From: Stenotrophomonas maltophilia
GTDB lineage: Bacteria > Pseudomonadota > Gammaproteobacteria > Xanthomonadales > Xanthomonadaceae
Reading direction: 5' to 3'
Assembly: GCF_006974125.1 (NCBI RefSeq)
Contig: NZ_CP037858.1
Location: 3,038,001 to 3,102,000 of the forward strand
DNA: 64,000 nucleotides
Shown piece by piece: positions 1 through 64,000 of the stretch. The position numbers and the translations under genes are program-made. How positions within the stretch are numbered: position 1 is the stretch's first letter; the number at the start of each line of letters is the position of its first letter. The notes under the pieces were generated by a model. That model had not been told where the DNA came from. It searched no databases and saw nothing but the letters and a program-made list of their open reading frames with translations.

Positions 1-1103
1 TTGCCGAACGGATTGAACCAGCTGTCGGCCGACATCGGGGTGATTTCGGCCGGGCCGGACTGGAAGGGGTAGCCGGCGACCTGCCGGGTGGTGGTGCGCC
101 GGTTCCAGGCCAGCTGGGTGTTGAAACGGATCTGGTCGTTCAGATCCGCGCGTGCGTCGACGAAGATCGAATCGCGCTTGATCGGCGTCTGCAGATGCAT
201 CTGCTCGTTGCTGTTGCTGACATCGCCGGTGAACGGTGTGTTGTCGCTGAGGTGGAAGCTGTCCGGCCCACCTGGCTGGCTGCCGCGGTCGAGCGAGTAG
301 CTGCAGCCCCGGCTGTTGTTGCAACCGGGGCCCTCGAAGCCGGTGATGCGACCCCACTGGCCGACCGTGGTCCAGCCCTCATCCGCATGGCGATCCGTAT
401 AGGTGTAGGCACTGAAGCCACGATCCTTCGCCCAGACGCCCTTCTCTTCAACATGCTCGGCAGCAATGCTGATGGAAGCACGTTCATTGGACCAGCCGGC
501 AACCACGTCGTACTGGGTACGGGCACCGTCGCCTTCGCTGAACTGACCATGGTAAACGTTGGCGGTTACGCCCTGGACGTTGCGCCGGGTGATGATGTTC
601 ACCACGCCGGCCATCGCGTCGGACCCGTAGATGGCCGAGGCACCGTCCTTGAGCACTTCCATGCGTTCCACCGCAGCGGCAGGAATGCTGGAGATATCCT
701 GGAAGCCAGACGTGGTCATGCCCAGCCGCTTGCCATTGACCAGCACCAGGGTGCGCTGCGCACCGAGGCCACGCATGTTCACGTAGCTGCCGCCGGCGGC
801 TTCGCCGGCGCTCAATGGGCTGGCGCGGCTCAATGCCGGACTGCCGGTCGCGGTCAGGTTCTGCAGGATGTCGGCAACGGAGTTGAAGCCCTGTCGCTCG
901 ATGTCGGCGCGGCTGACGGTCAGCACCGGCTGCGCGGTTTCCAGGTCGACCTGGCGGATGCGTGAGCCGGTGATTTCGATGCGGTCCAGCGTGGTGGCTT
1001 CCGGTGCCTGCTGGGCGAGTGCGGGAGCGGCCAGCGTTGTGGTCGCCGTGATCGCAAGTGCGCGCCGGATCGCCAGCCCCAGTGCGGGAATACGGATGGT
1101 CAT
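1..1103 (-). CDS. TonB-dependent receptor, N-terminal part (cut by window edge)
   Basis: The reading frame starts at an ATG at 1103 and stays open to the window edge, so about 367 N-terminal residues are visible and the C-terminal barrel is missing. It opens with a signal peptide ending near an ALAQQ motif, then the plug-domain signature of TonB-dependent outer-membrane receptors (RIEITGSRIRQVD, LVNGKRLG, VLKDGASAIYGSDAMAGVVNIIT) and the start of the barrel. Such receptors import nutrients across the outer membrane using TonB energy; the substrate cannot be told here. It is a tandem paralogue of the complete receptor just upstream at 1443-4370, with near-identical plug wording. A purine-rich GAGAGAGAGA stretch precedes the start, as in the paralogue. 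Confidence 0.9.
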   Translation of the reverse strand, partial: MTIRIPALGLAIRRALAITATTTLAAPALAQQAPEATTLDRIEITGSRIRQVDLETAQPVLTVSRADIERQGFNSVADILQNLTATGSPALSRASPLSAGEAAGGSYVNMRGLGAQRTLVLVNGKRLGMTTSGFQDISSIPAAAVERMEVLKDGASAIYGSDAMAGVVNIITRRNVQGVTANVYHGQFSEGDGARTQYDVVAGWSNERASISIAAEHVEEKGVWAKDRGFSAYTYTDRHADEGWTTVGQWGRITGFEGPGCNNSRGCSYSLDRGSQPGGPDSFHLSDNTPFTGDVSNSNEQMHLQTPIKRDSIFVDARADLNDQIRFNTQLAWNRRTTTRQVAGYPFQSGPAEITPMSADSWFNPFG

Positions 1104-1442
1104 GGGTCTCTCTCTCTCAGTCTTCGAAGTCTTCGGTGCGCGGCCAAGCGAGCTGCGCCAACGCCACCGCGGGCGGTGGTTGTTCGAACCTAGTGAAGGA
1201 GGAGAGGGAGAGGTATGGGGAAAGGACGAAATCGCCATGGAACGGCATGACGCTTCCGCACAAACCGGAAGTGAATCAATCGATTGATGTGATCGACGTG
1301 GGAGCGATGGACGAAGCCCCCTCGCCGCGACTCTGGACCGAATGCGTCATGGCAATCGCAGGCAGCGACAACCTGCGTGGAAACAGAAAAAAACCACGGC
1401 CCCGAAGGGCCGTGGTCGTGGAGCTTCAACAGCGCGGATGGA
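1104..1442. other. Intergenic region between two TonB receptor genes
   Basis: This 339-bp gap holds a terminator for the upstream receptor (1387-1416) and the leader of the downstream receptor with its GA-repeat ribosome-binding region. No further gene or repeat was recognised. Confidence 0.6.
1387..1416 (-). terminator. Rho-independent terminator after the complete TonB receptor gene
   Basis: A perfect 10-bp stem (accacggccc pairs with gggccgtggt) with a 4-base loop is followed, on the minus strand, by a run of about seven T. It lies 27 bases past the stop codon at 1443. Confidence 0.9.
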
Positions 1443-4370
1443 TCAGAAGCGCTGGGTGTACTTCATGTAGATGAAACGACCAATGTCGTAACCGCCGTAG
1501 TACGAGAAGACCGAGCGCGGCTTGGTGTACATGACCGGGCCCTGCTTGTCGAACACGTTGTTGGCGCCCACCGAAACGGTGGCATCCCACGGCAGGTTGT
1601 AGCGGAACTGCAGATCGTGGAAGGTCACTGCGCCACGCTCGTTGTAGTTGCGCGCACCCTTGTACCACGGCGCGATCACGCCCGGATCGGAGCACTCATC
1701 GGCGTACTTGGTCGGGTTGACGCACTGTTCCTTGACGCTGGAGTAGTAGCGCGCGGTCCAGCTCACGCCGAAGTTCTCCAGGTCCCAACCGACGGTCAGG
1801 TTCGAACGCACGCGGAAGCCGATGCCCGAGTTGGTGACGATGCCGTTGCTGACGGTCGGCACGATCGAGCTGTCGTTGGACGAGCGGGAGATGTCCTTGG
1901 CCACGTAGGTGGTCGACCAGGAGGTGCTCAGCTTGCCGTAGTCGGTCTCCAGGCGGTACGACAGGTCCATGTCGTAGCCTTCGACTTCTGCGAAGCCGGC
2001 ATTGCGGCCACCGAACCTCAGGCCGGTGACGATGCCGTTGGACGGATTGCGGGTGAAGCGCGCGCAACGATCGGCCAGGCCCTGCTCGTAGCAGTCGATC
2101 AGGATCTGGTTCGGGCTGTCGTCGACGATGGTGTCGTCGATGCGGATCTTCCACCAGTCCAGCGAGACATTGAGGTTGCTGACGAACGTCGGGCTCCAGA
2201 CCACGCCCAGGGTGCGGCTGGTCGAGGTTTCCGGCTTCAGGTTCGGGTTCGAGCCACCGATGAACGGCGTCGGCGTAGCGGCGACCGAACCTTCGGTCGG
2301 CTTGTTGCTGCTGTCCAGCTGGCGGAAGTTGGCGACATCGGCGATGTCCTTCGCGCAGCGTGCGCGGACTTCGGCGCTGCTCTTGGCCGAACCGTACTTG
2401 CTGTCGCACGGGTCAGAGAAGTTGGCGAAGGTCTCCGAACCACCACCGTACAGGTCGGAGATGGTCGGGGCACGGAAGCCCTGTGCCCAGGTACCACGCA
2501 CCAGCAGCTGGTCGATCGGCTTCCACTTGAAGCCGAACTTGCTGTTGAGGGTGTTGCCGAAGGTGTTGTAGTCCGAGAAGCGGGTCGCGGCGTTGAGGCT
2601 CAGCTCACGGGCACCCGGCAGGTCGGCCAGCACCGGCACGTTCAACTCCAGGTAGGCTTCCTTCACCTTGTACGAGCCACCGGTCGGGCCAGCGGCCAGG
2701 TTGGTGGTGGCACCGGTCTGGGCCAGTGCATCCGGCACGAACTTGCCGGTTTCCTCGCGGTTTTCCACGCCGAAGGCAAAGCCCAGGTCACCGGCAGGCA
2801 GGGTGAACAGGCTGCCGCTGATGGTGGCGAAGGCGTTCTTGGAGGTGGTGCGGCCAGTCGCGTTCTCGGCCGGGAACAGCCAGTCCTGCAGGGCCTGGTT
2901 GTTGGTCATGCCGTACGGGCTGTCCACACCGTAGGGAACCAGCGGATTCCACGGCAGGCAGCCGGCGATCGGCGCGCCGGGCTTGCCGCACTCGACCTTG
3001 CCGGTGGTGGCGTTGTAGTACGACGGACCGGTAGCGGCCTGCACGCGGCCCTTGTGCAGGTTGCCGGTGGTGTGCTGGCGCAGCTCGTTCTTGTTGTACT
3101 GGTAGCCCACTTCCCAGTCGAAGTAGCGCTCGCCGATCTCGAACGAGCCGTCGAACGCGGCCACGGCGCGGTAGGTCTTCAGTTCGCTGGTGCTGGTGCG
3201 CGGCAGCTCCCACAGGCGACGGTTCCACTTCACTGCGGTCGGCGTGGCATAGCCATGCTGGTTGCCGAACGGGTTGAAGTAGCTGTCGATCGACATCGGG
3301 TCGATCTTGGCGACGTCGACATCGAACGGATAGCCGGCGGTGACGCGGGTCGAGGAGCGCTTGTTGTAGCCCAGTTCGGCCTTGAAGCGCACGTTGTCGG
3401 TGATGTTGGCCTGGCCCGAGAAGTACAGCGAATCACGCTTGATCGGATAGCTCAGGTGCATCTGATCATTGGTGTTGCTGACGTCACCGGTGAACGCGGT
3501 CGGATCGGTGAAGTGGTAGTTGGCCGGGTTGGTCGGGTCGCTGCCGCGGTTGAGTGCGTAGTTGCAGCCTTCCTTCGCATTGGTGCAGCCCGGGCCGCCC
3601 TTCACGCCATAGAACTGGCCCCACTGGCTGTTGGTGGTCCAGCCATCGGTCGGGTGGCGATCGGTGTTGCTGTAGCGGCTGAAGCCGCGGTCACGCGCCC
3701 ACACGGCCTTTTCTTCGGAGTGTTCGGCAGCGAACGTGGCCGAGAAGCGATCGTTGGACCAGCCGGCAACCACGTCGAAGCGGTCACGCGCGCCGTCGCC
3801 TTCGCCGTACTGGCCGTGGTAGACGTTGGCGGTGATGCCGCTGACGTTGGTGCGGGTGATGATGTTGATCACGCCGGCCATCGCGTCGGAGCCGTAGATG
3901 GCCGAGGCGCCGTCCTTCAGCACTTCGATGCGTTCCACTGCCGACACCGGCAGGGTCGACACGTCCTGGAAGCCGGAGGTGCTGATGCCCAGGCGCTTGC
4001 CGTTGACCAGCACCAGCGTGCGCTGGGTGCCGAGGTTGCGCATGTTGACGTAGGTACCACCGGCATCTTCACCGGCCGACAGCACGTTGGCGCGGCTGAT
4101 GGTCGGGCTGCCCATCGCGGTGACGTTCTGCAGGATGTCCGACACCGAGCTGAAACCCTGGCGTTCGATGTCCAGGCGGGACAGGGCCAGCACCGGCTGG
4201 GCGGTTTCAACGTCAACCTGGCGGATGCGCGAGCCGGTGATCTCGATGCGGTCCAGGGTGGTCGGTGCAGTGCTGCTGCTCTGGGCGAAGGCCGGCAGGG
4301 CAGCCAGCGTAGCGGTGGTCGCCAGGGCGTAACGGATGGCCTGGCCCAGCGCGGTGGTACGTGAAGTCAT
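1443..4370 (-). CDS. TonB-dependent receptor (complete)
   Basis: This is a 975-residue outer-membrane receptor. A signal peptide (cut near FAQSSS, residues 28-31) is followed by a plug domain (about residues 40-180) with ITGSRIRQVD, LVNGKRLG and the ILKDGASAIYGSD type motif. A long beta-barrel ends in KYTQRF, with the terminal Phe typical of outer-membrane proteins. No STN signalling domain precedes the plug, so it is probably a plain transporter rather than a transducer. It is adjacent to and strongly similar to the receptor at 1-1103, which implies tandem duplication. The start is chosen for its fit to the signal peptide and a GAGAGAGA region just upstream. The substrate is unknown; xanthomonads carry many such receptors for plant or host sugars and metals. 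Confidence 0.93.
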   Translation of the reverse strand: MTSRTTALGQAIRYALATTATLAALPAFAQSSSTAPTTLDRIEITGSRIRQVDVETAQPVLALSRLDIERQGFSSVSDILQNVTAMGSPTISRANVLSAGEDAGGTYVNMRNLGTQRTLVLVNGKRLGISTSGFQDVSTLPVSAVERIEVLKDGASAIYGSDAMAGVINIITRTNVSGITANVYHGQYGEGDGARDRFDVVAGWSNDRFSATFAAEHSEEKAVWARDRGFSRYSNTDRHPTDGWTTNSQWGQFYGVKGGPGCTNAKEGCNYALNRGSDPTNPANYHFTDPTAFTGDVSNTNDQMHLSYPIKRDSLYFSGQANITDNVRFKAELGYNKRSSTRVTAGYPFDVDVAKIDPMSIDSYFNPFGNQHGYATPTAVKWNRRLWELPRTSTSELKTYRAVAAFDGSFEIGERYFDWEVGYQYNKNELRQHTTGNLHKGRVQAATGPSYYNATTGKVECGKPGAPIAGCLPWNPLVPYGVDSPYGMTNNQALQDWLFPAENATGRTTSKNAFATISGSLFTLPAGDLGFAFGVENREETGKFVPDALAQTGATTNLAAGPTGGSYKVKEAYLELNVPVLADLPGARELSLNAATRFSDYNTFGNTLNSKFGFKWKPIDQLLVRGTWAQGFRAPTISDLYGGGSETFANFSDPCDSKYGSAKSSAEVRARCAKDIADVANFRQLDSSNKPTEGSVAATPTPFIGGSNPNLKPETSTSRTLGVVWSPTFVSNLNVSLDWWKIRIDDTIVDDSPNQILIDCYEQGLADRCARFTRNPSNGIVTGLRFGGRNAGFAEVEGYDMDLSYRLETDYGKLSTSWSTTYVAKDISRSSNDSSIVPTVSNGIVTNSGIGFRVRSNLTVGWDLENFGVSWTARYYSSVKEQCVNPTKYADECSDPGVIAPWYKGARNYNERGAVTFHDLQFRYNLPWDATVSVGANNVFDKQGPVMYTKPRSVFSYYGGYDIGRFIYMKYTQRF

Positions 4371-4670
4371 TAACGATCTCTCTCTCAGGTCGTGCGCGAG
4401 ACGTCACTCCGGACGTCGATGAAGCCGGTCGTTAATCAGACCGACGACCGATAGTAGTCTCGTTGGTTAACATCCTGTAAAGAGAGCGTGTCGAAAGGTG
4501 TCACTTCACTTCACGTGATTTCACGAAAAATGAACAAAAGCAGATGCTTATGCCATTTCGGCATAGCAAGCGTCGGGCTTCAACTGCTGCGATGCAGCAG
4601 GAATTGCGCGAAAAACGCGCAGAGGAGGCCTATGGCGACGCGTTGTGACGCGCCGCCCTGGCAGTAGGGA
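4371..4670. other. Intergenic region upstream of the TonB receptor
   Basis: This gap lies downstream of ppx and upstream of the receptor. On the minus strand TTTACA (4481-4476) and TACTAT (4456-4451) could be -35 and -10 elements, but the 19-base spacer is long. A near-palindrome around 4551-4568 (tgcttatgcc and ggcatagca) and a ctgctgc/gcagcag hairpin near 4580-4596 could be an operator or a weak terminator of ppx. No gene was seen. Confidence 0.4.
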
Positions 4671-6197
4671 TCAGGCCACGAACGGCCGGAACTGGATGCC
4701 CAGGCCAGCGAGGCCGTCGGTCTCACCGATCAGGTCGGCGCGCAGCAGCGGGCGGGCATCGATGAAGGTCTGCGGCACGATCAGTGACAGGCGGTTGTCG
4801 TCGGCGGTCAGTTCCAACGCCGGCAGCGGATCGTCCTCGTGGGCACGGTTGAGCAGTACCGCCAGGCGCAGCAGGGCAGCCAACCGGCGTGCGGTCGACA
4901 ACAGTCGCTCGGGCAGGGCGTCGAAGGCGGTCTTGGTCACGCTGCGGCGATGGCTGCGTACCAGTGCGGCCAGCATCTGCTGCTCCTGCCGCGAGAAACC
5001 GGCGATGTCCGAGTGCTCCAGCACATAGCTGCCATGCACGTGGTAGCCGCTGTGGGCGATCATCAGGCCCAGTTCGTGCAGGCGCGCGGCCCAGCCGAGC
5101 ATGCGTGCGTCGTCGGCATCGAGCTTCCAGCGCTCCTGCACCTGCTCCAGCAGCGACAGCGCGGTGTCCTGCACGCGGTCGGCCTGTACCGTGTCGATGT
5201 CGTAGCGCTGGCTGAGCGCGGCCACCGATTCGTCACGCAGGTCGTTCTCACCGGCGCGGCCGACGATGTCGTACAGGATGCCTTCGCGCATCGCCGCCTT
5301 GCTGACCAGCAGTTTCTGCAGGCCCAGCGCCTGGAAGGCCGCTTCCAGCACCAGGATGCCGCCGGCGATGATCGGGCGGCGGTCGCTGGACAGGCCCGGC
5401 AGCTGGATGTCGTCGATCTTCTTGGCCTTCAGCAGTTCGTCGCGCAGCTGGGGCAAGGCCTCGGCGGTGATCGCGCCCTTGCTCAGCTTCATCGTCGCGC
5501 AGATCTCGCTGATTGCCTTGTGCGTGCCCGACGAGCCCAGTGCTTCCTGCCAGCCCAGCGCGCGGTACTTGCTGGCGAAGGGCTGGAACTCGCGGCCGAT
5601 CTCGGCCAGCGCGTCCTTCCAGCGCTTCTTGCTCAGCTTGCCGCCGGGGAAGAAGCGCCGGGTGCTGGCGATGCAGCCGGCCTGCAGGCTCTCGCGCTCC
5701 AGGGTCTGCATGCCCATGCCGATGATGAATTCGGTGGAGCCACCGCCAATGTCGATCACCAGCCGGCGCTGGCCGGGCTTGGGCGGTTGCGCATGGGCCA
5801 CGCCCAGGTAGATCAGGCGCGCTTCTTCGCGTCCGCTGACCACTTCGATGGCGTGCCCCAGCGCGGTTTCGGCAGGGACCAGGAACGACTGCGGCGAGCG
5901 CAGCTGGCGTACGGTGTTGGTGGCCAATGCGCGTACCCGGTGCGGCGGCACGTTGCGGATGCGCTGGCCGAAACGGGCCAGGCATTCCAGCGCACGCTGC
6001 CGTGCAGCGGCAGAGAGGCCACCTTTGCCATCCAGGCCGTCGGCCATGCGCACCGTCTCGCGGAGGCGGTCGATCACCCGCAGCTGGCCGAGCGTGTAGC
6101 GCGCGATGACCATGTGGAAACTATTGGAGCCAAGGTCGATGGCGGCCAGCAGGTCGCCATCCTGCAATGCGGGCGGAGTCGTGGTGGTATGCGGCAT
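4671..6197 (-). CDS. ppx: Exopolyphosphatase, Ppx/GppA family
   Basis: This 508-residue protein belongs to the ASKHA-fold Ppx/GppA phosphatases, which remove terminal phosphate from polyphosphate or pppGpp. The first phosphate-binding motif (AIDLGSNSFHMVIAR, residues about 19-33) and the second (VIDIGGGSTEFIIG, about 146-159) are intact, and the C-terminal half has the HD-like helical domain. It lies downstream of ppk1 on the same strand but 452 bp away across a large inverted repeat, so it may not be co-transcribed. Its length fits Ppx rather than the shorter single-domain forms. Whether GppA activity also exists cannot be judged from sequence. Confidence 0.93.
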   Translation of the reverse strand: MPHTTTTPPALQDGDLLAAIDLGSNSFHMVIARYTLGQLRVIDRLRETVRMADGLDGKGGLSAAARQRALECLARFGQRIRNVPPHRVRALATNTVRQLRSPQSFLVPAETALGHAIEVVSGREEARLIYLGVAHAQPPKPGQRRLVIDIGGGSTEFIIGMGMQTLERESLQAGCIASTRRFFPGGKLSKKRWKDALAEIGREFQPFASKYRALGWQEALGSSGTHKAISEICATMKLSKGAITAEALPQLRDELLKAKKIDDIQLPGLSSDRRPIIAGGILVLEAAFQALGLQKLLVSKAAMREGILYDIVGRAGENDLRDESVAALSQRYDIDTVQADRVQDTALSLLEQVQERWKLDADDARMLGWAARLHELGLMIAHSGYHVHGSYVLEHSDIAGFSRQEQQMLAALVRSHRRSVTKTAFDALPERLLSTARRLAALLRLAVLLNRAHEDDPLPALELTADDNRLSLIVPQTFIDARPLLRADLIGETDGLAGLGIQFRPFVA

Positions 6198-6332
6198 GGG
6201 CGAATGTTAGCCGAAGGGGCGGTGTGCTCGTCACCGCGCGGCCTTCACATTTTGGAAGAGGGGAGTGCGGCAGGGCTGCGCCCTGCACCTGCCGAATCAA
6301 CGTCAACGTCAAAAGCGGGGTATCTGTGGGAT

Positions 6333-6514
6333 GGCGGGGTGGGTCCGGTTGCGGGGGACGCCGTGAACCCCGCTCCGCGGTCCTGCCCAGCCGCTGGCGG
6401 CTGTGCGTTCGGGCGCTTGCGAAGCAATGCTCCGCAAGCAAAGCGCCCTCACCCTTGGGGGCTTGGCCGCGGCATCCATGCCGCGGACACCCCCGCAACC
6501 GGACCCACCCCGCC
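6333..6514. repeat. 182-bp inverted-repeat element between ppk1 and ppx
   Basis: Two perfectly complementary 25-bp arms at 6333-6357 and 6490-6514 flank 132 bp. That interior itself holds nested hairpins (gcgcttgcg with cgcaagcaaagcgc near 6416-6456, and ccgcggcatccatgccgcgg at 6467-6486). No transposase is encoded. The structure resembles a miniature palindromic element or a composite intergenic repeat. It could fold into a long RNA hairpin and separate ppk1 from ppx expression. Confidence 0.75.
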
Positions 6515-6567
6515 TTCGACAGTTCCCTGCGATCTGCCGGGACGGCGTGCTGTGCGGCTGTTGGTGG

Positions 6568-6645
6568 GTGTCGACCTTGGTCGACACGGTAGATCCACGC
6601 CATGCGTGGATGAGTCCAAACGCGCCGACCTTGGTCGACACGTAC
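6568..6645. repeat. SMAG-type GTAG palindrome with flanking GTCGAC palindromes
   Basis: A GTAG-headed stem-loop (gtagatccacgc/gcgtggat, 6589-6611) lies between a perfect palindrome gtgtcgac-cttg-gtcgacac (6568-6587) and a second, imperfect copy near 6624-6645. GTAG-headed palindromes of this kind are the SMAG REP elements of S. maltophilia. They sit right after the ppk1 stop codon. Confidence 0.8.
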
Positions 6646-6649
6646 CGGA

Positions 6650-8737
6650 TCAGAGGCCCTGCATCAATGCCATCTGCGCAGAATGCGGTGCTTCGTCGTG
6701 GGCCGGTGCACGCTTGTGGTAGATGCCGTCGGCATCCAGTTCCCAGGCGTTGAGGTTGTCGTCAAGGTAGTTCTGCAGCACTTCGCGGTACACCCGCTTG
6801 GCCAGCTCCGGGTCGAGGATCGGGAAGCAGGTCTCGACCCGGCGCAGCAGGTTGCGTTCCAGCCAGTCGGCACTGGCGCAGTACATCTCCGGTGCGCCGT
6901 CGTTGCCGAACCAGTAGACGCGGCTGTGCTCCAGGAAGCGGCCGACGATCGAGCGCACGCGGATGTTGTTCGAGATGCCCGGCACGCCCGGGCGCAGAGT
7001 GCAGGCGCCGCGGATGATCAGGTCGATCTGCACGCCGGCCTGCGAGGCGGCGTACAGCGCGCGTACCACCTGCGGTTCGTTCAACGCGTTCATCTTGGCG
7101 ATGATCCGCGCCGGGCGGCCGGCGGCGGCGATGCGCGTTTCGCGCTCGATGCGGCCGAGGATGCCGGTGTGCAGGGTAAAGGGCGACTGCAGCAGGCGCT
7201 TGAGCTTCATCTTCGAGGCCAGCCCGGACAGCTGCTGGAACAGCAGGTGCACGTCGTTGCCGATGTCCGCATCGGCGGTGATCAGGCTGATGTCGGTGTA
7301 CGCACGGGCGGTGCCGCTGTGGTAGTTGCCGGTGCCCAGGTGCACGTAGCGGCGCAGCTTGCGGCCCTCGCGGCGCACGATCAGCAGCATCTTGGCGTGG
7401 GTCTTGTAGCCGACCACGCCGTACACCACCTGCACGCCGGCTTCCTGCAGGCGATCGGCCAGGCCCAGGTTGGCCTCCTCGTCGAAGCGCGCGCGCAGCT
7501 CGACCACCACGGTCACGTCCTTGCCGTTGCGTGCAGCCTGGATCAGCGCGTCGACGATCAGCGAATCCTTGCCGGTGCGGTACAGGGTCTGCTTGATCGC
7601 CAGCACATTGGGGTCGGTCGCCGCCTGCCGGATCAGGTCCAGCACTGCGGTGAATGCATCGAACGGGTGGTGCAGCAGCAGGTCCTGGCGCGCGACCGTC
7701 TCGAAGATGCCGTCGCTGTCGCGCAGCGTGCGCGGGGTCATCGGCGGGTACTTCAGGTCCGGCTGCGCGATCAGGTCGTACAGCTGGATGATGCGGTTGA
7801 GGTTGACCGGGCCGTCGATGCGGTACACCGCGTTCTCGGTCAGGCCGAAGTTCTGCAGCAGGGTGCGCACGATGTCGCGTGGCATGTCCTGTGCGATTTC
7901 CAGCCGCACCGCCGGCCGGTAGCCGCGGTCGACCAGTTCGTCGCGCAATGCCAGCGCCAGGTTCTCCACTTCTTCCTCGTCCACCACCAGCTCGGAGTTG
8001 CGGGTAACGCGGAACTGGTAGGCCCCCTGGACTTCCATGCCCGGGAACAGCTCATCGACGAAGGTGGACAGCACCGACGACAGGAACACGAAGTTCTGCG
8101 ATCCGCCGAGCTTCTCCGGCAGCTGGATGATGCGTGGCAGCGAGCGCGGCGCACGCACGATGGCCAGGTGGCCGGCACGGCCGAACGCGTCGGTGCCCTT
8201 CAGCACCACCACGATGTTCAGCGACTTGTTGAGGATCTTCGGGAACGGATGCACCGGGTCCAGGCCCAGCGGCGACAGCACCGGCATGATCTCGTTGCGG
8301 AAGTACGCGCGCAGCCAGCGCTTCTGGCGGTGGGTCCACGAATGCCGGCCGAGTACGCCAATGCCGGCCTCCATCAGTGCCGGGCGCAGCGTCTCGTTCC
8401 AGCAGCGGTACTGCTGGTCCACCAGTTCGGCGGCACGGTCGTGGATGGCGTTGAGGATGGCCTGCGGGCTCATTCCGTCCGGTGCCGGCGGCAGGCCGAA
8501 CTCCTGCGCGTGGCGTACGGCCGCGGCGCGGATTTCGAAGAACTCGTCGAGGTTGGTACAGGAGATGCACATGAAGCGCAGGCGCTCCAGCAGCGGCACC
8601 TGCGGGTCCATCGCCTGGGCCAGCACGCGGAAGTTGAAATCCAGCTGCGACAGCTCGCGGTTGATGTAGAGCGCCGGGTCGCGCAACGGATCGTTGTCCG
8701 GGCTCACGGGGAGGGGGAGGGATCCGAGGCTGCTCAT
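6650..8737 (-). CDS. ppk: Polyphosphate kinase 1
   Basis: This 695-residue Ppk1 reversibly polymerises the gamma phosphate of ATP into polyphosphate. The N-terminal domain begins with YINRELSQLDFN, and the two phospholipase-D-like catalytic domains follow. The autophosphorylated histidine region reads YVHLGTGNYHSGTARAYTD, and the second site lies around IIAKMNALNEPQVV. The start lies 4 bases after the phoR stop, so phoR and ppk are almost certainly translated from one mRNA, tying polyphosphate synthesis to phosphate starvation. Length and motifs are normal for the family. Confidence 0.96.
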   Translation of the reverse strand: MSSLGSLPLPVSPDNDPLRDPALYINRELSQLDFNFRVLAQAMDPQVPLLERLRFMCISCTNLDEFFEIRAAAVRHAQEFGLPPAPDGMSPQAILNAIHDRAAELVDQQYRCWNETLRPALMEAGIGVLGRHSWTHRQKRWLRAYFRNEIMPVLSPLGLDPVHPFPKILNKSLNIVVVLKGTDAFGRAGHLAIVRAPRSLPRIIQLPEKLGGSQNFVFLSSVLSTFVDELFPGMEVQGAYQFRVTRNSELVVDEEEVENLALALRDELVDRGYRPAVRLEIAQDMPRDIVRTLLQNFGLTENAVYRIDGPVNLNRIIQLYDLIAQPDLKYPPMTPRTLRDSDGIFETVARQDLLLHHPFDAFTAVLDLIRQAATDPNVLAIKQTLYRTGKDSLIVDALIQAARNGKDVTVVVELRARFDEEANLGLADRLQEAGVQVVYGVVGYKTHAKMLLIVRREGRKLRRYVHLGTGNYHSGTARAYTDISLITADADIGNDVHLLFQQLSGLASKMKLKRLLQSPFTLHTGILGRIERETRIAAAGRPARIIAKMNALNEPQVVRALYAASQAGVQIDLIIRGACTLRPGVPGISNNIRVRSIVGRFLEHSRVYWFGNDGAPEMYCASADWLERNLLRRVETCFPILDPELAKRVYREVLQNYLDDNLNAWELDADGIYHKRAPAHDEAPHSAQMALMQGL

Positions 8738-8741
8738 GGCG

Positions 8742-10073
8742 TCATTCTTCGATGGAAGTCAGGGGGGCGGACTCGCGCGGGCGCACGTGGTCGGCATCGA
8801 AATGGCAGGAAAACACCGAGCCCTTGCCAACCTCGCTTTCAATCTCCAGCCGCGCGTGGTGCAGGCCGAGGATGTGCTTGACGATGGACAGGCCCAGGCC
8901 GGTACCGCCGCTTTCGCGGGAACGGCTGCTGGAGACACGGTAGAAACGTTCTGTCAGCCGCGGCAGGTGGGTGGCCGGGATGCCGTAACCGGAATCGCGC
9001 ACCGCCAGCACCGCGCCGTCGCCTTCGCGGCGGAATTCCACCGCGATGCGGCCACCGGCCGGGGTATAGCGCACCGCGTTGGTCACCAGGTTGGAGAAGG
9101 CGCTGTGCAGCTCCTTGGTGGAACCCTGCAGGTCGACACCGGCGAGGTCGTCGATGCTGATCTGGTGGCGGCCCTGGCTGTGCGCTTCGGCTTCGCGGCG
9201 CAGCGTGGCCAGCATCGGCTGCATCGCCACCGTCTCTTCCTCGCTGTGTTCCTGCGATTCGAGGCGCGACAGCGTCAGCAGGTCTTCCACCAGCTGGGCC
9301 ATGCGTTGGCTCTGCTTGCGCATCTCTTCCAGCATCGGACCGGTGCCCGGGAAATCCTCCGGGTCCATCATGTCCAGGTAGCCGTGCACCACGGTGAGCG
9401 GCGTGCGCAGTTCGTGTGAAACGTTGGCGACGAAGTCGCGGCGCACCTGTTCCAGGCGCAGCAGCTTGCTGACGTCGCGGGCGATCAGCAGCCAGTAGTC
9501 CGACGAATAGGGAATCAGGCGCAGGTTCAGGCGGATCGCCGGATCGACCGGCGAGGGCACATCCAGGATCGGCTCGGCATTGCGGCCGCCGGCCAGCCAG
9601 TGTGCCAGCGGCATCGGCTGCAGGCGTTCGACCAGGGCTTCGCCGAGGTCCCCCGGATGATGCAGGCCGAGCAGGGCGGTGGCCGCTTCGTTGAACCACT
9701 GCACACGCTGGCTGTTGCGGTCCAGTACCACCACGGCATCGGGCAACGCGGCGGCGGCGGCGCGGTAGCTGCGCAGCATGTCGAGCAGGCGGCGCTTGCG
9801 AACGCGCATTTCCACCTGGTTGCGGTACAGCAGGCGGTCCAGCTCGTTCCAGACGCCGGTGCCTTCCTCCGCGGTGTCCCAGCGCTGGCGCGCGGTCAGC
9901 CGGCGCAGCACGCTGCGCAGCCGCCAGTAATGCCAGGCCAGGGTGGCCAGCGCGCCCAGTGCGATGCACAACCACAGGTGACCCGTGAACCACCCCACCA
10001 GTCCGGAGAACAGCAGTACCGCGGCAACGGTGGCCAGGGTCTTCAACCAGGCAGAGCGGATGTGGCGAGGCAT
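8742..10073 (-). CDS. phoR: Phosphate regulon sensor histidine kinase PhoR
   Basis: This 443-residue inner-membrane kinase has two N-terminal transmembrane segments (about residues 10-50), a PAS domain (about 105-200), a HisKA dimerisation domain with the phosphorylated His in SHELRTPLTV, and a HATPase domain with N box (NLVTNAVRYTP), G1 (DSGYGI) and G2 (GGTGLGLSIV). The lack of a large periplasmic sensor loop is typical of PhoR, which reads phosphate flux through PstSCAB and PhoU. It lies downstream of phoB (106-bp gap) and immediately upstream of ppk1. Confidence 0.95.
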   Translation of the reverse strand: MPRHIRSAWLKTLATVAAVLLFSGLVGWFTGHLWLCIALGALATLAWHYWRLRSVLRRLTARQRWDTAEEGTGVWNELDRLLYRNQVEMRVRKRRLLDMLRSYRAAAAALPDAVVVLDRNSQRVQWFNEAATALLGLHHPGDLGEALVERLQPMPLAHWLAGGRNAEPILDVPSPVDPAIRLNLRLIPYSSDYWLLIARDVSKLLRLEQVRRDFVANVSHELRTPLTVVHGYLDMMDPEDFPGTGPMLEEMRKQSQRMAQLVEDLLTLSRLESQEHSEEETVAMQPMLATLRREAEAHSQGRHQISIDDLAGVDLQGSTKELHSAFSNLVTNAVRYTPAGGRIAVEFRREGDGAVLAVRDSGYGIPATHLPRLTERFYRVSSSRSRESGGTGLGLSIVKHILGLHHARLEIESEVGKGSVFSCHFDADHVRPRESAPLTSIEE

Positions 10074-10098
10074 TGCGATCTCGTCGTTGAGGTGCGGC

Positions 10099-10171
10099 GG
10101 TTCACTGGGGTGAACCGAGGGTTATAGCAGAGTTGCCGGTGCCGGCACCCGCGGGTGCGCGGCGCCGGCAC
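10099..10171. repeat. Palindromes in the phoB-phoR gap
   Basis: The gap between phoB and phoR holds a perfect 7-bp hairpin (ggttcac-tggg-gtgaacc, 10099-10116) in the phoR leader and a GC-rich palindromic stretch (gtgccggc ... gccggcac, about 10139-10171) just after the phoB stop. Neither has a T tail, so they look like REP-type or mRNA-stabilising hairpins that might set the PhoB:PhoR ratio. Confidence 0.5.
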
Positions 10172-10179
10172 GACGAGAC

Positions 10180-10869
10180 TCAGGTGGCGGTGGAGAAGCG
10201 GTAGCCGGCGCCGCGCACGGTCTGCACCATGTTCTCGGCGTTGAACGGTTCCAGCGTCTTGCGCAGGCGGCGGATGTGCACGTCGATGGTGCGCTCCTCC
10301 ACGTACACGCTGCCGCCCCACACATGGTCCAGCAGCTGGGCGCGGGTGTAGACGCGCTCGGGGTGGGTCATGAAGAAGTGCAGCAGGCGGTATTCGGTCG
10401 GGCCGATCGGCACCGGCTGGTCGTTGGCGAACACGCGATGGGCGGCGCCGTCGATGCGGATCGGGCCGACCGCCACGCTGCCGTCCTCGTCGTCCTCGCG
10501 GGCGCGGCGCATGACCGCACGGATGCGGGCCAGCAGTTCGCGCGCCGAGAACGGCTTGACCACGTAGTCGTCGACACCGGCTTCCAGGCCACCGACACGG
10601 TCGTTCTCTTCACCGCGGGCGGTCAGCATGATGATCGGTACTTCGCGGGTCAGCGTTTCCTTGCGCCAGCGGCGGGCCAGATCCAGGCCGCTGGTGCCGG
10701 GCAGCATCCAGTCCAGCAGGATCAGGTCGGGAACGCGGTCGGCGATCGCGGTCTGGGCCTCACGGGCATCGCCGGCGTGGACCGGTTCGTAATCGCCCTT
10801 GCGCAGGGCGAAGGCGACCATTTCACGGATCGCGGGCTCGTCATCGACGATCAGGATGCGTTTCTGCAC
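10180..10869 (-). CDS. phoB: Phosphate regulon response regulator PhoB
   Basis: This 229-residue OmpR-type regulator is activated by PhoR and binds Pho boxes in promoters of phosphate-acquisition genes. The receiver domain (1-120) holds the acidic pair DDE near the N-terminus, the phosphorylated Asp in LILLDWMLPG and the conserved Lys in VVKPFS. The C-terminal winged helix (about 130-229) ends with HIRRLRKTLEP...VRGAGYRF. A likely Pho box lies 42 bases upstream (10911-10939), which fits PhoB autoregulation. Confidence 0.96.
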   Translation of the reverse strand: MQKRILIVDDEPAIREMVAFALRKGDYEPVHAGDAREAQTAIADRVPDLILLDWMLPGTSGLDLARRWRKETLTREVPIIMLTARGEENDRVGGLEAGVDDYVVKPFSARELLARIRAVMRRAREDDEDGSVAVGPIRIDGAAHRVFANDQPVPIGPTEYRLLHFFMTHPERVYTRAQLLDHVWGGSVYVEERTIDVHIRRLRKTLEPFNAENMVQTVRGAGYRFSTAT

Positions 10870-10910
10870 GAGGACACCGTAGGGCTCGGTTACTGGAGTG
10901 GTGCCAGTAG

Positions 10911-10939
10911 ACTACGGTTTGATGACATGTTTGTGACTA
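10911..10939 (-). promoter_or_regulatory. Putative Pho box upstream of phoB
   Basis: On the minus strand three 7-base half-sites occur with 4-base spacers, an exact 11-base period: TAGTCAC, ATGTCAT and CCGTAGT. The middle one matches the CTGTCAT half-site consensus at six of seven positions; the outer ones are weaker. Position directly upstream of phoB and the 11-base period fit a PhoB operator for autoregulation. Not tested experimentally here. Confidence 0.55.
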
Positions 10940-10985
10940 CCTGGCCGGAACCGGCCGGGATTGCCATCGACCGGTCATGCAGCAC

Positions 10986-12686
10986 TCAGCGGCGGTCGAG
11001 GTCCGGGTCCTGCACGCCCTGGCGGCGCAGCTCCAGCACGGTGGGGGTGATCGCCTCGATGCGTGCGTCCACCCGTGCCCGGCCCACGTAGTCCAGCGCC
11101 GGGTTGCGCTTGAGCGCCTGCAGCTGCATCAGCGACTGCTCCGGGCGGCCGCTGAGGAAGGCGGCCTCGGCATAGGCCTCGCTGGCGCGCACGCTGTCAC
11201 CGGCCAGCTCGCTGGCGCGGGCGTATCGCTGCTGGAAGACCGGATCGTTACCACTTTGCGACAGCAGGGGCCGCAGCATGGCCTGCGCGCGCTGGCCCGC
11301 CTCTCGGGTGCCCTGTTCGTTCAGGATCTCGGCGTAGGTCAGGGCCACGGGCCGGCTGTTGGGGTGCTCGCGCAGCAGCTGCTCGAAACGGGTGTTGGCC
11401 TGCGCGCCCAGCCCGGCACGCGATTCGGCCTCGCCCAGGCCCAGTGCCAGCCACAGGTTGTCCGGGCGGGTCTGCAGCAGGCTGGCCAGGGTCTGCCGGG
11501 CCTGCGTGGCACCGCTGCGGCCGCCGCGCATGACAGCCAGCGCCTGGCCGTAGCGCTGGGCGTCGTTGAGGCCGTCCTTCTGCCGCTTGGCCATGTCCGC
11601 GTATTCGCGCTCCAGCTCGGCGGTGGAATCGGCGCTCAGCACCCGCAGGCGTTCCCGTGCCCACTCGAAGTCGCCGCTGGCGCCACGGGCCAGCTGGCCG
11701 ACCGGAATGCGCAGCACGCTGCTGGGCAGCAAGGGGTTGTTTCCGCGCAGCAGCGGCTCGGCCAGCCCTGGATCGGCCGGATTCACCCGCTCCTTGCGTT
11801 CGCCGCTGGGGGTGCTGGTGGTCAGCAGCACCGTGTCCTTCTTCATCTGCTCGGCGCGGGCCTTGGCCTCGCTGATACGGGTGATGTTGACCGGGTGGGT
11901 GCGCAGGAACTCGGGCACGCTGTAGCCGCCCTCGTTGCCGCGCATCGCCGCCGACATGCGCTCGAAGAAGCCGGCCATCGCGTCCACGTCATAGCCGCTG
12001 CGCGACAGGGTGCGAATGCCGAGGCGGTCGGCCTCCGATTCGTTGGAGCGGGTGTAGTTGATCTGCCGCTGCTGCATCAGGCCCATGCCCGAGCTGATCG
12101 CGGCCATGGTCGCGTTGCCCGAGGAGGTGCTGTTGCTGGCCTGGGCAGCCACCACCGCAGCCAGCATGCCCAGCAGGATCGGAATCTGGTCGCGCTGGGC
12201 GCGCTCGACCCCGCGCAGCACGTGCTGCTGGGTGACATGGGCGATTTCGTGGGACAGCACCGCAGCCACCTCATCCTCGCGTTCGGCGGTCAGCACCAGG
12301 CCGGCATTGACCCCGATGTAGCCGCCAAGGGTCGCGAAGGCGTTGATCTGGCGGTCCTTCATCACGAAGAAGGTGTAGGGCTGGCGCGGCTGGTCGCTGT
12401 TGGAGCCAAGCCGGGTGCCCATGGTCTGCAGCCAATCGTTCACCAGCGGGTCGTCCAGCAGGTAGCCGTAGTTGCGCAGCTCGCGCAGCATCATCGCGCC
12501 GTACTCGGCCTGGCGCGCCGGGGTCAGCAGCTCGCCGGCCGAGGAGCCGATGTCGGGCAGCTTCTCCTGGGCCTGGGCCAGCGGCATGGCCAGGGCCAGG
12601 GTGACGGCGGTAGTCAGCAGCAGGGCTCGCAAGCAGAAGGTCCTCGGGCAGGGCGCGCCAAGCGTGGCAGGGCAGGGGGCAACCAT
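10986..12686 (-). CDS. bepA: M48 family periplasmic metalloprotease with TPR region, BepA-like
   Basis: This protein has a signal peptide (CLRALLLTTAVTLALAMPLAQA), a zinc-protease domain with HEIAH (about residues 148-152), and a C-terminal half of TPR-type helical repeats. That layout matches BepA, the periplasmic protease/chaperone that helps outer-membrane protein and LptD assembly. The upstream ATG at 12686 gives 566 residues, but a TTG at 12632 preceded by GAGGA at good spacing gives a cleaner signal peptide and may be the true start (548 residues). The gene is single, between phoB and the divergently oriented glutaredoxin gene. The exact substrate is inferred from family. Confidence 0.85.
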   Translation of the reverse strand: MVAPCPATLGAPCPRTFCLRALLLTTAVTLALAMPLAQAQEKLPDIGSSAGELLTPARQAEYGAMMLRELRNYGYLLDDPLVNDWLQTMGTRLGSNSDQPRQPYTFFVMKDRQINAFATLGGYIGVNAGLVLTAEREDEVAAVLSHEIAHVTQQHVLRGVERAQRDQIPILLGMLAAVVAAQASNSTSSGNATMAAISSGMGLMQQRQINYTRSNESEADRLGIRTLSRSGYDVDAMAGFFERMSAAMRGNEGGYSVPEFLRTHPVNITRISEAKARAEQMKKDTVLLTTSTPSGERKERVNPADPGLAEPLLRGNNPLLPSSVLRIPVGQLARGASGDFEWARERLRVLSADSTAELEREYADMAKRQKDGLNDAQRYGQALAVMRGGRSGATQARQTLASLLQTRPDNLWLALGLGEAESRAGLGAQANTRFEQLLREHPNSRPVALTYAEILNEQGTREAGQRAQAMLRPLLSQSGNDPVFQQRYARASELAGDSVRASEAYAEAAFLSGRPEQSLMQLQALKRNPALDYVGRARVDARIEAITPTVLELRRQGVQDPDLDRR

Positions 12687-12774
12687 TCGTTAATCCACAG
12701 TGTTGCGGCGGTGGCGTGGAAATTCCAGCGCGCCGGTACCATATGTAGACCGTCGATCCATCGTGGAGTTTCCC

Positions 12775-13065
12775 GTGACAGCCCAGACCGCCGGCGGTGC
12801 CCCCGCCATCACCATCTATTCCACCGCCGTCTGCCCGTACTGCGTGGCCGCCAAGAACTTCCTCAAGAGCAAGGGCCAGCAGTGGACCGAGGTCCGCATC
12901 GACCTGGACCCGGCCGAGCGCGAGAAGATGATGGCGCTGACCCGCCGCACCAGTGTGCCGCAGATCTTCGTCGGCGACGTCCATGTCGGCGGCTACGACG
13001 ACATGATGGCCCTGCACCGTGAAGGCAAGCTTGAGCCGCTGCTGGCCGGGCAGGGCCAGGCATGA
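12775..13065 (+). CDS. grxC: Glutaredoxin 3
   Basis: This is a 96-residue class I glutaredoxin that uses glutathione to reduce disulfides and mixed disulfides in the cytoplasm. The redox centre CPYC lies at about residues 20-23, and the TSVPQIF cis-proline and GGYDD glutathione-binding motifs follow. The GTG start at 12775 is preferred over the upstream in-frame ATG at 12700, because GGAG lies 6 bases before it and the extra 25 residues would not fit the family. The stop overlaps the start of the next gene (ATGA), so the pair is translationally coupled. Confidence 0.93.
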   Translation: MTAQTAGGAPAITIYSTAVCPYCVAAKNFLKSKGQQWTEVRIDLDPAEREKMMALTRRTSVPQIFVGDVHVGGYDDMMALHREGKLEPLLAGQGQA

Positions 13066-13454
13066 GCACGGCCGACGACGGCAGCAAGGACCGCATCGCC
13101 GAATTCACCGACTTCCGCAAGCGCATGAACGAGCGCATCCTGGGTGAACCGAACCAGGTGGTGCGGCGCTTCTTCGCGCTGGATACGCAGACCTACCAGG
13201 CCGGCGCGCTGGACGTGAAGACCAAGGAACTGCTGGGCCTGGTGGCCTCGATGGTGCTGCGCTGCGACGACTGCATCAGCTACCACGTGGCCCAGTGCAA
13301 GGACGCCGGGGTGACCCGTGAGGAGTTCTTCGAGACCTTCTCGGTCGGCCTGGTGGTCGGCGGCTCGATCGTGATCCCGCACCTGCGCCGCGCGGTCGAC
13401 TTCCTCGACCAGCTTGAAGGCGGCGCGGCCGCCCCGGCAGCGCACGAGCACTGA
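13062..13454 (+). CDS. Carboxymuconolactone decarboxylase / AhpD-like family protein
   Basis: This 130-residue all-helical protein has the CxxC of the AhpD-like fold (RCDDCISYH, about residues 67-75), where the cysteine pair and nearby His usually give peroxidase-linked or disulfide-reductase chemistry. It overlaps grxC by four bases, so a thiol-redox role together with glutaredoxin is a reasonable inference. Real decarboxylase activity is unlikely given the redox motif. The length is normal. Confidence 0.87.
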   Translation: MSTADDGSKDRIAEFTDFRKRMNERILGEPNQVVRRFFALDTQTYQAGALDVKTKELLGLVASMVLRCDDCISYHVAQCKDAGVTREEFFETFSVGLVVGGSIVIPHLRRAVDFLDQLEGGAAAPAAHEH

Positions 13455-13459
13455 GTGCT

Positions 13460-13537
13460 CCGGTAGTGCCGGCAGCTGGCCGGCATTCCCTGAACCCGAC
13501 ACGGCCGGGGTTGCCGGCCAGCGGCCGGCACTACCGG
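13460..13537. repeat. SMAG-type GTAG palindrome dimer
   Basis: Two head-to-head GTAG palindromes: ggtagtgccggc on the left (GTAG at 13463-13466) and the reverse copy ccggcactacc on the right (to about 13535). Together they form a 78-bp imperfect inverted repeat, the dimer form known for SMAG/REP elements. A further hairpin (gcccccttg and caagggggc, about 13577-13600) follows. Confidence 0.8.
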
Positions 13538-13643
13538 ACCTGCAAGGGGGCCTTCCCCGCAATCCAACAGTCCAGGAGCCCCCTTGTTGTTCAAGGGGGC
13601 GCGCCGACAGGCGCGGGGATAAGGTGGAATGCGCGGGCAATTC

Positions 13644-13705
13644 TGCCTGAGCCGGGGAGTGGGACCATGGTCTATTTGGGACCTCGGCCCCGGCTCAGGC
13701 ATAAT
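13644..13705 (+). promoter_or_regulatory. Candidate icd promoter overlapping a 14-bp inverted repeat
   Basis: Perfectly complementary arms tgcctgagccgggg (13644-13657) and ccccggctcaggca (13688-13701) flank 30 bp. A promoter-like pair, TTGGGA (13676-13681) and CATAAT (13700-13705) with an 18-base spacer, overlaps the right arm. This may be an operator dyad or a cruciform near the icd promoter. The function is inferred. Confidence 0.45.
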
Positions 13706-13784
13706 TGCGGGTGAAACTTCCTTTGCGCCGGCGTTTCCGGGCACGTCCGGACGGCGTTTTTCCCCCTGTTCGGAACATCGATCA

Positions 13785-14789
13785 ATGACGCAGAAAATTA
13801 CGGTCATCCGCGGCGACGGCATTGGCCCGGAAATCATGGACGCCACCCTGTTCGTGCTCGACCAGCTCAACGCTGGCCTGGAGTATGAAGACGCCGACGC
13901 CGGCCTGGTGGCCCTGGAAAAGCACGGCGACCTGATGCCGGCGGTGACCCTGGAGTCGATCGCGCGCAACAAGGTCGCGCTGAAGAGCCCGCTGACCACC
14001 CCCGTCGGTGGTGGCTTCACCTCGATCAACGTCAGCCTGCGCCGCCATTTCGACCTGTACGCCAACGTGCGTCCGGCCCACACCTTCCCGAACACCAAGT
14101 CGCGTTTCGACAACGTCGACCTGATCACCGTTCGTGAGAACACCGAAGGTGCGTACCTGGCCGAAGGCCAGGAAGTGTCGGCTGATGGCGAGACCGCCTT
14201 CTCCGGCACCCGCATCACCCGCAAGGGTTCCGAGCGTATCGTGCGCTACGCCTTCGAGCTGGCCCGCAGCGTCGGCCGCAAGAAGGTCACCGCCGTACAC
14301 AAGGCCAACATCATCAAGTCGACCTCGGGCCTGTTCCTGAACGTCGCCCGTGAAGTGGCCGCGCAGTACCCGGACATCGAGTTCCAGGAAATGATCGTCG
14401 ACAACTGCTGCATGCAGCTGGTGATGCGTCCGGAACAGTTCGACGTGATCGTTACCACCAACCTGTTCGGCGACATCATCTCCGACCTGTGCGCCGGCCT
14501 GGTGGGCGGCCTGGGCCTGGCCCCGGGTGCCAACATCGGCAAGGATGCGGCGATCTTCGAAGCCGTGCACGGCACCGCGCCGGACATCGCCGGCCAGGGC
14601 AAGGCCAATCCGTGCGCGCTGTTGCTGGCAGCGGCGCAGATGCTGGACCATATCGGCCAGCCGGAAAACGCCGAGCGCCTGCGCAAGGCCATCGTGGCGA
14701 CCATGGAAGCCAAGGATTCGCTGACCGGCGACCTCGGCGGCACCGGTACCACCATGAGCTTCGCCAAGGCTATCGCCACCCGCCTGTAA
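13785..14789 (+). CDS. icd: Isocitrate dehydrogenase, NAD-dependent type
   Basis: This 334-residue enzyme of the isocitrate/isopropylmalate dehydrogenase family would oxidise isocitrate to 2-oxoglutarate in the TCA cycle. It has the substrate-binding SINVSLRRHFDLYANVRP region and the metal-binding aspartates near LFGDIISDLCAGLVGG. The cofactor motif HGTAPDIAG has Asp where NADP enzymes carry Lys-Tyr, which points to NAD. The ATG at 13785 is chosen because the conserved domain begins at once (TQKITVIRGDGIGPE); a longer open frame back to 13629 runs through the inverted repeat and is not likely coding. Homoisocitrate or isopropylmalate substrates are less likely. Confidence 0.9.
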   Translation: MTQKITVIRGDGIGPEIMDATLFVLDQLNAGLEYEDADAGLVALEKHGDLMPAVTLESIARNKVALKSPLTTPVGGGFTSINVSLRRHFDLYANVRPAHTFPNTKSRFDNVDLITVRENTEGAYLAEGQEVSADGETAFSGTRITRKGSERIVRYAFELARSVGRKKVTAVHKANIIKSTSGLFLNVAREVAAQYPDIEFQEMIVDNCCMQLVMRPEQFDVIVTTNLFGDIISDLCAGLVGGLGLAPGANIGKDAAIFEAVHGTAPDIAGQGKANPCALLLAAAQMLDHIGQPENAERLRKAIVATMEAKDSLTGDLGGTGTTMSFAKAIATRL

Positions 14790-14820
14790 GCGGCCGGTCG
14801 ACCTCGGTTGGATCCACAGC

Positions 14821-14850
14821 GGGGCGCCTTCGGGCGCCCCGTTGCGTTGT
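14821..14850 (+). terminator. Terminator-like hairpin after icd
   Basis: ggggcgcc-ttcg-ggcgcccc is a perfect 8-bp stem with a stable UUCG loop, followed by a modest T-rich tail (gttgcgttgt). Confidence 0.65.
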
Positions 14851-14861
14851 GGGCTGACTCG

Positions 14862-14923
14862 GTAGATCCACGCCATGCGTGGATGGCGGGGCTTTGATCC
14901 GCAGCCACCCATGGGGTGGCTAC
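14862..14923. repeat. SMAG-type GTAG palindrome dimer
   Basis: A GTAG-headed stem-loop (gtagatccacgc/gcgtggat, 14862-14884) is followed by an opposed copy with a different stem (gccaccc-atg-gggtggctac, about 14903-14923). Confidence 0.8.
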
Positions 14924-15033
14924 AGGCGGTTATCTGTGCGTTTATCGTACAGATCATGTGCCCGATCCCGGCTGGTTCGTGCGCCAGCCGCTCCGCATCC
15001 TGTGCCCACTTCCCACCGCACAGGAGTCGCCCC

Positions 15034-15777
15034 ATGAACCTTTCCGCCTTCGGCCTGGCCAGCCTGATCGGCATGGCCGCCACCGCCCCGGTCGCCGCTG
15101 CCGAACCGGCCCATCCCACCATCCGCCATATGGCCGGCGCGCCGGTCGCGGCCTCGCTGGATGCCGCGAAGACCGCCGTGCTGGTCATCGATTTCCAAAA
15201 CGAATACTTCGACGCCAGTGCCGCGCCCGGCTTTGCTGGTGGCCGCATGGTCATCCCTGACGGCGTAGCCGCGCTGCGCCAGGCGAAGCGGGTGGTCGAG
15301 TTCGCTGATGCCAACGGCATCCGCGTGATCCACGTGCAGCATGTGCTGCCGGCCGGCGCGCCGCTGTTCGCGCAGGGCAGCGTCAACGCCGCCTTCCATC
15401 GGGGCCTGCTGCCGCGCCAGGGCGAGGCCGTGGTGCAGAAGGACAACGTGAGCGTGTTCGCCGGCGCCTCGGCTGCCGTGCTGGACACCGTGCTGAAGGA
15501 CGCCGGCATCGACACGCTGATCGTCACCGGCCTGCAGACCCATGCCTGCGTGGCCGGCGCCGCCCGTGACGCTGCCGCCGCACCGCGCGGCTACCGGGTG
15601 ATCGTGTCGTCCGATGCGACGGCCAGTCGCGATCTGGATCTGGCCGGCGGCCAGCGCATGGATCATCGCGCGCTGCACGGGGCCTCGCTGGCGCAGATCG
15701 AGGATACCTTTGGTGACGTTCTGAGTACCGATGCAATCCTGGCGCTGCCGGTGCGCAAGGCCGGCGACGGCGCTTGA
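15034..15777 (+). CDS. Secreted isochorismatase-family cysteine hydrolase
   Basis: This 247-residue protein starts with a signal peptide (NLSAFGLASLIGMAATAPVAAAE), so it is probably periplasmic, which is less common for this family. The catalytic triad is visible: Asp in VLVIDFQNEY, Lys in VVQKDNVS and the nucleophile Cys in GLQTHACV. Family members hydrolyse amides or isochorismate; the substrate here is unknown. The start at 15034 follows CAGGAG at 7 bases. A LysR regulator lies 54 bp downstream on the same strand and may control it. Confidence 0.88.
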   Translation: MNLSAFGLASLIGMAATAPVAAAEPAHPTIRHMAGAPVAASLDAAKTAVLVIDFQNEYFDASAAPGFAGGRMVIPDGVAALRQAKRVVEFADANGIRVIHVQHVLPAGAPLFAQGSVNAAFHRGLLPRQGEAVVQKDNVSVFAGASAAVLDTVLKDAGIDTLIVTGLQTHACVAGAARDAAAAPRGYRVIVSSDATASRDLDLAGGQRMDHRALHGASLAQIEDTFGDVLSTDAILALPVRKAGDGA

Positions 15778-15831
15778 TAAGCTGCTAGGGCCCGCATGCC
15801 GTGGGCCCCCGCCAGGTGGAGTTGCCCGTTG

Positions 15832-16740
15832 ATGGATCATTTCGCTGCCCTGCGTGCGCTGCGCGCCATCGTCGACGCAGGCGGCTTCACTGCTGCGGCC
15901 GAACGCCTGGGCACGACCCACTCGGCGATGTCTCGGCAGCTGCGGCAACTGGAAGACCATCTGCAGGTGCGCCTGCTCGATCGCAACAGCCGCCGGCTGT
16001 CATTGACCGAAGCCGGACGCGATTACTACCAGGAGGCCGGCGCGCTGCTCGATCGTCTGCAGGAGGCGGATGACCGCGCGCGCGCAGGACAGGCCCAGCC
16101 CGGTGGCTCAGTGCGCATCAGCGTGCCGCAGGTGGTCGCCAGCCAGGAGTTGCCACAGTGGTTGCCGTCGTTCCTGCAGCGCTACCCGCAGGTCTCGCTG
16201 GATCTGTCGGCCGATGATCAGCTGGTCGATGTCGTGGGCGGTGGGTTCGACCTGGCCCTGCGCATCGCGCATGCGTTGCCGGACAGCCAACTGGTCGCAC
16301 GTGAACTGGCCAGCTGCCCGCGCATACTGGTGGCCGCGCCAGCCTATCTGGCCCGGCACGGCCTGCCGCGGCAGGCGGCCGACCTTGCGCAGCACGCCCT
16401 GCTGGGCTTCAGTCCCACGCCGTCGATGCCGCCCTGGCAGCTGCAGGGGCCGCGTGGTGCCAGCATGAACATCGAGGCTGGCCAGCGCCTGCGCGTGGAT
16501 GCCACGCCAGCGCTGTATGCCGCCGCGCTGGCGGGAATGGGCATCAGCCTGTTCACCGCGCTGACGGTGCAGGAAGATCTGCGCGCCGGTCGATTGATCC
16601 GTGTGCTGCCAGCGTGGCATGCGGGGCAGCGACGCTACTTCGCGCTGTATCCACATGCGCGTGCGCTTGCCCCCAAGGTGCGTGCGCTGGTCGAGCACCT
16701 CGCGGCGCACTACGCTGCACAGGTGGGCGCGGCAGGGTAG
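15832..16740 (+). CDS. LysR-family transcriptional regulator
   Basis: This 302-residue regulator has an N-terminal winged helix-turn-helix (DHFAALRALRAIVDAGGFTAAAERLGTTHSAMSR, within residues 1-35; SRQLRQLEDHL follows) and a C-terminal periplasmic-binding-like effector domain of the type 2 fold. The start at 15832 fits the conserved domain; the in-frame ATG at 15796 would add 12 unconserved residues. It lies between the secreted hydrolase and a TauE/SafE exporter on the same strand, so it may regulate one or both. The inducer is unknown. Confidence 0.92.
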   Translation: MDHFAALRALRAIVDAGGFTAAAERLGTTHSAMSRQLRQLEDHLQVRLLDRNSRRLSLTEAGRDYYQEAGALLDRLQEADDRARAGQAQPGGSVRISVPQVVASQELPQWLPSFLQRYPQVSLDLSADDQLVDVVGGGFDLALRIAHALPDSQLVARELASCPRILVAAPAYLARHGLPRQAADLAQHALLGFSPTPSMPPWQLQGPRGASMNIEAGQRLRVDATPALYAAALAGMGISLFTALTVQEDLRAGRLIRVLPAWHAGQRRYFALYPHARALAPKVRALVEHLAAHYAAQVGAAG

Positions 16741-16765
16741 CCGCGCCGCTGCAACCGAGGTGGTG

Positions 16766-17527
16766 ATGGAATCGGTGTACCTGCTGGTCGCGCTCGGCGC
16801 GATCGTCGCCGGATTCGTGCAGGGGCTGTCGGGTTTCGCCTTCGGCATGGTGGCGATGTCGTTCTGGGCATGGGGGCTGGAGCCGCGACTGGCGGCCACA
16901 CTGTCGGTGTTCGGCGCGCTGGTCGGCCAGGTGGTGGCGGTGTTCACCGTGCGCCGCGGCTTCAATCCGCGCCTGCTGCTGCCTTTCGTGCTGGGTGGGC
17001 TGGCCGGCATTCCGCTGGGCGTGATGCTGCTGCCGCAGCTGGACATGGACTGGTTCAAGGCTTTGCTGGGCGGCTTCCTGGCGCTGTGGTGCCCGGTGAT
17101 GCTGATGGCGCGCTCGTTGCCGCCGATCACCGTCGGAGGGCGCGTGGGTGATGCCATTGCCGGTATGGCCGGTGGCGTGCTCAGTGGCATCGGTGGCTTC
17201 GCCGGGCCGGTGCCGACGTTGTGGAGCACGCTGCGCGGCTTCGGCAAGGACGAGCAGCGCGCGGTCATCCAGAACTTCAACCTGGCCATGCTGGCGGTGA
17301 CCATGGCCACCTATGTCGGAACTGGCCTGGTGACGCGGCAGATGCTGCCGTACTTCGCCATCGTGGCGCCGGCCATGCTGGTGCCGACGCTGCTGGGCGC
17401 GCGGGTCTACATCGGTATCAGCGAGGCGCGCTTCCGGCAGATCGTACTGAGTCTGCTGACCGCATCCGGCATCGCGCTGCTGGCCTCGTCGCTGCCGACG
17501 CTGCTGGCGCGTGCGCCGGCAGCCTGA
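16766..17527 (+). CDS. Sulfite exporter TauE/SafE family protein
   Basis: This 253-residue inner-membrane protein has about seven to eight hydrophobic helices and the GFVQGLSGFAFG motif near the N-terminus, with a second glycine-rich repeat (GVLSGIGGFAGP) in the second half. That two-repeat layout is typical of TauE/SafE exporters of sulfite or sulfur-containing organic anions. The start at 16766 has GAGGTGG upstream; it lies 25 bp after the LysR gene, so the two are probably co-transcribed. The substrate is not deducible. Confidence 0.9.
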   Translation: MESVYLLVALGAIVAGFVQGLSGFAFGMVAMSFWAWGLEPRLAATLSVFGALVGQVVAVFTVRRGFNPRLLLPFVLGGLAGIPLGVMLLPQLDMDWFKALLGGFLALWCPVMLMARSLPPITVGGRVGDAIAGMAGGVLSGIGGFAGPVPTLWSTLRGFGKDEQRAVIQNFNLAMLAVTMATYVGTGLVTRQMLPYFAIVAPAMLVPTLLGARVYIGISEARFRQIVLSLLTASGIALLASSLPTLLARAPAA

Positions 17528-17530
17528 GGC

Positions 17531-18151
17531 TCAGGCTGGGCGGAACATGCGGAAGCGTTGTTCGGCGCCGATGCGGAAGTAGTCGGCGGGGCCGCCGCCG
17601 CGCAGGATAGGCGCCGCTGCAGCGGTGTCGTAGATGCCGTCGACCAGCAAACGGGTGTCGATGTGCACTGCGACCACTTCGCCCAGCACCAGCCAGCCGT
17701 TGGTGTCCTGCCCGGCGGCATCGCGCAGGCGCACGATCTGGGTGCAACGGCACTCCATGCTCACCGGGCTCTGTGCCACGCGGGGTGGCGCGACCTGTGT
17801 GGAGGCCAGTGGCGTCAGCCCGGCCAGGGCGAACTCGTCGACCTCCGGCCCGACCCCACGACAGCTTTCGTTCATTGCTTCGGCCAGGTCGAAGGTCGCC
17901 AGGTTCCAGGCGAACTCACCGGTCGCTTCGATGTTGCGCAGCGAGTCTTTGCGGCCCTGGCTGGAGAAGCCGATGATCGGCGGGGTGTAGTTGAACGCAT
18001 TGAAGAAGCTGTACGGCGCCAGGTTCAGTGTCCCTTCGGCGTCACAGCTGGAAATCCAGCCGATCGGGCGTGGGCCGATGATGGCGTTGAACGGGTCGTG
18101 CGGAAGGCGGTGTCCGTCTGCCGGGCGGTAGCTGTGGAAGGTGCAGGACAT
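17531..18151 (-). CDS. Flavin reductase-like domain protein
   Basis: This 206-residue protein has a flavin reductase-like FMN-binding split barrel: RPIGWISSCDAEGTLNLAPYSFFNAF and FSSQGRKDSLRNIEATGEFAWNLA are family motifs. Members reduce FMN with NAD(P)H or act as flavoprotein oxidoreductases. The start at 18151 is preferred over an in-frame codon at 18193, which would run into the terminator of the upstream gene. It converges with the TauE gene; the two stop codons are only 3 bases apart. Confidence 0.88.
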   Translation of the reverse strand: MSCTFHSYRPADGHRLPHDPFNAIIGPRPIGWISSCDAEGTLNLAPYSFFNAFNYTPPIIGFSSQGRKDSLRNIEATGEFAWNLATFDLAEAMNESCRGVGPEVDEFALAGLTPLASTQVAPPRVAQSPVSMECRCTQIVRLRDAAGQDTNGWLVLGEVVAVHIDTRLLVDGIYDTAAAAPILRGGGPADYFRIGAEQRFRMFRPA

Positions 18152-18164
18152 GGGGCAGGGTTCC

Positions 18165-18198
18165 AAAAAAAAGCCGTGATCCTCGCGGACCACGGCTT
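18165..18198 (-). terminator. Rho-independent terminator after the BI-1 gene
   Basis: On the minus strand aagccgtg and cacggctt form an 8-bp stem followed by eight T, 23 bases past the stop codon at 18221. Confidence 0.9.
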
Positions 18199-18220
18199 GT
18201 CGTTTACGACCAGATGGGGT

Positions 18221-18979
18221 TCAGCGCTGCTGGATCTTCGACAGCAGGCGCAGGAACTCCACATACAGCCAGACCAGGGTCACCATCAGGCCGAATGCGC
18301 CATACCACTCCATGTACTTCGGTGCGCGCTGGGCCACGCCGGTTTCGATGAAGTCGAAATCCAGCACCAGGTTCAGCGCGGCGACGACCACCACGAACAG
18401 GCTGAACGCAATGCCCAGCCAACTGGAATCGTGGATCACCGGCACATCGATGTTGAAGAAGCCGAGCACGAACGAGGCCAGGTAGAGCAGGGCGATGCCG
18501 CCGGTGGCGGCGACCACACCCATCTTGAAGTTCTCGGTGGCCTTGATCACGCCGCTGCGGTAGGCGATCAGCAGCGCGAACAGGGTGCCGAAGGTCAGCA
18601 GCACCGCCTGGAACACGATGCCCGGGAACTTGGCGTTGAAGACGGCCGAGATGGCGCCGAGGAAAAGCCCCTCGACCAGCGCGTACATCGGCGCGGTGAC
18701 CGGGGACCATTCCTTCTTGAAGACGGTAACCAGTGCCAGTACCAGGCCGCCGATCGCGCCGCCCATGGCGTACAGCCTGGCCGCGTCCATGACCTGGTCG
18801 TACTCGTCGATCGACTGGTTCCAGGCGAAGGCCGCCGTCAACACTGTCAGCAGCAGCAGGAAACCGGTCTTGTTGACGGTGCCGTTGAGCGTCATGGCCT
18901 GGTCGGGGCTGGTTACCACCGAGCCACTGGCGAGGTCGAGGAAGGTCGACTCGGAAAGAGCCGGGTTGCCGCTGCGCAT
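18221..18979 (-). CDS. Bax inhibitor-1/YccA family membrane protein
   Basis: This 252-residue integral membrane protein has seven predicted hydrophobic helices and the BI-1/YccA layout: a short hydrophilic N-terminus, NKTGFLLLLTVLTAAFAW as the first helix, and a C-terminal acidic EWYGAFGLMVTLVWLYVEFLRLL region. Bacterial members modulate FtsH (YccA) or leak calcium; which applies here is unknown. It is a monocistronic gene with its own terminator. Confidence 0.92.
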   Translation of the reverse strand: MRSGNPALSESTFLDLASGSVVTSPDQAMTLNGTVNKTGFLLLLTVLTAAFAWNQSIDEYDQVMDAARLYAMGGAIGGLVLALVTVFKKEWSPVTAPMYALVEGLFLGAISAVFNAKFPGIVFQAVLLTFGTLFALLIAYRSGVIKATENFKMGVVAATGGIALLYLASFVLGFFNIDVPVIHDSSWLGIAFSLFVVVVAALNLVLDFDFIETGVAQRAPKYMEWYGAFGLMVTLVWLYVEFLRLLSKIQQR

Positions 18980-19159
18980 GCGTGTTCTCCGTGCGAATGA
19001 GGGGCTGGACGGCCATCCGGCCGATGACCGGGAGCATAGCCGATGGTTGCACGTGGTGCGGTGTCAGGCTTCGGATGCGGGTCGCCCGCGTTGACAGTTC
19101 ATGATGCGCTTGGCCACAATGACCAGCTCCCCGGGCCTGGCCCGAGGGGATTGCAAGAC

Positions 19160-19236
19160 CGGGGTATAGCGCAGTCTGGTAGCGCGCCTGCTTTGGGAGC
19201 AGGATGTCGGGGGTTCGAATCCCTCTACCCCGACCA
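19160..19236 (+). tRNA. tRNA-Pro (anticodon TGG)
   Basis: A 77-base cloverleaf with acceptor stem cggggta/taccccg, anticodon loop ctttgggag reading TGG, T-loop ggttcgaatc and encoded CCA. Confidence 0.96.
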
Positions 19237-19275
19237 ATCCCACATCACGTCGGATTGGACGCCGTTCCGGTTCGG

Positions 19276-19352
19276 GCGCCCGTAGCTCAACTGGATAGAG
19301 CACCGGCCTTCTAAGCCGGCGGTTACAGGTTCGATTCCTGTCGGGCGCGCCA
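19276..19352 (+). tRNA. tRNA-Arg (anticodon TCT)
   Basis: A 77-base cloverleaf with acceptor stem gcgcccg/cgggcgc, anticodon loop reading TCT, T-loop ggttcgattc and encoded CCA. It reads AGA codons. Confidence 0.96.
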
Positions 19353-19395
19353 TCGGCGAGGCACTGGGATCGCATCGGCGGATGTGAAGAAGTGC

Positions 19396-19424
19396 TTGCA
19401 AAAGCGTAAAGACTCCACCAGAAT
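19396..19424 (+). promoter_or_regulatory. Putative promoter for tRNA-His
   Basis: TTGCAA and CAGAAT with a 17-base spacer. The same aagtgcttgca wording occurs before the second tRNA-Lys gene. Confidence 0.5.
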
Positions 19425-19527
19425 ATCGGACTCGCTTCGGCGGACCGGAACTTCGGTGACAGTCCCCAGGCAAAGGTTTGAAGCTCCAGCGCCAGCGGAT
19501 ATCGGCGAGGGAGCAAAAGTTTCAGTG

Positions 19528-19604
19528 GTGGCTGTAGCTCAGTTGGTTAGAGTACCGGATTGTGATTCCGGTGGTCGGGGGTTCGAATCCCCTCAGCCAC
19601 CCCA
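19528..19604 (+). tRNA. tRNA-His (anticodon GTG)
   Basis: Acceptor stem gtggctg/cagccac with an extra G at -1 (19527) opposite C73, anticodon loop reading GTG, encoded CCA. The extra G is the tRNA-His identity mark. Confidence 0.95.
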
Positions 19605-19638
19605 CTGATTCAACCGCATCGGCGCAGCCGAAACGGTA

Positions 19639-19666
19639 TTGCAATAAACAGAATGCACGCTACAAT
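19639..19666 (+). promoter_or_regulatory. Putative promoter for the first tRNA-Lys
   Basis: TTGCAA and TACAAT with a 16-base spacer, 18 bases before the mature tRNA end. Confidence 0.6.
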
Positions 19667-19683
19667 GTGCGTCTGAGTTTTAC

Positions 19684-19759
19684 GGGCCGTTAGCTCAGTT
19701 GGTAGAGCAGTTGACTCTTAATCAATAGGTCCAAGGTTCGAATCCTTGACGGCCCACCA
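19684..19759 (+). tRNA. tRNA-Lys (anticodon CTT)
   Basis: A 76-base cloverleaf with acceptor stem gggccgt/acggccc, anticodon loop ctcttaa reading CTT and encoded CCA. Confidence 0.95.
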
Positions 19760-19765
19760 AGACGG

Positions 19766-19797
19766 AAGCCACCTGGTATGCCAGGTGGCTTTTTTCT
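19766..19797 (+). terminator. Terminator after the first tRNA-Lys
   Basis: agccacctgg-tatg-ccaggtggct, a perfect 10-bp stem followed by a T run. Confidence 0.93.
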
Positions 19798-19912
19798 TAT
19801 AAGTGTGACCCCTTCGATTTGAAGGATCGCACGTAGCGGTACCCGCGCATGGCGTGGATCTGCCGCGGTGCTGGAACAGCCGTACTTGATTCAACATCGT
19901 TGAAAAAAGTGC

Positions 19913-19942
19913 TTGCACCCACCGCTCGGATCAAGCCATAAT
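19913..19942 (+). promoter_or_regulatory. Putative promoter for the second tRNA-Lys
   Basis: TTGCAC and CATAAT with an 18-base spacer, preceded by gaaaaaagtgc; 15 bases before the tRNA. Confidence 0.6.
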
Positions 19943-19957
19943 TCGCGCCCCGATTTC

Positions 19958-20033
19958 GGGCTGTTAGCTCAGTTGGTAGAGCAGTTGACTCTTAATCAAT
20001 AGGTCCAAGGTTCGAATCCTTGACAGCCCACCA
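19958..20033 (+). tRNA. tRNA-Lys (anticodon CTT), second copy
   Basis: Nearly identical to the copy at 19684, with one compensated base pair in the acceptor stem (gggctgt/acagccc). This is a local gene duplication that includes the terminator. Confidence 0.95.
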
Positions 20034-20038
20034 GACGA

Positions 20039-20069
20039 AAGCCACTTGGTTCGCCAAGTGGCTTTTTTC
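20039..20069 (+). terminator. Terminator after the second tRNA-Lys
   Basis: agccacttgg-ttcg-ccaagtggct followed by six T. Confidence 0.93.
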
Positions 20070-20105
20070 TTGCCTGTGCTTTGCCTGTGCGTCGCTCCGG
20101 CCCTC

Positions 20106-20128
20106 ATCCACGCATGGCGTGGATCTAC
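20106..20128 (-). repeat. SMAG-type GTAG palindrome, single
   Basis: atccacgc-atg-gcgtggat ending in ctac, that is a GTAG-headed stem-loop on the minus strand. A degenerate relative lies near 19832-19863. Confidence 0.8.
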
Positions 20129-20233
20129 TGAAGCGGTGCTGGAACAAATTGCGCGTGAATCGCCATGTTCAGCTTTGTGCAGGCCTTTCGCTTCCTGTCA
20201 TCGCCTGCGACAATGAACGCCTGTGCCGGCCAC

Positions 20234-20318
<85 letters not shown>

Positions 20319-20507
20319 GTGCCGGCCTGTCCCCGCCCTGATCGGGCCATCTGCGCCCCCTTGACCGGCACGCGCTGGCAGTGCAGGCCGAATTGGGCGA
20401 AACTAAAGGGCTGCGGCAAGCAGGCGCGTCCCAGACGTCGTGTCCTTACAACCGTTTCATCCCAATCATCGAGCCGGGGGCCTGGGCCACCGGTGGCAGG
20501 AGTCAAC

Positions 20508-21803
20508 ATGCAAGCTTCGATCGAATCCACCGGCAACCTGGAACGCCGCCTGAGCTTCTCGCTGCCGGAAGAGCGTCTGCAGAGCCACATCGTCGGCCGC
20601 CTGGGCGAAATCGCCCGTACCACCCGCATCAAGGGTTTCCGTCCGGGCAAGGTGCCGGCCAAGGTGATCGAGCAGCGCTTCGGCGCGCAGGTCCGTGGCG
20701 AGGCGCTGGACGGCCTGCTGCGCGAAACCTTCGACGCGGCCGTGCGCGAGCACGACCTGCGCATCGTCGGCAGCCCGCGCATCGACAAGGGCGACGAGGG
20801 TGAGTTCTCCTTCGTCGCCACCGTGGAAGTGGTGCCGGACTTCGGCGACATCGACGTCAGCAAGCTGACCGTCGTGCGCCACAGCGCCGAGATCACCGAC
20901 GCCGACATCGACCAGATGATCGAGAACCTGCAGAACCAGCGTCGTACCTGGGCCCCGGTCAGCCGTGGCGCACAGGACGGTGATCTGGTCGCCGTGGAAA
21001 CCTGGTCGCAGGCCGGCGAAGAGCGCCTGCCGGCCGAGGGCACCGAGAAGGGTTCGATCGTGCTCGGCCAGGGCATGATGTTCGAAACCATCGAAAAGGG
21101 CCTGGTTGGCCTGGCCAAGGGCGAAGAGAAGACCCTGGACGTCGAGTTCCCGGCGGACTGGCGCGTGCCGGTGCTGGCCGGCAAGACCGTGCAGGTCACC
21201 GTCAAGGTTGCCGAAGTCTCCGAGCCGGTCGTGCCGGCGGTCGACGAAGCCTTCATCAAGAGCTTCGGCGTGAAGGGCGGCGATGTGGAGCAGTTCCGCA
21301 GCGACATCCGCGCCAACCTGGAGCGCGAGCTGAAGGGCGCCCTGATGAACCGTCTGCGCCGCGAAGTGGGCGAGCAGCTGATTGCCGCCTATTCGTCGGT
21401 GGAAATGCCGCCGCGCCTGGTCGAGAACGAGGCCCGCGCCATGCTGGCCCAGCAGGTCGAGCAGATCCGCCGCAACGGCCAGAACGTCGGTGAGATCCCG
21501 GCCGATGCCCACGAAGGCTTCAAGGACGCCGCCGCCAAGCGCGTGCTGGTCGGCCTGCTGGTCGGCGAGGTGGCCCGCATCAACGACCTGCGCCTGGAAG
21601 CCAAGCGCCTGAACGAAACGATGCGTCTGATCGCTTCGACCTACGAAGAGCCGGAGCAGGTCATTGAGATGTACCGCAACGACCCCCAGCTGATGTCTGG
21701 CCTGCAGAACCGTGTGATGGAAGAGCAGGTGATCGACTGGATCGCCGAGCGTGCCCAGCACACCGAAGAGAAGCTGTCGTTCCAGGACGCGATCCGCCAG
21801 TAA
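20508..21803 (+). CDS. tig: Trigger factor
   Basis: This 431-residue ribosome-bound chaperone and peptidyl-prolyl isomerase folds nascent chains. The ribosome-binding signature [17 protein letters not shown] lies at about residues 44-60, followed by the FKBP-like PPIase domain (about 150-245) and the C-terminal helical arms. The ATG at 20508 with CAGGAG upstream is used; the longer frame back to 20277 runs into tRNA-Leu. It is followed by clpP, clpX and lon in the same order as in E. coli. Confidence 0.96.
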
Positions 21804-21824
21804 GCCCGGCCGGATCACCGGATG

Positions 21825-21854
21825 CCCCGCGCCTTTGCCGGCGCGGGGTTGTTG
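21825..21854 (+). terminator. Hairpin between tig and clpP
   Basis: ccccgcgcc and ggcgcgggg form a 9-bp stem with a 6-base loop, followed by ttgttg. It may terminate or attenuate read-through from tig into clpP. Confidence 0.6.
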
Positions 21855-21879
21855 CCCCCCAAGATAGGTACCTCACGTA

Positions 21880-22506
21880 ATGGACAACCGAACCAAAGCC
21901 CTGAACCTGGTTCCGATGGTGGTCGAGCAGACCAGCCGCGGCGAGCGTGCCTACGACATCTATTCGCGCCTGTTGAAGGAGCGCCTGATCTTCCTCGTGG
22001 GCCCGATCGACGATCACATGGCCAACGTGGTGGTGGCGCAGTTGCTGTTCCTGGAATCGGAAAACCCGGAAAAGGACATCAACATCTACATCAACTCGCC
22101 GGGTGGCGTGGTCACCGCCGGCATGGCGATCTACGACACCATGCAGTACATCAAGCCGAATGTGAGCACCACCTGCATCGGCCAGGCCGCCTCGATGGGC
22201 GCCCTGCTGCTGGCCGCGGGCGAAGCCGGCAAGCGCTACGCGCTGCCGAACTCGCGCGTGATGATCCACCAGCCGCTGGGCGGCTACCAGGGCCAGGCGA
22301 CCGACATCGACATCCACGCGCGTGAGATCCTGACCCTGCGTTCGCGCCTGAACGAGGTGCTGGCCAAGCACACCGGCCAGTCGCTGGAGACGATCGCCCG
22401 TGACACCGAGCGCGACAACTTCAAGAGCGCCTTCGAGGCGCAGGCCTACGGTCTGGTCGACCAGGTCCTGGAGCGTCGTCCGGATGAGTCGATCCAGGCC
22501 GGCTGA
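21880..22506 (+). CDS. clpP: ATP-dependent Clp protease proteolytic subunit
   Basis: This 208-residue ClpP forms the 14-subunit serine-protease chamber that degrades substrates fed by ClpX. The triad is visible: Ser in [11 protein letters not shown], His in [10 protein letters not shown] and Asp in RDTERDNF. The oxyanion strand [11 protein letters not shown] is intact. It stands between tig and clpX; the spacing to clpX is 126 bp, so clpX may have its own promoter as well. Confidence 0.97.
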
Positions 22507-22632
22507 CCGGCCTTCACGGGGCCATGGAGGCCCCGTTCCTGCAGGGTCGGGCGGGACTGGTGTCCCCTCGGCCCTGTGCTATTCTCGAATCGAACCCCCG
22601 TTCAGCGGGTGGGGTAACTGGGTAAGCGAAGC

Positions 22633-23922
<1,290 letters not shown>

Positions 23923-23973
23923 TCCTTCCAGGTTGTTGATTGGAAAGGATTTTCAAGGAATGCCTTGCATCTG

Positions 23974-24012
23974 AAAGCCGATGGCCCCATAACGGGGCCA
24001 TCGGCTTTTTTT
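23974..24012 (+). terminator. Rho-independent terminator after clpX
   Basis: aaagccgatggcccc-ataac-ggggccatcggcttt, a 15-bp stem followed by a T run. Transcription into lon must restart or read through. Confidence 0.95.
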
Positions 24013-24064
24013 GTCTCCGGAAGATGCCCTCCCGGAGGCGGTTTTCCCCTTCCCTGGAGCCCCC

Positions 24065-26515
24065 ATGGCCCGTTCCCCAAGTGAAACCCTCGACCTGCCG
24101 GTCCTGCCGCTGCGCGACGTAGTGGTGTTCCCGCACATGGTCATCCCGCTGTTCGTCGGCCGTGACAAGTCCATGCACGCGCTCGAACAGGCAATGGAAT
24201 CGGACAAGCGCATCCTGCTGCTGGCGCAGAAGTCGGCCGAGACCGATGACCCGCATGCGGCCGACCTCTACCAGGTCGGTACGCTGGCGCAGGTGCTGCA
24301 GCTGCTGAAGCTGCCCGACGGCACCATCAAGGTGCTGGTCGAAGGCCTGTCGCGCGTGCAGGTCACCCACGTCGACGAGCGCAACGGCTCGCTGCACGGG
24401 CAGGCGGTGGAAATCGACGCCACCGACGAACGCGAGGCCCGCGAGGTCGAGGCGATCGCCCGCTCGCTGATGTCGCTGTTCGAGCAGTACGTCAAGACCA
24501 ACCGCAAGCTGCCGCCGGAACTGCTGCAGACGCTGTCGGGCATCGATGAGCCGGCGCGCCTGGCCGACACCATCGCCGCGCACATCAGCGTGCGCCTGGC
24601 CGACAAGCAGCGCCTGCTGGAAACGCTGGCCGTCGGCGATCGCCTGGAGATGCTGGTCGGCCTGGTCGACGGCGAGATCGACGTGCAGCAGATGGAAAAG
24701 CGCATCCGCGGCCGCGTGAAGTCGCAGATGGAGAAGAGCCAGCGCGAGTACTACCTCAACGAACAGATGAAGGCCATCCAGAAGGAACTGGGTGACCTGG
24801 ACGACGCGCCGGGCGAGCTGGAAGAGCTGGCCCGCAAGATCGCCGAAGCCGGTATGCCGAAGGCGGTTGAAGCCAAGGCGCGCAACGAACTGAACAAGCT
24901 CAAGCAGATGTCGCCGATGTCGGCCGAAGCGGCGGTTGTGCGCAACTACCTGGAGTGGCTGCTGGGCGTGCCGTGGAAGAAGCGCAGCAAGGTGCGCAAG
25001 GACCTGAAGGCCGCGCAGGACACCCTCGACGCCGACCACTACGGCCTGGAGAAGGTCAAGGAGCGCATCCTTGAATACCTGGCGGTGCAGTCGCGCGTGA
25101 AGCAGATGAAGGGCCCGATCCTGTGCCTGGTCGGGCCGCCGGGCGTGGGCAAGACCTCGCTGGGCCAGTCCATCGCCAAGGCCACCAACCGCAAGTTCGT
25201 GCGCATGTCGCTGGGCGGCGTGCGCGACGAGGCCGAGATCCGTGGCCACCGCCGTACCTACGTCGGTTCGATGCCGGGCCGCATCGTGCAGAACCTCAAC
25301 AAGGTCGGCAGCAAGAACCCGCTGTTCGTGCTCGACGAGATCGACAAGATGTCGATGGACTTCCGTGGCGATCCGTCTTCGGCGCTGCTGGAAGTGCTCG
25401 ATCCGGAGCAGAACAACGCGTTCAACGACCACTACCTGGAAGTGGATCTGGACCTGTCCGAAGTGATGTTCGTGGCGACCTCGAACTCGCTCAACATTCC
25501 GGGCCCGCTGCTGGACCGCATGGAAGTGATCCGCATCCCCGGCTACACCGAGGACGAGAAGCTCAACATCGCCACCCGTTACCTGGTGCCGAAGCAGATC
25601 AAGGCCAACGGCCTGCAGCCGGAAGAACTGGAGATCGGCAGCGATGCCATCCAGGACATCGTGCGTTACTACACGCGCGAATCGGGCGTGCGCAACCTGG
25701 AACGCGAGATCGCCAAGATCTGCCGCAAGGTGGTGAAGGAGATCGCGCTGGCCGGCCCGCAGCCGGCGGCGAAGGCGAAGAAGGGTGCGAAGAAGAAGGC
25801 GCTGGTGAGCGTGTCCAGCAAGAACCTGGACAAGTACCTGGGCGTGCGTCGCTTCGACTTCGGCCGTGCCGAGGAAGAGAACGAGATCGGCCTGGTCACC
25901 GGCCTGGCCTGGACCGAGGTCGGCGGCGATCTTCTGCAGATCGAATCGACGCTGGTGCCGGGCAAGGGCCAGCTGATCCTGACCGGTCAGCTCGGCAACG
26001 TGATGAAGGAATCTGCGTCGGCGGCGCTGTCGGTGGTGCGTTCGCGCGCCGTGGGCTTTGGCATCGACAGCGACTTCCTGCAGAAGCACGACGTGCACCT
26101 GCACGTGCCCGATGGTGCCACGCCGAAGGACGGCCCGAGTGCCGGCGCGGCGATGGTGACCTCGCTGGTGTCGATGCTGACCAAGGTGCCGGTGCGTGCT
26201 GACGTGGCGATGACCGGCGAGATCACCCTGCGTGGTCGCGTCACCGCGATCGGTGGCCTGAAGGAAAAGCTGCTGGCGGCACTGCGTGGTGGCATCCGCA
26301 CGGTGATCATCCCGGAAGAGAACCGCAAGGACCTGGCCGACATTCCGGCCAACGTCACCCGCGATCTGAAGATCGTGCCGGTGAAGTACATCGAAGAAGT
26401 CCTGGACCTGGCGCTGGAGCGTCCGTTGGCACCGAAGAAGGCGCGCAAGAGTGCGCAGCGTGTCACGGTGCGCAGCAAGGCCAAACCGAGTGGAAGCGCG
26501 CGCGTCAAGCATTGA
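24065..26515 (+). CDS. lon: ATP-dependent protease Lon
   Basis: This 816-residue Lon degrades misfolded and regulatory proteins in the cytoplasm. It has the N-terminal LON substrate domain ([23 protein letters not shown]), an AAA+ module with Walker A GPPGVGKT and Walker [10 protein letters not shown], and the serine/lysine protease domain with Ser in [10 protein letters not shown] and Lys in [10 protein letters not shown]. The start at 24065 is chosen because the LON domain begins at once; the upstream in-frame start at 24011 lies within the clpX terminator. A Lys/Ala-rich C-terminal tail follows the protease domain. Confidence 0.97.
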
Positions 26516-26564
26516 CGCGCGCTGTCCAATGGCCCGAAACCCGCGTCGTTGCTGGCTTTCCAGC

Positions 26565-26593
26565 TTGCGTGGGGGTAGGGCCACTGGTATAAA
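26565..26593 (+). promoter_or_regulatory. Likely hupB promoter
   Basis: TTGCGT and TATAAA with an exact 17-base spacer, about 140 bases before the hupB start. It leaves a long leader with a gccgcatgc/gcatgcgg hairpin near 26661-26684. Confidence 0.65.
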
Positions 26594-26732
26594 AGCAGCA
26601 CTCGCGAATGAGTGATCGCTGTCAGCGATGACTGAATCGGCGAACCGTTTCCACATGGCGGCCGCATGCAGAAGGCATGCGGTTGCTTCCCTGTCGAATA
26701 AGCGGAACCCACCGCCAAAGGAGTTGTAGAGA

Positions 26733-27005
26733 ATGAACAAGACCGAATTGATCGATGCCGTTGCTGAAGCTGCCGACCTGACCAAGGCCGAGTCCAGCCG
26801 CGCTGTCGATGCCGTCGTTGCTGCCGTCACCAAGGCGCTGAAGGACGGCGATGCGGTCACCCTGGTTGGCTTCGGTACCTTCCAGGTCCGCGACCGTGCT
26901 GCACGCACCGGCCGCAACCCGAAGACCGGCGACACCATCAAGATCGCTGCTTCGAAGAATCCGTCGTTCAAGGCTGGTAAGGCCCTGAAGGATGCTGTAA
27001 ACTAA
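26733..27005 (+). CDS. hupB: DNA-binding protein HU-beta
   Basis: This 90-residue nucleoid protein of the HU/IHF family bends DNA and compacts the chromosome. It starts with [20 protein letters not shown] and has the DNA-binding arm with the family signature [28 protein letters not shown] gives a strong ribosome-binding site 7-10 bases before the start. It lies between lon and ppiD as in many gammaproteobacteria, but here tRNA genes intervene before ppiD. Confidence 0.97.
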
Positions 27006-27016
27006 GCGGCTCGCTG

Positions 27017-27091
27017 GGGTGCTTAGCTCAGCGGTAGAGCGTCTCCTTTACACGGAGAGGGTCGGGGGTTCGAAACCCTCAGCACCCACCA
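27017..27091 (+). tRNA. tRNA-Val (anticodon TAC)
   Basis: A 75-base cloverleaf with acceptor gggtgct/agcaccc, anticodon TAC and encoded CCA, only 12 bases after the hupB stop, so it may be co-transcribed with hupB. Confidence 0.95.
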
Positions 27092-27117
27092 CAGCACCGC
27101 GGTAAAAGTTTGAGTGT

Positions 27118-27194
27118 GGAGCGGTAGTTCAGCTGGTTAGAATGCTGGCCTGTCACGCCGGAGGTCGCGGGTTCGAGTCCCGTCCGCTCCGCCA
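27118..27194 (+). tRNA. tRNA-Asp (anticodon GTC), copy 1
   Basis: A 77-base cloverleaf with acceptor ggagcgg/ccgctcc, anticodon GTC and encoded CCA; first of four identical copies. Confidence 0.96.
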
Positions 27195-27203
27195 TTCAAC
27201 GAG

Positions 27204-27234
27204 GCCTCCGGCCAAAAGCTGGAGGCTTTGTTTT
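27204..27234 (+). terminator. Terminator-like hairpin after tRNA-Asp copy 1
   Basis: gcctcc and ggaggc with an A-rich loop, followed by ttgtttt. Confidence 0.75.
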
Positions 27235-27277
27235 CTCCCCGGTCCAGGCCGGCTGAAAACAAAAAAGGTAACAACGC

Positions 27278-27354
27278 GGAGCGGTAGTTCAGCTGGTTAG
27301 AATGCTGGCCTGTCACGCCGGAGGTCGCGGGTTCGAGTCCCGTCCGCTCCGCCA
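27278..27354 (+). tRNA. tRNA-Asp (anticodon GTC), copy 2
   Basis: Identical in all 77 bases to copy 1. Confidence 0.96.
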
Positions 27355-27361
27355 CTACATC

Positions 27362-27398
27362 GAGGCCCCCGGCCTGAAGCCGGGGGCCTTGTCTTCTC
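27362..27398 (+). terminator. Terminator-like hairpin after tRNA-Asp copy 2
   Basis: ggcccccggc and gccgggggcc, a perfect 10-bp stem followed by ttgtcttct. Confidence 0.75.
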
Positions 27399-27441
27399 CC
27401 CGGAAGGTTCGGGAAGAAGGCGAAAAGGTTTTTGCAAGAAC

Positions 27442-27518
27442 GGAGCGGTAGTTCAGCTGGTTAGAATGCTGGCCTGTCACGCCGGAGGTCGCGGGTTCGA
27501 GTCCCGTCCGCTCCGCCA
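27442..27518 (+). tRNA. tRNA-Asp (anticodon GTC), copy 3
   Basis: Identical in all 77 bases to copy 1. No obvious terminator follows; the spacer to copy 4 has an A-rich stretch and a TATACT box near 27595. Confidence 0.96.
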
Positions 27519-27624
27519 TTGCAGAATTCTTAAGTCCCTGTGAAAAAACTTTGAAAAAAGTGTTCATCGGGCTGGGTTTCCAGGGAGTCTTCGGATATAC
27601 TGGGCGCCTGCAAAGTTTCAGCGC

Positions 27625-27701
27625 GGAGCGGTAGTTCAGCTGGTTAGAATGCTGGCCTGTCACGCCGGAGGTCGCGGGTTCGAGTCCCGTCCGCTCCGCC
27701 A
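27625..27701 (+). tRNA. tRNA-Asp (anticodon GTC), copy 4
   Basis: Identical in all 77 bases to copy 1. Confidence 0.96.
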
Positions 27702-27706
27702 ACTCT

Positions 27707-27739
27707 AAAAGCCCTCGGCGCAAGCCGGGGGCTTTTTCT
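27707..27739 (+). terminator. Terminator after tRNA-Asp copy 4
   Basis: agccctcggc and gccgggggct with one G-U pair, followed by a five-T run. Confidence 0.88.
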
Positions 27740-27892
27740 TTGTGTCATGCGTGCAATCGCACGCGCGGGGGGATCTGCCCGCCGCGTGTTGCCGCGAAGG
27801 CGCGCGCAGGCCATGCGGGCGCTGCTTTTGGTCCCTGCGGCGAAGCGGGTTACACTGCCGGGCTCGCCAATCAGGCCTTGTGATTCCTCACC

Positions 27893-29848
27893 ATGCTGCA
27901 GAAACTCCGCGACAAGACCTCAGGCTGGATCGTCACCGTGATCCTGGGGCTGCTGATGATTCCGTTCCTGTTCGTGATCGACAACAGCTACCTTGGTGGC
28001 GTTGGCGCACAGAACGTGGCCAAGGTTTCCGCGCCCCCGACCTGGTGGCGTTCGGCACCGTCGTGGTGGCCGGTGCGCATGCTGTGGCAGCACCATGAGA
28101 TCAGCGCGCAGGATTTCCGCACCCGCTTCGAGCAGGAGCGCATGCGTGAGCGCCAGCAGCAGGGCGAGAATTTCGACCCGCGCGCGTTCGAGAGCACTGA
28201 GAACAAGCTGGCCGTGCTCGATCAGCTGATCGACGAGCAGGTCGTGCGCCTGGTCGGCGAGCAGGCCGGTGTCGTGATCGGCGATGGCGCGGTGCGCGAG
28301 TACATCGCCACCATCCCGGCCTTCCTCGATTCGAACGGCAAGTTCAACGAGAACAACTACCGCCTGGCGCTGGCCGGTGGCAATCCGCCGCGTACCCCGA
28401 CCCAGTTCCAGGAACTGGTGCGTGAGAGCCTGCAGCAGTCGGTGATTCCGTCGGGCCTGCAGAACTCGGGCTTCGTCACCCAGTCCGAGACCGAGCGCCT
28501 GCTGAAGCTGCTGGGCGAGACCCGCGACGTCGAACTGGCCGCATTGCCGGAAGTGCCGGCCGACACCGCGCCGGTGACCGATGCGCAGATCAAGCAGTGG
28601 TACGACAGCCATGGCAAGGACTTCCGCCAGGCCGAGAGTGTCTCGCTCGAGTACGTTGAGATCAATGGCGCGAACCTGCCGGCACCGACCGCAGCCGACG
28701 AAGCCACCCTGCGCAAGCGCTATGAAGACGAGAAGGCGAAGTTCACCACGCCGGAGCAGCGCCAGGCCTCGCATATCCTGATCACCGGCGACGGTGCCGA
28801 AGCCAAGGCGAACAAGATTGCCGCCGAAGCCAAGGCCGCCGGCGCCGACTTCGCTGCACTGGCCAAGGCCAACTCGGAAGACCCGGGCTCGAAGGACCAG
28901 GGCGGTGACCTGGGCTGGGTCGAACGCGGCGCGATGGTCAAGCCGTTCGAAGATGCACTGTTCGCTGCCAAGGCCGGTGACGTGATCGGCCCGGTCAAGA
29001 CCGAGTTCGGCTATCACATCATCAAGGTTGCCGCGGTCCGTGGTGGCCAGGGCAAGTCGTTCGAGGAAGTGCGTGACACGCTGGCCGCCGAGCAGCTGAA
29101 GGCCGACGGCGAGCGCGGCTTCAACGAACTGGCCGGCCGTCTGGTCGACGCCATCAACAAGAGCCCGAGCGATCTGGCGGCTGCGGCCAAGGAAGTGAAC
29201 CTGCCGCTGCAGACCCTGGGCCCGATCACCCGTGCCACCGCCAGTGGCATCGCCGCTGACCCGGCCGTGCTGCGTGCCGCGTTCTCCGACGTGCTGGTGC
29301 AGGACGGGACCGCCAGCGATCCGATCGCTCTGGGCGGTGCGACCAACCACAGTGTGGTCATCCGTGTGGCCGCGCACACCCCGGAACAGGCCATGCCGCT
29401 GGACAAGGCCCGCGAGCAGGTGATCGCCGCGATCCGTGCCGACCGTCAGCGCCAGGCCAGCGACAAGGCGGCCGATGCCGTGCTGGCCAAGCTGAAGGCG
29501 GGCGCTACCCTGCAGTCGCTGGCGGCCAGCGAGAAGCTGCAGCTGAGCCCGATGCCGGGCCTGCCGCGCAGCCAGCCGGTGCCGACCCCGGAAATCAACC
29601 GCGCGATCTTCAGCGCGCCGGTGCCGGCGGATGGCAAGCCGAGCTACGGCAAGGTCGACGTCAACGGCCACGCGCTGCTGTTCGCGGTGAACAAGGTGAA
29701 CCCGGGCGACGTGAAGGAAGTGACCGCCGAGCAGCAGAAGCAGCTGAAGGACCAGCTGAGCCAGATCGATGGCATGGCTGCGGCCAAGGCCTACGTCGAG
29801 GCGATGCGCAAGAAGTTCGTGATCCAGACCACCGAAGCGAACCTGTAA
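27893..29848 (+). CDS. ppiD: Periplasmic peptidyl-prolyl isomerase PpiD (SurA N-domain/parvulin)
   Basis: This 651-residue inner-membrane-anchored chaperone helps fold exported proteins near the Sec exit. An N-terminal anchor ([19 protein letters not shown], about residues 12-30) precedes a SurA-N-like helical region and a parvulin domain with [17 protein letters not shown] and FGYHIIKV. The C-terminal lobe has a degenerate parvulin fold. Residues 40-60 contain an unusual Trp-rich stretch ([18 protein letters not shown]). It ends the tig-clpP-clpX-lon-hupB-ppiD block. Confidence 0.94.
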
Positions 29849-29870
29849 GCCTCGCGGTGGGCAGGACGAG

Positions 29871-29897
29871 AAAGGCCCGGCAATGCCGGGCCTTTTT
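29871..29897 (+). terminator. Rho-independent terminator after ppiD
   Basis: aaaggcccggc-aat-gccgggcctttttt, an 11-bp stem running into six T. Confidence 0.95.
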
Positions 29898-29924
29898 TGT
29901 TGGAGCGTTGCTGGAAATTGAACT

Positions 29925-30007
29925 GTGGAGCCGAGCCCATGCTCGGCTTGTCATGAATCCAGACAAGTCGCAGGCAAGAAAAAAGCCGAGCGTGGGCTCG
30001 GCTCTAC
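29925..30007. repeat. GTAG/GTGG palindrome dimer
   Basis: gtggagccgagc/gctcggct (29925-29948) faces a GTAG-headed copy on the other strand (29984-30007). The right copy also serves as the mltD terminator. Confidence 0.75.
29979..30003 (-). terminator. Rho-independent terminator after mltD, within a SMAG copy
   Basis: On the minus strand agccgagc and gctcggct form an 8-bp stem followed by about six T, 29 bases past the mltD stop. Confidence 0.85.
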
Positions 30008-30031
30008 GTGGGGAGGCGCTTGGCCTGTCCG

Positions 30032-31231
30032 TCAGTCTTCCACGCGCAGTACCGCGCCAGGCTTCAGCACGCTGCTGCCGCTCAGGCCGTTCAGCGACAG
30101 CAGGGCCTTCACCGGCATGCCATAGCGGCGGGCGATGGTCCAGGCCGACTCGCCATCACGCACGGTGTGGCGGCGGCTGCGCGGACGGTCGGCGATCGCG
30201 GCGACGGTCCTGGTGGCCTGCGGCGCGGGTACAGCGGCCGCCACCGGTGCGGCGCTGGCGACCAGCGCGGTCGCTGTCTCCGTCACCGTCGCATTTGCAG
30301 CCGAGACAGGTGCCAGCACGCGGGTGGTGCCCGAGGGGCGGCCACCGGAGGCCAGGGCCGGATTGAGGCGGGCGATCCTGGCAGGGTCCAGGGCGCGCTG
30401 TGCGGCCCACTGCTGCACGCTGGTGCCCGCAGGCAGGGTGTGGTCCTTCAGTACCGGCACGGTGCGGTCCAGCGAGGCCATCACGCCGGGCTGGTCTTCC
30501 ACGTCTTCCAGCACGCACGCCAGGGCATGCAGCTTCTCGACGTAGGCATGGGTAACCGGCGACAGGCCAGGCAGCGCCGACGGCTTGGCGTTCTGCGCGT
30601 TCATGCCGGCCTTGCGCATGGACTGCAGCACGCGGTACTCGCCGGCGTTGTAGGCCATGGTGGCCAGGCGCCAGTCGCCGCCGAACATGCCGTGCAGGGT
30701 CTTCAGGTAGCGCACTGCGGCCTGGGTCGAATCGACTGCCGACAGGCGGCCGTCATAGCCGTTGGCCATCGGCACCCGGTGGTTGCGCGCGGTGGTGGCG
30801 ATGAACTGCCACAGACCGGTCGGGCCGCTGCCGTTGCGGGCATTGGGCCGGTAGCCGCTTTCCACGAAGGGAATCAGCGCGAACTCGGTGGGCAGGTTCG
30901 CCTTGCGCAGCTCTTCGACCACATAGCCGAACAGCACCAGCGCATCGTCATCCTGGTTGGCCAGGCGCGAGGGGGCGTGGGCGAACTGCTTCTGCCAGCG
31001 CGGGCTGGTGGCCTCTGCGTCGCAGCTGGGTTCGGCCAGGCCGTCGCGGAAGCTGGTGAAGATCTCCTGGCCGTTGCGCACCGAAGCGGCCGGCAGCGCC
31101 GAGGGATCCAGCGGCAGGGCCGCGGCAGCGGTCAGGTTCTGGCTGATGCCGGCGCCCAGCGACTGTGCGCCTGCGGTTCCGGCCAGCCCCAGGGCAAGGC
31201 CCAGGGCCAGCGGCAGACTTCGGCGCATCAT
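30032..31231 (-). CDS. mltD: Membrane-bound lytic murein transglycosylase D-like, with LysM
   Basis: This 399-residue protein cleaves peptidoglycan glycan strands. A signal peptide ([18 protein letters not shown]) is followed by the SLT catalytic domain, with the catalytic Glu in [10 protein letters not shown] and the downstream [10 protein letters not shown] and [10 protein letters not shown] motifs. A single C-terminal LysM ([17 protein letters not shown]) binds peptidoglycan. There is no lipobox Cys, so it may be soluble in the periplasm, unlike E. coli MltD, which also has two LysM domains. It overlaps the gloB stop by four bases (ATGA), as in the gloB-mltD pairing seen in E. coli. Confidence 0.92.
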
Positions 31232-31992
31232 GCGCGGAAGCCGTCTTTCCAGTGCCGGAGACCGGCCATCACGTCGACGTCGTCCACGACGTCACGGCCC
31301 AGGTGTGCCGATACCGACGCACGGATCGGTGCAGCGTGCACACGCAGGAAGGGATTGCAGTCGAATTCGTTGGCCAGGGTTACCGGCAGGGTGGAACGGT
31401 CATCGCGGCGCATGGCCAAAGCCTCCTCTTGGCGCTGCCACAAGGCAGCGTTGGCGGGGTCGACATGCCGCGCGAAGACGGCATTTGACACGGTGTACTC
31501 ATGAGCGCAACAAAGCAGCAGTTGCGCGGGCAGGGCACCCAGCTTGCGCATCGACGCCAGCAGCTGGGACGGCGTACCTTCGAACAGGCGTCCACAGCCC
31601 AGGCTGAACAACGAATCTCCGCTGAAAAGATGTTCAGCAGTGTGAAACGCGATGTGGCTGCGGGTATGCCCGGGCACGGATAGTACGTGGAACGTCCGGC
31701 CCAGTGCCTGAACGCGTTCACCTTCGCCGACCCGCTCGGTCGCCGTGGGAATGCGTTCCTCGACCGGCGCGACGACCCGCGCGCCGGGGAAACGTGCCTG
31801 CAATGCCGGCACGCCACCGATGTGGTCGTCGTGGTGATGGGTAAGCAGGATCGTGTCCACGCGCAGGCCCTGATCGGCCAGCGCGAGCACGGGCGCGGCA
31901 TCACCGGGGTCGACGACCACGGCGGCGCCATCGTTGTCGATCAGCGTCCAGATGTAGTTATCCGCAAATGCGGGCAGGGCAGTCAGTCGCAT
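31228..31992 (-). CDS. gloB: Hydroxyacylglutathione hydrolase (glyoxalase II)
   Basis: This 254-residue metallo-beta-lactamase-fold enzyme hydrolyses S-lactoylglutathione to lactate and glutathione in methylglyoxal detoxification. It has the binuclear metal motif [10 protein letters not shown], then His in VPGHTRSH, and Asp in [17 protein letters not shown], and the HEYT C-terminal region. The start at 31992 gives [15 protein letters not shown], the conserved N-terminus; an in-frame start at 32175 would overlap the divergent methyltransferase gene. It is followed directly by mltD. Confidence 0.95.
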
Positions 31993-32003
31993 AGAATTGG
32001 ACC

Positions 32004-32648
32004 ATGCCCGCGCTGCAGAGCACCCGTCAAGCGAGCCAGACCCCGTGGTTCGACAGTGAACCGGCGGAGTCCTTGCGCGTGCTGGAGCGGCAATTGCTGC
32101 TGCCACAGCTGTCGGTGCTGCCGGCGCAGCCCTGGCTGTGGATCGCACCAAGTGTGGCCTGGCTGGACGATGCACAGCTGGGCGGACGCGGTCTGCGCCT
32201 GTACCGGCAGGGGCCGGGCTATGACGGCGATACCCGCTGCGGGCTGCCCTTGCCCCTGGCCAACGAGAGCGTCAATGCGATCGTGCTGCAGCATGTCACC
32301 ACAGGCGATGCCGACCAGCTGCTCGACGAGTGCGAGCGCGTACTGATGCCGGGCGGGCATTTGTGGCTGAGCAGCCTCAATCCGTTCAGCCCGTACCGCA
32401 CTCACTGGCGGCAGCATGGGCTGGTGGTGCGTACGCCGCAGCGGATCCGCCTGCTGCTCGGCCGCCATGGCCTGGAGTGCGACGATATGCGCTACCTCGG
32501 CCCGCTCTGGCGCGGTGCCGGCAGCCGTCGCCCGGGGGGCTGGGCGCCATTGCGCGCGGCCTGCCTGTTCCATGCGGAAAAACGCACGCTGGCCCTGCCC
32601 GGGCCGAAACCGCTGCCGGTGCGCTGGCACGGCACCGTAGCTACTTGA
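32004..32648 (+). CDS. Methyltransferase domain protein, YafS-like
   Basis: This 214-residue protein has a class I SAM-methyltransferase-like core with [16 protein letters not shown] and [17 protein letters not shown], corresponding to motifs IV and V. The N-terminal glycine-rich SAM loop is poorly conserved, so activity is uncertain. It is divergent from gloB with only 11 bp between start codons, and followed by rnhA and dnaQ, the same arrangement as E. coli gloB-yafS-rnhA-dnaQ. Its substrate is unknown. Confidence 0.85.
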
Positions 32649-32661
32649 TTCTGGAGCTGTA

Positions 32662-33114
32662 TTGAAAACCATCGAAATCCACACCGACGGATCCTGCCTC
32701 GGCAATCCCGGCCCCGGCGGCTGGGCCGCGCTGCTGCGCTACAAGGGCCACGAGCGCGAACTGAGTGGTGGCGAGGCGCACACCACCAACAACCGGATGG
32801 AGCTGATGGCGGCCATTTCCGGGCTGGAGTCGCTGACCGAGCCGTGCAACATCGTGCTCTACACCGACTCGCAGTACGTGCGGCAGGGCCTGACCCAGTG
32901 GATGCCGGGCTGGATCCGCAAGAACTGGAAGACCGCCGGTGGCGACCCGGTGAAGAACCGCGAGCTGTGGGAGCGCCTGCAGGCGGCCACGTTGCGGCAT
33001 CAGATCGACTGGCGGTGGGTGAAGGGCCACTCCGGCGATCCGGACAATGAGCGGGTGGATACCCTGGCGCGCAACGCGGCGATCCAGATCCGCGACGCCA
33101 GCCCGGTAAACTGA
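32662..33114 (+). CDS. rnhA: Ribonuclease HI
   Basis: This 150-residue enzyme cuts RNA in RNA-DNA hybrids. All four catalytic acids are visible: Asp in [14 protein letters not shown], Glu in NNRMELMA, Asp in YTDSQYV and Asp in NERVDTLA. The start codon is TTG at 32662, with CTGGAG a good distance upstream and the conserved [14 protein letters not shown] N-terminus. It lies 13 bases after the methyltransferase gene and 4 bases before dnaQ. Confidence 0.96.
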
Positions 33115-33118
33115 TCCC

Positions 33119-33850
33119 ATGCGTCAGATCATCCTCGATACCGAAACCACCGGCCTGGAGTGGAAGAAGGGCAACCGCATTGTCGAAATCGGCTGCGTGG
33201 AGCTGTTCAAGCGCCGCCCGACCGGCAACAACTATCACCAGTACATCAAGCCGGACTGCGAGTTCGAACAGGGCGCGCAGGAAGTCACCGGCCTGACCCT
33301 GGAGTTCCTCGATGACAAGCCGGACTTCGCGCAGATCGCCGATGAGTTCCTGGCCTTCATCGATGGCGCCGAGCTGATCATCCACAACGCGGCGTTCGAC
33401 CTGGGCTTCCTCGACAACGAGCTGTCGCTGCTGGGGCCGCAGTACGGCAAGATCACCGATCGCTGCACGGTGATCGATACCCTGGTGATGGCGCGCGAGC
33501 GCTTCCCGGGCCAGCGCAATTCGCTGGATGCGCTGTGCAAGCGGCTGGGCGTGGACAACTCGCACCGTGCGCTGCACGGTGGCCTGCTCGATGCGCAGAT
33601 CCTGGGCGATGTCTACATCGCGCTGACCTCGGGCCAGGAAGAGATCGGCTTCGGTCTGGGCGATGAAGATGGCGGCGGTGCCGGCGCGGCATTGCAGGCT
33701 TTCGATACCAGCAAACTGCTGCCGCGTCCGCGCGTGGTGGCTACGCCGTCGGAACTGGAAGCGCACACCGCGCGCCTGGAGCGACTGCGCAAGAAGGCCG
33801 GCCACGCACTGTGGGATGGCCCGAAGGTGGAAGAGCCCGCCAGCGCGTAA
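33119..33850 (+). CDS. dnaQ: DNA polymerase III epsilon subunit (proofreading exonuclease)
   Basis: This 243-residue 3'-5' exonuclease of the DEDDh class proofreads for DNA polymerase III. Exo I is ILDTETTGLEW, Exo II is HNAAFDLGFLDNE and Exo III is HRALHGGLLDAQILGDVY. The C-terminal tail (about residues 190-243) should bind the alpha subunit. It is co-transcribed with rnhA (4-base spacing), unlike E. coli where the two are divergent. Confidence 0.96.
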   Translation: MRQIILDTETTGLEWKKGNRIVEIGCVELFKRRPTGNNYHQYIKPDCEFEQGAQEVTGLTLEFLDDKPDFAQIADEFLAFIDGAELIIHNAAFDLGFLDNELSLLGPQYGKITDRCTVIDTLVMARERFPGQRNSLDALCKRLGVDNSHRALHGGLLDAQILGDVYIALTSGQEEIGFGLGDEDGGGAGAALQAFDTSKLLPRPRVVATPSELEAHTARLERLRKKAGHALWDGPKVEEPASA

Positions 33851-33863
33851 TGCCTGGAATGAG

Positions 33864-33916
33864 GTAGAGCCGGCCGCTGGCCGGCAGCGCCGTATCCACG
33901 CGTGGCGTGGATCTAC
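33864..33916. repeat. SMAG-type GTAG palindrome dimer
   Basis: GTAG-headed gagccggcc/ggccggc (33864-33885) faces an opposed copy atccacgc-gtg-gcgtggatctac (to 33916). It separates the convergent dnaQ and phosphatase genes and may act as a shared 3' structure. Confidence 0.8.
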
Positions 33917-33919
33917 CGG

Positions 33920-34624
33920 TCAGTGGCAGCGCACCAGGATCACGCTGATGTTGTCACGGCCACCGCCGTCGAGTGCGGCGGCGACCAGCGTATCCACGCA
34001 TTCCTGCGCGCTGGCATCTTCGAATGCCAGGGTGCGGGCGATGCCGCGGTCATCCACTTCCTCGGTGAGACCGTCACTGCACAGCAGCAGCTGCATGCCG
34101 GGGCGCAGCTCGCCGCTGGTCGTGGCCACGTTCAGGTGTGCCGGATCCGTCACGCCCAGTGCCTGGGTAACCACGTTGCGGTGCGGATGCGCGCGGGCCT
34201 GCTCAGCGGTCAGGTTGCCCTGTGCGACCAGTTCCTGCACCACGCTGTGGTCCTGGCTGAGCTGCGCCAGCTGGCCGTCGCGCCACAGGTAAGCGCGGCT
34301 GTCGCCGACCCAGGCTACTTCATAGCGGTTGCCCTGCACGCGCGCGGCCACCACGGTGGTGCCCATCGGCAACGTGTCGTTGCGCCGGCGCGAGGCGCGG
34401 ATGATCTCTTCGTCGGCGGTGCGGATGGCCTGTGCCAGCGGTGCGCCGCGGCGGATCTCGCGCACGATGGTTTCGCGTGCCAGTGCGCTGGCCACTTCGC
34501 CGCACGCATGCCCGCCCATGCCGTCGGCCACCAGCCACAGGGCCAGCTCGCTGTCACCGTAGTAGGTGTCCTCGTTGAGCTCGCGGCGCATGCCGGGGTG
34601 GGTCAGGTGTCCGAATTCGATCAT
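33920..34624 (-). CDS. PP2C-family protein serine/threonine phosphatase
   Basis: This 234-residue phosphatase of the Stp1 type is predicted cytoplasmic. Metal-binding motifs are present: Asp in RELNEDTYYG, VADGMGGHACGE, GDSRAYLW, LLLCSDGLTEEV and the terminal GGRDNISVIL. The start at 34624 fits the MIEFGHLTHPGMRRE N-terminus; an in-frame start at 34747 would add 41 unconserved residues. No partner kinase gene lies in the window, so its targets are unknown. Confidence 0.93.
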   Translation of the reverse strand: MIEFGHLTHPGMRRELNEDTYYGDSELALWLVADGMGGHACGEVASALARETIVREIRRGAPLAQAIRTADEEIIRASRRRNDTLPMGTTVVAARVQGNRYEVAWVGDSRAYLWRDGQLAQLSQDHSVVQELVAQGNLTAEQARAHPHRNVVTQALGVTDPAHLNVATTSGELRPGMQLLLCSDGLTEEVDDRGIARTLAFEDASAQECVDTLVAAALDGGGRDNISVILVRCH

Positions 34625-34789
34625 GGTGGGCAGGGCGGAGTATTGCCGGGGGAGACAGGCATCATCGGGTGGGCGCAGGCATCCGGCAAGGCATGCGCCC
34701 AGGAAATTTTCACTTCGTTGGCCGGAATCACTTGTCGTCGGCCTCACTTCCTCGTATGATGCGCGTCCCCGGTCCGCCGGGGACCACCC

Positions 34790-34880
34790 GGAGAGGTGGC
34801 AGAGTGGTTGAATGTACCTGACTCGAAATCAGGCAGGCGTTTATAGCGCCTCGGGGGTTCGAATCCCCCCCTCTCCGCCA
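34790..34880 (+). tRNA. tRNA-Ser (anticodon CGA)
   Basis: A 91-base class II tRNA with a long variable arm, acceptor ggagagg/cctctcc, anticodon loop ctcgaaa reading CGA and encoded CCA. Its 3' end is repeated at 35090-35113. Confidence 0.96.
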
Positions 34881-34890
34881 GATAAAGAAG

Positions 34891-34917
34891 AAAGCCGCCC
34901 ACTGGGCGGCTTTTTTC
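34891..34917 (+). terminator. Terminator after tRNA-Ser(CGA)
   Basis: aagccgccc-act-gggcggctttttt, a strong stem with a T run. Confidence 0.93.
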
Positions 34918-35089
34918 TTGGCCAACGTTCGGGAGATGCAGGCGGTTGTTGTAGTGATCGACACCTCTGATGCGGGGGGATGAGAACCCCCGACGGGGTT
35001 CGACGGTTCTGCAGGAGCAGAACCGGACAGCCGTAGGCTGGCCCTGGAGCGCGTAGCGCGGAAGGGTCGGGTGCATGGATGCACCCGAC

Positions 35090-35113
35090 AATCCCCCCCC
35101 TCTCCGCCAGATA
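35090..35113 (+). repeat. Duplicated 3' end of tRNA-Ser(CGA), possible att scar
   Basis: About 24 bases (aat, C run, tctccgccagataaa) repeat the last part of tRNA-Ser(CGA) and its flank at 34862-34886, differing only by one extra C (8 instead of 7). The rest of the tRNA is absent. The intervening 34918-35089 holds short palindromes and no gene. A 3'-end tRNA duplication is the usual mark of tyrosine-integrase attachment. Confidence 0.65.
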
Positions 35114-35157
35114 AAAAAAAAGGGCTGCCGAAAGGCAGCCCTTTTTTTTTATCTGGC
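35107..35157. terminator. Bidirectional terminator in a long inverted repeat
   Basis: gggctgcc-gaaa-ggcagccc is flanked by nine A on the left and ten T on the right, and the symmetry extends to gccagat/atctggc. It can stop transcription from both strands. Confidence 0.9.
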
Positions 35158-35234
35158 GCGGGACGCAACGCGCGTTTCGCGCGTCGCCCGAGACGTTGCC
35201 GCTGGGCACATCCACGCATAGCGTGCGAGGGAAG

Positions 35235-35276
35235 GCCATTCGCACAGGGTGGGAATCCATGCCCTGTGCGAATGGC
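35235..35276 (-). terminator. Hairpin downstream of the autotransporter gene
   Basis: gccattcgcacaggg and ccctgtgcgaatggc form a perfect 15-bp stem with a 12-base loop, 7 bases after the stop codon. No T run follows directly, but the T-rich terminator at 35107-35157 lies just beyond. Confidence 0.65.
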
Positions 35277-35282
35277 GTGTGC

Positions 35283-38200
35283 TCAGAACGTGTAGCCCAG
35301 CCCCAGCTGTATGCCGTTCTGGGTCTGGCCGTCGCGCCGCTCGCCCACGTAATCAACCATCACCGACAGGCGCTTGCTGGCACGGCTGGTCACGCCCAGG
35401 TTCCAGGCGAGGACCTGTTCGCCGACGGTCTGGCTGCTGGCACTGAACAGCAGGTCCGGGGCAGCGGCGAAGCCGTTGCTGTAGCGGGCCTGGGTATCGC
35501 CAAGCTCCTTCTGCCAGACCACGCGGGCACGCGGGGTGATGCGCTCGCCGTTGTTGCCGTCGAAGGTCTTGAACAACTGCAGGCCAGCGCCCACGCGGAT
35601 GCTCTCCAGGCTGCCACTGCGGCCGACCAGTGCGGCTGCGCCCCGGCCTTCGTTGAAGTGCGTGGCCGAGGTGCGCGTGTAGTCGATCACCGGCAGCAGC
35701 GGCTGGATCACCACGCCGTTGCTGGTGGTGAACGAGAACGCATGCTCCACGCGCGCGGAAATCGCGTCGTTGCTGTACTTCGCACGCAGCGGTGCCTGCA
35801 GGCCCTCGATACCCTCGATGCTGCGACGGGTGTCGTGGCGAAGATCGGTGTAGCGGACGGCGGCGGACAGGTAGCCGCGCGAATAGAGCGCGTCCACGTA
35901 GCCGCCGATATCCAGCGCGCGGACATCGCCGCTGAATCCTGCACCTTCGCTGGACCGGGTCGACATGTCGGCCGCGGCAAGGCTCACGCCCAGTGTCACA
36001 CGGTCGTCTGCCAGGCGGGTATCGGCACCAAGTGCGATGCCGCCGATGGTATGGCTCAGGCCGGCGACGCCGGCATCCCCCTCGATACGGCCGTGGCTGC
36101 CGAAGCCCCGCGCCCAGAAGCTGCGGTTGCGTCCGGCGTCGCCCGCATCACTGCCCGCATCCGCCGGTGCGACCAGGTGCATCGCCAGCTGGTTGAACAG
36201 GCGATTGCCGGTCATCGCAGATTGTGCCGAGGCCGTCTGTGCGGCCTGTGCAGCCAGGCCGTCCGCATCGCCACCGCTGCGCGATGCTGCCTGGTGCTGC
36301 TGCACGACGTTGCCGATGCTGCCGACCAGTGCGGAATCGGCCAGGCGCAGGCTGGCATGCCCGTCGCCACGCAGTGCTCCCGCTTGGCGCGCGATGTCAT
36401 CGCGGTCAGCGAACTGCAGGGCGCCCAGCAGTCCACTCATCGAGGAAGTGCGCTGCGCAGCCGCCTGTTGCAGTGCGATGCCCAGGCCGTCGCCGGACGC
36501 GGCATTGCCGAACAAGCGTGTGTCGTCGAAGGAAGGATTGGCGGTCAGCCACAGGCCACTGCCGGTCTGGTTGACGGTGAAGCTGAGCAGTGAATTGTGG
36601 CGAGGGCGGAACACCGCGCCGGGAGCGGTGAGATCCACCGCGCTGCCGGCCTCGCCACTGCGCTCGACGTACTGGAAGCGCCCTTCGATGAAGTCCGACA
36701 CCGGCGCTGCGCGGGTCAGGGTATCGGGCGTAGCGGTGCGGCACCACAAGCCGGCGTACTCACCGTTCGACGGGCCGCAGGGGGCGACGGGCAGCTGCAG
36801 GGCGCTGGAATCCACCTGGGTTCCGACCAGATGGTTCTGCTGGCCTGCCGGGAAGAACGCCTGCTTGACGTCCAGCGTCAGCCTGGCGCTGGGGGCAATG
36901 CTCAGCACGGCGCGGTTGATGTTGCCGTACAGGTTGTAGTCACCGGACCGCCGGTCCTCTTCGACCAGGAAGTAGCGGGCTTCTTCCAGCGTCAGTGCCG
37001 GTGCGGTGCGCTGGCTGTCGACCTGGAAGGCCAGGTTCGCGCCGTCCTTGAGGTTGATGTAGCGCCCCTTGCCGATCCGGAAGCGTTCGCTGGTGAACAC
37101 GTCGTCGCCACCCGGCGCGAGTGCTTCCAGCGAGTAGGGGCGCATGACGATGCCGGAGGGCGCGAGCGTTCCGCCCTCGTTGATGTCGATCGTGGCATTC
37201 AATGAACCGTGTCCGGTCAGCACGCCGCCGCGTTCGACCACGGTCAGGCTGCGCAGTGCGCCCTGCTGCAGCTCGATGCGCCCGCCATTGCGGGCGCCGA
37301 TGGCTTCGGCGTGGTGGATCCAGCCATTCTGCTGCAGGCGCAGGGTGCCGCCATCGGCCACCACATACTGGGCGGCGGAGGCGGTATCCAGTGACCAGAC
37401 ACCGCCCCTGCCGATGCGGATCACACCGAAGGCGTCGTCCAGCCGGATGTCCGGGGCCGATTGCTGGAAGTAGCGCAGGTTGGCCAGCGCGTTGGTGTAG
37501 CGCCCGCGCACGGCCAGGTTCGGATTGAGGTCTCCGCTCACTTCCTTGTCGATGGAAAGCACGTCGCCAGGCTGGACGTAACCGGCTTCGGTAACGACGC
37601 GATCACTGTAGAAGGTGACACCGGGATACGCGGTGCAGTTGCCTGCCGCGCTCTGGTCGCGGGTCGGGCAGAAGCGCGTGGCCACGGCCGCCACGTTCGG
37701 GTCGAAGTAGCGCAGGAAGCCCGACTGCTGGGTCAGTTCATAGTGCGCCTGGACGATGCGCGCTTCGATGACCGCGAAGTCGGTCGGGCCGAACATGTCC
37801 CGGTAGTACTTGATGTACTTGTCCTGCCCCGGGTACGGGGTAGGGCCGTTCGGGCCGGATTCGCCATGGATGCCCAGCACCGTCTCCGTGTAGCTCCCGT
37901 GCGCCGGCAGCAGGCCGAACTGCGTCACCTTGCGCTTCACGCCGGCAACGAAGGCGTCGGCGCAGGCCGAGTAGCAGCCGCCGTCCAGTACGGTATCCAG
38001 CCCATGCTGGCGGATGATGGCGCCCATGCCCACGCCACCGGAGGCGGCCCCGCCCGGCGAGTTGCGGAACACCACCTGGCGCAGCGGCGTACCACGGGCC
38101 TGCGCGGCCAGGATGTAGGCCTCCAGCGTCTGCGGATCGGTCGCCAGCACGTTGCCGGTGTAGTAGAGCGTGTCTCCATTCACATGGAAGGCACTGGCAT

Positions 38201-38297
38201 GGGCCTGCGGCGCGGCAGCGATGCCGAGAAGTGCTGCAACAAGGGCACTGCCGAGGACGGTGGCGCGACGGGCGGGGAGGGCGGGATATCGATGCAT
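35283..38297 (-). CDS. Autotransporter with N-terminal ClpP-like serine hydrolase domain
   Basis: This 1004-residue protein has a signal peptide (cut after QAHA, about residue 34) and then an unusual passenger start. Residues about 41-150 read like a ClpP/crotonase-fold serine hydrolase: RNSPGGAASGG (SPGG at 80-83), Ser110 in CYSACADAF 30 residues later, and His133 in LPAHGSY 23 residues after that, close to ClpP spacing. Cys108 and Cys112 flank the Ser, as in periplasmic ClpP-like proteins. Residues about 260-600 look like beta-helix passenger. The last 270 or so residues (from RNRSFWARGFG) are the autotransporter barrel ending in LGLGYTF. A GTG at 38309 could add four residues. The ClpP-like function and its substrate are inferred. 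Confidence 0.85.
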   Translation of the reverse strand: MHRYPALPARRATVLGSALVAALLGIAAAPQAHASAFHVNGDTLYYTGNVLATDPQTLEAYILAAQARGTPLRQVVFRNSPGGAASGGVGMGAIIRQHGLDTVLDGGCYSACADAFVAGVKRKVTQFGLLPAHGSYTETVLGIHGESGPNGPTPYPGQDKYIKYYRDMFGPTDFAVIEARIVQAHYELTQQSGFLRYFDPNVAAVATRFCPTRDQSAAGNCTAYPGVTFYSDRVVTEAGYVQPGDVLSIDKEVSGDLNPNLAVRGRYTNALANLRYFQQSAPDIRLDDAFGVIRIGRGGVWSLDTASAAQYVVADGGTLRLQQNGWIHHAEAIGARNGGRIELQQGALRSLTVVERGGVLTGHGSLNATIDINEGGTLAPSGIVMRPYSLEALAPGGDDVFTSERFRIGKGRYINLKDGANLAFQVDSQRTAPALTLEEARYFLVEEDRRSGDYNLYGNINRAVLSIAPSARLTLDVKQAFFPAGQQNHLVGTQVDSSALQLPVAPCGPSNGEYAGLWCRTATPDTLTRAAPVSDFIEGRFQYVERSGEAGSAVDLTAPGAVFRPRHNSLLSFTVNQTGSGLWLTANPSFDDTRLFGNAASGDGLGIALQQAAAQRTSSMSGLLGALQFADRDDIARQAGALRGDGHASLRLADSALVGSIGNVVQQHQAASRSGGDADGLAAQAAQTASAQSAMTGNRLFNQLAMHLVAPADAGSDAGDAGRNRSFWARGFGSHGRIEGDAGVAGLSHTIGGIALGADTRLADDRVTLGVSLAAADMSTRSSEGAGFSGDVRALDIGGYVDALYSRGYLSAAVRYTDLRHDTRRSIEGIEGLQAPLRAKYSNDAISARVEHAFSFTTSNGVVIQPLLPVIDYTRTSATHFNEGRGAAALVGRSGSLESIRVGAGLQLFKTFDGNNGERITPRARVVWQKELGDTQARYSNGFAAAPDLLFSASSQTVGEQVLAWNLGVTSRASKRLSVMVDYVGERRDGQTQNGIQLGLGYTF

Positions 38298-38549
38298 GCG
38301 GAGTTCCACGGAAAGGAGTGAAGTGCGGTTGCCGCCCTCTTTTGCTGCATCTGGTCAGGGCGGGTCGCGCGCGCTCGGCCGTTGGACTGGCCGGGCGTGG
38401 AGGGCGGCAGGCCGCCTCTCCAGACCGCTAACGCAGGTGCGGGGGTTTCTCCCCCAGTCGCCGTTCTCGCGGGAAAATGCAGGTGCAGGGGCGGAGCGTT
38501 CGCACCGCGCGGGTTACCATGTGTGCATCACTTGCTGGAGCCTTCCCCC

Positions 38550-38954
38550 ATGAGCGCTGAAATCCTCGTCCCCGTGTCCTTCGGCGAGCTGCTGGACAAG
38601 ATCTCGATTCTGCAGATCAAGTCCGAGCGCATCAGCGACGAGGGCAAGCTGGCCAACGTGCGCAGGGAGCTGTCGGCGCTGGAGCAGACCTGGATGGCGC
38701 ACCCGGCGGCGGTGAAGGACATCGCCAAGCTGCGTGCCGAGCTGAAGGCGGTCAACGAGCAGCTGTGGGACATCGAGGACGACATCCGCCTGAAGGAAAA
38801 GGCGCAGGCGTTCGACCAGGGCTTCGTCGACCTGGCGCGCAGCGTCTACCTGCGCAACGATGAGCGTGCGCGCATCAAGAAGGCGATCAACCTGGCGCTG
38901 GGCTCGGCGTACGTGGAAGAGAAGTCCTACCAGGATTACGCGCAGCGTGGGTGA
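38550..38954 (+). CDS. DUF6165-type small protein
   Basis: This 134-residue soluble, charged, helical protein begins SAEILVPVSFGELLDKISILQIKSERI and has a coiled-coil-like middle (about residues 30-85). This wording is that of a conserved family (DUF6165 by my recollection) often found near LPS or glycosyltransferase genes. Here a heptosyltransferase-type gene follows in convergent orientation. CTGGAG precedes the ATG at 38550. The function is unknown. Confidence 0.75.
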   Translation: MSAEILVPVSFGELLDKISILQIKSERISDEGKLANVRRELSALEQTWMAHPAAVKDIAKLRAELKAVNEQLWDIEDDIRLKEKAQAFDQGFVDLARSVYLRNDERARIKKAINLALGSAYVEEKSYQDYAQRG

Positions 38955-39000
38955 GGTGGACCCGCCGGGCGTGGCCCGGCGCTATCGATGATCCATCCGC

Positions 39001-40047
39001 TCAGGTGAGGTGGTCCGCCACGTAACGTTCGAATGCGGCGATGCCGTCTTCAACGGTGATCAGTTCCATCACATCGTCGAACTCGATCTTGGTGCCCCAT
39101 TTCAGATCGGCGGCCTGCTTGGCCAGGTACTTGCGCGCGGCATCGTCGTAGCGGTCCACGCAGTAGCGGCGGTCCGAGTACGGGCCGCTGCGGTTCGGGT
39201 TGCTGGCCGCATGCAGGCCCAGCACCTTGGCGCCCATCGCGTTGGCGATGTGCATCGGGCCCGAGTCCGGGGTCATCACCAGGTTGGCGCGGGCAAGCAG
39301 GGCAGGCAGCTGCTTCAAGGTGTCCTTGCCGACCAGGTCCAGTGCCGGCGTGTGCAGTTGTGCCTGGATGGCATCGGCCATGCTGCGCTCCAGTTCGCTG
39401 CGGCCACCGCACAGCACCACCTGCCAACCGCGCTGTGCGGCGTGGTTGGCCACGGCTGCATAGCGGTCTGCATACCAGTTGCGGCGCACGTGGCTGGAGC
39501 AGGGCGAGATCATCAGCACAGGGCGGCCATCGTCCTGCCATTGCGCGGCGGCCCACTCAAAGGCGGACGGCGGTACGGCCAGGTCCCAGCTGACCTCGGT
39601 CTGGCGCAGACCCAGCGGCTCGCAGAAGCTGCCGATGGCATCCAGCACATGGATGCCGGGACGGTCGGGAATGCGCTCGTTGATGAAGAGCCCGTGCAGG
39701 TCCTTGGAGCGGCTGCGGTCGTAGCCGATGCGGCGCTCGGCGGGAATGAGCGCCGACAGCAGGTTGGCACGGAACGCCACCTGCATCTGCAGCAGCGCTT
39801 CAAAACGCCCCGGTGGCAGCTGTTTGCGCAGCTCCTTGACCCCTGCCATGCCGCTCTTCTTGTCGTAGGCGTGGAAGGTGACGCCGGGCAGGCCGTCAAG
39901 CAGTTTGTGGCCGACCTTGTCGATGATCCAGTGGATCGGCGTGTCCGGACGCGCAGCCTGCAGGGTGCGCACCAGGGGCACCACGTGGGTGACATCGCCG
40001 AGTGCGGACAGGCGCAGGAGGCACAAGGAGGAGGACGCTGATGCCAT
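39001..40047 (-). CDS. Glycosyltransferase family 9 (heptosyltransferase-type)
   Basis: This 348-residue protein matches the ADP-heptose:LPS heptosyltransferase family (GT9): N-terminal [21 protein letters not shown], then C-terminal-domain motifs [35 protein letters not shown] and [15 protein letters not shown]. These inner-membrane-associated enzymes add heptose to the LPS inner core. It is divergent from kdkA with only 20 bp between the start codons, supporting a role in core assembly. Whether it is heptosyltransferase I or another core GT9 cannot be fixed from sequence alone. Confidence 0.88.
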
Positions 40048-40067
40048 GTGTTGTTAGACTCAATGAA

Positions 40068-40817
40068 ATGGTCGCATTCGACGCCAATGAAGCGCTGACG
40101 CCATGCCGCGAGGGTCGCGGCATCGGGGCCATTCTGTTCGACCGCGAGCGGCTGCGGCAAGCCGAGGTTGGTCTGTTCTCGCCCCAGCACTGGGGCAGCA
40201 AGGCCCGGCCGGTCGGCGAGGGCGGTCGCGGCAGCGCCTGGTTCATCGATGCGCCGTTCGGCGCCAGCGTGCTGCGCCACTACCTGCGCGGCGGTCTGGC
40301 AGCGAAGATCAGCCATGACCAGTACCTCTGGCGCGGGTCGGACCGGACCCGGAGCTTTGCCGAATTCCGCCTGATGCGCGCCCTGCGCGAAAAGAAGCTG
40401 CCGGTGCCCCGGCCGATCGCCGCGTACTACATGCGCGAGGGCCTGCGTTACCGCGCCGCGATCCTGATGGAGCGGATCGAGGGCGTACGCTCGCTGGCCG
40501 ACCGTGCGCTGGTCGCCGGCCGGGGCGCGCCCTGGGAGGAGACCGGGCGGCTGATCGCCCGCTTCCACCGTGCCGGCCTGGACCATGCCGACCTCAACGC
40601 GCACAACATCCTGTTCGATGGCAACGGCCATGGCTGGCTGATCGACTTCGACCGCGGGGTGATCCGCATTCCGGCCACCGCCTGGCGCGAACGCAACCTC
40701 AAGCGCCTGCTGCGCTCGCTGATCAAGCTGCGCGGCGAGCGCAGCGTGGAAGACGTGCAGAAGGACTACGCGCGCCTGCGCCGCGCCTATGACATGGCCT
40801 GGAACCGGGGCACCTGA
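40068..40817 (+). CDS. kdkA: 3-deoxy-D-manno-octulosonic acid kinase
   Basis: This 249-residue kinase phosphorylates Kdo in the LPS inner core. It is related to lipopolysaccharide kinase WaaP and has the kinase-like catalytic loop [15 protein letters not shown] and the metal-binding [29 protein letters not shown] is the conserved N-lobe. The start at 40068 is the one that does not overlap the divergent GT9 gene; its ribosome-binding site is weak. The MBL hydrolase gene overlaps its stop by one base. Confidence 0.92.
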
Positions 40818-41584
40818 TGGACTGGTCGTTGCGTTTCCTCGGCGTCGGCAACGCGTCGGCGGTCGAGCTGGGGTCGCCGATGTCGGTGATCGAGCGGGAC
40901 GGGCGTCCGTGGCTGACCATCGACTGTGGCGGCGAAGGCCTGACCGCGTTCAAGGCCCACTACGGGCACATGCCGCAGGCCCTGTTCGTCACCCATGTGC
41001 ACCTGGATCACGTGGCCGGTTTCGAGCGGCTGTTCGTGGATACCTTCTTCAGCACGCACCGCCGCGGCAAGGTGCGCCTGTACGTGCCGGCCACGGTGGT
41101 ACCGCTGCTGCACAAGCGCATCGGCGACTACCCGAACGTGCTGGCCGAGGGCGGTGCGAACTTCTGGGATGCCTTCCAGCTGATCGTGGTGGGCGAGGCG
41201 TTCTGGCATGAGGGCGTGCGCCTGGAAGTGTTTCCGGTGCGCCATCACTGGCCGGAGACCGCCTATGGCCTGCGCCTGCAGGGCGCGCTGACCTGGAGCG
41301 GCGATACCCGGCCGATTCCGGAGATGCTGGCACGCTATGCCAACGACAACGAACTGATCGCCCACGACTGCGGCCTGCACGGCAACCCGTCGCATACCGG
41401 CGTGGACGACCTGGAGCGTGAGTACAGCGCCGAGCTGCAGTCGCGGATGATGCTCTACCACTACGCCAGCGTGGCTGACGGTGCGGCGCTGGCCGCGCGC
41501 GGCCACCGCGTGGCGCAACCGGGGCAGTGCGTGCCGCTGGCTTTCCCGACCGCACCGAACGTGCTGGCACAGGATCCGCCGTGA
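40817..41584 (+). CDS. MBL-fold metallo-hydrolase (RNase Z-like)
   Basis: This 255-residue protein has the metallo-beta-lactamase metal motif THVHLDHVAG, later His in VRHHWPETAYG, Asp in LTWSGDTRP and His in DCGLHGNPSHTG. The layout resembles ribonuclease Z and related phosphodiesterases, but the RNase Z exosite is not recognisable. It is translationally coupled to kdkA (TGATG) and to the following gene (GTGA). Its substrate is unknown. Confidence 0.88.
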   Translation: MDWSLRFLGVGNASAVELGSPMSVIERDGRPWLTIDCGGEGLTAFKAHYGHMPQALFVTHVHLDHVAGFERLFVDTFFSTHRRGKVRLYVPATVVPLLHKRIGDYPNVLAEGGANFWDAFQLIVVGEAFWHEGVRLEVFPVRHHWPETAYGLRLQGALTWSGDTRPIPEMLARYANDNELIAHDCGLHGNPSHTGVDDLEREYSAELQSRMMLYHYASVADGAALAARGHRVAQPGQCVPLAFPTAPNVLAQDPP

Positions 41585-41970
41585 GCGGAACCGGCAGGCC
41601 CGCCGATACGGTGCTGGCCGCCGGACTGGAGGCGCTGGAGCGCGCGCTGCATGCGCCGCGGGTGCGTGCCGACCGTGAGCGCCTTGCCGCACTGCTGGAC
41701 GAGGATTTCAACGAAATCGGCAGTTATGGCCGTTGCTACGGCCGTGAAGCGGCGTTGGCGGAGATTCCGCTGGAGCACGCGCAGGTGCAGATCGAATCGG
41801 AGCAGTACGCGGTCTCGCTGCTGACGCAGGACCTGGCCCAGGTGCGTTACCGCAGCCGCCATCACCTTGATGGCCAGCCGCAGGGCTGGGTGCTGCGCAG
41901 CTCGCTGTGGCGATGGCATGCGCAGGGATGGCGGGTGGTGTTCCACCAGGGAACGCCGGAGGCGGGGTAG
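41581..41970 (+). CDS. NTF2-like / DUF4440-type protein
   Basis: This 129-residue protein has the layout of the NTF2-like DUF4440 fold: helical N-terminus (ALERALHAPRVRADRERLAALLDEDFNEIGSYG) followed by a beta-rich half (YAVSLLTQDLAQVRYRSRHH, SSLWRWHAQGWRVVFHQGTP). The GTG start at 41581 overlaps the previous stop (GTGA). Its TAG stop at 41968-41970 is part of the GTAG head of a SMAG palindrome. The function is unknown. Confidence 0.78.
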   Translation: MSGTGRPADTVLAAGLEALERALHAPRVRADRERLAALLDEDFNEIGSYGRCYGREAALAEIPLEHAQVQIESEQYAVSLLTQDLAQVRYRSRHHLDGQPQGWVLRSSLWRWHAQGWRVVFHQGTPEAG

Positions 41971-42110
41971 CGCCGGGCCATGCCCGGCGAAGAGCGCCAA
42001 CCAAGGTTGGCAGCTACCAGAGCGAGGGGCGAGGGGCGCCAACCAAGGTTGGCAGCTACCAGAGCGAGGGGCGAGGGGCGAGGGGCGCCAACCAAGGTTG
42101 GCATCTACCA
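41967..42110. repeat. SMAG array: one forward and three tandem reverse GTAG palindromes
   Basis: A GTAG copy (41967-41989, cgccgggcc-a-tgcccggcg) overlaps the preceding stop codon. Three reverse copies with the stem gccaacc/ggttggc ending in ctac lie at about 41996-42017, 42038-42059 and 42087-42108, spaced by gagcgaggggc-type linkers that themselves vary in repeat number. Tandem multiplication of this kind is unusual for REP elements, which mostly occur alone or in opposed pairs. Confidence 0.8.
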
Positions 42111-42134
42111 GAGCGGGGTACGGCCCGAAAAGGC

Positions 42135-42242
42135 GGTGGCCCCGCCGGCTGACCTCGGCGCCCGCGTCGATCGATACCGTTGCTGCCTTCCGGCCCTGGC
42201 GGGGTTTTCGACCTAGCGTCGCGAGGGGCCGACGGGGCCACC
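42135..42242 (-). ncRNA. ffs: Signal recognition particle 4.5S RNA
   Basis: On the minus strand the apical SRP domain is recognisable: gccaggg-ccggaaggcagcaac, matching the conserved Ffh-binding GGUCCGGAAGGAAGCAGC region. The 5' end (ggtggccccgtcgg) pairs with the 3' end (ccggcggggccacc) over 14 bp with a single G-U. The length of about 108 bases fits bacterial 4.5S RNA. It forms SRP with Ffh for co-translational targeting of membrane proteins. Confidence 0.9.
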
Positions 42243-42450
42243 ATAGAGACGTTGGCCGCCCGGTGGGCGGCCAGTTCACGGATCAGGGGAAGCAGCGCGC
42301 GATGCGCCAGAGACCACAGCCGGACTGCGCATCGGCTGGCCGATGGCAGACGCGTAGTCTAGCGCAGGCAGGTGCATCGACGCCAGCTTCACGCACTGAA
42401 TCGCCTGTAACCCGTTCCCGGCCACGGCGGCCGGGGCCGGCCCCCGTTGC

Positions 42451-42456
42451 TAGAAT
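42451..42456 (+). promoter_or_regulatory. Extended -10 box of the gdx transcript
   Basis: tgctagaat gives TG-N-TAGAAT, an extended -10 element about 9 bases before the first riboswitch hairpin. No clear -35 was seen, as expected for an extended -10. Confidence 0.5.
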
Positions 42457-42464
42457 GCCGGCCA

Positions 42465-42532
42465 GGAGGAACGACCTCCCCCACATCGGGAATCAAAGAC
42501 CAGGACGGCCTGGCCCTACCAAGAGGAGGGCC
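42465..42532 (+). promoter_or_regulatory. Guanidine-II (mini-ykkC) riboswitch upstream of gdx
   Basis: Two small hairpins with ACGR loops stand just before a guanidinium-exporter gene. P1 is ggagg-aacga-cctcc (42465-42479, ACGA with one extra A) and P2 is ccagg-acgg-cctgg (42500-42513). This is the mini-ykkC architecture. A third hairpin ggccct/agggcc (42512-42532) buries the ribosome-binding site aagaggaggg and shares G42512-G42513 with P2, and the P1 arm cctcc could also pair with ggagg of the ribosome-binding site. Guanidine binding to P1 and P2 should free translation. The mechanism is inferred. Confidence 0.82.
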
Positions 42533-42535
42533 GTC

Positions 42536-42853
42536 ATGGCCTGGATCTATCTGTTGTTCGCCGGCCTGCTGGAAATCGTCTGGGCCGTGTCCATGAAGCA
42601 GTCCGAAGGCTTCACCAAGCTCACCCCCACCGTGGTCACGATCATCGGCATGATCGCCAGCTTCTGGCTGCTGGCGGTGGCCATGCGCAGCCTGCCGCTG
42701 GGCACCGCCTATACGATCTGGACCGGCATCGGCGCCGTCGGCGCGTTCGTGGTTGGCATTGTGTTCCTCGGCGAGCAGGTCAACCCGATGCGCATCGGCG
42801 CAGCGGTATTGATCGTTTCCGGCCTGGTGCTGATGAAACTCTCCAGCAGCTGA
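42536..42853 (+). CDS. gdx: Guanidinium exporter Gdx (SMR family, SugE)
   Basis: This 105-residue four-helix small multidrug resistance protein has the essential Glu in the first helix (LFAGLLEIVWAVSMKQSEGF), GTAYTIWTGIGAVGAFVVGI and the last helix ending LVLMKLSSS. That pattern is the Gdx/SugE branch, which exports guanidinium in exchange for protons. A guanidine-II riboswitch lies directly upstream, supporting this rather than quaternary-ammonium transport. AAGAGGAGGG gives a strong ribosome-binding site. Confidence 0.95.
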   Translation: MAWIYLLFAGLLEIVWAVSMKQSEGFTKLTPTVVTIIGMIASFWLLAVAMRSLPLGTAYTIWTGIGAVGAFVVGIVFLGEQVNPMRIGAAVLIVSGLVLMKLSSS

Positions 42854-43212
42854 ATGCATTTACTTATGGCGGAGAAGGGAATCTCCGCGTTCTGCAGGTA
42901 TATGCATTTTCGGCAAAATCATTTTGTGCGTCCGCTTTATTTGACGTACGTCATAAAAATAACGAGCGTGATTCACATGCCGCTGGCGCCATCGGTCGCA
43001 CAGTGCCGCCATTCGTCATGCGAAACCGGGGAGTTTTCGCCTTGATGGACACGTTGGCCTGCCTGTTCCAGGTGCGGCCGCGTGAAGATGTGAAGATTTT
43101 CAGAAGTTAATGAAGCCAGGCCTTGTTCCCCTGCCGGGAGCCGGGGTGGGCCGCATTGTCTTCAAAAAAACTTGCCTGCAGTGCCATCTGGTCTTTTCAT
43201 GGAGATTTACCG
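42854..43212 (+). promoter_or_regulatory. AT-rich regulatory region before the giant autotransporter
   Basis: This 359-bp gap is clearly richer in A and T than the rest of the window (for example tcataaaaataacgagcg). It contains a perfect 12-bp palindrome tgacgtacgtca (42942-42953), overlapping a TTGACG that could be a -35, and a second palindromic hint tatgcattttcggcaaaat upstream. These are candidate promoter and operator elements for the surface protein gene. No gene was seen in it. Confidence 0.45.
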
Positions 43213-46200
43213 ATGAACCGCATTTACCGTCTGGTTTTCAATCGCGCCCTCGGCGTAATGCAGGTTGCATCGGAGGTCGCCCAGAATCCCGGCGGAAGCG
43301 CGGTCTGCACGGCACGGGTGCCGCGATTGCGGGCGCACCAGCTGGCGGTCGCACTGGCGGCCACGCTGGCCAGCGGTTCGGCATTCGCAGCGTGCACAGG
43401 CACCACCACCGTCGACTGCGACGGCACCACCAACATCAACAACTACTCCAACGCGACCAACGGCCTCACGCTGAACATCGCCTCGGGTGCGTTGCTGCGT
43501 ACGCCACCGATCGTAGGTGGCGGCAACGCAGCAACGCTGACCGGCGACAACGTGACAGTCAACAACAGCGGCACGATCGATCCTAGCTCGATCATCCTCG
43601 CGTCGCCCGGCCTGGTGGTCGGCAATGGTCTGGCCAACAACAGCGCGATCCTCGTCAACAACAATTCCGGCGGACAGATCAAGGGTGTCGTCAACATCGC
43701 AACGCTGCTGGGTTTCGGTGGCCAGGCACTGGTGGCACAGAATGTCAATGGCACCACCACCATCAACAATGCCGGCCTGATCAGTACGTCGTTGATCGGC
43801 GTAGGTAGCGTTTCCGACGCGACCACGGTGGTGACCTATGGCGGCGCGGCAGCCAATGTGACCAACACAGGCACCATCGACGGGCGCGTCGGCCTGGGTG
43901 CTTCCGGCGGAAATGCGTTCCTCAATGCGGGGGCGGTCAGCGGCAGCGTTCACCTGGGTGATTCAACCGGCGGAAATACCTTCACCGCAGTGTCGGGTTC
44001 CAGCGTTGTGGCCGGCGGCGGCACCGCCATTGCCGGCGTGATTACCGGTGTCACCGGGGTGAAGGTTGCGGCTGCGGGATCGGTCGATGCCGGTACCGGC
44101 AGCGGTGCCACCAACAACACACTGGTGCTGCAGAACAGCGCTTCCGGTACGGGATCCGGCACCGGTGGAGCGGTGACAACGCTGGGTTGGAACCAGTACC
44201 TCAACTTCCGGAAGCTGACCGTCAACAGTGGTACCTGGAATCTGCAGGGCGGATGGACGGGAGCCGGGGCGACGACGCTCAATGACGGCCTGGTCAATTT
44301 CAATGATGCCGGTTCCTTCGGCACAGGGCTGTTCACCGCCAACGGCGGTGCCATCGCCGCTTCCACGGCCGGCCTGAACCTGGCCAACGCTTTCAGCCTC
44401 GGTGGCAACCTGTCTCTGTCCGGAACCAATGCGTTCGGCCTGGGGGGCGTCCTTTCAGGCGCTGGTGGGCTGACCGTCAACAACACCGGCATCGTCACTC
44501 TGGGCGGCGCAAACCTGTTCTCCGGCGGCGTCAATCTCAATGCCGGTGGCCTGCTGCTGGGCAATGCGGGTGCTCTCGGCTCCGGCACCCTCACCGTGGG
44601 TGGCACGGCGTCGCTGGACACCACCGCCGCGTTCAACCTGAGCAACAACCTGATCGTCAGCGGGGGCGGCACGCTCAACCTGCTCGGCAACAACAGTCTT
44701 GGCCTCAACGGATCGATCTCCGGCGCCGGCAACCTGGTCAAGGCCGGTCCGGGCACGCTCACCTTGAATGGTGCCAACCTGCTCACGGGCTCCTTCGCGG
44801 TCACCGGTGGTGCGCTGGCCTTGGGCGCCGGTGGCAGCCTGTCGCCGACAAGTGCGATTTCGCTGAGCGCAGGCACCAACCTCGATCTCTCGGTTGCGGC
44901 CAGCCAGACCATCGGCTCACTTGCCGGATCCGGTGCGCTCAACCTCGGCGCGCGCAGCCTCACGTTGGGCGGCCTGAACACCAACACCACCTTCTCCGGC
45001 GTCATCGGCGGTGTCGGTGGCGCGCTGGTCAAGGTCGGTACGGGTACCCAGACCCTGTCTGGTGCCAGTACCTTCACCGGTGGCGTCGCGCTCAACGGCG
45101 GCGGCCTGCTGCTGGGCAATGCAGGCGCGCTGGGCACCGGCGCGCTCAGTGTCGGCGGCAACGTGTCCCTCGATGGTACCGGGTCGCTTGCTCTCGCCAA
45201 CGCGGTCAATCTGGGCGCGGGCAGCATCCTCAATCTGTCCGGGAACCAGGCGTTGACCTTCAACGGCGTCATCGGTGGTACCGGCAGCCTGGTCAAGAAC
45301 GGTGCGGCCACCCTGACCCTCAACAACGCCAACACGTTTGGTGGAGGGCTGTCGCTCACCGCCGGTGGACTGGTGCTTGGCAACGGCGGTGCGCTGGGAA
45401 CCGGCGCATTGAATGTCGGTGGTGCAGTGACGCTTGATGCCAGCTCGGCACTGACCGTGGGCAACGGCATCAACCTGGGACTGGGTGGTTCGCTCAATGT
45501 GCTGGGGGGCAACGCGCTGACGCTGGGTGGCGTGATCGGTGGTACCGGCAGCCTGGTCAAGAACGGCGCCTCCACGCTGACGCTGGGTGGGGCCAACGCG
45601 TTCACCGGCGGCCTGAACGTGAATGCCGGCAAGGTGGCGCTGGCCAGTGGCGGCAGCCTGGCGGCAACCGGGGCGGTGAGCCTGGCCGGGGCCGGCGCCG
45701 AACTGGATATCTCACTCGGCGGCAACCAGACCATCGGTGCGTTGTCCGGTGTGGCTGGCAGCACGCTTTCGCTGGGCAGCAGCACGCTCACCTTTGGTGA
45801 TGCCACCAACCAGACGTTCGCGGGCGCGATCGGTGGTACCGGCGGCCTGGTCAAGCAAGGGATCGGCATCCAGACGCTGACCGGCGCCAATACCTTCAGC
45901 GGTGGGGTGAATCTTGCGGCCGGTGGCCTGGTGCTGGGCAACGCCGGTGCGCTGGGAAGCGGCGCACTGTCGATCAGTGGCAACGGTTCGCTGGACACCA
46001 CCGCAGCGATGAACCTGGGCAATGCGATCAACCTCGGCGCAGCGCTGACACTGCCGGGCAGCCAGAACCTGACCCTGGGCGGCGACATCACCGGCACTGG
46101 CAGCCAGGTCAAGAACGGTGCGTCGACACTGACCTTGAACGGCACCAACACCTTCACGGGTGGCTTGAGTGCAAACGCTGGCGCCCTGCTGCTGGGCAAC

Positions 46201-49200
46201 AGCGGCGCACTCGGTACGGGGACGCTGGGCATCGGCGGCAACGTCTCGCTCGATGGTGGCGCCGCGCTGAATCTGGCCAACAACGTGTCCCTGGGCGCGG
46301 GAGCCGCGCTGTCGTTGCCGGGCTCGCAGGCCATCACGTTGGGCGGGGTGCTCTCCGGTGCGGGCAGGCTGGTGAAGAACGGTGCCACCACCTTGACTCT
46401 CAATGGCGCCAACACCTTCGGCGGTGGGTTGACCGTCAACGGTGGCGGACTGGTGCTGGGCAATGCCGGTGCGCTGGGCACCGGTGCATTGTCGGTGGGC
46501 GCCAACACCACGCTGGACAGTTCGGTGGCGCTGAGCCTGGCCAACGGCGTCAATCTTGGAGCAGGGGCAGTGCTTAACCTGCTGGGCGGCCAGAATGTAG
46601 CACTGGGCGGTGTCATTGCCGGCACCGGCAGCCTGGTCAAGAACGGTGCGGCGACACTGGCGTTGAACGGGCCCAATACCTTCAGCGGGGGTGTTGGCCT
46701 CAACGCGGGCCTACTGCAGCTGGGCAATGCACAGGCACTGGGTACCGGCCAGCTGGACGTGGGCGGCAACGCGTCGCTGGATGCAGCATCGGCGCTCACC
46801 GTAAGCAACAACATCGGCCTCGCTGCCGGTGCCAATCTTTCCGTGCTGGGCAGCAATGACCTGACGCTCACCGGTCCGGTATTCGGTGCAGGCGGGTTGA
46901 TCAAGGATGGCTTGGCGCAACTCACTCTGTCCGGTGCCAATCTCTTTACCGGAGGCACCACCGTCAATGCCGGTGTACTGGCGTTGGGGGCAGGTGGCAG
47001 CCTTGCCGCAGCCGGTGCGGTGAATCTTGCCGGTGCGGGAGCGACACTGGACATCTCCGCAGCCGGCGCGGCACAGACCATCGGTGCGCTGAACGGCGTG
47101 GCGGGCAGCCAGCTTGCACTGGGCGCGCAGTCGCTCACGTTCGGCGGTGCCAGCGACGGCAGCTTTGCCGGCGTGATCGGTGGCACCGGTAGCCTGGTCA
47201 AGAACGGCACGGGCGTGCAGACGCTGTCCGGTGCAAACACCTTCAGTGGTGGCCTTGCGCTCAATGCGGGTGGCCTGATTCTCGGCAACGCCAGCGCGCT
47301 GGGGACGGGGGCGCTCGGTATCGGCGGCACCACCACGCTCGACAGCACCGTGGCGCTGAACCTGGCCAATGCGGTGAACTTTGGTGCCGGTACGCAGCTG
47401 ACGCTGGGCGGCAGCAACGATGTCACCCTTGGTGGCGTGGTGGCCGGCAACGGCAGCCTGATCAAGAATGGTGCGGGCCTGCTGACCCTCAACAACACCA
47501 ATACCTTCGGTGGCGGCCTGACTTTGAATGGTGGCGGCCTGGTGGTCGGTGCGAATGGTGCGCTAGGTACCGGCGCGCTGGCGGTGAATGCCAGTACCGC
47601 GCTGGATGCAGGCGCGGCAGTGACGCTCGGCAATGCAATCACGCTGGGCTCGGGCGTTGCACTGACATTGCCTGGCAGCAACGCGCTGACGCTGGCGGGT
47701 GTGATCGGTGGCAACGGCAGCCTGGTCAAGAACGGCGCTACCACGCTGACGCTGTCCGGTGCCAATACCTACACCGGCGGTACCACCATCAACGCCGGCA
47801 CGCTGGCGCTGGGCACGGGTGGAAGTCTCGCCGCAGCGGGTGATGTCACGCTGGGCGCGGGCGCTGGCTTCGATATCTCCGGTGCCGGCAGCAGCCAGAC
47901 CATCGGTGCGCTCAACGGTGCGGGCGGCAGCACGCTGGCGCTGGGCGGAAATTCATTGACCTTCGGTACGGCCAGCAACGCCGCGTTCGACGGCGTGATC
48001 AGTGGCGGCGGCGGTCTGATCAAGGTAGGCGCGGGCGTACAGACGCTGTCCGGCGCCAACACCTTTGGCGGCGGCGTGACGCTCAACGCAGGCGGGCTGG
48101 TGCTGGGCAATGACGCGGCGCTGGGCACGGGTACCTTGACCGTCGGCGGTGCCGCCACGCTGGATACCACCGGCCTGGCAACGCTGGCCAACAACATCGC
48201 GCTCAACGCCGGGCTGACCGTGCTCGGCAGCAACGCGCTGACACTCAACGGTGTTCTTTCCGGGGCCGGCAGCCTGACCAAGAATGGCGGCGCAACGCTG
48301 ACCCTGAACGGCATCAACACCTACACCGGTGGCACCAACATCAACGCCGGCACGCTGGCGCTGGGGGCCGGCGCCAGCCTGGCGGCGAGCGGCACGGTGA
48401 ACCTCGCTACCGGTGCCACGCTGGATCTGTCTGCCGGCAGCGGCACGCAGGTGTTCGGCACCCTGGTCGGCAACGGTACGGTGAACCTTGGTGCCAACTC
48501 GATCGAAGTGGGCGGCGCCACCAATGGCACCTTCAGTGGCTCGATCGCAGGCACGGGTGGCCTGACCAAGGTTGGTACGGGCATCGAGACGCTGACCGGT
48601 GCCAACACCTACACCGGCGGCACCTTCATCAATGCCGGTACGCTGGCGATTGGTCCGGGCGGCAGCCTGGCAGCCACCGGCGCGGTGACGCTGGGTGCAG
48701 CAGGCACCGGCTTCGATATCTCCACCGCAGGGGCCAACCAGACCATCGGCTCGTTGAACGGCGTGGCCGGCTCGACGGTGAGCCTGGGGGCACAGACGCT
48801 GACACTCGGTGGTGTTGGCAACAGCCTCTTCGATGGCGCGATTTCCGGCACGGGTGGCCTGGTCAAGAATGGCGCCGGCATCCTCACGCTGGGCGGTGCC
48901 AATCTGTTCAGTGGTGGCGTTGCACTCAACGGCGGTGGCCTGGTGGTCGGCAACAACGCTGCGCTCGGCAGCGGTGCGTTGACGGTCGGAAGCAACGCAA
49001 CACTGGATGCATCGACCGCTGCCAGCCTGGCCAACAACATCAGCCTGGCAGCGGGTGCCAATCTTGATCTGCTCGGCAGCCAGGCGCTGGCGCTGGGCGG
49101 TGTGATCTCGGGTACAGGTGGGTTGATCAAGGACGGTGCGGCCACGGTAACCCTGAGCGGTGCCAACACCTACACCGGGGGTACCACCATCAACAGCGGC

Positions 49201-52200
49201 ACGCTGGCGATCGGTGCCGGTGGCAGCCTCGCCGCAACCGGCGCGGTGAACCTGGCCGGTACCGGCACGCTCGACATCTCGGCGGGCAACCAGGCCATCG
49301 GTTCGCTGGCCGGCGTGGCCGGCAGCACGGTGGCGCTGGGCGGCAGCACGCTGACCCTGGGCGGCACAGTGGACAGCACCTTCAACGGTGCGATCAGCGG
49401 CAATGGTGGGCTGATCAAGAACGGCGCGGGCGTGCAGACGCTCACTGGGGCCAGCACCTTCAGCGGTGGCGTGGCGCTCAACGCCGGTGGCCTGGTGGTC
49501 GGCAACAACGCTGCGCTGGGCACCGGTGCGGTGACGGTCGGTGGCGCGGCTACGCTCGATTCGAACACCGCGGTGACGCTGGCCAACAACTTCATCCTCA
49601 ACAACGCGTTGACCGTCCTCGGCAGCAACAATCTGACCCTCAACGGCAACCTGAGTGGTACCGGCAGCCTGACCAAGGAGGGTGCGGCGACGCTGACCCT
49701 GAACGGCACCAACACCTATACCGGTGGCACCAACATCAACGCCGGTACGTTGGCACTGGGTGCTGGCGCGAGCCTGCACGCCAGTGGCATCGTCAACCTG
49801 GCCTCGGGTGCGACGTTCGATCTGTCGGCGGGCAGCGGCACGCAGCAGTTCGGTACCCTGATCGGCAACGGTACGGTGAATCTGGGCGCCAACACGCTGA
49901 CGATCGGAGACGCCACCAATGGCACCTTCAGTGGTTCGGTGGCGGGCACCGGTGGCCTGGTCAAGGAAGGTTCGGGCACCCAGACGTTGACCGGCACCAA
50001 TACCTTCACCGGTGGCACCACCATCAACGCTGGCACGCTGGCGATCGGCGCCGGTGGCAGCCTGGCTGCCACGGGTGCGGTGAATCTGGCCAACGCCGGT
50101 ACCGCCTTTGACATCAGCGCGGGCGGCCCGCAGGCCATCGGCTCGCTGGCAGGCGTGGCCGGCAGCACCGTGGCGCTGGGTGGCAGCACGCTGACACTCA
50201 ATGGCGTGGGCAACACTACGTTCGCTGGTGACATCACCGGCACCGGTGGCCTGGTGAAGAACGGCGCTGGCGTGCAGACCCTGAGCGGCAGCAATACCTT
50301 CAGCGGCGGCGTGGCACTCAATGCCGGTGGCCTGGTGCTGGGCGACAACGGTGCACTGGGAACCGGCACGCTGACCGTGGGCGGCAACGCCAGCCTGGAC
50401 GGCACCAGCGCGTTGACCCTGGCCAACACCGTGCAGCTGGCCAGCGGCACGCTGACCCTGGCCGGCGGCAACACGCTGACCTTGAACGGCCCGATCAGCG
50501 GCGCTGGCGGCCTGCTCAAGGATGGCGCAGCGACGGTCACCCTGGGCGGTGCCAGCACCTATACCGGTGCCACCACCATCAACAGCGGCACGCTGGCGGT
50601 GGCGGCCGGTGGCAGCCTGTCCGGTGCCAGCACGGTGAACCTGGCCGGCGCTGGCACGTTGGACATCAGTGCCGGTGGCAGCCAGAGCATCGGTGGCCTG
50701 GCTGGCGTAACCGGCTCCAGCGTGGTGCTGGGTGGTGCAACCCTGACCACCGGCGGCAACAATGGCAGCACCACCTTCGGCGGTGTGCTCAGTGGCACCG
50801 GCGGCCTGGTGCAGAGCGGCACCGGCACGCTGACCCTGAGCGGCGACAACGTCTATACCGGCGGCACCACCATCAATGGCGGCAGCACGCTGCAGATCGG
50901 CAACGGCGGCAGCACCGGCTCGGTGCTGGGTGACATCACCAACAACGGCAGCCTGGTCTACAACCTCGGCACCACGGCAACCGTGGGTGCTGTGGTCAGC
51001 GGCAGCGGCGGCCTGACCCAGGCCGGCAGTGGCACGCTGGTGCTGACCGGCAACAACACCTACACCGGCGGTACCACCATCAATGCCGGTGGCACGCTGC
51101 AGGTCGGCAACGGCGGTGCGACCGGTGCGATTGTCGGTGACATCACCAACAACGGTGCGCTGGTGTCCAACGTGGCCGGCAACACCACGCTGGGCGGCAC
51201 CATCAGCGGCGCTGGTGGCCTGACCCAGGCCGGCAACGGCACGCTGACCCTGACCGGCAACAACACCTATACCGGCGGCACCACCATCAATACCGGCGGC
51301 ACGCTGCAGGTGGGCAATGGCGGTGCGACCGGCGCGATCACCGGCAATGTCGCCAACAACGGCAGCCTGGTGTTCAACGTCGGCGGCAACACCACGGTCG
51401 GCGGTGCGATCAGCGGCAGTGGTGGCCTGACCCAGGCCGGCGCCGGCGTGCTGACCCTGGTAGGCAACAACAGCTACACCGGCGGCACCACCATCAATGC
51501 CGGCGGCACGCTGCAGGTCGGCAACGGCGGGGCAACCGGCGCCATCGCCGGCGACATCACCAACAATGGTGCGTTGATTTCCAACGTGGCCGGCAATACT
51601 GCGCTGGGCGGCACCATCAGCGGTACGGGTGGCCTGACCCAGGCGGGCAGTGGGTCGCTGGTGCTGACCGGCACCAGCACCTACACCGGCGGTACCACCA
51701 TCAACGCCGGCGGTACGCTGCAGCTGGGCAATGGCGGTGCGACCGGCTCGATCGTCGGCGACATCACCAACAACGGCACGCTGGTGTCGAACGTGGCGGG
51801 CAACACCACGCTGGGGGGCACCATCAGCGGCAGCGGCGGCCTGACCCAGGCCGGCAGCGGCACACTGACCGTGACCGCCAACAACACCTACACCGGGCCG
51901 ACCACGATCAACGCAGGCGGCACGCTGCAGGTGGGCAACGGCGGTGCGACCGGCGCGATCGGCGGCAACGTCACCAACAATGGCAGCCTGGTGTTCAACG
52001 TGGGTGGCAACACCACCGTCGGCGGCGCCATCAGCGGCAGCGGTGGCCTGACCCAGGCCGGCAGCGGCACGTTGATCCTGGGCGGCAACAACACCTATAC
52101 CGGCGGCACCACCATCAACACCGGCGGCACGCTGCAGGTTGGCAACGGCGGCGCGAGCGGATCGATTGCCGGCAACGTCAGCAACAATGGCAGCCTGGTG

Positions 52201-54084
52201 TTCAACGTAGGTGGCAACACCACCGTCGGTGGCACCATCAGCGGCAGCGGTGGCCTGACCCAGGCCGGCACCGGAACGGTCACCCTGACCGGCAACAACA
52301 CCTACACCGGCGGCACCACCATCAATGCGGGTGGCACGGTGCAGGTCGGCAACGGCGGGGCCAGCGGTTCGGTCACCGGCAACATCACCAACAACGGTGG
52401 CCTGGTCATCAACACCGGCGGCACCACCACGCTGGGCGGCACCATCAGCGGTGGCGGCAGCATCGTGCAGGCCGGTCCGGGAGGCCTGAACCTGGGCGGC
52501 AACAGCGGTGGCTTCAGCGGTACCGGCCAGGTCACCGGCGGCGGCCTGAATGTCACCGGCAACATCGGCGGCCAGTGGACCATCGGTAGCGGCACCACGC
52601 TGTCCGGCACCGGCACCATCGGTGGCACTGGCGGTGGCGTGACGGTATCCACCGGGGGCGTGCTGTCGCCGGGCAATGGCCCGGGCAATGGCACCGGCAC
52701 GATCACGGTGGGGGGCAACCTGACCCTGTCGCCGGGCAGCACGCTGGGCATCGATCTGGGTGCTACAGGCAGCGACACGGTGCAGGTGGGGGGAAGTGCC
52801 AGCGTAGGTGGCAGCATCGTGCAGGTGAACACCATTTCGCCGAGCACCAGCTACCAGCAGGGCCAGCAGTACACCGTGATCAACGCGGGTGGTGGCGTCA
52901 GCGGGCAGTTCGCCTCGGCAACCACGCCGTCGGCCTTCCTGACCATCACCCCGGTCTATACCGCGAACACGGCCAACCTGCAGATCGATGTGGCGCAGAC
53001 CGCGGCATTCACCACGGCGGCGAAGACGCGCAACCAGTACAACACCGCTGCAGCGCTGGACAGCCTGCCGCAGAGTGGTTCGGCACTGGGCCTGTACAAC
53101 ACGCTGCTGATGTATGACGCGGGTACCGCGCGCGCGGCGTTCGACCAGCTGTCCGGTGAAGTACATGCGGCCAGCCGTGCGGTGCTGCTGTACGACAACT
53201 ACCTGGAGGAGGGCATCCGCCAGCGCCTGGGCAGTGAGTTGCCGACCGTGCGTGGTGAGCGTGCCTCGGCCTGGCTGGCCGGTAGTGGCAAGGTGTTCCG
53301 CCAGGACGGTGACGGCAACGGCGATGACATCCGCTCCAACCGCAATGCGCTGATGGCGGGCGTGGACTGGCAGCTGGGCGAGCACGTGGTGCTGGGTGCG
53401 GCCGCAGGCAACGAGCGGCTGGATACGCGCCTGTACGATCGCAGCTCGCGGGCCCGCCTGCGCGGCAATACGTTCGGCCTGTATGCGCAGGGCCAGTGGA
53501 ACAACGGCTTCGCGGTCGGTGGCAGCGTATCGCGCGGTGACTACCGCACGCGTACCACGCGTGAGGTGCCGCTGCTGGGCCAGACCCTGTACAGCCGCCA
53601 GGACTCGGATGTGACCATCGCGCAGGTGGAGGGCAGCTGGACCTGGACCCATGGCAAGACCCAACTGCAGCCGTATGTGCAGTTCACCAAGCACTGGGTC
53701 GACAGCGATCGCGCAGTGGAGCAGGGCGGCACTGCTGCACTGGAGCTGGAAGGCGGCAAGGACACGCTCAATGTCAGCACCGTGGGCGTGCGTGGACGCT
53801 GGGACGTGGGCAGCGGCGAGCGCTTCCCGGCGCAGCTGACGGTTGGCCTGGGCTGGCAGCACGCGTCGGGTGATACCGATGTGGCCAGCCGCAACCGCTT
53901 CGCCGTGGGTGGCAACGCGTTCGATGTCTACAGCACGGTGATGGCGCGTAACGCGCTGGTCAGCCAGGTCGGCGTGGCAGTTGGGCTCGGCCGCAACAGC
54001 CAGCTGTCGATGTTCGTGCAGGGCCAGCACGGCGATGGTCGCCGCGATGTCGGCGGGCAGATCAACCTGCGCGTGGGCTTCTGA
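43213..54084 (+). CDS. Giant repeat-rich autotransporter (PATR-type passenger)
   Basis: This 3623-residue type Va autotransporter has an extended signal peptide (MNRIYRLVFNRALGVMQVASEVAQ, with the hydrophobic core to about residue 59). From about residue 400 to 2540 it holds some two dozen ~90-residue repeats with cores such as GGTGSLVKNGAATLTL...NTFSGG (passenger-associated transport repeats) in two sub-types. From about residue 2545 come eight near-identical 69-residue units (207 bp each, 50853 to about 52500). The barrel (about 3340-3623) ends INLRVGF. The passenger is Gly/Asn/Thr/Leu-rich, typical of beta-helix adhesins. ESPR homology and the ATG at 43213 with ggag upstream support this start; a longer frame to 43123 is unlikely. 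Adhesion or biofilm function is inferred. Confidence 0.92.
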   Translation: MNRIYRLVFNRALGVMQVASEVAQNPGGSAVCTARVPRLRAHQLAVALAATLASGSAFAACTGTTTVDCDGTTNINNYSNATNGLTLNIASGALLRTPPIVGGGNAATLTGDNVTVNNSGTIDPSSIILASPGLVVGNGLANNSAILVNNNSGGQIKGVVNIATLLGFGGQALVAQNVNGTTTINNAGLISTSLIGVGSVSDATTVVTYGGAAANVTNTGTIDGRVGLGASGGNAFLNAGAVSGSVHLGDSTGGNTFTAVSGSSVVAGGGTAIAGVITGVTGVKVAAAGSVDAGTGSGATNNTLVLQNSASGTGSGTGGAVTTLGWNQYLNFRKLTVNSGTWNLQGGWTGAGATTLNDGLVNFNDAGSFGTGLFTANGGAIAASTAGLNLANAFSLGGNLSLSGTNAFGLGGVLSGAGGLTVNNTGIVTLGGANLFSGGVNLNAGGLLLGNAGALGSGTLTVGGTASLDTTAAFNLSNNLIVSGGGTLNLLGNNSLGLNGSISGAGNLVKAGPGTLTLNGANLLTGSFAVTGGALALGAGGSLSPTSAISLSAGTNLDLSVAASQTIGSLAGSGALNLGARSLTLGGLNTNTTFSGVIGGVGGALVKVGTGTQTLSGASTFTGGVALNGGGLLLGNAGALGTGALSVGGNVSLDGTGSLALANAVNLGAGSILNLSGNQALTFNGVIGGTGSLVKNGAATLTLNNANTFGGGLSLTAGGLVLGNGGALGTGALNVGGAVTLDASSALTVGNGINLGLGGSLNVLGGNALTLGGVIGGTGSLVKNGASTLTLGGANAFTGGLNVNAGKVALASGGSLAATGAVSLAGAGAELDISLGGNQTIGALSGVAGSTLSLGSSTLTFGDATNQTFAGAIGGTGGLVKQGIGIQTLTGANTFSGGVNLAAGGLVLGNAGALGSGALSISGNGSLDTTAAMNLGNAINLGAALTLPGSQNLTLGGDITGTGSQVKNGASTLTLNGTNTFTGGLSANAGALLLGNSGALGTGTLGIGGNVSLDGGAALNLANNVSLGAGAALSLPGSQAITLGGVLSGAGRLVKNGATTLTLNGANTFGGGLTVNGGGLVLGNAGALGTGALSVGANTTLDSSVALSLANGVNLGAGAVLNLLGGQNVALGGVIAGTGSLVKNGAATLALNGPNTFSGGVGLNAGLLQLGNAQALGTGQLDVGGNASLDAASALTVSNNIGLAAGANLSVLGSNDLTLTGPVFGAGGLIKDGLAQLTLSGANLFTGGTTVNAGVLALGAGGSLAAAGAVNLAGAGATLDISAAGAAQTIGALNGVAGSQLALGAQSLTFGGASDGSFAGVIGGTGSLVKNGTGVQTLSGANTFSGGLALNAGGLILGNASALGTGALGIGGTTTLDSTVALNLANAVNFGAGTQLTLGGSNDVTLGGVVAGNGSLIKNGAGLLTLNNTNTFGGGLTLNGGGLVVGANGALGTGALAVNASTALDAGAAVTLGNAITLGSGVALTLPGSNALTLAGVIGGNGSLVKNGATTLTLSGANTYTGGTTINAGTLALGTGGSLAAAGDVTLGAGAGFDISGAGSSQTIGALNGAGGSTLALGGNSLTFGTASNAAFDGVISGGGGLIKVGAGVQTLSGANTFGGGVTLNAGGLVLGNDAALGTGTLTVGGAATLDTTGLATLANNIALNAGLTVLGSNALTLNGVLSGAGSLTKNGGATLTLNGINTYTGGTNINAGTLALGAGASLAASGTVNLATGATLDLSAGSGTQVFGTLVGNGTVNLGANSIEVGGATNGTFSGSIAGTGGLTKVGTGIETLTGANTYTGGTFINAGTLAIGPGGSLAATGAVTLGAAGTGFDISTAGANQTIGSLNGVAGSTVSLGAQTLTLGGVGNSLFDGAISGTGGLVKNGAGILTLGGANLFSGGVALNGGGLVVGNNAALGSGALTVGSNATLDASTAASLANNISLAAGANLDLLGSQALALGGVISGTGGLIKDGAATVTLSGANTYTGGTTINSGTLAIGAGGSLAATGAVNLAGTGTLDISAGNQAIGSLAGVAGSTVALGGSTLTLGGTVDSTFNGAISGNGGLIKNGAGVQTLTGASTFSGGVALNAGGLVVGNNAALGTGAVTVGGAATLDSNTAVTLANNFILNNALTVLGSNNLTLNGNLSGTGSLTKEGAATLTLNGTNTYTGGTNINAGTLALGAGASLHASGIVNLASGATFDLSAGSGTQQFGTLIGNGTVNLGANTLTIGDATNGTFSGSVAGTGGLVKEGSGTQTLTGTNTFTGGTTINAGTLAIGAGGSLAATGAVNLANAGTAFDISAGGPQAIGSLAGVAGSTVALGGSTLTLNGVGNTTFAGDITGTGGLVKNGAGVQTLSGSNTFSGGVALNAGGLVLGDNGALGTGTLTVGGNASLDGTSALTLANTVQLASGTLTLAGGNTLTLNGPISGAGGLLKDGAATVTLGGASTYTGATTINSGTLAVAAGGSLSGASTVNLAGAGTLDISAGGSQSIGGLAGVTGSSVVLGGATLTTGGNNGSTTFGGVLSGTGGLVQSGTGTLTLSGDNVYTGGTTINGGSTLQIGNGGSTGSVLGDITNNGSLVYNLGTTATVGAVVSGSGGLTQAGSGTLVLTGNNTYTGGTTINAGGTLQVGNGGATGAIVGDITNNGALVSNVAGNTTLGGTISGAGGLTQAGNGTLTLTGNNTYTGGTTINTGGTLQVGNGGATGAITGNVANNGSLVFNVGGNTTVGGAISGSGGLTQAGAGVLTLVGNNSYTGGTTINAGGTLQVGNGGATGAIAGDITNNGALISNVAGNTALGGTISGTGGLTQAGSGSLVLTGTSTYTGGTTINAGGTLQLGNGGATGSIVGDITNNGTLVSNVAGNTTLGGTISGSGGLTQAGSGTLTVTANNTYTGPTTINAGGTLQVGNGGATGAIGGNVTNNGSLVFNVGGNTTVGGAISGSGGLTQAGSGTLILGGNNTYTGGTTINTGGTLQVGNGGASGSIAGNVSNNGSLVFNVGGNTTVGGTISGSGGLTQAGTGTVTLTGNNTYTGGTTINAGGTVQVGNGGASGSVTGNITNNGGLVINTGGTTTLGGTISGGGSIVQAGPGGLNLGGNSGGFSGTGQVTGGGLNVTGNIGGQWTIGSGTTLSGTGTIGGTGGGVTVSTGGVLSPGNGPGNGTGTITVGGNLTLSPGSTLGIDLGATGSDTVQVGGSASVGGSIVQVNTISPSTSYQQGQQYTVINAGGGVSGQFASATTPSAFLTITPVYTANTANLQIDVAQTAAFTTAAKTRNQYNTAAALDSLPQSGSALGLYNTLLMYDAGTARAAFDQLSGEVHAASRAVLLYDNYLEEGIRQRLGSELPTVRGERASAWLAGSGKVFRQDGDGNGDDIRSNRNALMAGVDWQLGEHVVLGAAAGNERLDTRLYDRSSRARLRGNTFGLYAQGQWNNGFAVGGSVSRGDYRTRTTREVPLLGQTLYSRQDSDVTIAQVEGSWTWTHGKTQLQPYVQFTKHWVDSDRAVEQGGTAALELEGGKDTLNVSTVGVRGRWDVGSGERFPAQLTVGLGWQHASGDTDVASRNRFAVGGNAFDVYSTVMARNALVSQVGVAVGLGRNSQLSMFVQGQHGDGRRDVGGQINLRVGF
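50853..52508 (+). repeat. Tandem 207-bp repeats within the autotransporter gene
   Basis: About eight consecutive units of exactly 207 bp encode NTYTGGTTINAGGTLQVGNG...GGLTQAGSGTLTLTGN-type 69-residue repeats. Boundaries recur at 51060, 51267, 51474, 51681, 51888, 52095 and 52302. Near-identity at the DNA level suggests recent expansion and potential for copy-number change. Confidence 0.9.
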
Positions 54085-54141
54085 GTGGAGCAGGGCCGCA
54101 ATGGATCCGCGCGCTGCGTGGATCCGGGTCGGGGCGGAGGG

Positions 54142-54585
54142 TTACATCCTCCGCTCCATCTCCACGGCGTCGATGCCGGGGCCGTGGCCATCCGGCACCA
54201 CCCGTGTCACCTGGAAGCCCAGGCCAGCGTAGAAGCCCCGGGTGTGCTGGCTGGTGCTGAGCGTGATGCGTGCAATCGAGGCATCACGTTCGGCCTGCTG
54301 CAGTCGTGCCACCGCCAGTTCACGGCCGATTCCCTGCCGGTGCAGCGCGCGCTCGACCATGCCCCAGCAGAAGCCGGCACTGCCATCGCCGCGGCGCGAG
54401 AGCCCGCCGCAGGCAATGATGCTGCCATCGCGCTCGATGACCTGGAACGCGCAGTCCGTGGCCTGCTCATGCAGGAAGCGTTCGAAATCGCTGCGCTCTT
54501 CGGGTGCGAAGTAGGTGGGTACGTTGCTGTCGAAGATCGACAAGCAGGCGCTGGCATCGGTGGGGCGGTAGAGGCGGAGTGTCAT
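54142..54585 (-). CDS. GNAT-family N-acetyltransferase
   Basis: This 147-residue protein has the GNAT fold: acceptor-side MTLRLYRPTDASACLSIF, and the acetyl-CoA-binding pyrophosphate loop in RALHRQGIGRELAVARL (Q-x-x-G-x-G/A type), then GFYAGLGFQVTR. The substrate is unknown. The start at 54585 fits the family; an in-frame start at 54618 adds 11 residues without support. A SMAG element lies upstream. Confidence 0.9.
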   Translation of the reverse strand: MTLRLYRPTDASACLSIFDSNVPTYFAPEERSDFERFLHEQATDCAFQVIERDGSIIACGGLSRRGDGSAGFCWGMVERALHRQGIGRELAVARLQQAERDASIARITLSTSQHTRGFYAGLGFQVTRVVPDGHGPGIDAVEMERRM

Positions 54586-54608
54586 GGGTCCACGATAGAC
54601 GATCGTCA

Positions 54609-54631
54609 GTAGATCCACGCCATGCGTGGAT
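54609..54631 (+). repeat. SMAG-type GTAG palindrome, single
   Basis: gtagatccacgc/gcgtggat, same wording as copies at 6589, 14862, 20106 and 60630. Confidence 0.8.
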
Positions 54632-54660
54632 TCATGGGCCGGATGCCGTGCGTGCTTCGC

Positions 54661-55770
54661 TCAGGCAGAGATTCCCGCCAGCACCGCATACATCACCACG
54701 AAGCTGACCAGAAACAGGTAGACGCCGCCGATGGCCAGGTAGCGCAGCACGGTCAGCACCTTGTTGCCGCCGTAGACGCGCTGCTGCATCCACAGCAGGT
54801 AGACCGGGACCGCCAGCCACAGCAGTGCATACAGCCATTGGCTGACGGCGCCGAATGCGGGGGATGCGAGCGCGCTGCTGACGCCCGCGAGGAGGAAGGT
54901 TGCCAACAGCACCATCATCAGCCAGCAGTGGCTGTACAGCGCCACCACCAGGTGTTCCAGATAGCCCATCGGCCGCGGGATGTAGGCGATGCGCAGCACC
55001 AGCGCGAACACCGGCATCAGGAAGAACAGGGCACCGGGCAACGCAGTCAGGATCGCCTGCATGTACAGATCGGTCTTGCCGCCCATGCGCTGGATGTTGG
55101 TGTTGCCGTTGTGCAGGCGCTTGTTGAGCCAGTTGTTGGCGAACGTCGGCCAGCCGGCAACCACGATGGGATTGGTGTCCGCATCCCAGGGCTTGCCGTT
55201 GACGGTGTGGTTGAAGAAGGTGCCGTGCTCCGTCGTGGCGGCCTCCTTGCCGGCACCGGTGAGCTCGGCTTTGCGCTGCGCGGCTGCGGCATTCACTGCA
55301 GCCCTGGCCATGGCGAAGCCGGGGTTGCCGGTGGCGGGTGAGTTGGCCTGCTGGCGATCGATCGTCGCGAGCTGTTCCACGCGCGCGGCTTCGACCTGCT
55401 CGACGGTTGTGGCCCTGGTGTACGCCGAACCGCTGCTGCCGCCCATGTGGATGTCGTCGACATGCACGAACAGCTTGCCGATGAAGAACGTAAACAGGGT
55501 AAGGATGACGAACAGCCGCAGGGGCTGTACGTATCCCACGCGACGCCCCTTGAGGTAGTTCAGTGCGATGCGGCCGGGAACCCAGAGATCGCGCAGCGTG
55601 CGGAAGATGCGCCCGTCCAGGTGCCAGAAGGATTCGAACACTTCCTCGATGGCGTGGCCCACATGCTTGAGCGGGTTGTGCGCTGATTGCCCGCAGCGAT
55701 GGCAGTAGTGGCCATGCAGGACGGTGTCGCAGTTCTCGCAGGCGGCGTGCGCGCTGTCGGTCGAGCTCAT
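54661..55770 (-). CDS. DUF3667 domain membrane protein
   Basis: This 369-residue protein has an N-terminal zinc-ribbon-like motif (CENCDTVLHGHYCHRCGQSAHNPLKHV, within residues 10-38) typical of DUF3667, then a transmembrane helix (YVQPLRLFVILTLFTFFIGKLF), a soluble middle and about four C-terminal hydrophobic helices. Function is unknown. The start at 55770 places the zinc ribbon at the N-terminus; a frame to 55848 is longer but unsupported. Confidence 0.85.
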   Translation of the reverse strand: MSSTDSAHAACENCDTVLHGHYCHRCGQSAHNPLKHVGHAIEEVFESFWHLDGRIFRTLRDLWVPGRIALNYLKGRRVGYVQPLRLFVILTLFTFFIGKLFVHVDDIHMGGSSGSAYTRATTVEQVEAARVEQLATIDRQQANSPATGNPGFAMARAAVNAAAAQRKAELTGAGKEAATTEHGTFFNHTVNGKPWDADTNPIVVAGWPTFANNWLNKRLHNGNTNIQRMGGKTDLYMQAILTALPGALFFLMPVFALVLRIAYIPRPMGYLEHLVVALYSHCWLMMVLLATFLLAGVSSALASPAFGAVSQWLYALLWLAVPVYLLWMQQRVYGGNKVLTVLRYLAIGGVYLFLVSFVVMYAVLAGISA

Positions 55771-55874
55771 GGGCAATGGGCCAGGCGTCGGATGAAGGCG
55801 CCTACGATAGCGAATTTTCAGGTTTCGTTCAGTTTTGTCGGGGGCCACATCGGTTGTGGGAAGTCACCGAGCGC

Positions 55875-55970
55875 ATCCACGCATGGCCTGGATCAAATGG
55901 ACGTATCTGGGGCAGCAAGCCCGCCTGTTGCACGGCTGCGCTGACAGGGCCGGAGAGGGAAGGAGGCTGC
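55875..55970. repeat. Degenerate repeat block left of the orphan gene
   Basis: A degraded GTAG-type palindrome (atccacgc-atg-gcctggat, 55875-55894) is followed by a diverged copy (55911-55970, ggcagcaagcccgcctgttg onward) of the 120-bp direct repeat found at 56561 and 56755. Confidence 0.6.
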
Positions 55971-56064
55971 TGAGTCGAGCCTGACCCCTTGAGTCGCCGG
56001 GCATTGGGATCAGGATTTGGGATTGCAGCGCTTACACTGGCGGGAGGGCAAAGGGGGGGGCGAG

Positions 56065-56463
56065 ATGATCATTCTCAGAACGAGTGAAGACACCATCCTT
56101 CAAGTTGTGACGCACCAGACATATGCGCTTACGGGCAGGCCGGCCAAGCTCTCCCCTGGTGATTGCATCCTGCTTTCGCTTGTTGGACGCCGCGAGGTTT
56201 CTTTCAGTATGGAGCTGGTGCGCGTTCGGTTGGATAGGAACAACGAGACCGACAAGATCTTTGGAAGGCACTGGCCCGTGATTCTCGACTGCAGGGATTG
56301 TTGGCCGCTGAAGACGCCTTTCGTGATGAGCGACCATGCGGTTTCGGGGCACAACTATGGCCCCGGAGGAACGAGCGTCTACGTCCAGCGCCAAGACCAG
56401 GAGGTCATCCGCGCAAAGGGCCTTCTGGGAACAAGGTCGTGGGCGGAATACCTGGGGACGTAG
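56065..56463 (+). CDS. Orphan hypothetical protein, 132 residues
   Basis: This protein is not recognised as a named family. It has MIILRTSEDTILQ at the N-terminus, a beta-rich core with SPGDCILLSLVGRREV and KIFGRHWPVILDCRDCWPLKTPF (Cys pairs DCRDCW), and GHNYGPGGTSVYVQ near the end. The G-[DE]-x-[IL] strand followed by F-G-x-x-W-P resembles EVE/PUA-like domains that bind modified bases, but this is only a hint. A very strong purine-rich ribosome-binding region (aaggggggggcgag) precedes the ATG at 56065. Its base composition is less GC-rich than neighbours and it stands between degenerate and perfect repeats, suggesting horizontal acquisition. Confidence 0.6.
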   Translation: MIILRTSEDTILQVVTHQTYALTGRPAKLSPGDCILLSLVGRREVSFSMELVRVRLDRNNETDKIFGRHWPVILDCRDCWPLKTPFVMSDHAVSGHNYGPGGTSVYVQRQDQEVIRAKGLLGTRSWAEYLGT

Positions 56464-56560
56464 CCTGACCCACCGCCGGCGAGGGGGGGGGCGATGCACC
56501 CGATCCCGGCGCATCGGGTGGTCGTGCATCCGCGAATGTCGCGCATCTGGGCGAGCAAGT

Positions 56561-56680
56561 CCCTCTGTTGAGGGGCTGCCCCGACAGGGGCGGGGAGAGG
56601 CCGGCAAGGGGAGGGGCCCGAACGTTGCGCAGCAACGTTTGGGGCGAAGCGCGCGCAGCGCACTTCGCGTCCCCAGCCAG
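56561..56680. repeat. 120-bp direct repeat, copy 1
   Basis: ccctctgttg to ccccagccag, 120 bp, identical to 56755-56874. Contains nested palindromes (ccccgacaggggcgggg, aacgttgcgcagcaacgtt). Each copy is preceded by a short stem-loop (catccgcgaatg here). Confidence 0.92.
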
Positions 56681-56754
56681 CGGCTTCTGCGAGGTACAGC
56701 CGATCAGGTATCCCAGCGTGGCGGAAATCCATTGATGGATCTGGAGCAACAAGC

Positions 56755-56874
56755 CCCTCTGTTGAGGGGCTGCCCCGACAGGGGCGGGGAGAGGCCGGCA
56801 AGGGGAGGGGCCCGAACGTTGCGCAGCAACGTTTGGGGCGAAGCGCGCGCAGCGCACTTCGCGTCCCCAGCCAG
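56755..56874. repeat. 120-bp direct repeat, copy 2
   Basis: Identical to copy 1, offset by 194 bp, and abutting the tRNA-Ser(GGA) terminator. Preceded by atccattgatggat. Confidence 0.92.
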
Positions 56875-56919
56875 ATAACTGAAAAAGGCCGCCCCAAGGG
56901 GCAGCCTTTTTCAGTTATC
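56871..56919. terminator. Bidirectional terminator after tRNA-Ser(GGA)
   Basis: A long inverted repeat from ccagataactgaaaaaggc to gcctttttcagttatctgg, with A and T runs on both sides. It follows the tRNA on the minus strand. Confidence 0.9.
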
Positions 56920-57012
56920 TGGCGGAGAGAGGGGGATTCGAACCCCCGAAGCGCGGTTTAGACGCTTACACACTTTCCAGGCGTGCTCCTTCAACCACTC
57001 GGACACCTCTCC
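56920..57012 (-). tRNA. tRNA-Ser (anticodon GGA)
   Basis: A 93-base class II tRNA with acceptor ggagagg, anticodon loop reading GGA, long variable arm and encoded CCA. It is divergent from dnaX. Confidence 0.96.
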
Positions 57013-57174
57013 GGATCCCTGCCATCGGCAAACGCCTCAGCAGGGGCGCAGATTCTAGCGGGCTGCGCGACACTTCACAAGCACCCCGGCCAGGAACCTG
57101 CGAAGGGCGTGCCGGGGGCGAGGGGGCTGGACAGGCATGGCACAATGGAACATCCGATGGAAAACGGTGGCCTG

Positions 57175-59187
57175 ATGTCCTATCTCGTCCTTGCCCGCAA
57201 GTGGCGTCCGAAGCGTTTTGCCGAGCTGGTGGGCCAGGAACACGTGGTCCGTGCGCTCAGCAACGCGCTGGACAGCGGCCGGGTCCACCATGCGTTCCTG
57301 TTCACCGGTACCCGCGGCGTGGGCAAGACCACCATTGCGCGCATCTTCGCCAAGTCGCTCAACTGCGAGCAGGGCACCAGCGCCGACCCGTGCGGCCAGT
57401 GCGCGGCCTGCCTGGACATCGACGCCGGCCGCTACATCGATCTGCTGGAAATCGACGCCGCGTCCAACACCGGCGTGGACGACGTGCGCGAGGTGATCGA
57501 GAACGCGCAGTACATGCCCTCGCGTGGCAAGTACAAGGTCTACCTGATCGACGAAGTGCACATGCTGTCCAAGGCGGCGTTCAACGCGCTGCTGAAGACG
57601 CTGGAAGAGCCGCCGGAGCACGTGAAGTTCCTGCTGGCCACCACCGACCCGCAGAAGCTGCCGGTCACCGTGCTCAGCCGCTGCCTGCAGTTCAACCTCA
57701 AGCGACTGGATGAGGATCAGATCCAGGGCCAGATGACCCGCATCCTGGCAGCAGAAGAGATCGAGGCTGACGGCAGCGCCATCGTGCAGCTGGCCAAGGC
57801 CGCCGATGGCAGCCTGCGTGACGGCCTGTCGCTGCTGGACCAGGCGATCGCCTACGCTGGTGGTGCACTGCGCGAGGACGTGGTGCGCACGATGCTGGGC
57901 ACCGTCGACCGCACCCAGGTGGCGGCGATGCTCGATGCGCTGGCCGAGGGCGATGGCCCGCGCCTGCTGCAGGTGGTGGCTGCCCTGGCCGAGTTCTCAC
58001 CGGACTGGAGTGGTGTGCTGGAGGCGCTGGCCGAAGGTCTGCACCGCATCCAGGTGCAGCAGCTGGTACCGGGTGCGGCCGTTGCCGAAGGCCTGGATGC
58101 CACCGCGTTTGCCGAGCGCCTGCGCCCGGAAGTGGTGCAGCTCTGGTACCAGATGGCCTTGAATGGCCGTCGCGATCTGCCACTGGCACCGAGCCCGCGT
58201 GCGGGCTTTGAAATGGCCGTGCTGCGCATGCTGGCGTTCCGTCCGGCTGCTGCGGTACCGCCGGTGCCGAAGTCGGTTGAAGGCGCCGCAGGCGGCAACG
58301 TTGCCGGTGGAGGCAGCGGCGCGGGTACCCACGAAGCGACGCCGGCCGCTGCCGCCGCTCCGGCGGGCCCGGCCCCGGCGACGCAGGTGGCTGCGCCGCG
58401 GGAACCTGACCCCGAGCCTGAGCCGGTCCCGCAGCCCGAACCTGACCCAACGCCGGAACCCGAGCCGGTTCCGGTGGAAGAGCCCGTGTCGCCGCCGCCG
58501 GTAAAGGCCGAAGCAGAGACGCCGCCGCCGGCCGCTGAAGCAGAAGCGAGCGACGACCTGCCGCCGTGGGCGACCGATGAAGCCGAGGCGCGTGACGAGG
58601 CACTGGCGGCCGAGATGGCTGGGCCGGACGCCGCCATGGTGGCGCCCTGGCATGAGTCGCCGGCTTCCGTCGCGGCTCCCAGCGAGCCTGCGCCGCCCGA
58701 GCGCCCGTTCCGCACTGAAGGCATCGCCATCGCGCCGGCCGCGCCGATCCCGGCGCGTGATACCGCGCCGCAGGAAGGTGTCAGCGAGCTGGCCACGGCC
58801 GAGGACTGGCTGGATCTGGTCGCCAACAGCGGCCTGAGCGGCCCGTCGCGGCAGCTGGCGGCCAACGCTGCCTTCATCAGTTGCCAGCACGGGACCTTGA
58901 AACTGGGCCTTTCGCCCGGATTTGAGTATCTGCGCTCGGAGCGCGCGCTGGCCGCCCTGGGCGAGATGCTGGAGAAGGCCCTTGGCCAGGCGCCGAAGAT
59001 CGTGGTCGAGACCGTGGAAACCGAACACGTTCCGGCCGAGACCCTGCACCAGCGCGCCGACCGCCAGCGTGGCGAGCGGCAGCAGGAAGCAGAGGCCGTT
59101 TTCATGGATGACCCGGAAGTGCAGGTGCTGATCCAACAGCACGGCGCCCGGGTTGTTTCCGATTCCATCCGTTCTTTTGACGAGTAA
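57175..59187 (+). CDS. dnaX: DNA polymerase III gamma/tau subunit
   Basis: This 670-residue clamp-loader ATPase has Walker A GTRGVGKTT, a four-cysteine zinc module (CEQGTSADPCGQCAAC), Walker B VYLIDEVHML and the SRC sensor (VTVLSRCLQFNLKR). A Pro/Glu-rich linker (about residues 410-460, EPEPVPQPEPDPTPEPEP) precedes the C-terminal tau region. The start at 57175 (MSYLVLARKWRPKRFAELVGQ) matches the family; the open frame runs further upstream into the tRNA-Ser gene. I did not see an A-rich slippery heptamer for gamma production. It is followed by ybaB and recR, the usual order. Confidence 0.95.
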   Translation: MSYLVLARKWRPKRFAELVGQEHVVRALSNALDSGRVHHAFLFTGTRGVGKTTIARIFAKSLNCEQGTSADPCGQCAACLDIDAGRYIDLLEIDAASNTGVDDVREVIENAQYMPSRGKYKVYLIDEVHMLSKAAFNALLKTLEEPPEHVKFLLATTDPQKLPVTVLSRCLQFNLKRLDEDQIQGQMTRILAAEEIEADGSAIVQLAKAADGSLRDGLSLLDQAIAYAGGALREDVVRTMLGTVDRTQVAAMLDALAEGDGPRLLQVVAALAEFSPDWSGVLEALAEGLHRIQVQQLVPGAAVAEGLDATAFAERLRPEVVQLWYQMALNGRRDLPLAPSPRAGFEMAVLRMLAFRPAAAVPPVPKSVEGAAGGNVAGGGSGAGTHEATPAAAAAPAGPAPATQVAAPREPDPEPEPVPQPEPDPTPEPEPVPVEEPVSPPPVKAEAETPPPAAEAEASDDLPPWATDEAEARDEALAAEMAGPDAAMVAPWHESPASVAAPSEPAPPERPFRTEGIAIAPAAPIPARDTAPQEGVSELATAEDWLDLVANSGLSGPSRQLAANAAFISCQHGTLKLGLSPGFEYLRSERALAALGEMLEKALGQAPKIVVETVETEHVPAETLHQRADRQRGERQQEAEAVFMDDPEVQVLIQQHGARVVSDSIRSFDE

Positions 59188-59193
59188 GACACC

Positions 59194-59514
59194 ATGCGCG
59201 GAAACATCGCCCAACTGATGCAGCAGGCCCAGAAGATGCAGGAAAACCTGCAGAAGGCCCAGGAAGAGATCGCCAAGATCGAAGTGACCGGCAGCGCCGG
59301 TGGCGGCATGGTCAGCGTGACCCTGACCGGCGCCAAGGAATGCCGCAAGGTGCGCATCGACCCGTCGCTGGCCAGCGACCCGGAGATGCTGGAAGACCTG
59401 ATCGCCGCCGCTTTCAATGACGCCTCGAACAAGATCGATGCCGAGTCGAAGTCGAAGATGGGTTCGGCCACCGCCGGCATGCAGCTGCCGCCGGGCATGA
59501 AGCTGCCGTTCTGA
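59194..59514 (+). CDS. ybaB: Nucleoid-associated protein YbaB/EbfC
   Basis: This 106-residue dimeric DNA-binding protein has the helical [34 protein letters not shown]-terminus (residues 1-33) and the [24 protein letters not shown] beta sheet. It lies 6 bases after dnaX, so it is co-transcribed. Small YbaB proteins bind DNA with little sequence preference. Confidence 0.96.
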
Positions 59515-59522
59515 TTTTCGGC

Positions 59523-59578
59523 GTGGCACCCGTGCAAGCGGGTGCCACAGAACCTGTAGCCGTCGAGCCTGCTCGACG
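59523..59578. repeat. Palindrome pair between ybaB and recR
   Basis: gtggcacccg/cgggtgccac (59523-59548) is followed by a GTAG-headed stem-loop ccgtcgag/ctcgacg (59556-59578), a SMAG-like pair inside an otherwise co-transcribed operon. Confidence 0.7.
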
Positions 59579-59596
59579 CCATGAAAGCATGCCGCC

Positions 59597-60196
59597 GTGT
59601 CCGCACCCCTGCTTGAACAATTGATCGACGCGTTGCGGGTGCTGCCTGGCGTCGGCCAGAAGACGGCGCAGCGCATGGCCTACCACCTGCTCGAGCGCGA
59701 GCGCGAAGGTGGCCAGCGTCTGGCCGAGACACTGGCATTGGCGGTGGAGCGCATCGGCCACTGCGCGCAGTGTCGCGATTTCAGCGAATCCGAGTTGTGC
59801 CCGACCTGCGCCAACAGCAGCCGCGAGCGCAGCCAGCTGTGCGTGGTCGAATCGCCCGCCGACCGCCTGGCCATCGAGAACGCCACCGGCTTCCGCGGTG
59901 TCTACTTCGTGCTGCAGGGGCGGCTGTCGCCGCTGGATGGCATCGGCCCGCGCGAGCTGGGCCTGGAGCAGTTGGGGCGACGGCTGGCCGAAGGCGAGGT
60001 GCAGGAGTTGATCATCGCCACCAGCGCCACTGTCGAGGGCGAGGCCACCGCGCATTACCTGGCGCAGCTGGCGCGCGCAGGCAAGGTGCGGCCCAGCCGC
60101 CTGGCGCAGGGCCTGCCGCTGGGCGGCGAACTGGAGTACGTCGATCGTGGCACGCTGTCGCATGCGTTCGGGACGCGCAGCGAATTCCGCGATTGA
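59597..60196 (+). CDS. recR: Recombination protein RecR
   Basis: This 199-residue protein works with RecF and RecO to load RecA at gaps. It has the helix-hairpin-helix [20 protein letters not shown], a four-cysteine zinc finger ([16 protein letters not shown]) and the Toprim domain ([24 protein letters not shown]). The start is GTG at 59597; the SMAG pair lies in the gap to ybaB. Confidence 0.96.
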
Positions 60197-60262
60197 GCAA
60201 CGGCCGGCATGGCCGGGCGTGAGCGGCCTACAATGCGGGAGACATCCCCGCCGAGGCCGACC

Positions 60263-60622
60263 ATGAGCAACGAAACCCTCTTCAGCAAGATCATCCGTCG
60301 CGAGATCCCGGCCACCATCGTCTACGAGGATGACGAGGTGCTGGGCTTCAAGGACATCGCACCGCAGGCGCCGGTGCACGTGCTGTTCATTCCGAAGAAC
60401 GAGATCATTCCGACCCTGGATGACCTGCAGCCGTCGCAGGCGCACCTGATCGGGAAGCTGGCGCTGGCTGCCGCCGAGTACGCGCGCCGCGAGGGCTTCG
60501 CACAGGACGGCTACCGCATCGTGATGAACTGCCGCGAGGATGCCGGGCAGACCGTGTTCCATATCCACATGCACCTGCTGGCCGGTGCGCCGCTGGGGCA
60601 TTTCGGTACGCCGGGGCGTTGA
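60263..60622 (+). CDS. HIT-family nucleotide-binding hydrolase
   Basis: This 119-residue HINT-type protein has the histidine triad HIHMHLLAG and the N-terminal LFSKIIRREIPATIVYEDDEVLGF. Such proteins hydrolyse adenosine phosphoramidates. The start at 60263 follows GAGG at 6 bases. It is 66 bp after recR and probably in the same transcript. Confidence 0.94.
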   Translation: MSNETLFSKIIRREIPATIVYEDDEVLGFKDIAPQAPVHVLFIPKNEIIPTLDDLQPSQAHLIGKLALAAAEYARREGFAQDGYRIVMNCREDAGQTVFHIHMHLLAGAPLGHFGTPGR

Positions 60623-60629
60623 AGCCCCT

Positions 60630-60652
60630 ATCCACGCATGGCGTGGATCTAC
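60630..60652 (-). repeat. SMAG-type GTAG palindrome, single
   Basis: atccacgc-atg-gcgtggatctac, GTAG-headed on the minus strand. Confidence 0.8.
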
Positions 60653-60674
60653 AGTGGCAGCTGCTGGATGAAAG

Positions 60675-60698
60675 AAGGCCGCCCGAGGGCGGCCTTTT
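60675..60698 (+). terminator. Terminator after the HIT gene
   Basis: aaggccgccc-ga-gggcggcctt followed by a short T run. Confidence 0.88.
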
Positions 60699-60721
60699 CC
60701 GTCACGCGTGCCGGTTGGCGA

Positions 60722-61249
60722 TCACCACCAGCCCCAGCGGCCGTAGCCACCCCAGTACGGGCCATACGGGCCCGGGCCCCAGGGGCCATAGGGGTAGGGC
60801 ACCACGTCGACCTGGCGCTGTTCCGGCCACAGGTAGATCACATCGGCCGACAGCTTCGGCAGGCGGTAGTCGTAGTCCCCGATGCGGGTGTTCTGGTAGC
60901 CATCGATCTTGCCGATGAAGGTCACGTCACGGCCCGCCTCAAACACGGCCGGGTCGTAGAAGCCGGCGCGGCAGGCGATGAAGCGGCCGTCGCTGGCGTC
61001 GGACGAGGTGGTGTTCGGGCGGCCACTGGCGTTGAGCGGGCGCGAGATCATCTGGAAGCAGGTCTCGCCCTGGCCGGGCTTGGTTTCGATGATGCGACCG
61101 CCCCAACGGACCGGCGTGCCGACCTGCTGGGTGGCGACCGAGTCGCGCGGGGAGACCAGGCTGAACTGTCCCTGCAGCGGCTTGGGGGCCGTGGCGCAGG
61201 CCGACAGGGCCAGCGTGGCCACAGCGGTGAGGAGGAACTTGGTGTTCAT
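60722..61249 (-). CDS. slp: Slp-family outer-membrane lipoprotein
   Basis: This 175-residue lipoprotein has a signal peptide with lipobox LSAC (NTKFLLTAVATLALSACATA), then the Slp domain (GTPVRWGGRIIETKPGQGETCFQMISRPL). It ends with a Gly/Tyr/Trp/Pro-rich tail (GPWGPGPYGPYWGGYGRWGWW). It overlaps the transglutaminase-like gene by four bases (ATGA). Slp proteins are starvation- or acid-linked in E. coli; the role here is unknown. Confidence 0.9.
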   Translation of the reverse strand: MNTKFLLTAVATLALSACATAPKPLQGQFSLVSPRDSVATQQVGTPVRWGGRIIETKPGQGETCFQMISRPLNASGRPNTTSSDASDGRFIACRAGFYDPAVFEAGRDVTFIGKIDGYQNTRIGDYDYRLPKLSADVIYLWPEQRQVDVVPYPYGPWGPGPYGPYWGGYGRWGWW

Positions 61250-63195
61250 GGGGAGGCTCCGGAAGTCGGGCGATGCCTGCGCAGGTCCCGCAATAATGAA
61301 GCGAGGTCGGTGCAAGTTCCAGCGTAACGCGCGTCGGCGAAACGCTGGCTGAGTGCGAGCAGGGCGGGATCGGAACGTTGGGCATGAACCCGCTGTGCCC
61401 AGTCCTGCGCGGTTTCGTGGGGGTGCCGTCCCAGCCCGAGGCGGGCATAGCGCCGGCCCAGCCCGCGCCAGGCACGCAGCAGCGGGTCACGTTCGCGCTC
61501 GCCCCGGGCCAGCAGCCAGGCCATCCACGTCAGGGCCAGCATCGTTGCCACCACGAAGCCAGCGACAAGTTGCGCAGGGCCAAGATCATCCAGCCCCAAC
61601 GGCTTGAGCAGTTGCTGCTGGCGGCGTGCATCGAAGGAGAGCACCAGGTCGTTCCAGCCGCGGCGCAGCCAGTCGCCCATCTGCCCCAGCTGCTGCCAGC
61701 GTTGCTGCAGCGGGCTGTCGGTGCCTGCCTGCAGGCGGTCGTCGAGGGTATCAAGGATGCGTTCCGGTGCGACCGCAGCGGTAGGGTCGACCCTTACCCA
61801 GCCGCGCTGCGGCAGCCATACCTCGGCCCAGGCATGGGCGTCCATCCGCCGCACGATCCAGTAGTCGCCAAGGCGGTTGTAGGTGCCACCGGCAAAGCCG
61901 GTCACCACCCGCGCCGGAATGCCGGCATTGCGCATCAGTACCACGAAGGCGGAACTGAAGTGTTCGCAGAAGCCGGCCTTGTAGCCGAACAGGAACTCGT
62001 CGACCGGATCGCGTCCCGCCGGCGGCGTCTGCAGCGTGTAGGAGAAATCGGTGGTGATCCATTGCAGCGCGCGGCGAACGATGGCTTCGTCATCACCGCC
62101 GGCATCCTGCCGCCATTGCTGCGCCAGTGTGGCCGTGCGCGGGTTGAAGCCACCGGGCAACTGCAGCGCGGCCCGTCGCAGATAGGGCGACAGCGTGCTG
62201 TCGAAGCGTTGTGGGGGCGCTGAATGCAGTCGCCAGCGGCTCAGCGACGCCAGTGAGCGCTCGCTGCTCAGGCTCATGTCCGCATCCAGCGTGCTGCCCG
62301 CAGGGGCGCGGCTGGGCAGGTCCAGTGCCACCAGCTGGCGCCGGTCGGTGGGTTCGTAGTCGATCTGATAGTCCCAGCCCTGCGTGCCGGCCTCGACCAT
62401 GGCTGCCGGCCGTCGATCGCTGGCGCGGTCACGTGTCCAGCGCCGGCCATCGAAGGCGGTCAGTACCGGTCCCCGCCAGTAGCGTTGCATCGGCTCGGGT
62501 ACCGCCCCGAAGAACTGCACGCGCAACGCCGGGGCATCGTCAGCCATCAGGTCCAGCCACTGGCCGGGCTCCATGCTGTCGGACAGCCCAGGCGTGCCGA
62601 CGGCACGCTCGGGAACGCCCCACAGCGGCGTTGCCAGCCGCGGGAACAGCCAGAAGCAGGCCAATGCCAGTGGCAGGCCGATCGCCAGCAGGCGGCCAAC
62701 GCCGCGCAGCTGCCCTCGCAGTGGCAGGTGGCCGGCGTGGCCTTCATCCCCGGCCAGGCGCTGCAGGGCGAGCAACGCGCTGATCCCCGCCAATGCGGCC
62801 AATCCGGTGGTCAGTGGTCCCTGGTCGAGCAGGAACGCCGCAAACGGGGAAAACAGCGCGAAGCCGAGCAGGCTGCGGGCATCGCGCCGGCTGCGCAGTT
62901 CGCTGGACTTGATCGCCAGCATCGCTGCCAGCAGGGCGCAACCGGTATCGCGCCCGGGTCGAACCATCCCCATCTGCCAGACGATGGCACCGAGCATGGC
63001 CAGCACCAGCAGCAGGCGCAGCGGCATGGGCAGGACCTTCCGCCACGACAGGACCGCAGTCACGCCCGCCGCGGCCGCGATCACGCCGGCCAGCAGGGGC
63101 GGCAACTGCAGCAGCAGCGGCAACAGCGCCAACGCCGCGCTGGCCAGGGTCCAGTTGCGGGCATTGCGGTCGAGCGAGGGCGTGGTCTCAGTCAT
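61246..63195 (-). CDS. tgpA: Transglutaminase-like membrane protein TgpA (DUF3488)
   Basis: This 649-residue inner-membrane protein has about six to seven N-terminal hydrophobic helices, a periplasmic transglutaminase core and a C-terminal helix plus DUF4129-like tail. The Cys-His-Asp triad is clear: GFCEHFSSAFVVLMR, MDAHAWAEVWL and WVRVDPTAAV. It lies in a DUF58-TgpA-Slp overlap string, part of the usual MoxR-linked envelope operon (moxR itself would be beyond the right edge). In Pseudomonas aeruginosa TgpA is essential; the substrate is not known here. Confidence 0.93.
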   Translation of the reverse strand: MTETTPSLDRNARNWTLASAALALLPLLLQLPPLLAGVIAAAAGVTAVLSWRKVLPMPLRLLLVLAMLGAIVWQMGMVRPGRDTGCALLAAMLAIKSSELRSRRDARSLLGFALFSPFAAFLLDQGPLTTGLAALAGISALLALQRLAGDEGHAGHLPLRGQLRGVGRLLAIGLPLALACFWLFPRLATPLWGVPERAVGTPGLSDSMEPGQWLDLMADDAPALRVQFFGAVPEPMQRYWRGPVLTAFDGRRWTRDRASDRRPAAMVEAGTQGWDYQIDYEPTDRRQLVALDLPSRAPAGSTLDADMSLSSERSLASLSRWRLHSAPPQRFDSTLSPYLRRAALQLPGGFNPRTATLAQQWRQDAGGDDEAIVRRALQWITTDFSYTLQTPPAGRDPVDEFLFGYKAGFCEHFSSAFVVLMRNAGIPARVVTGFAGGTYNRLGDYWIVRRMDAHAWAEVWLPQRGWVRVDPTAAVAPERILDTLDDRLQAGTDSPLQQRWQQLGQMGDWLRRGWNDLVLSFDARRQQQLLKPLGLDDLGPAQLVAGFVVATMLALTWMAWLLARGERERDPLLRAWRGLGRRYARLGLGRHPHETAQDWAQRVHAQRSDPALLALSQRFADARYAGTCTDLASLLRDLRRHRPTSGASP

Positions 63196-64000
63196 GCGGC
63201 ATCAATGCCAGTGCACGCAGGCACAGGTGGTGGTGGCTGGCACCCTGGCCTGGCCCGAACGGCGGGTGTGCAGGCAGCAGCAGGGTGTAGCGGCGGCCTT
63301 CGCGCTCGGCCATGTCGACCCATCGTGCCAATCGTGCGATGCGTGCTTCATGGCCCAGGGGGGCCAGCGTGCGCCAGTCGAGGATGACTTCGATGCCGAC
63401 CGGCTTTTCGTACTCGCGCACCAGCAGGCTGTCGCGGCGTGCCGAGTGCTTCCATGAAATGCTGCGTGGTGCATCGCCCGCACGATAGGGCCGTAGCTGA
63501 TGCAGTTCCTCGCCGCTGGCATGGGCGCGGGTGTGCAGCGGATCGTTGCCGCTTTCCGGCAGTGGATGAGCAAGCGCCTCGGGTTGCGGATAGACCAGCA
63601 GCGCTTGTTCCGGCCACACCCACGACCATGCCCGCACCAGGCCCAGTGGCTGGGTGGTGGACAGGCGGATGCGTGGCAGTTCCAGCCAGCCGCGGCGTTC
63701 GCTGGGAACCTGCAGTTCCACTTCACCGCGGCCGTGTGCAGGCAGCGAGGTCCAGGCTTCGCTGTCACCCAGCTGCAGGTGCAGGCCGTGACGTGCGCGC
63801 GGATCGCGCAGTGACACGTCCACGCGCAGGCGCAGTGGTTGTCCAGCCGGAACCGGTTCGGCGGAGATCGCGTCGATCTGTACGCCCGACAGCTGAAGGT
63901 GCGCGGCGATGGCGCTGGCGATCGCCGCTGCCGCCAGCAGCAGGGCCAGCAGCAACGCCGGGTTGTTGTTGTAGTTCAGTGCGCCCAGCAGCATGGCCGC
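63188..64000 (-). CDS. DUF58 domain protein (5' part beyond window)
   Basis: Visible residues start in a membrane segment (ALNYNNNPALLLALLLAAAAIASAIAAHL) and continue through the soluble DUF58 region with GEELHQLRPYRAGDAPRSISWKHSARRD, the family hallmark, and VREYEKPVGIEVILDWR. The reading frame remains open to the window edge, so the true start lies beyond 64000. It overlaps the tgpA start by 8 bases, so they are one operon. DUF58 proteins accompany MoxR AAA+ ATPases; the function is poorly known. Confidence 0.92.
   Translation of the reverse strand, partial: AAMLLGALNYNNNPALLLALLLAAAAIASAIAAHLQLSGVQIDAISAEPVPAGQPLRLRVDVSLRDPRARHGLHLQLGDSEAWTSLPAHGRGEVELQVPSERRGWLELPRIRLSTTQPLGLVRAWSWVWPEQALLVYPQPEALAHPLPESGNDPLHTRAHASGEELHQLRPYRAGDAPRSISWKHSARRDSLLVREYEKPVGIEVILDWRTLAPLGHEARIARLARWVDMAEREGRRYTLLLPAHPPFGPGQGASHHHLCLRALALMPHD

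Follow-up and report, generated by a model that had tools for sequence, protein, structure and literature searches.

Among autotransporters, the known serine-enzyme passengers include subtilisin-like and chymotrypsin-like ones and GDSL esterases. The autotransporter proteases of the S8 (subtilisin-like) and S6 (chymotrypsin-like, SPATE) classes consist of an N-terminal enzyme-like domain, a stalk and a PF03797 barrel. The peptidase ClpP belongs to a different class (MEROPS S14, PF00574), and has stand-alone exported relatives with a CxSxC motif, which we take to be of the COG3904 type. COG3904 itself appears as a table entry in PMC3091676. The available part of a survey from 2008 gives 15 subtilisin-autotransporters, and Clp either alone (118) or with NfeD (3) in all cases (PMC2605481). 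With respect to S. maltophilia, haemagglutinin autotransporters are mentioned in the accessible text of PMC5003817, and the accessible sections of a genome paper and of a 2024 review confine themselves, as far as autotransporters are concerned, to the presence of type V genes (PMC2643945, PMC10808757). Among the titles and abstract openings listed from the open-access literature, none describes a ClpP-like domain combined with the autotransporter layout.

The window analyzed here is a stretch of 64,000 nucleotides from Stenotrophomonas maltophilia (G000:C1:3038001-3102000; the genome is a single 4.55-Mb contig). An original prediction had placed at 35283-38297 an autotransporter whose passenger starts with a ClpP-like serine hydrolase module akin to exported SPGG/CxSAC proteins.

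Gene and domain architecture of AT1

The gene at 35283-38297 was confirmed and assigned to the minus strand, on which the prediction had been silent. It is one intact open reading frame of 1004 amino acids (the coordinates include the stop codon), and intact relatives are known; the plus-strand reading of the same positions contains three stops. When the product, which we call AT1, was scored against the 8000 candidates having the most words in common with it, the best match with a name came from Stenotrophomonas maltophilia (97% over 100%). Its predicted assignment as an autotransporter is likewise correct, as residues 727-983 (35349-36119, minus strand) match the autotransporter beta-domain PF03797 with 135.4 bits at a cut-off of 26. 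This is the sole Pfam match of AT1 at E ≤ 1, and the C-terminal residue is a Phe. Judged by its C-terminal PF03797 barrel, AT1 is a classical (type Va) autotransporter; the barrel and established knowledge together suggest that the passenger is located at the cell surface.

All further parts of AT1 lie on the minus strand as well. Residues 1-35 (38193-38297) form a putative Sec-type signal peptide, recognized by eye from a basic start, a hydrophobic stretch and the motif AHA/ASA. The ClpP-like domain of about 215 residues follows at 36-250 (37548-38192) and was identified by profile searches. Residues 251-590 (36528-37547) resemble a beta-helix-like stalk by their repetitive Gly-rich pattern, again seen by eye; this segment has no Pfam match at E ≤ 1. 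A linker that precedes the barrel (residues 591-690; 36228-36527) stands out as a conserved block in alignment A1, which comprises 19 rows, the row of P0013 having an aberrant C-terminus. AT1 has six cysteines, each with one near neighbour (108/112, 210/221 and 507/519), a spacing that would be compatible with autotransporter secretion.

AT1 thus shares with the S8 and S6 autotransporter proteases the order of enzyme-like domain, stalk and barrel, but differs in the catalytic domain. A SPATE or subtilisin autotransporter was rejected, since PF03797 is the one Pfam match and an S8 or S6 passenger domain is absent. The EprS model NF051851 reaches 62.3 bits compared to a cut-off of 1700, and its best stretch is in the barrel.

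The neighbours of AT1 on one side are genes for a DUF6165 protein and for members of the heptosyltransferase and Kdo/WaaP-kinase families; the opposite side has a perfect inverted repeat of 25 nt and the genes for tRNA-Ser and a PP2C phosphatase. The inverted repeat (35105-35158), which is accompanied by T runs, is a likely terminator downstream of AT1, and is absent from the list of a consensus terminator scan. Two related terminator-like repeats, 75% alike and 229 nt apart, are found at 34865-35158 between tRNA-Ser and AT1. Elsewhere in the window, a tRNA-Val gene is followed by four consecutive tRNA-Asp (gtc) genes (27017-27701, plus strand), and a second, giant autotransporter frame of 3653 amino acids extends over 43123-54084 (plus strand); in the parts scanned, PF03797 is accompanied by an ESPR signal and by nine stretches of PATR.

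Relationship to ClpP and presumed active site

Alignment A3 contains 11 autotransporter domains, A4 contains 31 stand-alone exported relatives, and A2 combines both in 42 rows, which were picked for diversity with near-copies dropped. A5 is composed of ten rows of ClpP, including one identical pair. As a single sequence, the AT1 domain yielded nothing meaningful in Pfam and NCBIfam, and three meaningless matches in the PDB (E at least 0.39). PF00574 does not match the AT1 protein at E ≤ 1 nor the domain at E ≤ 0.01; at the latter threshold it matches six of the 42 relatives. Members of the family further show weaker NCBIfam matches to ClpP-related proteases and SppA.

At E ≤ 10, the profile of A3 found 36 different sequences in the PDB, and every one of them is ClpP (best E 0.0017). 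With A4 and A2, 104 and 106 sequences were found (best E 7.3e-6 and 5.6e-7, respectively), and the best 60 of the 104 as well as the best 60 of the 106 are all ClpP. Comparison of A2 with A5 by means of hhalign gave 95.6%; for A3 the value was 45% against ClpP and 24% against the ClpP of the window alone. The latter is encoded at 21880-22506 and contains NSPGG, GQAASMG and MIHQP, just as the prediction had said. In the genome of AT1, the A2 profile detected four loci at E ≤ 1, namely AT1 itself and its paralogue AT2, a stand-alone protein that resembles a lipoprotein, and this true ClpP (E 1.5e-4). Homology of the AT1 domain to ClpP is well supported by these comparisons, and we regard a relationship as nearly certain.

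That the resemblance is accidental is extremely improbable. It could be argued that no curated family matches the domain, and that the loose motif SxGG...S...H occurs in 733 of 5000 shuffles of AT1; because of this frequency, that motif alone means little. However, SxGG...CxSxC...H occurs in none of 20,000 shuffles, every PDB match of the autotransporter-only profile is ClpP, and the genome-wide search recovers the true ClpP. A chance motif was rejected on these grounds.

Six residues are invariant in all 42 rows of A2, the mean column identity of which is 20%. They are Gly82 and Gly83 of the SPGG motif, the presumed oxyanion loop (residues 80-83; 38049-38060, minus strand); Cys108, Ser110 and Cys112 of Cys-Tyr-Ser-Ala-Cys (residues 108-112; 37962-37976, minus strand), with Ser110 as presumed nucleophile; and His144, the presumed general base (37866-37868, minus strand). 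The positions of SPGG and of Ser110 within CYSAC agree with the prediction. Pro81 of SPGG is replaced by Asn in five of the 11 autotransporter rows. The invariance is in part due to construction, because 11 of the 42 rows were found in a scan with patterns that hold the Cys/Ser motif, though not the His. Therefore, 36 loci outside A2 were tested afterwards: those left out of A2 (near-copies as well as L016, L028, L033, L036, L038, L039, L041, L046, L050, L060, L063 and L065-L069), the class-sample loci, and L072. All except L092 match the profile. Within these 35 relatives, the Ser is present in 35/35 and the His in 34/34 that reach that far, one sequence ending before it; the cysteine pair is found in 31 (four are without it), and all six residues in 30. 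In a tally of 38 distinct rows of autotransporter domains, Cys108, Ser110, Cys112 and His144 are each kept in 37/37; the number per column is 37 because two rows are the halves of one split gene.

The prediction had named His133 as the catalytic His and had likened its distance of 23 residues from the Ser to that in ClpP. A His does stand at position 133 (37899-37901, minus strand), but it lies in a variable insertion and is kept in 3/19 rows of A1, 2/42 rows of A2 and 6/37 distinct autotransporter domains. For this reason, and by comparison of Ser-His spacings, it was rejected as catalytic residue. Invariance is instead found for His144, which stands 34 residues past Ser110 (19/19 in A1, 42/42 in A2 and 37/37 in the distinct domains). 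Conservation in homologues, which had been suggested as a check, thus holds for Ser110, also in the 35 outside relatives, and fails for His133. Nor is the ClpP spacing retained in AT1, where about ten more residues separate Ser and His144. The Ser-His distance is 27-34 in autotransporter rows, 22-28 in stand-alone rows and 25 in ClpP; these extra residues, and the similarity of 23 to the two latter spacings, account for the wrong choice. The GG-Ser distance is 27 in each of the 11 autotransporter rows and 29 in ClpP; in the 31 stand-alone rows it is 27-29, apart from a single row with 42.

As read by hand from the hhalign comparison of A2 with ClpP, no acid of the AT1 family stands opposite the Asp of ClpP, and a clear counterpart is lacking. 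A candidate for the third catalytic residue is Asp199 (37701-37703, minus strand), which is present in 11/11 rows of A3, 19/19 rows of A1 and 36/37 distinct domains; the one domain without it belongs to a copy that has lost the greater part of its passenger.

In the profile alignment, the SPGG loop, the Ser and the His follow in AT1 and ClpP in the same order and register. Unlike ClpP, AT1 escapes PF00574, is apparently exported, has two additional cysteines and no evident Asp, and has no ATPase partner outside the cell. A cytosolic chamber of 14 subunits with an AAA+ partner is unlikely for an exported single chain that is fused to a barrel.

The closest kin are the exported stand-alone proteins, which contain the same domain (hhalign A3 versus A4: 99.6%, E 8.8e-24) and the same invariant GG, CxSxC and His; the predicted likeness of the flanking cysteines to those of periplasmic ClpP-like proteins is supported by this. 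They differ from AT1 by the lack of stalk and barrel and by the shorter Ser-His distance. A hydrophobicity heuristic indicated an apparent upstream signal or membrane segment in 30 of the 31. The stand-alone relative in the genome of AT1 (L072; G000 3468368-3468865, plus strand) is lipoprotein-like by eye; it has kept GG, CxSxC and His, and has no Pfam or NCBIfam match.

Paralogue, possible module exchange and distribution

AT2, a paralogue of AT1, consists of 967 residues (ORF L002 10-2913, in G000 near 3369122-3372025). It contains two cysteines in all, exactly the pair beside the Ser. The two proteins are identical in 33% of the residues of the domain, 28% of the middle and 78% of the C-terminal 444 residues; for AT1 and P0007, the values are 70% for the N-domain, 22% for the middle and 75% for the C-terminal part. 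Judging from these patterns, each part of the protein has its own evolutionary course, for which exchange or gene conversion may be responsible, and the ClpP-like head is retained. AT1 and AT2 look as though their barrels had been homogenised or their heads swapped. In the phylogenetic tree, the 11 autotransporter domains form one side of a branch with a support of 100/99, which is consistent with one fusion origin. Owing to long branches, the positions of L057, L059 and some further sequences are uncertain. For the AT1 domain, dN/dS values of 0.14 and 0.10 were determined with respect to two relatives, and the rest of the protein is similar; this fits a protein retained for use.

Some copies have an unusual arrangement. 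In a record labelled S. maltophilia IAM 12423 (L053), an AT2-type and an AT1-type gene are about 4.4 kb apart; its C-terminal identities were discarded because the stretch between its two P0006 matches, which is probably masked, gives no match. An AT2 copy of genome G098 (L010) is a frame of 525 amino acids, which lacks the greater part of the passenger and in which the N-domain continues into the barrel; the counterpart of Asp199 is a Val. In genome G218, an insert of about 38 kb interrupts the AT1 gene near codon 146 (L096 and L097), and the frames at the ends of this insert are Mu-like by eye (Mor-like, GemA-like, DNA methylase).

The suggested search for the same two-domain layout in other genomes was successful. 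The A3 profile matches 53 of 91 genomes of the genus at E ≤ 0.001, and 44 of the 91 contain a match of autotransporter type, which was counted by E ≤ 1e-60, the barrel itself having been checked by Pfam for AT2 and a small number of further copies. Most of these copies are open frames of 960-1263 amino acids; that of G098 has 525, and that of G230 is in two frames. AT1-type copies with at least 68% identity occur in eight of the 91 genomes, one of them split. The domain was matched in 15 of 198 genomes of the family. A3 matched 19 of 369 in the class sample, with a whole-domain match in two, both of the genus Stenotrophomonas, and matches were found in 51 of 398 genomes of the phylum sample. 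Five of the latter are of autotransporter type, including one outside the genus (G446), for which PF03797 was confirmed. Named carriers of this type are Stenotrophomonas, Dyella, Brevundimonas, Luteimonas and 'Pseudomonas sp. CGJS7'. Among the ten proteins scanned, the Dyella and Brevundimonas copies have no shared flanking partner.

With the domain alone as query, all 20 proteins found among those of 0.55-1.75 times the length carry PF03797. When stand-alone proteins were sought with the domain as a single sequence, two were returned, P0021 (187 amino acids, 96% over 54%) and P0022 (35% over 33%). A plasmid-borne domain was rejected, as none of 72,556 plasmid records has a domain match at E ≤ 1e-5; full-length AT1 matched 55 records, and in the best 15 of the 55 the match is restricted to the barrel.

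Proposed function and its alternatives

The ClpP-like start of the passenger and its kinship to exported SPGG/CxSAC proteins are borne out by profile searches and conservation; that it acts as a hydrolase or protease we infer. As judged from sequence, the domain is likely to be an active hydrolase, and chances are evenly balanced as to whether it is a peptidase. For AT1 as a whole, we consider it fairly probable that it is an autotransporter whose passenger starts with an exported, surface-displayed, ATP-independent ClpP-like serine hydrolase.

We infer catalysis, substrate, disulfide and oligomeric state of the domain as follows. The Sec signal would export AT1, and the barrel would take the passenger to the surface, where the ClpP-like domain would reside at the far end of the beta-helix stalk. 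Ser110 would attack with His144 acting as the base, and the SPGG loop would provide the oxyanion hole. Cys108 and Cys112 probably pair, which would place a local disulfide at the turn of the nucleophile. Without an ATPase partner outside the cell, the substrates would be short or unfolded peptides, or esters. It is conceivable, if doubtful, that AT1 is a tethered single-chain surface peptidase of the ClpP fold without chamber and ATPase, whose Cys-x-Ser-x-Cys disulfide forms only after export, such that export would be the switch-on.

The main rival is a pseudoenzyme, i.e. a ClpP homologue that binds a ligand or a surface and has kept CxSxC...H for structure. Passengers of autotransporters often bind rather than cut, the Asp of ClpP lacks a clear counterpart, and the replacement of Pro81 in several autotransporter rows points in the same direction. 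However, nucleophile, base and both glycines of the oxyanion loop are invariant at a low mean column identity, and Ser and His are kept in the outside relatives, too. We judge a pseudoenzyme to be unlikely. A ClpP-like serine hydrolase with a non-peptide natural substrate, such as an ester, an acyl or a glycan-linked acyl group, is improbable. The superfamily of the ClpP fold includes non-peptidases, esterases exist among the autotransporters, and the stand-alone relatives lack a named function in the records met; yet the PDB matches listed comprise ClpP and no other superfamily member, and the weaker NCBIfam matches are to ClpP-related proteases and SppA. It is highly improbable that the site acts in cis and, in the course of maturation, cuts either the passenger of AT1 itself or a neighbouring protein, for example AT2. 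Subtilisin-like autotransporters are maturation proteases according to a title cited within PMC2605481, but nothing in the sequence of AT1 names a cleavage site.

ClpP-like exported proteins and protease autotransporters are known as such; new, at the level of sequence, would be the combination of a ClpP-like head with a PF03797 autotransporter. If active, a ClpP-like hydrolase would be an unusual enzyme on a cell surface and would extend the range of catalytic folds among autotransporter passengers of the serine-enzyme kind. The widespread exported ClpP-like proteins would gain a member that lends itself to testing, and the question arises of how a ClpP-type site works without oligomer and ATPase. 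The finding further draws attention to a putative surface protein in an opportunistic pathogen, of which we found no study in the open-access literature.
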